From NCBI GenBank assembly GCA_031284605.1, contig JAITXV010000028.1, positions 1-36,972 of the forward strand: a DNA stretch of 36,972 nucleotides, given 5' to 3'. The notes below the pieces were generated by a model. The model was not told the origin of the DNA. It saw only the letters and a list, made by a program, of their open reading frames with translations, and ran no database searches. The DNA comes from Acholeplasmatales bacterium. Its GTDB lineage: Bacteria; Bacillota_I; Bacilli_A; Acholeplasmatales; Acholeplasmataceae. This document shows positions 1-36,972 of the stretch, piece by piece (within the stretch, counting starts at the first letter, position 1; every line of letters starts with the position of its first letter). The position numbers were made by a program, and so were the translations under genes.

Positions 1-96
1 GGTACTTCATTATTGATTGTTGTTGGTGTCGCAATCGAAACAACTCAGCAAATGGAAGCCGATGCATCAAATGGGGAGTATCAAGGTATTTACTAG
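1..96 (+). CDS. secY: SecY preprotein translocase subunit, C-terminal end (partial)
   Basis: Frame 1 is open from the first base and ends at TAG (94-96), giving 31 residues that begin GTSLLIVVGVAIETTQQ. This is the conserved last transmembrane segment and cytoplasmic tail of SecY, the channel subunit of the Sec translocon in the cell membrane. The rest of the gene lies before the window. It sits one base before adk, the usual spc-operon arrangement. Identity rests on this short tail plus the adk-map-infA-rpmJ context, which together make it secure. Confidence 0.88.
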   Translation, partial: GTSLLIVVGVAIETTQQMEADASNGEYQGIY

Positions 97-97
97 T

Positions 98-742
98 ATG
101 AATATAATATTAGTTGGTCCTCCAGGAAGCGGAAAAGGTACACAAGCATCTGTATTAAGTGATAGGCTATCTATACCACATATTTCAACTGGCGATATGT
201 TTAGATATCATTTAAAAAATAACACAACACTTGGTTCTGAAGCAAATGTCTATATTAAAAAAGGAGCCCTAGTTCCTGATGTTATTACTAATAATATGGT
301 TAGGGAAAGACTAAGTGAAAATGATGTTCTTAATGGTTTTATACTAGATGGATATCCAAGAAATGTTAATCAAACTTTTTATCTTGATAAAGTATTATCA
401 TTGTCTAACAAAAAAATTGATTATATCATCTACATTGATGTAAATGATCAAATAATTATTAATAGAATTAGTGGAAGAAGAGTATGCACAGTTTGTGGTA
501 ATATAACTCATATCTCCAAAAATAATACTGAAATTTGTGAAAAATGCGGTGGTACTGTAGTACTTAGAAGTGATGATAAAGAAGAAGTAGTTAAAGATAG
601 ACTGACTGTCTATAAAAACGAAACTGAACCTGTCATCCAACACTATTTACACAATAGTGATGTTAATTTGATAAAAGTGGATGGTTCTAAAAGTCCTTCT
701 GTAGTTACAGAAGAAATATTGAAACATCTGCTTGGTAAGTAA
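98..742 (+). CDS. adk: Adenylate kinase, zinc-binding type
   Basis: This cytoplasmic enzyme interconverts ATP + AMP and 2 ADP. The 214-residue protein starts MNIILVGPPGSGKGT, so the P-loop covers residues 7-15. The long LID carries C130-x2-C133 and C147-x2-C150, the four-cysteine zinc site of Gram-positive adenylate kinases. FILDGYPR (81-88) matches the AMP-binding FxLDGFPR motif. An in-frame ATG at 17 would add 27 residues, but these overlap secY in another frame and look unlike the family; the start at 98 gives the usual family length and has an AAGG about 11 bases upstream. It is the second gene of the spc/alpha run. Confidence 0.96.
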   Translation: MNIILVGPPGSGKGTQASVLSDRLSIPHISTGDMFRYHLKNNTTLGSEANVYIKKGALVPDVITNNMVRERLSENDVLNGFILDGYPRNVNQTFYLDKVLSLSNKKIDYIIYIDVNDQIIINRISGRRVCTVCGNITHISKNNTEICEKCGGTVVLRSDDKEEVVKDRLTVYKNETEPVIQHYLHNSDVNLIKVDGSKSPSVVTEEILKHLLGK

Positions 743-751
743 GTGGCTGCT

Positions 752-1522
752 ATGATAAAAATTAAGTCATTGCGTGAAATTGAGTTGCTTAGAAAATCTG
801 GAGAATTGATATATAAAACTCATCAATTATTAAAAGAATATATTAAGCCTGGAGTATCAACTAAACAACTCGATGAAATCGCAGAAAATTTTATTTTGTC
901 AAGTGGAGCTGTTCCTGGATTTAAAGGGTATAATGATTTTCCTGCTACGCTATGCACTTCTATTAATGAAGTTGTAGTTCACGGCATACCCTCAGCAAAA
1001 GAAATTTTGAAATCTGGAGATATAATAAGTATTGATATAGGATGCATATTTAATGGATATTATGGTGATTCTGCTTGGACTTATGCCGTAGGTGAAGTGT
1101 CCGAGGATGCTATGCAACTTATGGAAATAACTAAAAAATCTTTATATGAAGCTATTAAAATTGTCAAGCCCGGTATTGCAATAGGTGATATTGGTGCTAA
1201 AATAATAGAAGTAGTAAAGCCTTATAAATATGCTATCGTAGAAGATTTTACAGGACATGGTATTGGAACTAATTTACATGAAGATCCAGCAATTCCAAAT
1301 TTTGGGATTGCAGGTAAAGGTATTAAACTAAAAGAAGGAATGGTGATTTGTATAGAACCTATGATAACAAATGGAAAGAAAAACGTTAGAATTTTAAGAG
1401 ATAATTGGACTACTGTAACATCTGATAAAAGTCTTGCATGCCACTATGAACATATGGTAGCTGTGACTAAAGATGGGTTTACGATACTGTCTGATGGTTC
1501 TACTTCTGGAGCGGGTGCATAA
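752..1522 (+). CDS. map: Methionine aminopeptidase, type I
   Basis: This cytoplasmic metalloenzyme removes the initiator methionine from nascent proteins. The metal ligands of the pita-bread fold are visible in order: the His in VVHGIPS, the two Asp in SIDIGCIFNGYYGDSAW, the His in GHGIGTNLHE, the Glu in CIEPMI and the Glu in HYEHMVAVT. The start is taken at ATG 752 (MIKIKSLREIELLRKSGE), a typical type I beginning, which gives 256 residues. A GTG at 743, directly after the adk stop, would add three residues (MAA) and cannot be excluded. There is no N-terminal extension or SH3-type insertion. Confidence 0.95.
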   Translation: MIKIKSLREIELLRKSGELIYKTHQLLKEYIKPGVSTKQLDEIAENFILSSGAVPGFKGYNDFPATLCTSINEVVVHGIPSAKEILKSGDIISIDIGCIFNGYYGDSAWTYAVGEVSEDAMQLMEITKKSLYEAIKIVKPGIAIGDIGAKIIEVVKPYKYAIVEDFTGHGIGTNLHEDPAIPNFGIAGKGIKLKEGMVICIEPMITNGKKNVRILRDNWTTVTSDKSLACHYEHMVAVTKDGFTILSDGSTSGAGA

Positions 1523-1525
1523 ACA

Positions 1526-1747
1526 ATGGCAAAAAGTGATGTAATTGAAGTTGACGCAAAAGTTGTAGACGTGTTACCTAACACGCAGTTTAAGGTTGAG
1601 TTAAAAGAAACTGGACATATTATTTTAGCTCACGTATCTGGTAAAATCCGCATGAATAACATACGCATTTTACCTGGCGATAATGTAAAAGTAGAATTAT
1701 CGCTATATGATTTGTCCAATGGTAGAATAACCTACCGTTACAAGTAA
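1526..1747 (+). CDS. infA: Translation initiation factor IF-1
   Basis: IF-1 is an OB-fold protein that binds the 30S A site with IF-2 and IF-3. The 73-residue product begins [19 protein letters not shown] and contains [17 protein letters not shown], the strongly conserved IF-1 core, ending in RITYRYK. Length is typical (71-73). It starts three bases after the map stop and precedes rpmJ, the standard order. One substitution from the common core is IILAHVSGK where most have LAHISGK. Confidence 0.96.
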
Positions 1748-1763
1748 AAAAAGGAGAAATAAA

Positions 1764-1877
1764 ATGAAAGTAAGAGCATCAGTCAAACCAATTTGTGATA
1801 AGTGCAAAGTAATTAGAAGAAAGGGAGAAGTGCGTGTTATTTGTGAAAATCCAAGACACAAACAGCGCCAGGGGTAA
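1764..1877 (+). CDS. rpmJ: 50S ribosomal protein L36 (bL36), zinc-ribbon form
   Basis: A 37-residue reading frame starts [19 protein letters not shown] and ends at TAA (1875-1877). C11, C14, C27 and H32 form the CxxC...C...H zinc site, so this is the zinc-containing form rather than the paralog lacking the cysteines. A strong AAAGGAG lies just upstream of the ATG. It is short enough to be easily missed, but its position between infA and rpsM is the standard one. Confidence 0.96.
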
Positions 1878-1883
1878 AGAAAT

Positions 1884-2261
1884 ATGCCAAGAATAGCTGG
1901 AGTAGATATTCCTACTGAAAAAAGAATAGTAGCAAGTTTAAGATATGTGTATGGAATCGGCGAGCCTACTGCTAAAAAAATCTTAGCAGATTTAGGCATT
2001 AGTGAAGACACTAGAACTAAAAATCTTACAGAAGATGAATTAACTAGTATTAGAACTGAAGTTGCAAAATACAAAACAGAAGGTGATTTAAGAAGAGAAG
2101 TTTCTTTAAACATTAAGAGACTTATGGAAATTGGCTGTTACAGAGGTATCAGACATAGAAAAGGTTTACCAGTTAGAGGTCAAAACACTAGAAATAATGC
2201 AAGGACTAGAAAAGGCAAACCAGTAGCAGTAGCTGGCAAAAAACAAGCTACTAAAGGATAA
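1884..2261 (+). CDS. rpsM: 30S ribosomal protein S13 (uS13)
   Basis: The 125-residue protein begins [14 protein letters not shown] and carries the helix-two-turns-helix region ([13 protein letters not shown]) and the basic C-terminal tail with [21 protein letters not shown]13 sits in the 30S head, contacts the P-site tRNA and forms intersubunit bridges. The start lies six bases after rpmJ, and the gene precedes rpsK, the usual alpha-operon order. Nothing is unusual. Confidence 0.97.
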
Positions 2262-2276
2262 TAGGAGGATATAAAG

Positions 2277-2663
2277 ATGGCACGCAAAAAAACAACAAAA
2301 CGTAAAGTTAAAAAAAATGTTCCACTTGGTATCGTTCATATTCACTCAACATTTAATAACACAATAGTGACTATTACAGACCAACTAGGTAACGTAGTAA
2401 GTTGGTGTTCAAGTGGAGCATTAGGTGTTAAAGGAAGTAAAAAATCAACACCATTCGCTGCACAACAATCTGCAGAAGCTGCATCAAAAGTAGCTGTTGA
2501 TAATGGTATGTTAAAAGTTGAAGTTAATGTTAAAGGCGTTGGTCCTGGTAGAGAAGCTGCTGTTAGAAGCATAGCTGCTAGTGGCTTAGAAATTACTGCT
2601 ATAAAAGATGTTACTCCAATTCCGCATAATGGTTGCAGACCACCAAAGCGCAGAAGAGTGTAG
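2277..2663 (+). CDS. rpsK: 30S ribosomal protein S11 (uS11)
   Basis: The 128-residue protein is S11 of the 30S platform, next to the mRNA exit site. Conserved stretches are [43 protein letters not shown] and the terminal [26 protein letters not shown]-type Shine-Dalgarno bases (taggaggat) precede the ATG. The gene directly precedes rpoA. Confidence 0.97.
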
Positions 2664-2674
2664 TTGAGGTTAAT

Positions 2675-3673
2675 ATGAATAATTTGAAATTTAAATTACC
2701 ACACGTAAATAGCGAAAGAACTAATGAAAATACATATTCTCTAACTTTTGAACCTTTAGATAGAGGCTATGGAGATACACTTGGTAACTCATTAAGAAGA
2801 GTATTACTAGCTAGTATTCCTGGAGTAGCAATAGTTGGAGTTGTAATTGAAGGAGTTTCTAATGAATTTTCAACAATTGACGGAGTTACCGAAGATGTAA
2901 TGGGTATTATTCTTAATTTAAAGAAAGTTATACTTTCAAGCTCTTCAGATGATGAAAATATAGAAGAATCAGTTAGGTTAGTAGCTTATGGACCTAAAAA
3001 TGTTACTGCAAGTGATTTTGAATTACCTAATAATTTAAAAGCCGTTAATAAAGATTTACATATTGCTACACTTTCTGAAAATGCTAAACTAGATATGACA
3101 GTTTTGGTTAAAAAAGGTGTCGGATACGTTAGTGCAAATGAAAATAAGAAGTATAAACAAGGAAGAGATATTGATTTCATAGCAATTGATTCATTGTATT
3201 CTCCAATTGTTAGATGCACTTACAAAGTTGATAGTCTAAGAGAAGGTGGAAACAGACTTATATTAGATGTTGAATCAAATGGTTCAATCGACTCTGTTGA
3301 AGCAGTATATACTGCAACACAAATGCTAAAAGATTATTACAGTTCATTGAGTAATTCTTTCGATTCAATAAGTAAATCTCCACAAAGCGGTAGCTGGGTA
3401 GATGAATTACTTGAAAAAGAAGAAGAGGTTGAGCCAGATGCTAATTTACCAATTGCTAAGTTAAATATACAATTAAGAACTTATAATGCATTAAAGAGAG
3501 CTGGTTTAGAAACTGTTGAGAGTATTCTTAATACTCCAGTAGAAGAACTAAGAAAAATTAACAGAATTGGCAATAAAGCTTTTAAGGACATTAGGGGCGC
3601 ATTGGATGAATTAGGCTATAAATATGCAAGTGATTTTGAATTTGACGATATACCTGATGAAGATGGGGAATAG
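2675..3673 (+). CDS. rpoA: DNA-directed RNA polymerase alpha subunit
   Basis: The 332-residue alpha subunit nucleates RNA polymerase assembly and its C-terminal domain contacts UP elements and activators. The N-terminal dimerisation domain contains [18 protein letters not shown] (alpha usually has [13 protein letters not shown]). The C-terminal domain shows the two helix-hairpin-helix segments, [14 protein letters not shown]-like (here [18 protein letters not shown]) and [14 protein letters not shown]. The start is taken at ATG 2675, with GAGG (2666-2669) at good spacing; an upstream in-frame ATG at 2633 would lie inside rpsK. The tail is acidic ([13 protein letters not shown]). Confidence 0.96.
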
Positions 3674-3684
3674 GAGATAATAAT

Positions 3685-4041
3685 ATGGGATATGGTAGAT
3701 TAAGAAGAAGAAGTGATGCGAGAAAAGCACTTTTAAGAGATTTAGTTACTGATTTAATAATTAATGAAAGAATTATAACTACAGAAGCAAAAGCAAAAGA
3801 ATTAAAAAAGATTGCTGACAAAATGGTTACGCTTGCTAAAGCTGGGACTTTAGCTGATAGAAGACTAGCTGCTGAAGTTGTTAGATTTGAATTTGTTAAA
3901 GAAGGTCAGTATGCTATACAAAAACTGTTCGATGAAATAGGACCGCGTTTTAAAGAAAGAGCTGGTGGATACACTAGAATAATTAAAACTGTTCCTAGAA
4001 AAGGTGATGCTGCTCCTATGGCCATCATAGAATTTCTTTAG
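3685..4041 (+). CDS. rplQ: 50S ribosomal protein L17 (bL17)
   Basis: The 118-residue protein begins [20 protein letters not shown], the L17 start, and has [20 protein letters not shown] and the C-terminal [20 protein letters not shown]17 lies near the exit of the ribosomal tunnel. It is the last gene of the ribosomal run. An ECF module follows rplQ directly in Bacillus, but here about 3.7 kb of unrelated genes intervene. Confidence 0.96.
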
Positions 4042-4075
4042 TTTATTCGTTTAGAATTGACTAAAAGATATATTA

Positions 4076-4105
4076 TTACATATTTTAAACAAAATATAGT
4101 ATAAT
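4076..4105 (+). promoter_or_regulatory. Sigma-A-type promoter upstream of the 4152 gene
   Basis: TTACAT (4076-4081) and a perfect TATAAT (4100-4105) are separated by 18 bases. It lies in the gap after rplQ and should drive the small membrane-protein gene at 4152, whose ATG follows an AGAGGAG ribosome binding site. Confidence 0.6.
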
Positions 4106-4151
4106 ATAAAGTGTATTATTAATATTATTCTTAAATAGAGGAGAAAAAAAT

Positions 4152-4670
4152 ATGCAGGAATTTTTACAGAAAATATATGATTTTGCTAAAACTATAGTAT
4201 TTCCAAACGTTGAATGGCTTCAATGGCTTCAATGGTGGATATTAATAGCCGTTATATTAGTTGTTTTAATACTAATACTAGTAATTGTATTGGTATCAGC
4301 ATCAAAGAAAAGGAATAGAAGCGTTAGTAATAGCGGATATTCGTCAAGAACTTATGGTCCAAAACACTATGATTCTTATCAGGGTAAATACTTTGCGCCT
4401 GAAGCAGTTGGTGGATTTTTAATAGTTGATAGTGATTTACTATGGATTGTTGACAAAGATGGTAATACATCTCGTCTTGAAGCTGCTAACGGTGAAACTA
4501 TCGTTGAAAATGGTGATAAGTTTTATGCTGAAGCCTTAGATTCACTTTCTAAACTTGAAAAACAGAATGGTGTTTGGGTAAAACACGAACAAGAGGTTGT
4601 TTCTTATTTAACTCTTGATGTACATTCAAAAGCAGAATTGTGTTATAAAGGCACTGATTACAGAAGATAA
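4152..4670 (+). CDS. Small single-pass membrane protein of unknown function
   Basis: I do not recognise a family. The 172-residue protein has an amphipathic, Trp-rich beginning (EWLQWLQWW, 21-29), one strong transmembrane helix (about 29-50, ILIAVILVVLILILVIVL), a short basic and Ser/Tyr-rich linker, and a soluble domain of about 95 residues. The linker basic residues (SKKRNR, 51-56) just after the helix suggest that the C-terminal domain is cytoplasmic. The soluble part contains GGFLIVDSDLLWIVDKDGN, which alternates hydrophobic and polar residues like beta strands. It is a single-gene unit: own promoter, strong ribosome binding site and a following terminator. Confidence 0.75.
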   Translation: MQEFLQKIYDFAKTIVFPNVEWLQWLQWWILIAVILVVLILILVIVLVSASKKRNRSVSNSGYSSRTYGPKHYDSYQGKYFAPEAVGGFLIVDSDLLWIVDKDGNTSRLEAANGETIVENGDKFYAEALDSLSKLEKQNGVWVKHEQEVVSYLTLDVHSKAELCYKGTDYRR

Positions 4671-4685
4671 AAAAATTACAAGGAT

Positions 4686-4715
4686 AAAAAGGCAGTTTTT
4701 TACTGCCTTTTTTAT
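4686..4715 (+). terminator. Rho-independent terminator after the 4152 gene
   Basis: An 11-bp stem, AAAAAGGCAGT (4686-4696) with ACTGCCTTTTT (4702-4712), encloses a five-T loop and runs into further Ts. Its position 15 bases after the stop isolates the membrane-protein gene from the metal regulator downstream. Confidence 0.85.
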
Positions 4716-4723
4716 AAACTAAT

Positions 4724-5095
4724 ATGAAAAAAAACTATGAATCAATTGAAGACTATTTAGAGAACATCTATATATTGTCAAAGGGCAATAATAAATTACA
4801 TGCTATAGATATTGCTAATTTAACTGGGTTTTCTAAGCCTAGTATTTCTAGAGCGGTTCATAGACTTTTAAAGGATGAACTTATAACAATAGATGATGAT
4901 AAACACATACATTTAACAAATAATGGAATTTTAAAAGCAACTAAAATATATGAAAGGCATCTTTTGTTAACAAAAGCGCTTATGTTTATTGGTGTTGATC
5001 CACAAACCGCAGAGGGTGATGCATGCAGAATTGAACACGTAATAAGCGACACCACGTTTGATATAATCAAAGACAAATTAAATAAGCTAAAATAA
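4724..5095 (+). CDS. Metal-dependent transcriptional regulator, MntR/DtxR family
   Basis: The 123-residue protein is a short DtxR-family repressor: a winged helix-turn-helix (about 26-62, IDIANLTGFSKPSISRAVHR) and a metal-binding dimerisation domain, without the SH3-like third domain. Candidate metal ligands are D10 and E13 (SIEDYLENIY), H79 (YERH), and C101, E104, H105 (DACRIEHVIS). D10/E13 resemble MntR, whereas Cys at 101 is the DtxR/IdeR choice, where Bacillus MntR has Glu; Mn versus Fe specificity is therefore open. No convincing palindromic operator was found in the window. A manganese exporter (mntP) lies 15 kb downstream. The start has no strong ribosome binding site. Confidence 0.88.
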   Translation: MKKNYESIEDYLENIYILSKGNNKLHAIDIANLTGFSKPSISRAVHRLLKDELITIDDDKHIHLTNNGILKATKIYERHLLLTKALMFIGVDPQTAEGDACRIEHVISDTTFDIIKDKLNKLK

Positions 5096-5126
5096 AAGCT
5101 TGCTTTTAGCAAGCTTTTATTTTAGC
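5086..5126. terminator. Bidirectional terminator between convergent genes
   Basis: A perfect 18-bp inverted repeat (5086-5103 with 5109-5126) encloses a five-base loop, with AAAATAAAA/TTTTATTTT flanks around a GCTTGC/GCAAGC core. Both flanking genes end inside it: the regulator stop (5093-5095) in the left arm and the minus-strand membrane gene stop (5117-5119) in the right arm. It should terminate transcription from both sides. Confidence 0.88.
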
Positions 5127-5809
5127 TCTTTCTTAAATTTCTTTTTTATGTTAAAAGTAATATCAATATTATTTATTGCAAGAACAACTTGAGAAGGTAA
5201 ATAAAAAATCCATGAAATAAATACTGTGTCAGTTAGTTTTGTTAAAATACCAAAACTTATATTTGAACCAGAAACTCCTACAAAAAAATCGCACAATAAA
5301 AATAAAAATAGACCAACTATTAAACAAATATTTTTCTTTTTTGTAAACAAAGATAAAATACAAGTGATGCTACAATTAGTAAAATAAACAACTGCTATTG
5401 TATTTTCTAAGTTAAGTATTTCTATAAATGAAGATAAAATTATTATAGTACTAGATAATATAATTCTTACTGTAATACTAATGATATTTGTCATTTTTTT
5501 AGAATCAATAGCTACTATTATTATGTATAGAAACCCAACAATTGTAAAAAATATCAAACCATTTAATTGGTTATAAAATTCACTCAATGTCAAAAAACAA
5601 TCCGCAAATACAGTGAAAAACAATGCTAAACTTCCAATCTCGCTACTAATAGTCTTCTTATTACAAACGATTGAAATAAGAAATCCTGTGACCAAAATAC
5701 TAAAAAGCAGATGGTTATCTATCTTATGCTGTAAAACTATTAACAGAACAAAAATCGTTGTGACATACATTAAATATAGGCATAATAATCCCATTTTTAA
5801 AATTTTCAT
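5117..5809 (-). CDS. Multi-pass membrane protein, possibly YhhN/lysoplasmalogenase-like
   Basis: The 230-residue protein is almost entirely hydrophobic, with about seven or eight predicted transmembrane helices, followed by a basic tail (FNIKKKFKKELK). The YhhN family has a GaxLFxxSD motif in a late helix and a final helix with Y-x-x-Q; here GLFLFLLCDFFVGVS and WIFYLPSQVVLAI are in the matching order, and an earlier Asp occurs in FADCFLTL. That resemblance is suggestive only, since the overall similarity is weak. The start codon overlaps the stop of the upstream DUF1461 gene as ATGA, with AAGGAG upstream, so the two are translationally coupled. Its 3' end lies in the bidirectional terminator. 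Confidence 0.75.
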   Translation of the reverse strand: MKILKMGLLCLYLMYVTTIFVLLIVLQHKIDNHLLFSILVTGFLISIVCNKKTISSEIGSLALFFTVFADCFLTLSEFYNQLNGLIFFTIVGFLYIIIVAIDSKKMTNIISITVRIILSSTIIILSSFIEILNLENTIAVVYFTNCSITCILSLFTKKKNICLIVGLFLFLLCDFFVGVSGSNISFGILTKLTDTVFISWIFYLPSQVVLAINNIDITFNIKKKFKKELK

Positions 5810-6498
5810 TGTGCTAATCTCCTTTTTATATATATCCCGCTAGTTATAGTACCCCCCATCATAAGAAGCCATGTAATTCCAATAGCTAGTCCTCCATCAA
5901 AAAATATTTCTTCTGGTAGCATAATCATCATATTGCTAGTCCCATAAAACACATAGTTTCCGCCACTAAAAAATATTTCGTGAAATACATCAAAGACATA
6001 TTCCCAACTAAATATTAGCATTATTACTATCACCACTATAGCGCTCAAATAGATTATAGGTGTTACTATTAAAGATTTCGCGAAATTTCTTAAATACAGG
6101 TGATTACGTAAGTTTCTGTATAATAAAACTGTTGTTATTATTATACCAATCATTGAAATTAGTAAAACAACTAAAAAGAAAATAAAAAATTGCCTAACAT
6201 TTTCCATATGCATTATTTCATCATTTTCATAAAACATAATTTTATTTCCATTTTTCATAACTTCAGTCTGTAATGTTTTTTTAGTCAAAGAAAAATAACC
6301 AATTAAATTATTTTTAACTTTGTCTAAATCTTTTTGAGATATTTCTAAATTGTCTAATACATCATATTTTTTGAACTCAGTATTGTAAAATGGTGAATTA
6401 AAAAAAATAAAATAAATTCCTATCACCAATATTGCATTCATAAGACAAATAGAAAATATTGCGATTAATAATTTGTTTATTGTTTTATTTTTTATCAT
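5806..6498 (-). CDS. DUF1461 / TIGR01906 family integral membrane protein
   Basis: The 230-residue protein has four to five transmembrane helices: a first one at about 9-33, then an extracytoplasmic loop of about 90 residues, then the rest. Family signatures seen are the loop start NSPFYNTEFKKY, NNLIGYFS, EIMHMENVRQFF and, near the end, DVFHEIFFSGG followed by MIMLPEEIFFDGG. The FHxIFF and LPExxF elements are the hallmark of DUF1461; its biochemical role is unknown. It overlaps the reductase-like gene by 14 bases and has no clear ribosome binding site, so translation probably depends on its neighbour. Confidence 0.8.
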   Translation of the reverse strand: MIKNKTINKLLIAIFSICLMNAILVIGIYFIFFNSPFYNTEFKKYDVLDNLEISQKDLDKVKNNLIGYFSLTKKTLQTEVMKNGNKIMFYENDEIMHMENVRQFFIFFLVVLLISMIGIIITTVLLYRNLRNHLYLRNFAKSLIVTPIIYLSAIVVIVIMLIFSWEYVFDVFHEIFFSGGNYVFYGTSNMMIMLPEEIFFDGGLAIGITWLLMMGGTITSGIYIKRRLAQ

Positions 6499-7357
6499 TA
6501 TATTTTAGATATTCATTAATTGAGTAAGCAGCTTCCATTCCATCGCAAGCTGCTTTAATAATTTGGTATTGTGGTCCAATACAATCTCCACCAGCATATA
6601 TTCCTCTAACAGAAGTTGATTTTTTATTATCAACTTTGATAATATTATCATCTATTTCAATTCCCAATTTATATGTAAGTGCTGAATGAAAATTATCTGC
6701 TATAAAAAGACAATCTAAAACATATTTATTATTTTTTGTAATAACTGCGTTTAATAATCCATCTTTTACTTCTAAATTTACAATTGGTTCATTAATAATT
6801 CTAACATTATTTTTTAAATTGCTTAAATCTTTATTTTTAGTAAATAATAGTATGTCACTAGCAATATTTTCTAAGATACTTAGTTCATGTTTTGCTTGTT
6901 CACTATCTCCGTAAATTCCAATTGTCTTGTTTTTGTAAAAGAAACCGTCACAACTTGCACAAAAACTAATACCATTTCCAATTAAATCGTCATTTTTAAC
7001 AAACGCTGGTTTAGTCCTATTAATTCCCAAACCTAAAAATATACTTTTTGTTAAGTATTCGTTTGATTGAGTAATAACTTTGAAAATATTATTTTCTAAT
7101 GTTTCTAAGTCTATAAGTTCTTCATAAAAAAAAGGAATTCCTAATTCTTTTAAATGTTTAATATTACTACTAAAAAGATCTTTGCTAGAAATCTTAGATA
7201 ATCCATACAAATTATCTAAAAATAACTCACTTTTACTTAGAATCCCACCATCTTTAGATAATATTAGCACTTCTTTGTTAAATCTTTTTAGATATGTTGC
7301 GCAAGTAGACCCAGAAGGACCAATACCTAGCACGACACAATCGTATATTTTAGGCAT
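6485..7357 (-). CDS. trxB: Thioredoxin reductase-like FAD protein
   Basis: The 290-residue flavoprotein has the two-domain layout of low-molecular-weight thioredoxin reductase. The FAD-binding GIGPSG is at 11-16, the redox dithiol CASC at 133-136, and the C-terminal FAD motif YAGGDCIGPQYQI leads to the helix KAACDGMEAAYSI. The NAD(P)-binding insert is divergent: GGGNTAVEE of classical enzymes reads GIYGDSEQAKHE (147-158), and the HRRxxxR motif that recognises the NADPH 2'-phosphate is replaced by TKNKDLS (173-179). It may use another electron donor, such as NADH, ferredoxin or flavodoxin. The length is slightly short of the usual 305-320. It follows trxA by three bases, so thioredoxin is the obvious partner. 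The symbol is given by similarity. Confidence 0.85.
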   Translation of the reverse strand: MPKIYDCVVLGIGPSGSTCATYLKRFNKEVLILSKDGGILSKSELFLDNLYGLSKISSKDLFSSNIKHLKELGIPFFYEELIDLETLENNIFKVITQSNEYLTKSIFLGLGINRTKPAFVKNDDLIGNGISFCASCDGFFYKNKTIGIYGDSEQAKHELSILENIASDILLFTKNKDLSNLKNNVRIINEPIVNLEVKDGLLNAVITKNNKYVLDCLFIADNFHSALTYKLGIEIDDNIIKVDNKKSTSVRGIYAGGDCIGPQYQIIKAACDGMEAAYSINEYLKYNDKK

Positions 7358-7360
7358 TCG

Positions 7361-7666
7361 CTATTTAACCAATTCAAAAAGCTTATTTTTAGATTGAACA
7401 CCAACTACCTTTTTTAAAGCTTTTCCATTTTTAAAAATACAAATGCTAGGAATAGTATTAATTCCATACTTTTTAGCAAGCTCCATATTTTTATCGACGT
7501 CAACTTTTGCGACTACGATGCTTTCATCTTCAAGTTCATCAGAAAATTCTTCAAAAATCGGACCCATTGTTCTACATGGTCCACACCATGGTGCCCAAAA
7601 GTCTACTATAGCTGTTTTAGCACTTAAAACTTCATCAAATATATTATTCTCAATATGAATTAACAT
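7361..7666 (-). CDS. trxA: Thioredoxin
   Basis: The 101-residue protein has the active site WAPWCGPC (C28 and C31) and the cis-proline segment NTIPSICIF. It reduces disulfides in cytoplasmic proteins and is itself reduced by a thioredoxin reductase, plausibly the gene three bases downstream. GAGGTGATAAA precedes the ATG, a good ribosome binding site. It is the first gene of a four-gene minus-strand unit (trxA, trxB-like, DUF1461, YhhN-like). Confidence 0.95.
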   Translation of the reverse strand: MLIHIENNIFDEVLSAKTAIVDFWAPWCGPCRTMGPIFEEFSDELEDESIVVAKVDVDKNMELAKKYGINTIPSICIFKNGKALKKVVGVQSKNKLFELVK

Positions 7667-7700
7667 TTTATCACCTCTATTTTTATTATTTGTTTATATT

Positions 7701-7706
7701 ATTATA
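7701..7706 (-). promoter_or_regulatory. Candidate -10 element for the trxA operon
   Basis: A perfect TATAAT on the minus strand lies 35 bases upstream of the trxA start, in the divergent gap shared with ecfA1. No convincing -35 was found at 16-18 bases, so the exact promoter is uncertain. Confidence 0.4.
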
Positions 7707-7745
7707 CTTTACTAAACCAATAAATGCTATAATAATGACTTATAA

Positions 7746-7754
7746 TGGTATAAT
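7746..7754 (+). promoter_or_regulatory. Extended -10 promoter of the ecfA1-rsmI operon
   Basis: TGG-TATAAT (7746-7754) is an extended -10 hexamer 20 bases before the ecfA1 ATG. The -35 region is poor, which is typical of extended -10 promoters. The following nine genes are packed with overlaps or tiny gaps to 15021, so this may serve them all. Confidence 0.6.
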
Positions 7755-7774
7755 TTAAGTGGAGTGAGTAAAAA

Positions 7775-8578
7775 ATGTATATTGAAGTGAAAAATTTATA
7801 TTATAAATATAATAACACCTATGTATTGAAGAATATAAATTTTTCTATTGAGAAAGGTTCTTGGATTAGCATAATTGGGCATAATGGCAGTGGGAAAAGC
7901 ACTTTAGCTAAGCTTTTGGTTGGACTTTTGGATATTAAAAAAGGTGAGTGTTATATAAATGACATACAAATATGTGATAAAAATATCCAAGAGATAAGAA
8001 AACAAATAGGTATTGTTTTTCAAAATCCTGATAATCAGTTTGTAGGTTCTACAGTAATGCACGATATTGCATTTACCCTAGAAAATTCAAACACACCTAG
8101 AGAAGAAATGCTAAAACAAATAGACTTAATTTCTAAAGAACTAGGTATTTCGCATTTATTATCAAAAGAACCTCACAATCTTAGCGGAGGAGAAAAACAA
8201 AAAGTAGCAATAGCATCAAGTTTAGTTGCTAAACAAGATATTATTATTTTTGATGAAGCCACATCAATGCTTGATCCGCGAGGCGTATTAGAAATATCTG
8301 ATTTAATTAAAAAATTAAATAAAGAAAGTAAGAAAACAATTATAACTATTACTCATGATTTAGAATTCGCAAAAGCTTGTGACAAGGTTATTGTGCTTAA
8401 CAATGGAGAGATAGTTGCTTTTGATACCCCGCAAGCAGTATTTTCTTCCGTAGATCTTCTAAAAAACAATAACTTAGAAATGCCTTATTCATTAGCGTTA
8501 TATAACAAAGTAAAAGAAAACAATTCTCAAAACGAGAAACTATTAGGAGCATTATGGGAATATTTTTTAAAAATGTAA
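7775..8578 (+). CDS. ecfA1: ECF transporter ATPase A1
   Basis: EcfA1 is one of two cytoplasmic ATPases powering the energy-coupling-factor transporter, which imports vitamins and trace metals through exchangeable S subunits. The 267-residue protein shows Walker A GHNGSGKST, the Q-loop FQNPDNQFVGSTV typical of EcfA, signature LSGGEKQ, Walker B IIIFDEATSMLDP and the switch His in TITHD. It overlaps the following ecfA2 by 25 bases. In Bacillus this gene follows rplQ directly. No S component is encoded in the window, as expected for a shared module. Confidence 0.94.
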   Translation: MYIEVKNLYYKYNNTYVLKNINFSIEKGSWISIIGHNGSGKSTLAKLLVGLLDIKKGECYINDIQICDKNIQEIRKQIGIVFQNPDNQFVGSTVMHDIAFTLENSNTPREEMLKQIDLISKELGISHLLSKEPHNLSGGEKQKVAIASSLVAKQDIIIFDEATSMLDPRGVLEISDLIKKLNKESKKTIITITHDLEFAKACDKVIVLNNGEIVAFDTPQAVFSSVDLLKNNNLEMPYSLALYNKVKENNSQNEKLLGALWEYFLKM

Positions 8579-9399
8579 ATTATTCATATAAAGTAGTCAA
8601 AACTTCGTATAGTGCTTTAAGTGATATAAACTTACAAATCGAACAAAAAGGTGAATTTATAGCCATTTGTGGGCACACAGGAAGCGGAAAAAGTACACTA
8701 GTCCAACATATTAATGGACTTATTTTTCCTACTTCTGGAAGTGTTACTGTAGATAACATAAAATTACCGCTAAAGAGGGGTAAAAAAATACTACCACTAA
8801 GAAAAAAAGTTGGTCTTGCATTTCAATTTCCGGAATATCAATTATTTGCAGAAACTGTATATAAAGATATTATTTTCGGGCCTAAGAACTTCAAGATGAC
8901 TGAAGAGGAAATAAAACAAAACGTAAAATATATAGCATCAAAATTAGGTATAAAAGATATTCTTGAGCGTTTTCCACTAGAACTTTCAGGTGGACAAATG
9001 AGAAAAGTAGCGCTAGCTGGTGTACTTGCAAGTAATCCTGATTATATTGTGTTAGATGAACCAACAAGAGGATTAGATCCAAGAGCTAGAGAAGAAATAA
9101 TGAATTTTTTTAGTGAATTAAATGATAAATTTAATAAAACAATTATTATGATAACTCACGATATGGATGTTGTAAGCCAATATGCAAAAAGAGTTATAGT
9201 GCTAAAAGAGGGTAAAATTGTTTTCGATGATATAAAAGAAAACCTATTTGTACATCCTGATTTTAATAATTTTAATCTAGATATCCCTTCTTCAATAAAA
9301 ATTCTTAAATATTTAGCGAGTAAAGACCTAATAAATTACAAACCCTTATATAAGTTTGAAGAAATTGTTTCTTTTTTAAGCGGAGATAAAAATGAATAA
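8554..9399 (+). CDS. ecfA2: ECF transporter ATPase A2
   Basis: This is the second ATPase of the ECF heterodimer, 281 residues. Walker A is GHTGSGKST, the Q-loop FQFPEYQLFAETV (the FPE form typical of EcfA2), signature LSGGQMRK, Walker B YIVLDEPTRGLDP and switch MITHD. The C-terminal extension of about 70 residues is the part that contributes to ATPase dimer contacts in the family. The ATG lies inside the end of ecfA1 with TAGGAG upstream, and the gene overlaps ecfT by eight bases. Confidence 0.94.
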   Translation: MGIFFKNVNYSYKVVKTSYSALSDINLQIEQKGEFIAICGHTGSGKSTLVQHINGLIFPTSGSVTVDNIKLPLKRGKKILPLRKKVGLAFQFPEYQLFAETVYKDIIFGPKNFKMTEEEIKQNVKYIASKLGIKDILERFPLELSGGQMRKVALAGVLASNPDYIVLDEPTRGLDPRAREEIMNFFSELNDKFNKTIIMITHDMDVVSQYAKRVIVLKEGKIVFDDIKENLFVHPDFNNFNLDIPSSIKILKYLASKDLINYKPLYKFEEIVSFLSGDKNE

Positions 9400-10375
9400 T
9401 ATAGTTTTTGGTCAATATATTAATACAAATTCATGGTTGCACAAAGTAGACCCAAGAATTAAAATAATTTTTATTATTTTAATGATTATTTCTGTTTTTT
9501 TAATACCTATCTCTATAAACTTACAGAATATTATTTTATTAGCATCTTTCTTTGTAATAGCCTTTGTATGTGTTATTACCGCTAAAATCCCATTACTAAA
9601 TATGCTTAAAAGCATGAGAAGCTTAATATTTCTTATGGTATTTACAAGCATTATTCAAATTCTCTCAATTAAAACAGGTACTGTTTTAACTTCTCCTACA
9701 TTTAATTTGTCCTACTTTTCAATAATAATCACAGTTTCATTGCTAGCTTTATTTTTCATATTTAGTAAATATCTGCGTAATAAATCACTCTTTTTCTATT
9801 TGATAATTATTATATTTTTTGTACTTCAGTATTTTTTTAATTACTTAAACATAACTTCCTACACTATCACAATATATAGTGATTCTGTAATTAGGTCATT
9901 ATTTATAGTCGCTAGAGTTTTCATTGTAATAATTTTTTCAAGTTTACTATCTTACACCACTATGATGACTGATTTAAATTACGGAATATCAAGTTTGTTA
10001 TACCCACTTTCTAAAATTAAAATAAAAACAGAAAGTTTTTCAATGATGCTTTCACTAGTTTTTAGATTCATACCAACTCTTTTAGAAGAGACTATAAAAA
10101 TTCTAAAAGCACAAGCATCAAGAGGTGGCGATTTTTCAGAGGCTAATATATTTAAGAAAGTGAAACTCATAATTTCCTTATTAATTCCAATGTTTGTTAT
10201 TAGTATAAAAAAAGCAGAAGATACAGCAGATGCAATGCTTGTTAGAGGTTATATTATAGGAAATAAAAGAAGCAGAATAGATATTAATAAAATCAAGGCT
10301 ACAGATATAGTAGTACTAGTTTCATGCATCTTGATTTTTGCTTTTACACTAGTATGCAGGATATTATTTTTATGA
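9392..10375 (+). CDS. ecfT: ECF transporter transmembrane subunit T
   Basis: EcfT is the membrane scaffold that transmits ATPase movement to the S component. The 327-residue protein begins with the family element YINTNSWLHKVDPRIK, has about six to eight hydrophobic helices, and ends with two coupling helices carrying the Ala-Arg-Gly-type motifs, here ASRGGDF and LVRGYI. The length exceeds the usual 260-270 residues because of extra hydrophobic segments around residues 95-155 (SLLALFFIFSKYL and FFYLIIIIFFVLQYFF). Its TGA stop overlaps the truA start as ATGA. Confidence 0.9.
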   Translation: MNNIVFGQYINTNSWLHKVDPRIKIIFIILMIISVFLIPISINLQNIILLASFFVIAFVCVITAKIPLLNMLKSMRSLIFLMVFTSIIQILSIKTGTVLTSPTFNLSYFSIIITVSLLALFFIFSKYLRNKSLFFYLIIIIFFVLQYFFNYLNITSYTITIYSDSVIRSLFIVARVFIVIIFSSLLSYTTMMTDLNYGISSLLYPLSKIKIKTESFSMMLSLVFRFIPTLLEETIKILKAQASRGGDFSEANIFKKVKLIISLLIPMFVISIKKAEDTADAMLVRGYIIGNKRSRIDINKIKATDIVVLVSCILIFAFTLVCRILFL

Positions 10376-11103
10376 GATATTTAGCATACGTTATGTACGA
10401 TGGATACAATTATGAAGGCTTTCAATATCAAAATGAAGAAACTGCTACAATTGAAAAATCGCTAAAAGAAGCTTTTTTAATATTAACAAAACAAAATATA
10501 AAAATATATCCAAGCGGTAGAACAGATAGTAAGGTACATGCTAAAGCACAAACTTTTCATTTTGATTTTAATAATATAACGAATCTTGATACTTTTAAAG
10601 AGGGTCTTAATAGAATACTTCCTCTAGATATAAGAATTACAAAAATATTAAAAGTTAACGATACTTTCCATGCTCGCCACTGTGCTAAAATGAAAGAATA
10701 TCGTTATTATATTTCCAAAAAAGAACCAACACCATTTAATAATCGTTACTGTGCATATGTTGGAGATTTAAATGTATCTGTAATGCAAAAAAGCATTAGT
10801 TTGTTTGAGGGTTTGCATGACTTTAAAGCTTTTTCTGTTACATTTAAAAATTCAAAACCAACCACAAAAATCATATATAGTGCTAAAATAAAAGAGACAA
10901 GAGATAAAATTGTAATTATTTTTATCGGGAATAGTTTCTTGCGTTATATGGTTAGAAGAATGGTAGGATTATTAATAGAAATTGGAAAACTAAAAAAAGA
11001 TTCCACTATTATTAATGAAATGTTCCAAAACAAGGAAAATACTATAATCTATAAAACAGCTATTCCTATGGGACTATTTTTACATAAAGTTTATTACAAA
11101 TAA
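10372..11103 (+). CDS. truA: tRNA pseudouridine(38-40) synthase
   Basis: TruA converts uridines 38-40 in the tRNA anticodon stem to pseudouridine. The 243-residue protein begins MRYLAYVMYDGYNYEGFQYQ, equivalent to the family start with YDGT.F.GWQ. The catalytic Asp is D52 in SGRTDSKVHA (usual form GRTDAGVHA), and RYMVRRMVG is the conserved C-terminal element. An earlier in-frame ATG at 10354 would add six residues; the ATGA overlap with ecfT supports 10372. ecf-truA linkage is standard in Bacillota, but rplM-rpsI do not follow here. Confidence 0.93.
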   Translation: MRYLAYVMYDGYNYEGFQYQNEETATIEKSLKEAFLILTKQNIKIYPSGRTDSKVHAKAQTFHFDFNNITNLDTFKEGLNRILPLDIRITKILKVNDTFHARHCAKMKEYRYYISKKEPTPFNNRYCAYVGDLNVSVMQKSISLFEGLHDFKAFSVTFKNSKPTTKIIYSAKIKETRDKIVIIFIGNSFLRYMVRRMVGLLIEIGKLKKDSTIINEMFQNKENTIIYKTAIPMGLFLHKVYYK

Positions 11104-11116
11104 GGAGATTAGAGGA

Positions 11117-11722
11117 ATGTTTATTACATTTGAAGGCGGAGAAGGAAGCGGAAAAACTACAATTATTAACAATCTACACCAATTTTTATTGTCTCTAGGG
11201 CGTGAAGTTGTTTTAACGAGGGAACCAGGAGGAACTAGAATTTCTGAAGAAATTAGAAATATTATTCTTAATCCCGAAAATACCGACATTACTAGTGCTA
11301 CAGAAAGCATTCTTTATGCTGCTAGCAGAGCTCAGCATATTGAATTAGTTATTAAACCAGCACTTGATGCCCTAAAAATAGTGATTTGCGATAGGTTTTT
11401 AGATTCATCATATGCCTATCAAGCTTACGCTAGAAAACTAGGAATGGCATTTGTTAAAAAGGTGAACACTTATGCATTACCTTATGTTCCATCCCTAACC
11501 TTTTATATAGATTTGACTCCCCAAATAGGTTTAGGAAGAATTCAAAACCGCAGTAAAAGAGACAGACTAGATGTTGAAAAAATAGATTTTCATAATGAAG
11601 TTAGGAAAGGATATTTGAAATTAGCTAAAAAATTCAAGAAGAGGTATGTAGTAATCGATGGTACAAAATCTATTGAAGAGATAACCTCGTTAGTAATCTC
11701 AAAAATCAAAGAAAAATTATGA
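11117..11722 (+). CDS. tmk: Thymidylate kinase
   Basis: The enzyme phosphorylates dTMP to dTDP for DNA synthesis. The 201-residue protein has P-loop GGEGSGKTT (7-15), the TREPGGT motif that binds dTMP, and DRFLDSSYAYQ. AAGGAG lies upstream of the ATG. The stop overlaps holB as ATGA. tmk opens the tmk-holB-ricT-trmN6-rsmI cluster known from Bacillus, with yaaQ/yaaR missing between tmk and holB. Confidence 0.95.
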   Translation: MFITFEGGEGSGKTTIINNLHQFLLSLGREVVLTREPGGTRISEEIRNIILNPENTDITSATESILYAASRAQHIELVIKPALDALKIVICDRFLDSSYAYQAYARKLGMAFVKKVNTYALPYVPSLTFYIDLTPQIGLGRIQNRSKRDRLDVEKIDFHNEVRKGYLKLAKKFKKRYVVIDGTKSIEEITSLVISKIKEKL

Positions 11723-12684
11723 GTATTCAAATAGATATTTTTAAAAACATAATAAAAAATAATAAATTAGTTCATTTATATTTAGTATGTGGGGTAGAGG
11801 GAAGTCAAAAAGAAGAATTAGTCACCCAAATAGCTGCCTTGATCTTAGACCCTACGAATAAGAACAACAAAGAAATAATAGAACAGATAAATGATAATTC
11901 TAACCCTAATGTATTTATTATTAACCCGTCTTCTTCAGTAATAAAAAAAGAACAAATTAGCGTATTACAAGAAGAATTTTCAAAAACTTCTTTTTATGAT
12001 CAACCACGTATTTATATAATCAATGACGTTGACTTACTAAATGCTAAAAGTGCAAATATGTTACTTAAGTTTTTAGAAGAACCGACTAATAAATCAACAT
12101 TTGGTTTTCTCCTTACCCAAAATAAAGAAAGAGTTTTACCGACTATAATTTCTAGAAGCCAAATTATTAATGTCCCTGCTCCAACATCTACGCAAATTTC
12201 TGATTTATTAATTTCTAAATACAATACACCCATATCTACTTCTAAAATTGTTAGCATAATAAGTAAAAGTGTTGAGCAAATAAAAGAAATAATAGTTTCT
12301 GAAGATTTTTTATCTTTAGTTAATTACTTTGAAACTTTTATTACTGCTTTTAGAAATAATAAAAACTATTTAGTCGATATACCACCATTTTTTGATTTTT
12401 TCTCATACTCTACTAATGATTCCCTAAAAAAGAATTATTCTAACTTTTTAGACCTTATTCTAATATTTCTATTGGATGTTGTAAAATATAAAAACAACTT
12501 AGTAGTGTATTTTGACAATTATAGTGACATTATTGAACAGATTTCAACTAAAATTCAGATAAATAGCGTAAATGAATTAATAAATTTGATAAATTTAGAA
12601 AAAGAATATATAATATATAATATAAATATTAATTTACAAGTTTTTAATTTCTTGGTTAAATTTATGGATATGGAGATAAAATAA
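11719..12684 (+). CDS. holB: DNA polymerase III delta-prime subunit
   Basis: Delta-prime is part of the clamp loader that places the sliding clamp on DNA. The 321-residue AAA+ protein has a degenerate P-loop (GVEGSQKEEL), expected because delta-prime does not hydrolyse ATP. It shows SANMLLKFLEEP, TFGFLLTQN and a family-like SRS (usual SRC) in TIISRSQ. The zinc-binding cysteine cluster found in many homologs is absent: the N-terminal region has only one Cys. It lies between tmk and ricT, which confirms the call. The C-terminal half is poorly conserved and rich in Asn, Ile and Lys. Confidence 0.88.
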   Translation: MSIQIDIFKNIIKNNKLVHLYLVCGVEGSQKEELVTQIAALILDPTNKNNKEIIEQINDNSNPNVFIINPSSSVIKKEQISVLQEEFSKTSFYDQPRIYIINDVDLLNAKSANMLLKFLEEPTNKSTFGFLLTQNKERVLPTIISRSQIINVPAPTSTQISDLLISKYNTPISTSKIVSIISKSVEQIKEIIVSEDFLSLVNYFETFITAFRNNKNYLVDIPPFFDFFSYSTNDSLKKNYSNFLDLILIFLLDVVKYKNNLVVYFDNYSDIIEQISTKIQINSVNELINLINLEKEYIIYNININLQVFNFLVKFMDMEIK

Positions 12685-13466
12685 TGCAATTAGTTTTAGT
12701 ACAATTAAAAGAAGTAGGAAAAAAACAGTACTTCTTACCTATGAAAAATATAACTTTAGTACCAAATGAAAAGGTAGTCGTTGAAACCCCAAAAGGTATT
12801 GAATTAGCTTATGTTGTGAATAACGTAGATCTTGAAATAGACGCTACAGAACTTAAAACTATTATTAGAGTAGCTACAACAGATGATTTAAATGTATACG
12901 ATTATAATAAAACTTTAAACGATGAAGTAGTAACTACAATAAAGGAATTAGTTAAAAAGCATAAATTAGTCATGAAAATTTTAAGTTCTGAATACACTTT
13001 AGATAGAAAGAAATTACTTATATACTTTGAAAGTGACAATAGAATTGACTTTAGAGAACTCGTAAAAGATATTTCCGAAATATATCACACCAGAATTGAA
13101 CTTCGTCAAATAGGTTCACGTGACGCTACTAAACAGCTAGGCGGAGTTGGTCCATGTGGTTATCCTACTTGTTGTTCTACATTTTTAGGAGATTTCGAAG
13201 TAGTTGGAATTAAAAATGCTAAAAATCAAGATCTAGCTTTGAATACTACTAAATTAAGTGGATTGTGTGACAAGTTACTATGCTGTTTAAAGTATGAAGA
13301 TTCACTTTATGTAGAATTTAAAAAGAATCTTCCTAGAGTAGGATCTGTAATAGAAACCCCAAAAGGCAAAGCCACAGTTGTTGATATAAATATATTAGCT
13401 AGAAGCGCTAAAGTAAGATACGATGATGAAAGTTTTGGATACATTGAGTTTCATGACAAAGATTAA
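12684..13466 (+). CDS. ricT: RicT (YaaT), PSP1-domain regulatory iron-sulfur complex subunit
   Basis: In Bacillus, RicT acts with RicA and RicF in a complex carrying Fe-S clusters that aids RNase Y-dependent mRNA processing and phosphorelay signalling. The 260-residue protein has the PSP1 core with six cysteines: C158, C163 and C164 (GVGPCGYPTCC) and C195, C200 and C201 (LSGLCDKLLCC). The conserved NQDLALNTTKLSGLC is present. It starts on the last base of the holB TAA (TAATG) and is followed the same way by the methyltransferase. No RicA or RicF gene is in the window. Use in sporulation should not be assumed for this organism. Confidence 0.93.
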   Translation: MQLVLVQLKEVGKKQYFLPMKNITLVPNEKVVVETPKGIELAYVVNNVDLEIDATELKTIIRVATTDDLNVYDYNKTLNDEVVTTIKELVKKHKLVMKILSSEYTLDRKKLLIYFESDNRIDFRELVKDISEIYHTRIELRQIGSRDATKQLGGVGPCGYPTCCSTFLGDFEVVGIKNAKNQDLALNTTKLSGLCDKLLCCLKYEDSLYVEFKKNLPRVGSVIETPKGKATVVDINILARSAKVRYDDESFGYIEFHDKD

Positions 13467-14182
13467 TGAAAAGAGAATTAATCAATTCAAAATTCATATA
13501 TGAGTATAGCCATGGTCAAGAATTTAACATTGATACCATAATTCTTGCTTCTTTTATTAATTTAAAAAACAAAGATAAAAAAATTTTAGACATTGGATGC
13601 GGTGCAGGCGCACTCCTTCTTTATATCGCTTCATACCCAAATATTGAAATAACTGGAATAGAAATTCAAGAATCTAGATGCATTCAAGCTTTAAATAATA
13701 TCAAAATCAATAATTTGGAAAATAAAATAAAAATTATAAACGAAGATATAAAAAAACTTGATATAACTTCTAAATTTGATTATATAGTTTCAAATCCTCC
13801 GTTTTTTTTAGTTAACAATAGAAACAAAGAAATAACAGAAAGAAAAATAGCTAGAGAAGAATTATTTCTTACTTTAGAAGAACTACTATACTGTACAAGC
13901 GTTCATTTAAATAATAAAGGAACATTTGTATTTATATACCCAGTAACTAGATTAAATGAAGTTTTTGTTCTATTAAATAAATACAAACTAACTCCCAAAA
14001 CTATAAGATTTATTTATCCTAATATATCTTCTTCCCCTAATAGAATTTTAATTGAAAGTATCAAAGATGCTAAAAATGAACTTAAAGTTTTACCGCCTCT
14101 AATATTATATAAAGATAATCAAGATATAAGTGATGAGTTAGTTAAAATATATGGTTCTAACATAAAGGAGTTAAATAAATGA
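13466..14182 (+). CDS. TrmN6-like tRNA1(Val) (adenine37-N6)-methyltransferase
   Basis: The 238-residue protein is a class I SAM-dependent methyltransferase. Motif I is ILDIGCGAGAL (40-50), a Glu motif II follows (ITGIEIQE), and the catalytic NPPFF is at 110-114, the N6-adenine methylation signature. YabB in Bacillus occupies the same place between ricT/yabA and rsmI, and its family modifies A37 of tRNA1(Val). HGQEFNIDTIILASF near the N terminus matches the family's substrate-side motif (usually ...FSIDSVLLANF). Start and stop overlap both neighbours by one and four bases. Confidence 0.88.
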   Translation: MKRELINSKFIYEYSHGQEFNIDTIILASFINLKNKDKKILDIGCGAGALLLYIASYPNIEITGIEIQESRCIQALNNIKINNLENKIKIINEDIKKLDITSKFDYIVSNPPFFLVNNRNKEITERKIAREELFLTLEELLYCTSVHLNNKGTFVFIYPVTRLNEVFVLLNKYKLTPKTIRFIYPNISSSPNRILIESIKDAKNELKVLPPLILYKDNQDISDELVKIYGSNIKELNK

Positions 14183-15021
14183 TAGTTCAAAATAGTTTTC
14201 AAAACAACAATAAAAATTTATATATAGTTTCTACTCCAATTGGTAATTTAAGTGATATTACTTTTAGAGCTGTTGAAATACTCAACAGTTCTGATATTAT
14301 TTTAGCAGAAGATACAAGAAATTCAAAAATACTTTTAGATAAATATAATATAAAAACAAAAATGTCTAGTTATCATGACTTTAATAAAGACAACACAGAT
14401 AATTTAGATCTTATATTTTCTAAATTTGACAATGTAGCACTAATAAGCGACGCAGGAACCCCCTTAATTAACGATCCTGGGTATGAAATAGTAAATTACG
14501 CATATGCTAATAAAATAAATGTTGTCTCAATTCCTGGAGTAACAAGCATAATTAGTGCACTTACAGTAAGCGCACTTCCAACTGATCAATTCATATTTTT
14601 AGGTTTTGTAAATAGAAACAAGAATAAATTTATAGAAACACTAACTAAATATGAAAAATTAGAATCCACACTTATATTTTTAGAATCTCCGCTTAGAATA
14701 AAAGAAACTTTGTTAGTTATAGATTCACTATTTAAAACCAAAGAAATAGTTTTAGCTAGAGAGTTAACAAAAAAATTTGAAACTATATATAAAGGAACCG
14801 CTTCCGAACTATTAGAATTAAATATACTAGAAAAAGGCGAATATGTACTTTTAATATCTGGAAGTAAAGAAGATAAAGGATTAGAAGCAAACGTAGAAGA
14901 ATTATACAAATACTACTTAGTAAAAGGATTTTCTTCAAAAGAAGCAATTAAAAATGTCTCAAAAGACACCTTAATTTCTAAAAATATACTATACAACCAA
15001 CTAAAAGTAAAAAACAATTAA
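14179..15021 (+). CDS. rsmI: 16S rRNA (cytidine1402-2'-O)-methyltransferase
   Basis: RsmI adds the 2'-O-methyl group to C1402 of 16S rRNA in the P site. The 280-residue protein belongs to the tetrapyrrole methylase fold: LYIVSTPIGNLSDITFRA, ILAEDTRNSKILLDKY, the SAM-binding ALISDAGTPLINDPGYE, and IPGVTSIISAL are all present. A GAAATAVLxRELTKKFE-like element reads LARELTKKFETIYKG. It is the last gene of the ecf-rsmI run and overlaps the previous one as ATGA. A short nonconserved tail follows residue 240. Confidence 0.95.
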   Translation: MIVQNSFQNNNKNLYIVSTPIGNLSDITFRAVEILNSSDIILAEDTRNSKILLDKYNIKTKMSSYHDFNKDNTDNLDLIFSKFDNVALISDAGTPLINDPGYEIVNYAYANKINVVSIPGVTSIISALTVSALPTDQFIFLGFVNRNKNKFIETLTKYEKLESTLIFLESPLRIKETLLVIDSLFKTKEIVLARELTKKFETIYKGTASELLELNILEKGEYVLLISGSKEDKGLEANVEELYKYYLVKGFSSKEAIKNVSKDTLISKNILYNQLKVKNN

Positions 15022-15031
15022 AAAAATACTC

Positions 15032-15060
15032 TTGATTTTATTTCAATATCTTGATATAAT
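15032..15060 (+). promoter_or_regulatory. Near-consensus extended -10 promoter of spx
   Basis: TTGATT (15032-15037), a 17-base spacer and a perfect TATAAT (15055-15060) preceded by TGA form an extended -10 sigma-A promoter. It is one of the best promoters in the window and lies 35 bases before the spx ATG, which has AAGGAG. Confidence 0.75.
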
Positions 15061-15094
15061 ATAAGAGATAGATAATTCTATTAAGGAGCTAAAG

Positions 15095-15589
15095 ATGTTA
15101 ACAATATATACAACCCCAAGCTGTTCTAGTTGTAGAAAAGCAAAAAAATGGTTAGAAGACTATAACATAGCCTACAGTGAAAAAAATTTATTTACCACAA
15201 AAATTACAGAGGAAGATATTGTAACTATGCTTAGTAATTCTACTTCTGGTTATGATGAAATTATTTCAACTAGATCTAAAATATTTAAAGAAAAAAATAT
15301 TGATCTAACTAATATTTCACTTCCTCAATTAAAATTGCTTATTTTAGAAAATCCAAGTATTTTGAAAAGACCAATATTAGTAGAAAATGAAAAAATACAA
15401 GTTGGATATAACGCCGAAGAAATAAGAATTTTCATTCCTGATGCAATGAGGAAAGTTTTAGTCAATTCTATGTCTAGTGAATCTTTTAACGATAGATTGC
15501 CAGTTAAACCAACTAGAAAAAGAAAAACTAAATGTGACAAATTAATTCTTCCCGAAGATAATTCACCAGACGATTCAGATGAAGATTAA
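15095..15589 (+). CDS. spx: Spx/ArsC-family transcriptional regulator
   Basis: Spx binds the RNA polymerase alpha C-terminal domain and redirects transcription under disulfide stress. The 164-residue protein begins MLTIYTTPSCSSCRKAKKWL, with the redox switch C10-x2-C13. RPILVEN and the family element VGYNAEEIRIFIP are present. It is longer than Bacillus Spx (131 residues) through a tail with a basic stretch (PTRKRKTKCDK) and an acidic end (PEDNSPDDSDED). The tail adds one Cys. In Bacillus, Spx is degraded by ClpXP through its C terminus, so a different tail may alter its turnover. Spx regulons include trxA and trxB, both in this window. Confidence 0.86.
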   Translation: MLTIYTTPSCSSCRKAKKWLEDYNIAYSEKNLFTTKITEEDIVTMLSNSTSGYDEIISTRSKIFKEKNIDLTNISLPQLKLLILENPSILKRPILVENEKIQVGYNAEEIRIFIPDAMRKVLVNSMSSESFNDRLPVKPTRKRKTKCDKLILPEDNSPDDSDED

Positions 15590-15667
15590 AATGCAGTTAA
15601 ATATCAATTTTAAACACCTTAAAAATGTTTTTTTTATTCACTTTGTAATATTACCTAAAATCCAACT

Positions 15668-18600
15668 ATGAATACAATTTTAACACCTCAAGGTCTCAAA
15701 AAGTATAATGACCTTCTTAAAAAATATCAATTAATAAATGCAGATGAAAAGAAAAATTCTAAGGTCGATTTTGATAGTGTCATTTTGTGTTGCACAGAAA
15801 TTATTACTTTATGCAAAAATGAAAATGTAGATCCTTATCCATATTTATCAGACATTACTAATATTAATAAATATTTTACAGATTATTCTAAACAAAATAT
15901 TGTAATACTTAAAGCAATTGCTAAACTAAAGGTTCCTCTTTTTTTACTAAAAGTATTTAAAAAAGCATCCGATCTTTCGCTTTGGTCTTTTACAGAAATG
16001 GTTTTAGAATGTGCTCTCATAATTGATTCTAAAATTATTTATGATTATTATTGTAGTATTTCAAGGCGTATTTCTTATTTGTTTATTGACTTTCAAAACT
16101 CTAAAGGTTCTGATATATTTTTAGAATCTATAGTTGGTAATATTAAAGAAAATAACGATTACAATTGTCTAGAATTTTTGTATTATGAAAATGTTCCAAG
16201 ATTTAATTATTTTTTCAACGCCTATAAAAACTATATTAAGAATAATCCTAACCCTTCCGATTTTCTGTTACCTTTTTTAGTGTTTATCTCTTCAGGCGAT
16301 ATGGTAGCAGCAGCAGATGCTGCTTCTAACAAAACTACACCTCCTGAAGTTATTAACCGTATAATAATAAAAATACCATCGATAAAAGAAGCAATTAATT
16401 TTATAAAAACTAACAATATTTCCTCAGATATTCCACAAGTAGAAAATGCTAATGAAGTCGAATTATATGAAAACTTAGATGAACTTATCTCAATTAATTC
16501 ATCTTTACTTGCAAAAAGAGCATTATATATATACCACCACCATCATTTTGTATCATATAATCCAACTTATTTAGCTAAAATTCTTATTAGAGTTGATAGT
16601 ACTATATTAAATAACCCAAAAAGTGTATTTAAAGACAATCCTACAGTCTGGGTTGAAATAGTTAATGATAAAGCATTTGATGCACCTAAAAATTCAATAT
16701 TCTATTATAATTCTAGATTTACTAAGCCACTAATTAATCATAAACAAAAAACAGTTATTAAAAAATACTCCTTTAGATACTATTTTGATTATTCAGTTCT
16801 CAATGAGTTAAAAATTTTTGTTTTTGAACTAACTGAAAATAAAACTTTCATTTTAGAAGTAGATTCTAATTTTAATATAGTTAATTATCAATACGATAGT
16901 GATGATATTAAGCATATTGAAACTATGATTTCAGCTTTTGTTAATGAAAATAATAAATTTCCAAAAAATCTTGAGTATGATGAAGAATTTAATAAAGTAT
17001 TTAAAACAATATTGTCAAAACAAACAAGTCAACTTGATGATGAACGTAAAAACAAAGCCCCAATTTTGCTTGAAAAATTTGAAAAAATATTTAAAGATAA
17101 AGAATCTCCCATATTAGAAACAAAAGTAAATATTATACCTTTCTTTGGGCTTAAACTAAAAGAAGTAAACGAAAATCTCACTCGTTTTGCGATAAGTAAT
17201 AAATACTATTTTGGTTTTAAAATTAACGCAAAAGGAACTTGCATAGTTAAAGACTATAGTACTTTTCTAAGAGCAATTGAACAAAACAAACTGCTAGAAC
17301 ATTCTAAAACTATCTCGTTTGTTCACAATATTAATTCATTTTCAACTCAAGCAAAAAATATTCTATCAATTATTAACAACCACGATTTGAACGCAACAAA
17401 TTCTTTTTCTTCATATAAAGAAATGTTTCCTATCACTGAATTTGAATTTTTCGACATAGTAAAAAATTCTTCATATGATACATTCTCATTTACGTTTGTT
17501 AGTGATTCCCTTAATAAAACCGAAGAACTAACTTTCATTGAAGATTTAAATGTAGATGCAAAAATATTAGCCTCGGGTGAAATAACCACAAACTTAAAGT
17601 TAGTTATGGGACAAGTTTTTATTATATCTTCTAGAACTTGCGATTTTTTATTAGATTTGAATAAAAAAACAATCCAAAAAATAAAATTTCTTGATGAAAA
17701 TATGTTACTTACAGTTAGATTTTTGATTGATAATCCCCTTTTTAATTCTAGTTATGTTTCTGAATCTTTTTCTAAAAAAATATACCCTCATATTTCTAAG
17801 TCATTAGAAGTTGACGAAACTTTTAAAGCCAAAAACAAAGTAAAAGACTTTATAATAAAAAGTTATATAGACTATGAAGACTATAAAGTTGTCATAAAAA
17901 CATCTTTTTTTGATGGAGATGATGAAGTAAAAAATGGCGGTAACGAATATCAAACTAGACAAATAATTAAATATAATAACATATTAAATGGTTTTGAGTT
18001 TAAAGATGGAGTTATTAAAAACGAAGATAGTATTGCAGTTTTTTTAGTATCTGATTTAACTTCTCTTAAAGAACTTTCAGAAGTATATATAAGCGAGTCG
18101 CTTAATAAAATGAGAAAAATAAAAAATAGTGTAAGGGTAAATATAAATGTTAGTATCAGCGGAGGTATTATAACTTCGCATATAACCGAAGCACAACTTA
18201 ATGAAGCTGAGATATATGAAATATTGAAAGCTTACCGTAAAAATAAAAAATATGTATTATTAAAAGATAAGTGTATTCAACTAGATAAAGACAATATAGA
18301 TAATTTAGAAAAAGCTATCATAGATTTTAATTTAGATGAAAAACATTTATTTAAAAAAGTAGAGATTCCAACATTTAACTTATTTAAAATGTCAGAATAT
18401 GAAGAACAAGACTATATAACTTTCGATGTTGCATCTAAGGTAAAAGATATTCTTGAAAAAATAAAAAATTACAAAAAAGCTTCCTACGTTCCTGCTGCTA
18501 ATTTTGTTAATACTTTATATAACTTCCAGTTAGACGGGTATAAGTGGTTAAAAGTACTTTATAATAATAATTTGAGCGGAATATTAGCAGATGATATGGG

Positions 18601-19864
18601 ATTAGGGAAAACTATTCAAATGTTAGCTATGCTTTCAGACATCACTAGTAATAAACCAATTTTAATAGTTTGTCCTAAAGGATTAGTTTTTAATTGGAAA
18701 AAAGAGTTTGAAAAGTTCAACGTGAATTTTGAAGCTTTCACTATAAGTGGGAACAAGCCGCTTAGAGATAAAATAATATCTACTATATCAGGTCATAATG
18801 CTTATATTATTTCTTACGATTCACTTAGAAATGATTCTTCTTTGTTTGAAAATATTGAGTTTGATACTGTTGTTTTAGACGAAGCACAATATATTAAAAA
18901 TATAACTGCTCAAAAATCTGTAGTAGTTAAAAAACTAAAAAGTGACCATAAATTTGTTTTATCAGGAACTCCTGTTGAAAACTCCCTATTAGATTTATGG
19001 AGTATTATGGATTTCTTAATGCCTGGATATTTGTATACTCACCAAAGATTCTTAGAAATTCAAAAGGGTATTTTACAATCTAATGCCTATGATATTAATT
19101 TATTAGTTAATAAAACAAAACCATTCATCTTAAGAAGAAACAAAGAAGATGTATTAAAAGAACTACCTCCAAAAACTACTGAAATAATATATTGTGAACT
19201 TAATCAATCTACACCTTATTATAAAGAGCAGTTGTTAAAAGCTAAACAACTTTTAGAAGCAGATAAAATAAATCATATGAATATTTTAGCTTCTATTACC
19301 AAACTTAGACAAATATGCTTATCACCAAAACTTTTAGATGATGACTTTTTAGAAACCTCAGAAAAGATAGACATTTCTTTAGAGTTAATTAAACAAGCTA
19401 TTTCTAATGACCATAAGGTAGTAGTTTTTTCATCATTTGTAAAAGGTTTGAACGCTCTTGCAACAGAATTTGATAATATCAACATTAAATATTTTATGCT
19501 AACTGGCGATACAAGTGGTGAAGATAGATTAAAGTATTGTGATATTTTTAATAACTACGACTCTAAAGAAAGAGTATTTTTAGTGTCTTTGAAAAGTGGA
19601 GGTGTTGGTCTTAATTTAACTGGTGCAGATATTGTAATCCATTTAAACCCTTGGTGGAATTTAGCTAGTGAAAACCAAGCAACTGATAGAACCCACAGAA
19701 TTGGACAAGAAAGACCAGTTACTGTATACAAACTTATCATATCTGGAACTATTGAAGAAAAAATAATTGAATTACAAAATAGAAAAAAAGAGTTGTCAGA
19801 TTTAGTAATAAACGGTGACACCCCTGAATTTGGTTTTACAGATTATAGATATTTGTTAGAATAA
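15668..19864 (+). CDS. Large SNF2-family DNA-dependent ATPase with long uncharacterised N-terminal region
   Basis: The 1398-residue protein ends in a complete SNF2 motor. Motif I is DDMGLGKT (near residue 975), motif II LDEAQ (near 1072), motif III LSGTPVEN, motif IV-V with VVVFSSF and VSLKSGGVGLNLTGA, and motif VI ENQATDRTHRIGQ. Such proteins translocate on DNA and remodel bound complexes without unwinding. Part of the region ahead of the motor may correspond to the bacterial SNF2-associated domain; I cannot assign roughly the first 900 residues and see no CxC...CxH SWIM zinc motif. There is no visible Shine-Dalgarno sequence before the ATG. A TAATAT (15646-15651) could be a -10, making a very short leader. 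Its stop abuts the convergent mntP stop. Confidence 0.9.
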   Translation: MNTILTPQGLKKYNDLLKKYQLINADEKKNSKVDFDSVILCCTEIITLCKNENVDPYPYLSDITNINKYFTDYSKQNIVILKAIAKLKVPLFLLKVFKKASDLSLWSFTEMVLECALIIDSKIIYDYYCSISRRISYLFIDFQNSKGSDIFLESIVGNIKENNDYNCLEFLYYENVPRFNYFFNAYKNYIKNNPNPSDFLLPFLVFISSGDMVAAADAASNKTTPPEVINRIIIKIPSIKEAINFIKTNNISSDIPQVENANEVELYENLDELISINSSLLAKRALYIYHHHHFVSYNPTYLAKILIRVDSTILNNPKSVFKDNPTVWVEIVNDKAFDAPKNSIFYYNSRFTKPLINHKQKTVIKKYSFRYYFDYSVLNELKIFVFELTENKTFILEVDSNFNIVNYQYDSDDIKHIETMISAFVNENNKFPKNLEYDEEFNKVFKTILSKQTSQLDDERKNKAPILLEKFEKIFKDKESPILETKVNIIPFFGLKLKEVNENLTRFAISNKYYFGFKINAKGTCIVKDYSTFLRAIEQNKLLEHSKTISFVHNINSFSTQAKNILSIINNHDLNATNSFSSYKEMFPITEFEFFDIVKNSSYDTFSFTFVSDSLNKTEELTFIEDLNVDAKILASGEITTNLKLVMGQVFIISSRTCDFLLDLNKKTIQKIKFLDENMLLTVRFLIDNPLFNSSYVSESFSKKIYPHISKSLEVDETFKAKNKVKDFIIKSYIDYEDYKVVIKTSFFDGDDEVKNGGNEYQTRQIIKYNNILNGFEFKDGVIKNEDSIAVFLVSDLTSLKELSEVYISESLNKMRKIKNSVRVNINVSISGGIITSHITEAQLNEAEIYEILKAYRKNKKYVLLKDKCIQLDKDNIDNLEKAIIDFNLDEKHLFKKVEIPTFNLFKMSEYEEQDYITFDVASKVKDILEKIKNYKKASYVPAANFVNTLYNFQLDGYKWLKVLYNNNLSGILADDMGLGKTIQMLAMLSDITSNKPILIVCPKGLVFNWKKEFEKFNVNFEAFTISGNKPLRDKIISTISGHNAYIISYDSLRNDSSLFENIEFDTVVLDEAQYIKNITAQKSVVVKKLKSDHKFVLSGTPVENSLLDLWSIMDFLMPGYLYTHQRFLEIQKGILQSNAYDINLLVNKTKPFILRRNKEDVLKELPPKTTEIIYCELNQSTPYYKEQLLKAKQLLEADKINHMNILASITKLRQICLSPKLLDDDFLETSEKIDISLELIKQAISNDHKVVVFSSFVKGLNALATEFDNINIKYFMLTGDTSGEDRLKYCDIFNNYDSKERVFLVSLKSGGVGLNLTGADIVIHLNPWWNLASENQATDRTHRIGQERPVTVYKLIISGTIEEKIIELQNRKKELSDLVINGDTPEFGFTDYRYLLE

Positions 19865-20449
19865 TTAGTTTAAGTTAATTATACCTTCTACTAATATTTT
19901 TATGCCTATTAATACTAATATAATCCCTCCAATTATTTCAGCCTTATTTTTAAATTTTTTGTTAAATAATACCCCAATAATTACTCCAACCATAGACAAT
20001 CCTAAAGTAACTATCGTAATAGAACCAATCGCAATATAAGCATACATACTTTGCATAACAGTTAAAGATAAACCGGCAGCTAAAGCATCCAAAGAAGTAG
20101 CTAATGCAAGCAATAACATAGTAGGAATAGAAGGAATATCACACTTTTCTTCTTCATCTTTTTTCTTTTTAGCCCCTTCTACAATCATTTTAACCCCTAA
20201 AGCAACTAGTATTACAAAAGCGATAATATGATCGTAAGCATCAATATATTTCATAATAAAAGTTCCTAACAAATAACCTATTAAACTCATTAATCCTTGA
20301 CTTATGCCAAAAAACAATCCACAATATAAAATTAATTTTATTGATTTCTTTTTATAACAGGCTCCTTTGACTATGCTAACAGAAAAAGCATCTGCTGCTA
20401 AAGCAAGTGAAAGTAGAATTATTTGAACTATAATAAGTGCGATTTTCAT
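19865..20449 (-). CDS. mntP: Manganese efflux pump MntP (DUF204)
   Basis: MntP exports excess Mn(II) across the cell membrane. The 194-residue protein has six predicted helices in two homologous halves, each with the signature Asp: LAADAFSVSI (D20) in the first and ALATSLDALAAG (D121) in the second. A charged cytoplasmic loop (KKKKDEEEKCD) separates the halves. AAAGGA precedes the ATG. Many homologs are controlled by the Mn-sensing yybP-ykoY riboswitch, but the leader here is too short for one. The gene is convergent with the SNF2 gene with no bases between the stops. Confidence 0.93.
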   Translation of the reverse strand: MKIALIIVQIILLSLALAADAFSVSIVKGACYKKKSIKLILYCGLFFGISQGLMSLIGYLLGTFIMKYIDAYDHIIAFVILVALGVKMIVEGAKKKKDEEEKCDIPSIPTMLLLALATSLDALAAGLSLTVMQSMYAYIAIGSITIVTLGLSMVGVIIGVLFNKKFKNKAEIIGGIILVLIGIKILVEGIINLN

Positions 20450-20477
20450 AATTTATTCTTTTCCTTTACAAAATTTA

Positions 20478-20486
20478 ATTATATCA
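20478..20486 (-). promoter_or_regulatory. Extended -10 promoter of mntP
   Basis: On the minus strand TGA-TATAAT lies about 29 bases before the mntP start; the implied transcript leader is only about 20 bases. No recognisable -35 is present. The short leader argues against riboswitch control. Confidence 0.5.
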
Positions 20487-20583
20487 TATTTCTAATATAG
20501 TATTCTTGAAAAGTGCATAATTTATTTTCTTTACAGATGGTAGCACACTTAATAAGCAGATTAGGCATTTATTTAATATAATA

Positions 20584-20592
20584 TGGTATACT
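20584..20592 (+). promoter_or_regulatory. Extended -10 promoter of the DUF1538/PII-like operon
   Basis: TGG-TATACT lies 22 bases upstream of the DUF1538 ATG with no good -35. The divergent gap to mntP (20450-20614) holds only these two promoters; I saw no ncRNA or riboswitch in it. Confidence 0.5.
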
Positions 20593-20614
20593 ATTTTAGT
20601 GGAATATTAATTAA

Positions 20615-22162
20615 ATGAAAAAAATACTAAATGTTTTTTATCAAAAGTTAAAGGAATCAACTAAAAGTATATTACCATCCGTTGTGGTGATTTTCTTAGT
20701 GTCAATATTTGCGAAAATACCATTTTTCAATACAGAACTTCCAGGATATAAAGATTTATTCGGATTTATTCTCTGTGCTATATTGCTAATTATTGGATTA
20801 TCTTTGTTTACTATAGGTGCTAATACTTCAATGATCAGCATAGCCCAAAAGATAGGCGAAGCAATAAATAAAAAGCGCAGCATTGTGTTTGTAATTGCAA
20901 TTGGAGCTATTATTGGATTATTAATAACTATAGCAGAACCTTCCCTTTGGGTATTATCTGATCAATTTCCTATGTCAAGTATTGTTTTAATTCTCGTTGT
21001 AGCTATAGGAGTAGCAGTATTTTTAGTAATATCATTATTAAGAATTATATTTCAAATAAATATGCGCATAATAATTATTGTCTTTTACGGACTTATATTT
21101 TTAGCTATTTTCTTAATTCCTTTATTTAAACCAGAATTTGCATCATTTATTCCTTTTTCATTTGATGCTAGTGGAGTTACTACCGGTCCTATGGCTGTAC
21201 CTTTCATTATATCAATTGGAATGGGGTTATCAGGATCTAGGTCTGATAAAAAAAGTTCAGAAGATGCATTTGGATTAGTAGGAGTAGCCTCAATTGGACC
21301 AATTATATCTATTATTATTTTAGGTTTATCTGTATCTGGTCTTAATAATCAAGAAACTGTTGCACTTACGGTAAGTGACTATTTTATTAAAAATCTTGCG
21401 AATGTCGGAATCGCAATAATACCTTTTGTAGTATTTTTCTTTATTTTTAATTTTTTTGCGTTCCATCTAGACAAAAAGAATATTCTAAAAATATCAATTG
21501 GATTTTTATTAACTTATGTTGGATTAGTTATATTTTTAACAGGTGCATCAGGGGGATTTGTGTCAATAGGATATCAAATAGGAGGGATAATTGCGAAACT
21601 TCCATATAACTGGATATTAATACCTTTAGGACTGATATTTGGTTTTGTAGTAGTTGCTGCTGAACCCTCAGTTATTGTGCTTAATGAACAGGTAGAAACT
21701 ATATCTAGCGGAACAATCACTAAAAAAACTATGATGTTATTTATGTCTATTGGAGTATCTATAGCGATTGGATTATCTATAACAAGAATTTTATACAAAA
21801 TTCCAATACTGTGGATAATTGGTCCTGGATATTTAAGTGCTGTTATATTATCTTTCTTTTCACCAAAAGTTTTTACAGCAATTGCTTTTGACTCAGGAGG
21901 AGCTGTTAGTGGGGCAATGACTTCTACATTTTTGACAACATTCGCGTTGGGGGCTGCAGAATCATTATATGGTACTAATGATCAAAGTATATTTTTATAT
22001 GCATTTGGTTTAGTAGCGTTAGTAGCAATGACTCCTATTATAAGTATACAAATACTAGGTCTTATGTATAAGTTTAAATTAAGAAAAAATAAGGTTGTTG
22101 CAGTACAAGATGAAGAAATAATAGATTTGGAAAGAGAGGAAAAAAATGAAATTATTAGTTAG
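20615..22162 (+). CDS. DUF1538 family multi-pass membrane protein
   Basis: The 515-residue protein is an integral membrane protein made of two homologous halves, the DUF1538 layout. Each half has an AEPS element: TIAEPSLWVLSDQ in the first and VAAEPSVIVLNEQ in the second. Each also has a Gly-rich FD element: SFDASGVTTGPMAVPF and AFDSGGAVSGAMTSTF. Around 12 helices are expected. The repeat architecture and paired motifs resemble transporters, but no substrate is known to me for the family. It overlaps the first PII-like gene by 17 bases and is followed by a second one, so regulation by PII-type ligand binding is the natural inference. Confidence 0.88.
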   Translation: MKKILNVFYQKLKESTKSILPSVVVIFLVSIFAKIPFFNTELPGYKDLFGFILCAILLIIGLSLFTIGANTSMISIAQKIGEAINKKRSIVFVIAIGAIIGLLITIAEPSLWVLSDQFPMSSIVLILVVAIGVAVFLVISLLRIIFQINMRIIIIVFYGLIFLAIFLIPLFKPEFASFIPFSFDASGVTTGPMAVPFIISIGMGLSGSRSDKKSSEDAFGLVGVASIGPIISIIILGLSVSGLNNQETVALTVSDYFIKNLANVGIAIIPFVVFFFIFNFFAFHLDKKNILKISIGFLLTYVGLVIFLTGASGGFVSIGYQIGGIIAKLPYNWILIPLGLIFGFVVVAAEPSVIVLNEQVETISSGTITKKTMMLFMSIGVSIAIGLSITRILYKIPILWIIGPGYLSAVILSFFSPKVFTAIAFDSGGAVSGAMTSTFLTTFALGAAESLYGTNDQSIFLYAFGLVALVAMTPIISIQILGLMYKFKLRKNKVVAVQDEEIIDLEREEKNEIIS

Positions 22163-22463
22163 CATTGTTAACAAAGACATTGGATTAGAAAGTGTAAAAA
22201 TAATTAAAGAAGAAATTAAAGGATTTTGCTTAGAAATAAGTGGATATGGAACTGCAAGTTCTGAAATATTACAAATTCTAGGACTCAATAAAAAAGAAAA
22301 AGACATAGTATTAGCCATTTGTGATGATGAAACATCTAAAATAATACTAGAAAGATTGAGCAAAGAAGGAAGATATAATGAAAATGGAACTGGAATAGCT
22401 TTTAGTATTCCACTCTCAAGTTTATCAAAATCATCATACGAAACATACATAGGAGAAAAATAA
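22146..22463 (+). CDS. Small PII-like protein, divergent
   Basis: The 105-residue protein looks like a PII/GlnK-fold protein: an N-terminal strand MKLLVSIVNKD, a helix (GLESVKIIKEE), a central strand (DIVLAICDDE), and the C-terminal strand GTGIAFSIPLSSL, which aligns with the KIFVxPV strand of PII. The T-loop with its uridylylated Tyr is absent and the middle is short, so it is not a canonical GlnB/GlnK. The ATG lies inside the end of the DUF1538 gene, with GAGAGGA upstream. It may form a heteromer with the next gene product, but that is inference. Confidence 0.7.
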   Translation: MKLLVSIVNKDIGLESVKIIKEEIKGFCLEISGYGTASSEILQILGLNKKEKDIVLAICDDETSKIILERLSKEGRYNENGTGIAFSIPLSSLSKSSYETYIGEK

Positions 22464-22465
22464 TT

Positions 22466-22771
22466 ATGGAATTAGAATTAATAATGACAATTTGTAATCA
22501 TGGTAGTGCACTAGATGTAGTGAAAAGCGCAAAAGAAGCTGGTGCTAAGGGTGGTACCATAATCCACGCTAGAGGCTCAGATACAGAAGAAACTAGAAAA
22601 TTTTTTGGTATCGTTATACAACCTGAAAAAGATGTAGTACTAATAGTTTGTAAGGCAGATGAAAAAAAGGCTATAATGCTTGCGATTATGAAAGATAACG
22701 GATCTAACAGTCAAGCGCATAGTGTCGTTTTTTCACTTCCAGTTGACGAAGCAATTGGAATTAATTTATAA
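22466..22771 (+). CDS. PII-family (GlnB/GlnK-like) signalling protein
   Basis: The 101-residue protein is more recognisably PII-like than its neighbour: ELIMTICNHGSALDVVKSA, then KEAGAKGGTIIHARGSD, corresponding to the strand and start of the T-loop, the central strand DVVLIVCKADE and the final strand AHSVVFSLPVDEAIGI. The T-loop region (RGSDTEETRKFFGIVIQPEK) is short and has no Tyr, so uridylylation is not expected. PII proteins sense effector molecules such as ATP/ADP and often control membrane transporters. It starts three bases after the previous gene and closes the operon. A very AT-rich 12-bp palindrome (22763-22788) follows. Confidence 0.82.
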   Translation: MELELIMTICNHGSALDVVKSAKEAGAKGGTIIHARGSDTEETRKFFGIVIQPEKDVVLIVCKADEKKAIMLAIMKDNGSNSQAHSVVFSLPVDEAIGINL

Positions 22772-22835
22772 AATTTATTTTATAAATTTATAATGCACAA
22801 CATTTGGTATTTGTTATCTAGCAAAAAATGATATT

Positions 22836-24578
22836 ATGATTAATATTTTAAAGAAAATAGGGTGGTTTATTAAAGAAGAAAAGAAAACATATATATTTAT
22901 GTTTTTTCTTCTTTTGTTAATTTCTGCCATATCTCTAGCGCCTGCTTATGTTTTAGGAGTAGCTATAGATACAATTGTTTCATCATCACTTAATTTAAAA
23001 AATTTCATTTGGCTACTTGCTAGTCTTATAACACTTCCATTAGCTCGTTATTTTATGAGTTTTTTATATAATCACTTAATAACTAAAGAGGCACAAAAAC
23101 TTTCATTTAAACTTAGATATAAATATCTTGATCATTTATTTAAGATGGATTCAAAATTTTATGAAAAATACACTAAAGGCGATTTAATAACTCGTGTAAC
23201 TTCTGACTTAGAACAACTAACAGTAGCTGCTACTTCTCTTTTAGAAGGTATTATTTTTAACATTGGAGTTATTGTATTTGCGATATCAGTTATGAGTATA
23301 TCAATAAGTTGGAAACTAACTTTGATTTCAGTATCAATAATGCCTATTGGATTAACTATTTTAAATATAATAAGGTCTAATAAAAGGAAATATTACAAAG
23401 TTCATCAGGAAATATATGCAGCTATGACAGAAAAAGTAATAGAATCTGTTGAAGGACAAAAGACTATTAGAGCGTATACTATGGAAGAAAATGATCTTGT
23501 ATCTCAAGATAAAGCAATAGTAAACGATATAGAATCGTGGAGATATATAGTAAAATTTGAAAACTGGTTTAACCCATTATTTGAAGTAATATATGGTCTT
23601 GCGTATGTATTAGCGTTCGCTTTTGGAGTGTATTATATTATTAATCAAGAAATAACACTCGGTCAATTAATCATCTTTGTTTCATATATAAGCATGCTAT
23701 ACGCACCAATAATATCCGTTTCAACTATGTTTCAACAAATTAATAACGCTACTATTTCTGCTACTAGAATAGATGAGATAATGTCATATGTTCCCGAAGT
23801 GCATGACACTAAGGAATCAAAGGAAATATTAAATTTCAAAACCATAGAGTTTAAAAATGTATCATTTCAATACCCCTTTGATACCTTTTCTGTTTTAAAA
23901 GATATAAACTTTACAATTAAAGCAGGACAAACTATTGGGATAGTTGGTCCAACAGGTGCTGGTAAATCTACATTAATTAGACAACTTTTAAGAGAGTTCA
24001 ATGTAACTAAAGGTGATATTCTTATAGACAACGTCTCCATTGAAGAATTTAAAATTGAAGATGTACACAATCTGGTTGGTTATGTTCCACAAGCTCATAT
24101 GCTTTTTAAACGTTCAGTAGATGCTAATATCTTAATTGGAAACCCCAAAGCATCAAACAAAGACTTAGATAGAGCAGTTAAAATAGCAGATTTTGAAAAA
24201 GACTTATTATATTTGCACGATGGTCTTAGTACTTTAGTTGAAGAATCTGGTTCTTCGCTATCGGGCGGTCAAAAACAACGCTTATCTATAGCTAGAGCTA
24301 TCATTAGAGACCCTCAAATATTAATAATGGATGATTCCTTATCGGCTGTAGATGCTAAAACTGAGGTCAATATTACAAATCATTTAAAAACTTTTAGAAA
24401 AGGTAAAACAAATATTATAGTAACTCATCGTTTTTCTGCTGTTTATGAAGCTGATGTGATATATGTTTTAGAAAACGGAACTATAACTCAAAGTGGAACT
24501 CATGAACAACTTTTAAAAGAAGATGGATGGTATAAAAGACAATATATATCTCAAATAACTATAGGAAGTGATAAATAA
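22836..24578 (+). CDS. Heterodimeric ABC exporter, subunit with degenerate catalytic site (YheI-like)
   Basis: The 580-residue half-transporter has six N-terminal helices and an NBD from about residue 340. Walker A is GPTGAGKST (near 371), the signature LSGGQKQRLSIARAI and Walker B ILIMDDSLSAVD. The catalytic Glu after Walker B is Asp here, as in the degenerate partner of heterodimeric exporters such as LmrC, BmrC and YheI. The switch His is in VTHRF. Length matches YheI (about 585). It abuts the second subunit (ATAATG overlap at 24578). No ribosome binding site is visible before the ATG. Confidence 0.9.
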   Translation: MINILKKIGWFIKEEKKTYIFMFFLLLLISAISLAPAYVLGVAIDTIVSSSLNLKNFIWLLASLITLPLARYFMSFLYNHLITKEAQKLSFKLRYKYLDHLFKMDSKFYEKYTKGDLITRVTSDLEQLTVAATSLLEGIIFNIGVIVFAISVMSISISWKLTLISVSIMPIGLTILNIIRSNKRKYYKVHQEIYAAMTEKVIESVEGQKTIRAYTMEENDLVSQDKAIVNDIESWRYIVKFENWFNPLFEVIYGLAYVLAFAFGVYYIINQEITLGQLIIFVSYISMLYAPIISVSTMFQQINNATISATRIDEIMSYVPEVHDTKESKEILNFKTIEFKNVSFQYPFDTFSVLKDINFTIKAGQTIGIVGPTGAGKSTLIRQLLREFNVTKGDILIDNVSIEEFKIEDVHNLVGYVPQAHMLFKRSVDANILIGNPKASNKDLDRAVKIADFEKDLLYLHDGLSTLVEESGSSLSGGQKQRLSIARAIIRDPQILIMDDSLSAVDAKTEVNITNHLKTFRKGKTNIIVTHRFSAVYEADVIYVLENGTITQSGTHEQLLKEDGWYKRQYISQITIGSDK

Positions 24579-26593
24579 TGAGAGCATTAAAGAAAGTTTG
24601 GAGATATGTCAAACGTTATAAAAAATTACTTTTTATTACTATAATAACTATGCTTATAGTCCAAGCACTTGGATTAGTAGCTCCTTTAATTGTAAAAAAT
24701 ATTTTGGATGAACAACTTTTAGGTATTACTAATCCGTGGTATGAAGTTAACGATAACACTAAAGACTCAGTATTTTATAAAGAACACTATTACTCTCAAA
24801 AAAATACAAAGGAAAATGGAGTTTCTATAGTTACTATATCTGGAAAATATTATTTTATAGATGATATAGTTGTTTTGGGAAATAAAAAAATAGAAGATGG
24901 TAATTTAGTTGTTACTTCTTTTGAAGGTAATGTAATCATTTATAACGCTACCCTTTTAGATACACAAGAAGTATTATCATTTTATAAGCCTTTTATAAAC
25001 CCGTTAATTATATTAATAATTATGTTATTTGTAAGATTTTTCTTACAAATTGTATTTACTTATATTCAAAGAACCACTACTGCTAAAATTAATGTAAATA
25101 TAATAAGAGACGCTAGAAAAGATGCCGTTAGAGCTTTACAAAAGATGCCAATGAGCTATTTAGAAACAGAACCAGCAGGTAAAATAGCTAACCGTATAAT
25201 AAGCGATGTAAACGGAATGTCAAATTTATTCTCAACAATTATGAATTTACTAGTAAATGCTAGTTTATCAGTTGTATTTGCATATATTGGTATGTTTTAT
25301 TTAGACGCTAAACTAGCTCTTATCACTTTCATAATTTTCCCAATTGTTTATTTTTGGTTAAGGTGGTTTATAAGAAGATTAAATACAATTGCTATAAAAG
25401 TAAATGAACAAAATTCAATGATTACAGCCCAACTAAACGAAATAATAAATGGAATTAATATATTACAAATATTTAATTATAAAAATCAAACAGAAGAAAA
25501 ATTCAATGAACTAGGATTAGATTTTATGAATGAAAAAATAAAAGAAAATAAATTGCATTTATCTTTAGGATGGAATCTTATTAGATTAGTCGGTGCACTT
25601 ATAACCGCCTTTATTATTTTATATTTTGGAACTAGTAATTTAACTATATCTGGTTTTGTAGTAAGTGCTGGTATTATTTATGCGTACAATGATTATTTGA
25701 CTCGTCTAGTGGAACCAGTTGGCATACTATTTAGAGAAATAGGAAATTTTCAACATGCTATAGTAAAAACTGAAAGAATATTTAAAATTATAGATAGTGA
25801 ACAAGAAGATTCTACTTTTACCGAAATTCCAAAATATATAGGTCATATTGTTTTTGATGATGTTTGGTTTTCTTATAAAGAAGGCTCGCCTGTTCTAAAA
25901 GGTATAGACATTGATGTAAAACCTGGACAAATGGTTGGCCTTGTCGGTCACACAGGCTCTGGCAAGTCATCTTTAATGAGTTTATTGCTTAGATTTTATG
26001 ATTTAAAACCAAATATCGATAGGGGTCATATTTATATAGATGATATTGATATAACTACATACCCAAAACGTTCATATAGAAAACACATTGGAATTATTTT
26101 ACAGGACCCAGCAATTTTCAAAGGAACAATTGCTGATAATATTCGTTTTGGTGAAAATAGTGTCACTGACATGGAAACTCAAAATATTTTAAGTGAAATA
26201 GGCGGTCAAAAACTTTTAGAAAAAATGCCAAACGGAATTAAAGAAAATCTTAAAAGAGGAGGTGGGAATTTAAGTATTGGTGAAAAACAACTTATCTCAT
26301 TTGCTAGAGCAGTCGTCCACAATCCTTCAATATTGATAATGGATGAGGCTACTGCTAATATTGACACTGAAACTGAAAGTTTAATCCAAAAAGCACTCGA
26401 TAAAGTTAAAGAAGGAAGAACAACAATTGTAATAGCACACAGATTGTCAACCATTAAAAATGCAGATAAAATAATTGTTTTAGAAAATGGTATAAAAGTT
26501 GAAGAAGGGAAACACCTAGAATTATTACAAAACAATAAAGTATACGCAAATATATATCGTTCACAAATAAAAGTAGGCGAAGAAAATGTATAA
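24578..26593 (+). CDS. Heterodimeric ABC exporter, catalytic subunit (YheH-like)
   Basis: The 671-residue partner carries the canonical catalytic Glu (LIMDEATANID) with Walker A GHTGSGKSS and switch IAHRLS. Its own signature reads LSIGEKQ rather than LSGGQ. The heterodimer should therefore have one consensus and one degenerate ATP site. Between the first and second helices lies an insertion of about 90 residues (about 47-138), probably extracytoplasmic, as in YheH/LmrD-type subunits. Substrates of such pumps are usually amphiphilic drugs or envelope lipids; none is evident here. A strong terminator follows the stop. Confidence 0.9.
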   Translation: MRALKKVWRYVKRYKKLLFITIITMLIVQALGLVAPLIVKNILDEQLLGITNPWYEVNDNTKDSVFYKEHYYSQKNTKENGVSIVTISGKYYFIDDIVVLGNKKIEDGNLVVTSFEGNVIIYNATLLDTQEVLSFYKPFINPLIILIIMLFVRFFLQIVFTYIQRTTTAKINVNIIRDARKDAVRALQKMPMSYLETEPAGKIANRIISDVNGMSNLFSTIMNLLVNASLSVVFAYIGMFYLDAKLALITFIIFPIVYFWLRWFIRRLNTIAIKVNEQNSMITAQLNEIINGINILQIFNYKNQTEEKFNELGLDFMNEKIKENKLHLSLGWNLIRLVGALITAFIILYFGTSNLTISGFVVSAGIIYAYNDYLTRLVEPVGILFREIGNFQHAIVKTERIFKIIDSEQEDSTFTEIPKYIGHIVFDDVWFSYKEGSPVLKGIDIDVKPGQMVGLVGHTGSGKSSLMSLLLRFYDLKPNIDRGHIYIDDIDITTYPKRSYRKHIGIILQDPAIFKGTIADNIRFGENSVTDMETQNILSEIGGQKLLEKMPNGIKENLKRGGGNLSIGEKQLISFARAVVHNPSILIMDEATANIDTETESLIQKALDKVKEGRTTIVIAHRLSTIKNADKIIVLENGIKVEEGKHLELLQNNKVYANIYRSQIKVGEENV

Positions 26594-26626
26594 AAAATAG
26601 CAGTTTCATCAACTGCTATTTTTTTT
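26592..26626 (+). terminator. Rho-independent terminator of the ABC exporter operon
   Basis: A perfect 14-bp stem, AAAAAATAGCAGTT (26592-26605) with AACTGCTATTTTTT (26611-26624), encloses TCATC and continues into Ts. It overlaps the TAA stop of the exporter. Confidence 0.9.
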
Positions 26627-26645
26627 AAATATATTTTATCATTTT

Positions 26646-26675
26646 TTAACACTTATTTAAAACATGTGATATAAT
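26646..26675 (+). promoter_or_regulatory. Promoter of the GntR/ABC operon
   Basis: TTAACA (26646-26651), an 18-base spacer and a perfect TATAAT (26670-26675) preceded by TGA form an extended -10 promoter just upstream of the candidate operator. Confidence 0.7.
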
Positions 26676-26676
26676 T

Positions 26677-26707
26677 GTATTAGTACAGTTAATACAGATA
26701 GTACAGA
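26677..26707 (+). promoter_or_regulatory. Candidate GntR operator overlapping the transcription start
   Basis: GTATTA (26677-26682) and TAATAC (26690-26695) are inverted half-sites seven bases apart. The same stretch holds three tandem nine-base units, TAGTACAGT, TAATACAGA and TAGTACAGA (26681-26707). Its place right after the -10 fits autorepression by the GntR protein encoded next. Binding is inferred. Confidence 0.5.
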
Positions 26708-26717
26708 TAGGAGAAAA

Positions 26718-27083
26718 ATGGTAATAAGTAATAATAATGAAAAACTTGAGTTATACAAAAAAATAGCTAACGATTATATTAAACTAATAAAAGATGGAGC
26801 TTATAAAAATAATGAATATATTCCATCTATTAGAACTATAGCTGTAGAATATGGAATTAATCCAAATACTGTTGCTAGGGCTTTTTCATTATTAGAAGAA
26901 TTAGGCTATATAGTTACCGTTCCTAAAAAAGGAGCTTATGTTTCATATGACTCTGTTTTACCTGTTAAAAATACTAATAATTTAGATAAAAAAATATCTG
27001 AAATGAAAAAACAAGGTTATACTAAAGAAGATATTATAACTACAATAAATAAAATATACGGAGGAAAAAATGATAGAGATTAA
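26718..27083 (+). CDS. GntR-family regulator, YtrA subfamily
   Basis: The 121-residue protein has an N-terminal winged helix (about 9-75) with IPSIRTIAVEYGINPNTVARAF and the wing LGYIVTVPKKGAYV, followed by a short C-terminal helical segment rather than a large effector domain. That length and the adjoining ABC genes are typical of YtrA-type regulators, which repress ABC transporters that respond to envelope stress. TAGGAG precedes the ATG. It overlaps the ATPase gene by 14 bases. Confidence 0.92.
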   Translation: MVISNNNEKLELYKKIANDYIKLIKDGAYKNNEYIPSIRTIAVEYGINPNTVARAFSLLEELGYIVTVPKKGAYVSYDSVLPVKNTNNLDKKISEMKKQGYTKEDIITTINKIYGGKNDRD

Positions 27084-27960
27084 TAAAATTAACAAAAGTT
27101 ACGGAAAACATAAAATATTAAGTGATGTTTCACTAACTATTCCTAATAATCATGTGTTTGGGCTTATAGGTATCAACGGAGCTGGAAAGTCCACCTTATT
27201 AAGAACAATAGCTGGTGTCTTAAATGTGGATTCTGGGAGTATTTTAATAGATTCTATAAATGTACAGGCCAGTATTGAAGCAAGAAAAGGGATATTTTTT
27301 CTTAGTGATGATCCTATAAGCCATATAGGTTCTACAGCTTCATCTTTAAAAGATATATATAAGACATTCTATGATTTTGATGAAAACTTATATAAAGAAA
27401 TAATATCTAAATTTGGCTTAAATGACAAAGGCAGTATTCACACATTCTCTAAAGGTATGAAAAGACAACTTTATTTAGCTCTTGCATTTTCTTCAAAACC
27501 AAAATATTTACTTCTTGATGAAGCTTTTGATGGACTAGATCCTAAAGCTAGGCTAGCATTTAAACGTATATTATTTACAGAAATGGAAAAAAGAGACTTT
27601 ACAACTATAGTTACTAGCCAATCGTTAAGAGAATTAGAAGATATATGTGACTCTTTTGGTATTTTAGATGGAGGTAACTTTATAGAAAAAGGAAACATTG
27701 GCGATAAAACTGAAGACTTCCTAAAATTTCAAATTGCTTTCAAAGAAAATACCCCAGTTTTTCCTCTTGCAAGTAGTGATTCATATCTAATAGAAAATAT
27801 AAATAAAATAGGTAAAGTATTTTTTGTTTTCATAAAGGGTGACCCAAACCTTTTCGAAAAAGACTTAGAAAAATATAATCCAATATTATTTGAAAAATTA
27901 GAAACAACATTTGAGGAATTTTTTATCTCAACTGTTAATAAGGAGATCAAAAATGATTAA
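27070..27960 (+). CDS. ABC transporter ATP-binding protein (YtrB-like)
   Basis: The 296-residue ATPase has Walker A GINGAGKST, signature FSKGMKRQLYLALAF (S-K-G-M instead of S-G-G-Q, common in YtrB/BcrA-type ATPases), and Walker B YLLLDEAFDGLDP. The usual switch His is replaced by Gln in VTSQSLRELED. The last roughly 90 residues are a nonconserved C-terminal extension typical of this type. It is coupled to the GntR gene upstream and overlaps the permease start by eight bases. Confidence 0.9.
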   Translation: MIEINKINKSYGKHKILSDVSLTIPNNHVFGLIGINGAGKSTLLRTIAGVLNVDSGSILIDSINVQASIEARKGIFFLSDDPISHIGSTASSLKDIYKTFYDFDENLYKEIISKFGLNDKGSIHTFSKGMKRQLYLALAFSSKPKYLLLDEAFDGLDPKARLAFKRILFTEMEKRDFTTIVTSQSLRELEDICDSFGILDGGNFIEKGNIGDKTEDFLKFQIAFKENTPVFPLASSDSYLIENINKIGKVFFVFIKGDPNLFEKDLEKYNPILFEKLETTFEEFFISTVNKEIKND

Positions 27961-28966
27961 ATATTTCAAACTGCTATTTAAAAAACATTATATAGAAACT
28001 ATACTACTTGTAGCTGCTCTTAGCTTAACCTATTTACTTATAGTCCTTAATTCCACTTATTCTTCATATAATTATCATCCTGGTGCGTATAATTTTCCAT
28101 TAAGTTTTTTAATTGTTGCTATATGTGTTCTTTCATTTGTCTTTGTTTTTATTAGATTTTCTTTTTTGAAAAATAAAAAAGAAATAGATTTATACTATTC
28201 ACTTCCTATTAAAAGAAGTCATATAATACTAACTCAAACATTATTTGGACTAGTTCAATTAGTTGGTGCATACACAATTGCGTATTGGGTAGGTTTTATA
28301 GTACTGCTTACCAGACAAAATTCATTTAATTTGTTGCCTTTCCTTCCATTTTATTTTGCATTTATTCCTGTTATTATAGTTTGTTTTTTATCAGGAATAG
28401 TGATATTTCTAAGAGCTAACTCGGTAGTTGATGGAATTTTATTTGTTATTATGCTAATTGGACTAAGCTATATGCTTGTGTTATTTATAACTATAAAAAA
28501 TCCAACTTTCAACAACAAAAATAATAATTTGTTATATCTTCTTGAAATCCATTTGATTCCTGCAGGAATATATAATTATTTCTATACTTCCATTAATGGA
28601 TTGCAACTCTCGCAACTAATCCAAAAATCAGAAGTAGGTGCCGTTATAGGGAATATCATGTTATATGCAGGAGGTGCATTAGGAGGATACACCGCAACAA
28701 TACTTACTGTAAACAATGAAAAAACAGAAAATATAGGTCGCACAAGCGACTTTATAATAGGTTATAAAGCTTTAATACCTATATATTCACTTCTAATAAT
28801 TTTGTTATTTAATGATCTAATTATTTCTTTAGTAGTATCTATATTATTTAGTTTTGTTATGTATGTTATATACAGAAGAAGCGCCAAATTTAAATTAGCA
28901 GACTATATATGTATAGCATCTAGTATTATACTCGGTATTATTTTTGTCTCAATATCTCGAAGATAG
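27953..28966 (+). CDS. ABC transporter permease of the GntR/ABC operon
   Basis: The 337-residue membrane protein starts MIKYFKLLFKKHYIETILLV. The start is taken at 27953 because AAGGAG (27940-27945) sits at ideal spacing; an in-frame ATG at 27911 would be inside the ATPase gene. Helices are predicted near 15-35, 50-70, 90-120, 128-165, 215-235 and several at the C terminus, about eight in all. FLKNKKEIDLYYSLPIKR after the second helix is a motif typical of ABC-2-type permeases of this class (xxLYxSLPIxR). No terminator was clear in the 15 bases before the convergent gene. Confidence 0.85.
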   Translation: MIKYFKLLFKKHYIETILLVAALSLTYLLIVLNSTYSSYNYHPGAYNFPLSFLIVAICVLSFVFVFIRFSFLKNKKEIDLYYSLPIKRSHIILTQTLFGLVQLVGAYTIAYWVGFIVLLTRQNSFNLLPFLPFYFAFIPVIIVCFLSGIVIFLRANSVVDGILFVIMLIGLSYMLVLFITIKNPTFNNKNNNLLYLLEIHLIPAGIYNYFYTSINGLQLSQLIQKSEVGAVIGNIMLYAGGALGGYTATILTVNNEKTENIGRTSDFIIGYKALIPIYSLLIILLFNDLIISLVVSILFSFVMYVIYRRSAKFKLADYICIASSIILGIIFVSISRR

Positions 28967-28981
28967 ATTAAAATATTTTAT

Positions 28982-29455
28982 TTATTTATTTTTTTGTTGT
29001 AAAATAGTCAATTTAGTAGATGTTTCATGAAGATTTTCAACTAAATTAAAAACATATTTACTATTACCAAAGTCTAGTGTTAGAGTTCCAAAAGAATAAA
29101 CTACATATCTGCTGCGTCCTAATACAGATGTAATATTTTTTAGATTTTTAATATTTTGGGTAACTTTAGGACTGTTATTAGGATACAATTCTAACAACCC
29201 AGTTTTTTCATCATAAAAAATAAGTTCTGTAGGACCCTTTAATACTTTTTTAACTTTAGAACGGTAGTATAGCCCTATTAATAGGAAAACAACACCAAGA
29301 ACAATAAATACTATAGCAGGGTATTTATATATACCTCCAATGACTATAAAAATTATTCCCAATAATACCAAAAATATCCCCATAATAAAATAAAATACGG
29401 TCGTAGCTGTCGATCTTTTTTGACTAAATGACTGTCTTTTTGCAATTAATTCCAT
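28982..29455 (-). CDS. Two-helix membrane protein of unknown family, paralog A
   Basis: The 157-residue protein has a basic N terminus (ELIAKRQSFSQKR), two close transmembrane helices (about 20-42 and 46-66), and a soluble C-terminal domain with LIFYDEKTGLLELYPN, TQNIKNLKNITSV and FGTLTLDFGNSKYVFNLV. The alternating beta-like pattern resembles bacterial PH-type membrane domains, which is a guess. It is a clear paralog of the next minus-strand gene: same length, same order of elements, and both end in QxKNK. AAGGAG lies upstream, and it has its own promoter. Confidence 0.75.
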   Translation of the reverse strand: MELIAKRQSFSQKRSTATTVFYFIMGIFLVLLGIIFIVIGGIYKYPAIVFIVLGVVFLLIGLYYRSKVKKVLKGPTELIFYDEKTGLLELYPNNSPKVTQNIKNLKNITSVLGRSRYVVYSFGTLTLDFGNSKYVFNLVENLHETSTKLTILQQKNK

Positions 29456-29493
29456 AATATTTTTCTCCTTATTCTTATTGAATTACAATAATA

Positions 29494-29520
29494 AGTATAC
29501 CACTTATTCGCATTTGTCAA
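29494..29520 (-). promoter_or_regulatory. Promoter of paralog A
   Basis: On the minus strand, a perfect TTGACA (29515-29520) precedes TGG-TATACT (hexamer 29494-29499). The spacer of 15 bases is short, but the extended -10 compensates. It allows paralog A to be transcribed separately from paralog B. Confidence 0.6.
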
Positions 29521-29531
29521 TAAAAAAATAC

Positions 29532-30005
29532 TTATTTATTTTTTTCTTGTAATTCCAATAATTTTTCGTAAGCTTTTCGTAGTTTTATAACAATTCTAAA
29601 TGCATATTTAGTATTTTCGAATTCTAATGTTAATGTCCCATCTGATAATTTTGTATATTTATTCCTTCTATATTCAGCAGTAACTTTAATTAAATTTTTG
29701 ATATTCTTTGTTATAACACTTCCGTCATCTGGATGTAACTCAAGAGTTTGTGTATTTTCATCATATAAAACTAAATCACCAGGTAATTTAGCTAGCTTAG
29801 CAACTCTAATTCTAAATATTACAATACAAATAGCACCAAATCCTGCAACATAATAAAAAATTTTCGCCATACTTTTAATTTCAGTATCTAAAGAAGTAAA
29901 AACTATCCCGCACACAGCCATAAATATAGTCACTGAAACTGTAATTAACGGATTTCTTAACGCTTTCTTTTTAGTTATTTTTTCTCTACTAGCAATTATT
30001 TGCAT
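29532..30005 (-). CDS. Two-helix membrane protein of unknown family, paralog B
   Basis: The 157-residue protein mirrors its neighbour: basic start (MQIIASREKITKKK), two helices (about 21-41 and 48-66), and a soluble domain containing LVLYDENTQTLELHPDD, TKNIKNLIKVT, DGTLTLEFENTKYAF and the end LQEKNK. Shared positions are concentrated in the soluble part, and the helices differ, which suggests that the C-terminal domain is functional. GAGGAT precedes the ATG. It lies immediately downstream of the terminator of the giant lipoprotein gene. No named function. Confidence 0.75.
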   Translation of the reverse strand: MQIIASREKITKKKALRNPLITVSVTIFMAVCGIVFTSLDTEIKSMAKIFYYVAGFGAICIVIFRIRVAKLAKLPGDLVLYDENTQTLELHPDDGSVITKNIKNLIKVTAEYRRNKYTKLSDGTLTLEFENTKYAFRIVIKLRKAYEKLLELQEKNK

Positions 30006-30055
30006 ATTTTATCCTCTTTTTTATATTTAGACCTTACATTGTTTAGTTAAGCTAT

Positions 30056-30094
30056 AAAATAGCAGTAAACTAATATTTTGTTTACTGCTATTTT
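30056..30094. terminator. Terminator after the giant lipoprotein gene
   Basis: A perfect 15-bp inverted repeat (30056-30070 with 30080-30094, core ATAGCAGTAAAC) encloses a nine-base loop. It lies just downstream of the minus-strand lipoprotein gene. T-runs are better on the plus strand but present on both. Confidence 0.8.
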
Positions 30095-30135
30095 TATTAT
30101 ATATCACTATATTTATTTTTCGTAAGCATTTCTTA

Positions 30136-33100
30136 TTAGATTATATCTTTTTTCTTATTAATATTTTCTATAGTTTTTTTAATATCATAATTATTTTGTA
30201 AAACATAAACTTCATTATTTAAATCCTTCATATTTTTGGTAATTACATTACATCTCCATATACTCTTTAAAATGTATGTAGTTCTTGGATTTTCAGATGC
30301 ACTAGTCATTCTAATTAAATGTTGCACGTAGCTAGGATCTCTATCAACTGGATAATAATTACTACCAGGATAATTGCTAAACGCTGTGTATCCTCCAGTT
30401 TCATTCCATCCAATCATTATTCCACTAAAACTACCTTCTGAATTACTACCTATATAATATCCGCTTCCTCCTGGAAGGCTAGCTGTTCCATCATATTTAT
30501 AAGTTATTTTACCAGGTAAAGCACCTGAGAATCTAACACCATAACCAACCCAACTCATATCATAGTTTTGAAAATCAATTTCTATTTCAAATGGTTTGTA
30601 GTGTGCATAATATGTAACATCCTCAGTACTTTCCCATCTGTGTATTGTATTAGTACTAACTAACTCTCCGCCTTCGCTTAAAGTATACCATCCACTAAAA
30701 GTATAATATGTAACATGCACATAATAAACTGCTGGATCAATTTTGTAATTACTATCGTAGGATACACTCATAGGTCCTATAGTTGATGGGTTTCCTATAA
30801 CTTTTTCTCCATTAGAATCAAAAATAATATTGTAAGTAAGAGCTTGCCATATTGCATATAAAGTTATTTCAAAACCAGGAGCATCTGTAAGATTAATAAC
30901 TTCTTCTTCATTTTCATATCTAACGCCACCTTTACTACTTGTACCCCATCCTATAAAGGTATAACCAACTAAAGAATATCCGTTTGTACTTAAATGTGAA
31001 CTAACACCATATTGATGATAAGAATTTATTGTTTCACCTACTACACTGCTATTGCTATAAGGATTATTAGGATTGTATGTAATACTATAGTTACTACTAT
31101 AAATAGCTCTAAGTATAATTAAAGCATTATTACTACCATAATCTTCTGCTACAGTTTCATTATAAACTCTCTCATCATTTTCATCAAATACCCAGTAAAG
31201 GAAAGTATGATAAGCACGCATCGGAGTATATAAAATACTTTCAAAAGTATCACCATATCTAATAACAGAAGAAGATATACTATTTCCACCATTAGTATTA
31301 TATTTAACTCTAAATGTTTCATTTTCATACTTAACCCATAAACTAACATTAGATACATTATTAAATATAGATAAACCACTTACTTTATGGTTAGATAAAT
31401 AATCTTGATTATTATACCAACCCTCTACATAGTACCCATTTATACTAGGAGCTTCTAAAGAGCCATATGCTGTATCAAATACTACTTGTTTAGTACTAAT
31501 AACACTATTACCATTATATAAAGTAACTGTGTAAGTAAGAGCTCTCCATACAGTATATAATATAACATCACCTTCAAAGACAGAAGTTAAATTTCTAATC
31601 TGTCCATAATTTAAATATTTAACTGCACCATTTGGAGTAGTACTCCAACCAATAAATTCATATCCACTAAATGTAAATGGATTTGGAGTAGAAATATAAG
31701 TAGAATCATAATTATAAACATAAGTATCATCATCTCCTACTATATTACCACTAGCATTAGATGGTTTATAAGCAGCGTATGTAACAAAATAATAGTTAAC
31801 CTGCCATAAAGCATAAATTGTAAAACTATTTGTTGTATCAACTACGTAAGTATCATCTATTACTATATTCTCACCACTTGCAATGTAATACCAATTAACA
31901 AATCTATATCCAGTTTTGGATGCTGTATTTAAAGTGCCTATAGTTTCTCCGTAATTAAGAGTTATATTAGTAAATCCGTTTAATACTCCACCATTTGTGT
32001 TATAAGTAATAGTTATACTCTTTATAACAAATTTAGGATATAAAGTATAAGTAGAATCATTATTACCATAATCTAAAATAACTCTTGAAGGAGTATCACT
32101 TAAATCACTTGATATACACCATCCTACAAAATCATACCCTGTAAGTTCTGCTAGTGGTAACTCTTCATTATAAACTCCGCTTTCTTTAACTTCGCTTACA
32201 GTATAGTTACCACTTTCATATTCAAAATTAAATGTTTTAATTAAATATTTAGCATATATAGTAACAGTACTACCATTTACTATTTCTAAAGAAGGAGTTA
32301 TAACAAAAGGAGTATCACTAAAGTTAGAATTTAAACACCATCCTAAGAATATATAACCTGTTTTAGTTACATATGAAGGTAAATCACTAAGAGAGTAGTA
32401 GACACCACTTGCTACATTTGACCCTCCATTACTTTCAAATACAATACTATAATATCTAGCTTCCCACGTAGCACTAATAGTTATATTACCAGTACTTCCT
32501 AATTCTATACCTAGTATAGGATTAGTATTATATTCCCAACCACTAAATATATAACCCTCTCTAGCACTTGGAGCACTAAATGTAACAATACTTTCTATTG
32601 TATAAGAAACAGAATTATAAGAAGTAGTATTGTAAAGATTAGTATAAGTTATATCATAATAAATTAATTCAAAGAAAGCACTTAAATATACAACATTTCC
32701 TTCTTCACCTAGATCAGGTACATTAAAGAAAGGATATTCTAGTGCATCAACAGATAAGTTCCAACCTATAAAAGTATATCCTACTTTAGTAGGAACAGGT
32801 AATGCTTGACCGTAATATAAAACATCCTTAAAATCAAAGTATACTTCTGTAAGATCTACAAAATAATGTAAGTTATAAGAGTTATCACCAAATACAGGTT
32901 GTAATGTAACACTAGAACCACTTACACCGTAATCTTCTACACTTAAAGAAGGTGTATCACCTATATTTACTACGTATCCTAAAAGTATACTTCCTGCTTT
33001 TTCTATATTTGGAAGACTATAACCATAAATAAATTCTTGTGTAATTCCATCTATAAAATAAGTAGGAGCGTTAAAAGTTATAGTGAATGTTTTATATGTA

Positions 33101-36100
33101 AACACTGCACTAACTGTTACGTTAGAAGCAGTACCTGCAGTTATTGTAGTAGCTTCTCCTACACCGCTAACATCCCAGTATAAAAAGGTATCACCAACTT
33201 TTGAAACTACAGGTAATGTAATGGTATCTAAAACAGTAAATGTAGTAGGATAATTAGGAGTTTCTATAGTACCACCATATAAAACATAAGTTATATCATA
33301 TACTATTATTTCCCATATAGCGTATAAAGTATAGTTTCCGCTATTACCTAAATCTGCACAAATAAAACTACCCTCTGTACTGCCAATATTTATACTATAT
33401 CCTAATAATAAATATCCTATATTTAAAGATGGAGCTATAGCGTCTATAGTTTCACCGTAAACCACACTTTGAGTAAAGTAATAGCTATCTCCGTAATTAC
33501 CATATACAGTTAAATTATAAGTTTCTATTTCATAGTTAGCGTATAAATCATAAGAACTATTATTTCCTAAGTCTCCTAAAATAAATGTTCCATTACCAGT
33601 AACCGAAGAGGCACTCCACCCTTTAAATGCATAACCTGCTTTAGAAACAAAAGGTAAAACATCTTTATATGTATATACTGCGCTAGTTACATCTTCTCCT
33701 CCTTCACTATGGAAAGTTAAGGTATAAGTTTTTACTTCATAAATAGCTTCAATTATTACGTCCCCATAAGGATTGTTTACTACTGAAGTAGGAGTTAACT
33801 CTTCACCAAATGTCCATGAACCATTAGCGAAAATAACAGTATAATTTATTAAGTTATATCCAGTATAATTAAACAAAGGAATAACTACATTGTCTGTAAT
33901 AGTAAATATATCAAAATATATAATAAAACCATCTTCTGCATCTATTATTTCTATAAAGTATTCTATTATTTCATATGAAGCTTCTAATGTGATACTTTCG
34001 TAATGATTAAATAACAATTCTTCATTATATGTAGTACCGTTATTCCATTCTCCTTTAGTAACTCCGTTATAAACCCAACCTACAAATGTATAACCAACGC
34101 GTGAAGTTAGTGGTAAAGTAGAAGTAGAAATAATAGTATATTCTTGTGTTTCTACAGTGTCTCCGCCATTACTAGAAAAAGTTATTTCATAAGTGATAAT
34201 ACTATAAGCAGGTATTAAACTAGCGTCTCCGTAACAAGAAGTTAAATTAGTATCATATTCATATAAATTATCTTTTATCCATGAACCACTATCTTCTAAA
34301 GCAACAAAACCTAAAAATGCATAACCAGTTTTTAATATTTCTTCTAAATAAATAGTATCAGTTACTGTGTAAGAAAGAGTACTATATATATTTTCATTAT
34401 CTAAATAGTAAGTAATAGTATAAGTATCAGTGCTATATACTGCTTCTAGTGTAATATTACCATATGAAGAAGATAAAACAAAATCAGTATCTAGATGCTC
34501 TTCATTTTCAAAAGAACTATCGTTTAATACAGTTACTACCCAGTATAAGAAAGTATAGCCTTCTTTATAAGGAATACTTAAATAAGAAACAGTCTCAATG
34601 TTATAAGTTAAGGTATCAATACTATGTACACTCAAAGTATCATACACTATAGTATAATTAATTATTTCCCATACAGCACTAAGCGTTACGTTACCCCACA
34701 TATAAGTTAGGGTAGAATTAGCACTCATTAAATAATCACCAACTCCCCAATTACCGTCTCCATAAGCTGCAGTGCATTTCCATCCTTTAAAAGTATAACC
34801 TATTCTAGTATATGAAGGTAAATGGAAAACATAAGTAGAATCATAAGTAAGAAATTCACTTTCTACTCCTTTTATTATTTCATATTCTAAAGTATAAGTT
34901 ACTAAATTCCATACTGCACTAAATGTAACATCACCCCACATAGCAGCTACTGTTATTAAAGGACTATATATTTCTCCTTCACTCCAACTTCCGCCTTCAC
35001 TTGTTACTTCCCAACCACCAAAAGTATAAGCATAACGAGAATAAGTATTTAAGTTAAAAGTATCTTCTATGTTATATGTAGCAGTTACTGTATAAGGGGG
35101 GTAACTTATTGTATAAGTTATTGTATAAGTTATTATTTCCCAAGAAGCTTCTAATATAACAAAACCCCATTTACCATCTAAACTATCTCCTATATTATAT
35201 ATTTCGCCTTCACTCCAACTTCCACTAGCGAAAATTACAGTGTAAGCAACAAAGTTATATCCGTTTCTAGAAATAGACGGGATAGTGTTTCCTCCGTTTA
35301 TAGAATAACTATAATCAGGTATTTCTAAACCACCATTTTCATTAATAGCTAAAACAAAAGTATCTTCTGTATAGTAAGCTTCTAATGTAACATTACCGTA
35401 CCTAGCACTAATAAGGGTAGTATCGGTAATTATTTCATCTTTTGTCCAATTACCTACACTTCCTTGTACTACGTAATAAGCAAATACATAAGCATCTTTA
35501 TAAGGAATAGGAAGTAAAGAAGAATAATCTAAATTATAAATAAAAGGTAATATACCTTCTCCACCTCTTAAATCAAAACTCATAGTATAATTTTGTAAGT
35601 CCCATAAAGCATATAAGTTAACAACAGGGAAATTAGGAGCTATTAAAGCAGAAGCTATAGCCATATTATTAAAACTTAGATTTTCATTATCTAAAGACCA
35701 TCCTATAAAGTAACGTCCTAAAGAATTAAAAGCATTAGGTAAAAGTGCGTGAGAAATGTCTGTATATTTAATTACTTGGGAGTAGGGTTCATCACCTTCA
35801 TATCCTGAATAAAAGTTAATAGTTACTTGGTTTATAACCCAATATGCATATAAAGTTATATCATAAGAAGGAACAGTAGTTAAAGTACATTCATTTTCAA
35901 ATGTTTCATTATCAAAATACCATCCAATAAAAGTATAATTAGCTCTTATTACATTTGTAGGATAAGGTATAGTACTGTTATATGGTAAAAGGAATGTAGA
36001 AATATTGTTTGAATTATTATAATCAAAATATAAGTTAAAGTTATTAACTTCATATTTAGCATATAAAGTTATGTTACCTAATGGCATTTGGCTAAATATA

Positions 36101-36801
36101 TAACTTTCACCATTTAAAGATGGTGATATATACCAACCAATAAAAGTATACCCTGTTTTAACTGGATCACTAGGTGCAGACACTATACTTTCAAATGGTA
36201 AAGTAATACTTTCTACATAACTTCCACCATTACTTTCAAAACTTATAGTTGAAATTTCTTTACTCCATAAAGCATAAAGATTTAATTCTATGTTAATTCC
36301 AATTATTAAAGAACTAATGTCTTCATTATTTGCATATCTAACTGCAGTGTCAGTCGCACTTAAACCCCATCCTAAAAAGATAGCACCATCACTTTCAAAA
36401 GTGTTTGGTCTAAGGTATTGATTACTATCTGTATGTAAGATAGTATAACTTGAAGATTGACCATTTCTATTGTTACTGTAAGTGTTAACTGTTATAGACC
36501 AGGGTAACCACCTAGCATAAAGAGTTAAATCGTGAGATGGCATTTTACCACCTGTAAAATTATTTTTTAAAGTTTCTTCAGTATACCATCCACCAAAACC
36601 ATATCCTGTTTTAGTAGGATTAGTTGGTATTAAAATAAGCGTACCTTCTACTACTGCTAAATTTTCTACTAAAGTACCACCGTTACTTTCAAAACTAACA
36701 TAGTACGTTTCTTTTATTACTTTTTTACAAGAACTTACTACAAATGTTACTAGAGTAAACATTAATGCAAGTACTAATATTTTTATTCCTATTTTTTTCA
36801 T
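30136..36801 (-). CDS. Giant InlB B-repeat (Listeria-Bacteroides repeat) surface lipoprotein
   Basis: The 2221-residue protein starts with a lipoprotein signal peptide (MKKIGIKILVLALMFTLVTF, then VVSSC) whose lipobox cysteine is C25. Residues 33-2070 are about 27 tandem units of 66-86 residues in the pattern aromatic-x-hydrophobic-x-F...GG, then a mid-unit GYTFIGWY-type block, then an ending such as ITLYALW. These match the B-repeat of InlB/Flg_new proteins, which form extended beta-rich surface stalks. Residues 2071-2221 are a different, Gly/Tyr-rich domain ending in a charged helix (NNYDIKKTIENINKKKDII). There is no LPxTG or other sortase signal; anchoring is by lipid at the N terminus. AAAGGAG precedes the start. 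Target and function are unknown; adhesion is a family-level inference. Confidence 0.93.
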   Translation of the reverse strand: MKKIGIKILVLALMFTLVTFVVSSCKKVIKETYYVSFESNGGTLVENLAVVEGTLILIPTNPTKTGYGFGGWYTEETLKNNFTGGKMPSHDLTLYARWLPWSITVNTYSNNRNGQSSSYTILHTDSNQYLRPNTFESDGAIFLGWGLSATDTAVRYANNEDISSLIIGINIELNLYALWSKEISTISFESNGGSYVESITLPFESIVSAPSDPVKTGYTFIGWYISPSLNGESYIFSQMPLGNITLYAKYEVNNFNLYFDYNNSNNISTFLLPYNSTIPYPTNVIRANYTFIGWYFDNETFENECTLTTVPSYDITLYAYWVINQVTINFYSGYEGDEPYSQVIKYTDISHALLPNAFNSLGRYFIGWSLDNENLSFNNMAIASALIAPNFPVVNLYALWDLQNYTMSFDLRGGEGILPFIYNLDYSSLLPIPYKDAYVFAYYVVQGSVGNWTKDEIITDTTLISARYGNVTLEAYYTEDTFVLAINENGGLEIPDYSYSINGGNTIPSISRNGYNFVAYTVIFASGSWSEGEIYNIGDSLDGKWGFVILEASWEIITYTITYTISYPPYTVTATYNIEDTFNLNTYSRYAYTFGGWEVTSEGGSWSEGEIYSPLITVAAMWGDVTFSAVWNLVTYTLEYEIIKGVESEFLTYDSTYVFHLPSYTRIGYTFKGWKCTAAYGDGNWGVGDYLMSANSTLTYMWGNVTLSAVWEIINYTIVYDTLSVHSIDTLTYNIETVSYLSIPYKEGYTFLYWVVTVLNDSSFENEEHLDTDFVLSSSYGNITLEAVYSTDTYTITYYLDNENIYSTLSYTVTDTIYLEEILKTGYAFLGFVALEDSGSWIKDNLYEYDTNLTSCYGDASLIPAYSIITYEITFSSNGGDTVETQEYTIISTSTLPLTSRVGYTFVGWVYNGVTKGEWNNGTTYNEELLFNHYESITLEASYEIIEYFIEIIDAEDGFIIYFDIFTITDNVVIPLFNYTGYNLINYTVIFANGSWTFGEELTPTSVVNNPYGDVIIEAIYEVKTYTLTFHSEGGEDVTSAVYTYKDVLPFVSKAGYAFKGWSASSVTGNGTFILGDLGNNSSYDLYANYEIETYNLTVYGNYGDSYYFTQSVVYGETIDAIAPSLNIGYLLLGYSINIGSTEGSFICADLGNSGNYTLYAIWEIIVYDITYVLYGGTIETPNYPTTFTVLDTITLPVVSKVGDTFLYWDVSGVGEATTITAGTASNVTVSAVFTYKTFTITFNAPTYFIDGITQEFIYGYSLPNIEKAGSILLGYVVNIGDTPSLSVEDYGVSGSSVTLQPVFGDNSYNLHYFVDLTEVYFDFKDVLYYGQALPVPTKVGYTFIGWNLSVDALEYPFFNVPDLGEEGNVVYLSAFFELIYYDITYTNLYNTTSYNSVSYTIESIVTFSAPSAREGYIFSGWEYNTNPILGIELGSTGNITISATWEARYYSIVFESNGGSNVASGVYYSLSDLPSYVTKTGYIFLGWCLNSNFSDTPFVITPSLEIVNGSTVTIYAKYLIKTFNFEYESGNYTVSEVKESGVYNEELPLAELTGYDFVGWCISSDLSDTPSRVILDYGNNDSTYTLYPKFVIKSITITYNTNGGVLNGFTNITLNYGETIGTLNTASKTGYRFVNWYYIASGENIVIDDTYVVDTTNSFTIYALWQVNYYFVTYAAYKPSNASGNIVGDDDTYVYNYDSTYISTPNPFTFSGYEFIGWSTTPNGAVKYLNYGQIRNLTSVFEGDVILYTVWRALTYTVTLYNGNSVISTKQVVFDTAYGSLEAPSINGYYVEGWYNNQDYLSNHKVSGLSIFNNVSNVSLWVKYENETFRVKYNTNGGNSISSSVIRYGDTFESILYTPMRAYHTFLYWVFDENDERVYNETVAEDYGSNNALIILRAIYSSNYSITYNPNNPYSNSSVVGETINSYHQYGVSSHLSTNGYSLVGYTFIGWGTSSKGGVRYENEEEVINLTDAPGFEITLYAIWQALTYNIIFDSNGEKVIGNPSTIGPMSVSYDSNYKIDPAVYYVHVTYYTFSGWYTLSEGGELVSTNTIHRWESTEDVTYYAHYKPFEIEIDFQNYDMSWVGYGVRFSGALPGKITYKYDGTASLPGGSGYYIGSNSEGSFSGIMIGWNETGGYTAFSNYPGSNYYPVDRDPSYVQHLIRMTSASENPRTTYILKSIWRCNVITKNMKDLNNEVYVLQNNYDIKKTIENINKKKDII
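30592..36705 (-). repeat. Block of about 27 InlB B-type protein repeats
   Basis: The units fall into classes by sequence: 1-5 (general and long forms), 6-13 (SW.EGE core and YG-VTLEA or WGNVTLSAVW ends; 35601-33733), 14-21 (several with DLGN or DYG cores; 33732-32023) and 22-27 (general and long forms; 32022-30592). Adjacent units of one class are the most alike, as expected from stepwise duplication. Unit count was made by eye from the Trp/aromatic ends. Confidence 0.85.
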
Positions 36802-36829
36802 ATTTTTTATCTCCTTTATCTAAACCAAA

Positions 36830-36838
36830 AGTATAACA
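36830..36838 (-). promoter_or_regulatory. Proximal extended -10 of the giant lipoprotein gene
   Basis: On the minus strand TGT-TATACT lies about 29 bases before the ATG. A second TGA-TATAAT lies further upstream (36924-36932). Either or both may serve the gene; the 171 bases from its start to the window end hold nothing else I can identify. Confidence 0.45.
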
Positions 36839-36923
36839 TATTAGATATTTTTTATTATTTTTTAATCATAATAAATTAGTAAATATATTTATATATTTAA
36901 TATATTTTTTCCTAATATATAAA

Positions 36924-36932
36924 ATTATATCA
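36924..36932 (-). promoter_or_regulatory. Distal extended -10 of the giant lipoprotein gene
   Basis: A perfect TATAAT with upstream TGA on the minus strand. If used, the leader would be about 115 bases and strongly AT-rich. Confidence 0.4.
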
Positions 36933-36972
36933 CATTTTATCTAAAACCAAACTTATAAATCAAAAAAAATGA

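Follow-up and report, generated by a model that had tools for sequence, protein, structure and literature searches.

The window, a stretch of 36,972 nucleotides from contig JAITXV010000028.1 of an Acholeplasmatales bacterium (GCA_031284605.1, here genome G000), carries a reductase gene, P0001, which probably encodes an NAD(P)H-independent enzyme of the TRi clade. This enzyme would reduce the thioredoxin encoded directly upstream, and its FAD would receive electrons from a one-electron carrier: a flavodoxin, a ferredoxin or an EFR1 fusion. The first-pass annotation had proposed that the donor may not be NADPH. This proposal is well supported by the sequences: the motif loss is lineage-wide, P0001 shares a clade with the NAD(P)H-independent DvTRi, and it does not group with the NADPH-dependent TrxB enzymes. 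The gene, its motifs and its neighbors are as follows.

5117 to 5809, minus strand: membrane-protein-like gene, hydrophobic by eye, with a 4-bp overlap with the Lit-like gene
5806 to 6498, minus strand: Lit-like membrane protein (lipoprotein transacylase family), PF07314 at E 2.4e-24, below the NCBIfam cut-offs
6485 to 7357, minus strand: P0001, the window reductase, TRi-like and without NAD(P)H motifs, a single open frame of 290 aa
6572 to 6604, minus strand: second FAD motif of P0001, GIYAGGDCIGP (residues 252-262), with G257 and D258 invariant in alignments A1 and A3
6818 to 6844, minus strand: FTKNKDLSN (residues 172-180), a degenerate NADPH 2'-phosphate site replacing VHRRDxxRA, as aligned
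6884 to 6910, minus strand: GDSEQAKHE (residues 150-158), a degenerate NAD(P)H pyrophosphate site replacing GGGxxAxE, in register with 4gcm
6950 to 6961, minus strand: redox dithiol CASC (residues 133-136), with both cysteines (C133, C136) invariant in A1 and A3
7310 to 7327, minus strand: FAD motif GIGPSG (residues 11-16), with G11, G13 and G16 invariant in A1 and A3
7361 to 7666, minus strand: TrxA, a WCGPC thioredoxin (TIGR01068, 108.7 bits; cut-off 96.8), 3 bp upstream of P0001

The plus strand of 6485-7357 contains many stops. Alignment confirmed every motif that had been read from the letters alone: CASC and both FAD motifs are intact (YAGGDCIG occupies residues 254-261), and both NADPH motifs are lost. 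The two NADPH sites stand in register with those of Staphylococcus aureus (4gcm), Lactococcus lactis (5mh4) and Methanosarcina mazei (4zn0), where GGGxxA and HRRD are kept in all three. P0001 reaches only 151.7 bits with TIGR01292, the model for thioredoxin-disulfide reductase, whose cut-off is 343.45.

The adjacent TrxA is the likely substrate of P0001. On the other side, the start of the Lit-like gene overlaps the stop of P0001 by 14 bp, and this spacing suggests that the two are probably co-transcribed. A search for Lit-like homologues beside other reductase loci found none in the loci covered. For the membrane-protein-like gene at 5117-5809, neither Pfam nor NCBIfam gave a match at E 0.01.

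The family of P0001 was assigned with trees, all built without rows for MjDFTR and the Gloeobacter FFTR. The largest, of 102 rows, comprised the 40 TRi rows of the order, L192, 14 scan loci, L002 and six PDB chains, as well as 21 of the 25 fetched long homologues and 19 of the 66 canonical-looking scan loci. P0001 falls in a 51-row clade with DvTRi (5nii), with a support of 100/98. This clade consists of the 40 short reductases, DvTRi, a Desulfovibrionales homologue, six Clostridia rows, one row each from Woesearchaeota and Anaeroplasmataceae, and L179. A separate seven-row FFTR clade (100/99) contains CaFFTR, four Clostridia rows and the row of genome G038, and the TrxB-type rows form a third clade of 44 rows (100/94). 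Clustering with NADPH-dependent TrxB, for which the first-pass annotation had suggested a tree as a check, was not seen, as P0001 lies outside the 44-row clade; the identity of an NADPH TrxB was dropped on motifs and tree. A smaller set of 40 rows repeats the clade of P0001 and DvTRi (20 rows, 98/98). Chain 5nii (309 aa, with GEGVFAANQ and CTQGKAASI) is identified as DvTRi from its length and motifs, which equal those printed in PMC5627308.

By sequence, P0001 thus appears to belong to the TRi clade rather than to FFTR or DFTR, and we call it TRi-like. It shares the degenerate GGGxxAxE of the TRi enzymes. The published signature TQ/NGK, however, reads TKNK in P0001, and one of the three thioredoxin-contact residues is missing as well; hence, the protein is a variant within the TRi clade and not a strict TRi. 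According to PMC5627308, that signature was drawn from 17 sequences. It is possibly too narrow, since the strict form T[Q/N]GK occurs in only three of the 40 rows of the order. In YumC-type enzymes, CxxC is absent and HRR is kept, the reverse of P0001, which carries CASC but lacks HRR.

The best-surviving alternative is that P0001 is a clostridial-type FFTR, served by ferredoxin only, which we consider unlikely. Clostridial FFTRs are ferredoxin-dependent. P0001 shares their loss of GxGxxA and HRRxxxR, genome G000 holds a PFOR and a hydrogenase, and in a single-sequence search of the PDB with P0001, the Clostridium acetobutylicum FFTR chains were the best matches (E 6.7e-32). A search with profile A1, built from 19 relatives, favors DvTRi instead: 5nii comes first with 217.5 bits, and CaFFTR scores 195.3. 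The trees also separate the two clades, and no stand-alone ferredoxin was detected in five genomes whose homologues fall in one clade with P0001 (see below). Forcing P0001 and its congener into FFTR costs 42.2 log units in the 102-row set (AU p 0.0675), and the same placement costs 34.5 log units in the 40-row set (AU p 0.027). The FFTR placement is disfavored by these tests, though borderline, and they leave it some room. FFTR membership, as drawn from the single-sequence search, was dropped on the profile search and the trees, although the AU test on the full set (p 0.0675) falls short of rejecting it at the 0.05 level. Of the kinship proposed in the first-pass annotation, which had pointed to the ferredoxin- and flavodoxin-dependent reductases of clostridia and relatives, the motif loss common to P0001 and FFTR holds, but the tree puts P0001 with DvTRi, apart from FFTR.

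An AlphaFold2 monomer of P0001 (pLDDT 91.1, pTM 0.85) was compared with known structures using Foldseek and VIA-align, and it exhibits the two-domain thioredoxin reductase fold over its whole length. The model looks FO-like, with a TM of 0.86 to the FO form 5mjk and 0.63 to the FR form 5mh4. Closed NTRs superpose well on it; open FFTR structures, compared as whole chains, reach a TM of about 0.57 with an rmsd of 15-16. As the model is FO-like, we read this poor superposition as domain rotation and not as a matter of kinship. The structure 5nii was not among the 50 structural matches listed in either comparison, and this absence is no evidence. Structure comparison does not distinguish between the donor types.

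The spread of the motif loss was surveyed across 61 genomes, those of the window and of 60 relatives, with one reductase row per genome. A reductase match at E 0.001 or better is present in 57 of the 61, and a short reductase of the window's type, recognized by tree and motif, in 40. None of these 40 keeps GGGxxA, and none keeps HRR. The homologue of the congener (L003, same genus) is 43-44% identical to P0001, and 38 further homologues in the order, one per genome, are 33-42% identical; all lack both motifs, which makes an error in P0001 unlikely. The HRR site reads TNG in 17 of the 40 rows and T[D/E/H]G or SNG in 16. Seven rows have neither and include those of the window's genus, with TKNK (P0001) and TPDE, while the relatives of P0001 mostly carry FT[N/D]G at the 2'-phosphate site. 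Of 30 loci taken with flanks of 1.5 kb, 27 have a trx gene directly upstream of the reductase; the other three come from genomes of a single genus. The motif-less reductase looks like an old, maintained trait of the lineage.

Besides TRi, a longer TrxB-type match was found in 22 of the 40 genomes; these were called from score and length, and part of them were placed in the tree. No such match was found in the other 18, nine of which are at least 95% complete. The longer TrxB of many relatives (L162-L169, L171, L175-L178 and L200) keeps GGGNSA, has QNL or QDM in the HRR position and LTA for LRA; judged from these motifs, it is perhaps NADH-linked.

It is very unlikely that P0001 has a remodeled pocket with which it still uses NADH or NADPH. 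In favor of such a pocket, other TrxBs of the relatives have lost HRR yet keep GGGNSA, and the FNR-like gene of G000 suggests NADPH-linked flavoenzymes in that genome. In P0001, however, the GGG site is lost too, and DvTRi, the closest characterized relative, is inert with both NADPH and NADH (PMC5627308).

P0001 is more diverged than most of its relatives. It sits on a long branch (end branch of 0.98 in the 102-row tree), and three glycines invariant in 18 relatives are changed. The T[N/D]G of most relatives is lost. The thioredoxin contact G[R/K]G before CxxC, which is GKG or GRG in 14 of the 18 A1 relatives and GKG in the congener L003, has become GNG; the interface thus has two Phe (139 and 140) and an Asn at the Lys/Arg position. 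A gene in decay, its product no longer active on thioredoxin, could show such changes, but we regard this as highly improbable: the frame is open, 24 of the 27 columns invariant in the 18 relatives are kept, both cysteines included, the trx neighbor is retained, and no second reductase of this kind was detected in G000.

A search across the class found matches at E 1e-60 or better in 64 of 247 genomes. At least 299 bits, a line that is our own reading of a gap in the scores, were reached in 44 of the 247, 20 of them outside the order. Twenty rows from this search (16 from the 20 high-scoring genomes outside the order, one from the window's own family and three with lower scores) were added to a quick tree built without L179, L002 and L068. 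Nineteen of the 20 join DvTRi and P0001 in a clade of 68 rows with an SH-aLRT of only 79; the twentieth, L238, is placed among the NADPH enzymes. In the same tree, L034 lies outside that clade.

Some members of the order differ in their reductase content. In G038, a clostridial FFTR-type reductase (L192) is present and TRi was not found, possibly by replacement or transfer. G014 contains a third, very divergent homologue (L179, G014:C1:888815-889881); its 334 residues include CPFCDGWEH and FTNGKK, and its branch is 3.23 changes per column long. In three small genomes of one genus (G007, G020 and G030; 0.7-0.9 Mb), neither the reductase nor PFOR, the PF00258 flavodoxin or PF13237 was matched at E 0.001.

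That a carrier is the likeliest donor follows from genome content, not from family membership. The genome of the window measures 1.32 Mb in 132 contigs and is 87.7% complete; that of its congener, G001, is 90% complete. G000 possesses a PFOR (C85, 1613 bits), an NADH-dependent group A6 [FeFe] hydrogenase above the NCBIfam cut-off, two EFR1-family flavodoxin-ferredoxin fusions above cut-off (L148:1306-2064 and L149:240-965) and a flavo-diiron-type protein below cut-off. Apart from the latter, the EFR1 fusions are the sole flavodoxin-like carriers that our searches detected in this genome. No stand-alone flavodoxin was found there with PF00258 or with an alignment of seven relatives' flavodoxins, and no stand-alone ferredoxin in searches with [4Fe-4S] and [2Fe-2S] families. 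The absence of a carrier is weak evidence, as about 12% of the genome is missing. No typical TrxB was found in this 88% complete assembly either. The one other reductase homologue at E 0.001, L002, has 316 aa, no CxxC and the motif HRRNDFRA; by motif, it is a putative FNR-like, YumC-type ferredoxin/flavodoxin reductase, with no NCBIfam model above cut-off. In G001, a flavodoxin-like protein is present (PF00258 above cut-off; TIGR01753 at 120.7 of 123 bits).

Among the 40 TRi genomes, 35 have a PFOR (four as fragments) and 18 an FNR-like gene, called by score in the other genomes (E below 1e-40); each has at least one of the two. The FNR-like gene occurs in all five TRi genomes without PFOR versus 13 of the 35 with PFOR (Fisher p 0.013, a value that ignores kinship, the PFOR-less genomes representing only three genera).

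These five genomes (G011, G013, G014, G024 and G034) are 98-99% complete; TRi is present, and PFOR was not found. No stand-alone [4Fe-4S] ferredoxin was detected in them with PF13237, PF12838 or PF13370, the last of which detects its match in a Bacillus subtilis control, and no stand-alone [2Fe-2S] ferredoxin was found. The Fer4 matches in these genomes fall to two proteins: RnfC, to which NCBIfam gives the name in two genomes (two others have look-alikes), and a QueG-like protein, identified by name in G013 and by resemblance in three. All five contain a flavodoxin and an FNR-like match (E 3e-45 or better). All five also have another TrxB-type enzyme, and TRi is possibly dispensable there for this reason.

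Eight genomes of one family (G042, G047, G049, G051, G053, G055, G057 and G059; 96-99% complete) have TRi together with PFOR, and each contains a ferredoxin frame of 60-79 aa. A search limited to PF00258 found no stand-alone flavodoxin in them, nor was any TrxB-like gene other than TRi found. Ferredoxin presence was taken from the best 150 matches listed, and absence from per-genome counts and further family searches. The counts in both groups are over related genomes and, hence, not independent. If one mechanism is assumed for both groups, the enzyme accepts either carrier.

The chance that P0001 is an F420-dependent reductase of the DFTR type is negligible: DFTR likewise lacks HRR (PMC5627308), and the F420 ligase family PF01996 is above cut-off in nine of the 40 TRi genomes, including three of the five without ferredoxin (G013, G014 and G034), but it has no match in G000 and G001 (88% and 90% complete) and is below cut-off or without a match in 31 of the 40, including G011 and G024. 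As a donor shared by the clade, F420 appears unlikely from gene content, and it was dropped on these grounds (nine of 40 genomes, none in the window's genus). Since G013, G014 and G034 have PF01996, G011 and G024 offer the clearest cases for flavodoxin.

An rnf operon was observed in G011 (L242:2735-9176) and G014 (L243:914-7403), comprising C-D, two G-like genes, two membrane genes that resemble E/A and one gene that resembles ApbE; RnfC is named by NCBIfam, the other rnf genes by eye. No RnfB was found in either operon. In both genomes, PF12838 and PF13237 match RnfC and nothing else, except for the QueG-like protein of G011. RnfB is the ferredoxin-facing subunit of Rnf. An Rnf without it is perhaps flavodoxin-linked or Nqr-like.

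For the TRi-clade reductase that we favor, genome content points to flavodoxin or ferredoxin as the probable donor. In the proposed cycle, a carrier of low potential would deliver two electrons, one at a time, to the exposed FAD; the candidates are flavodoxin, ferredoxin and, for this genome, perhaps an EFR1 fusion. The disulfide domain would then rotate in, and FAD would reduce CASC; after rotation outward, the CASC dithiol would reduce thioredoxin. The carrier itself may be charged by PFOR, the [FeFe] hydrogenase or the FNR-like protein.

More tentatively, TRi may be carrier-promiscuous, using flavodoxin where ferredoxin was lost and vice versa, with EFR1 as the donor in the window's genome; we hold this wider reading for possible but doubtful. 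If true, thiol homeostasis in the lineage would be run by pyruvate or H2, and not directly by NADPH. In a 2024 survey of 349 genomes, a single TrxB is reported for Bacilli, and the non-NADPH enzymes of Firmicutes are located in Clostridia and Negativicutes (PMC10880999). Around the window, the TRi clade is now seen in 40 of 61 genomes, and scores place it in further families of the same class as well. In the loci whose flanks were inspected, its neighbor is mostly trx, and no other TrxB was found in 18 of the 40 genomes. Lineages without ferredoxin or without flavodoxin are natural experiments that narrow the TRi donor to a short list. In the open-licence literature, no paper later than PMC5627308 (2017) was found to name the TRi reducer.

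In comparison with named systems, the NADPH TrxB enzymes (4gcm, 5mh4 and 4zn0) share the fold, the FAD motifs and CxxC with P0001, but they have GGGxxA and HRR, of which P0001 has neither, and they belong to the separate 44-row clade. The cyanobacterial FFTR (Gloeobacter, 5j60 and 6xtf) has the same fold and is NADPH-independent; with profile A1, it scores 144.5 bits, below 30 other distinct chains. The stacking C-terminal Trp of the Gloeobacter enzyme, whose FAD midpoint potential is given as -448 mV (PMC12796991), is missing in P0001, which contains no Trp at all. The clostridial FFTR (CaFFTR; 6gna, 6gnc and 6gnd) resembles P0001 in its short length and in the loss of the NADPH motifs, although the two are only 26-27% identical in the structural alignment, with CDAPL in CaFFTR versus CDGFF in P0001. 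A trx gene in the reductase operon is common to P0001 and Clostridioides difficile TrxB1 (PMC10880999).

DvTRi (5nii) shares most with P0001: CxxC, the FAD motifs and FF are kept, and both NADPH motifs are lost. As described in PMC5627308, the FAD of DvTRi is reduced by neither NADPH nor NADH, and with an artificial electron system, the enzyme reduces Trx1; as to its natural reducer, the authors gave reasons against ferredoxin and F420 and put flavodoxin forward as a candidate. The two proteins differ in the 2'-phosphate site (TKNK in P0001, T(Q/N)GK in DvTRi), in the thioredoxin contact (GNG versus G[R/K]G) and in length (290 versus 309 aa). Moreover, P0001 adjoins a trx gene, whereas the gene of DvTRi is isolated, and the TRi taxa listed in that paper are Deltaproteobacteria and Clostridia, whereas P0001 comes from outside both.
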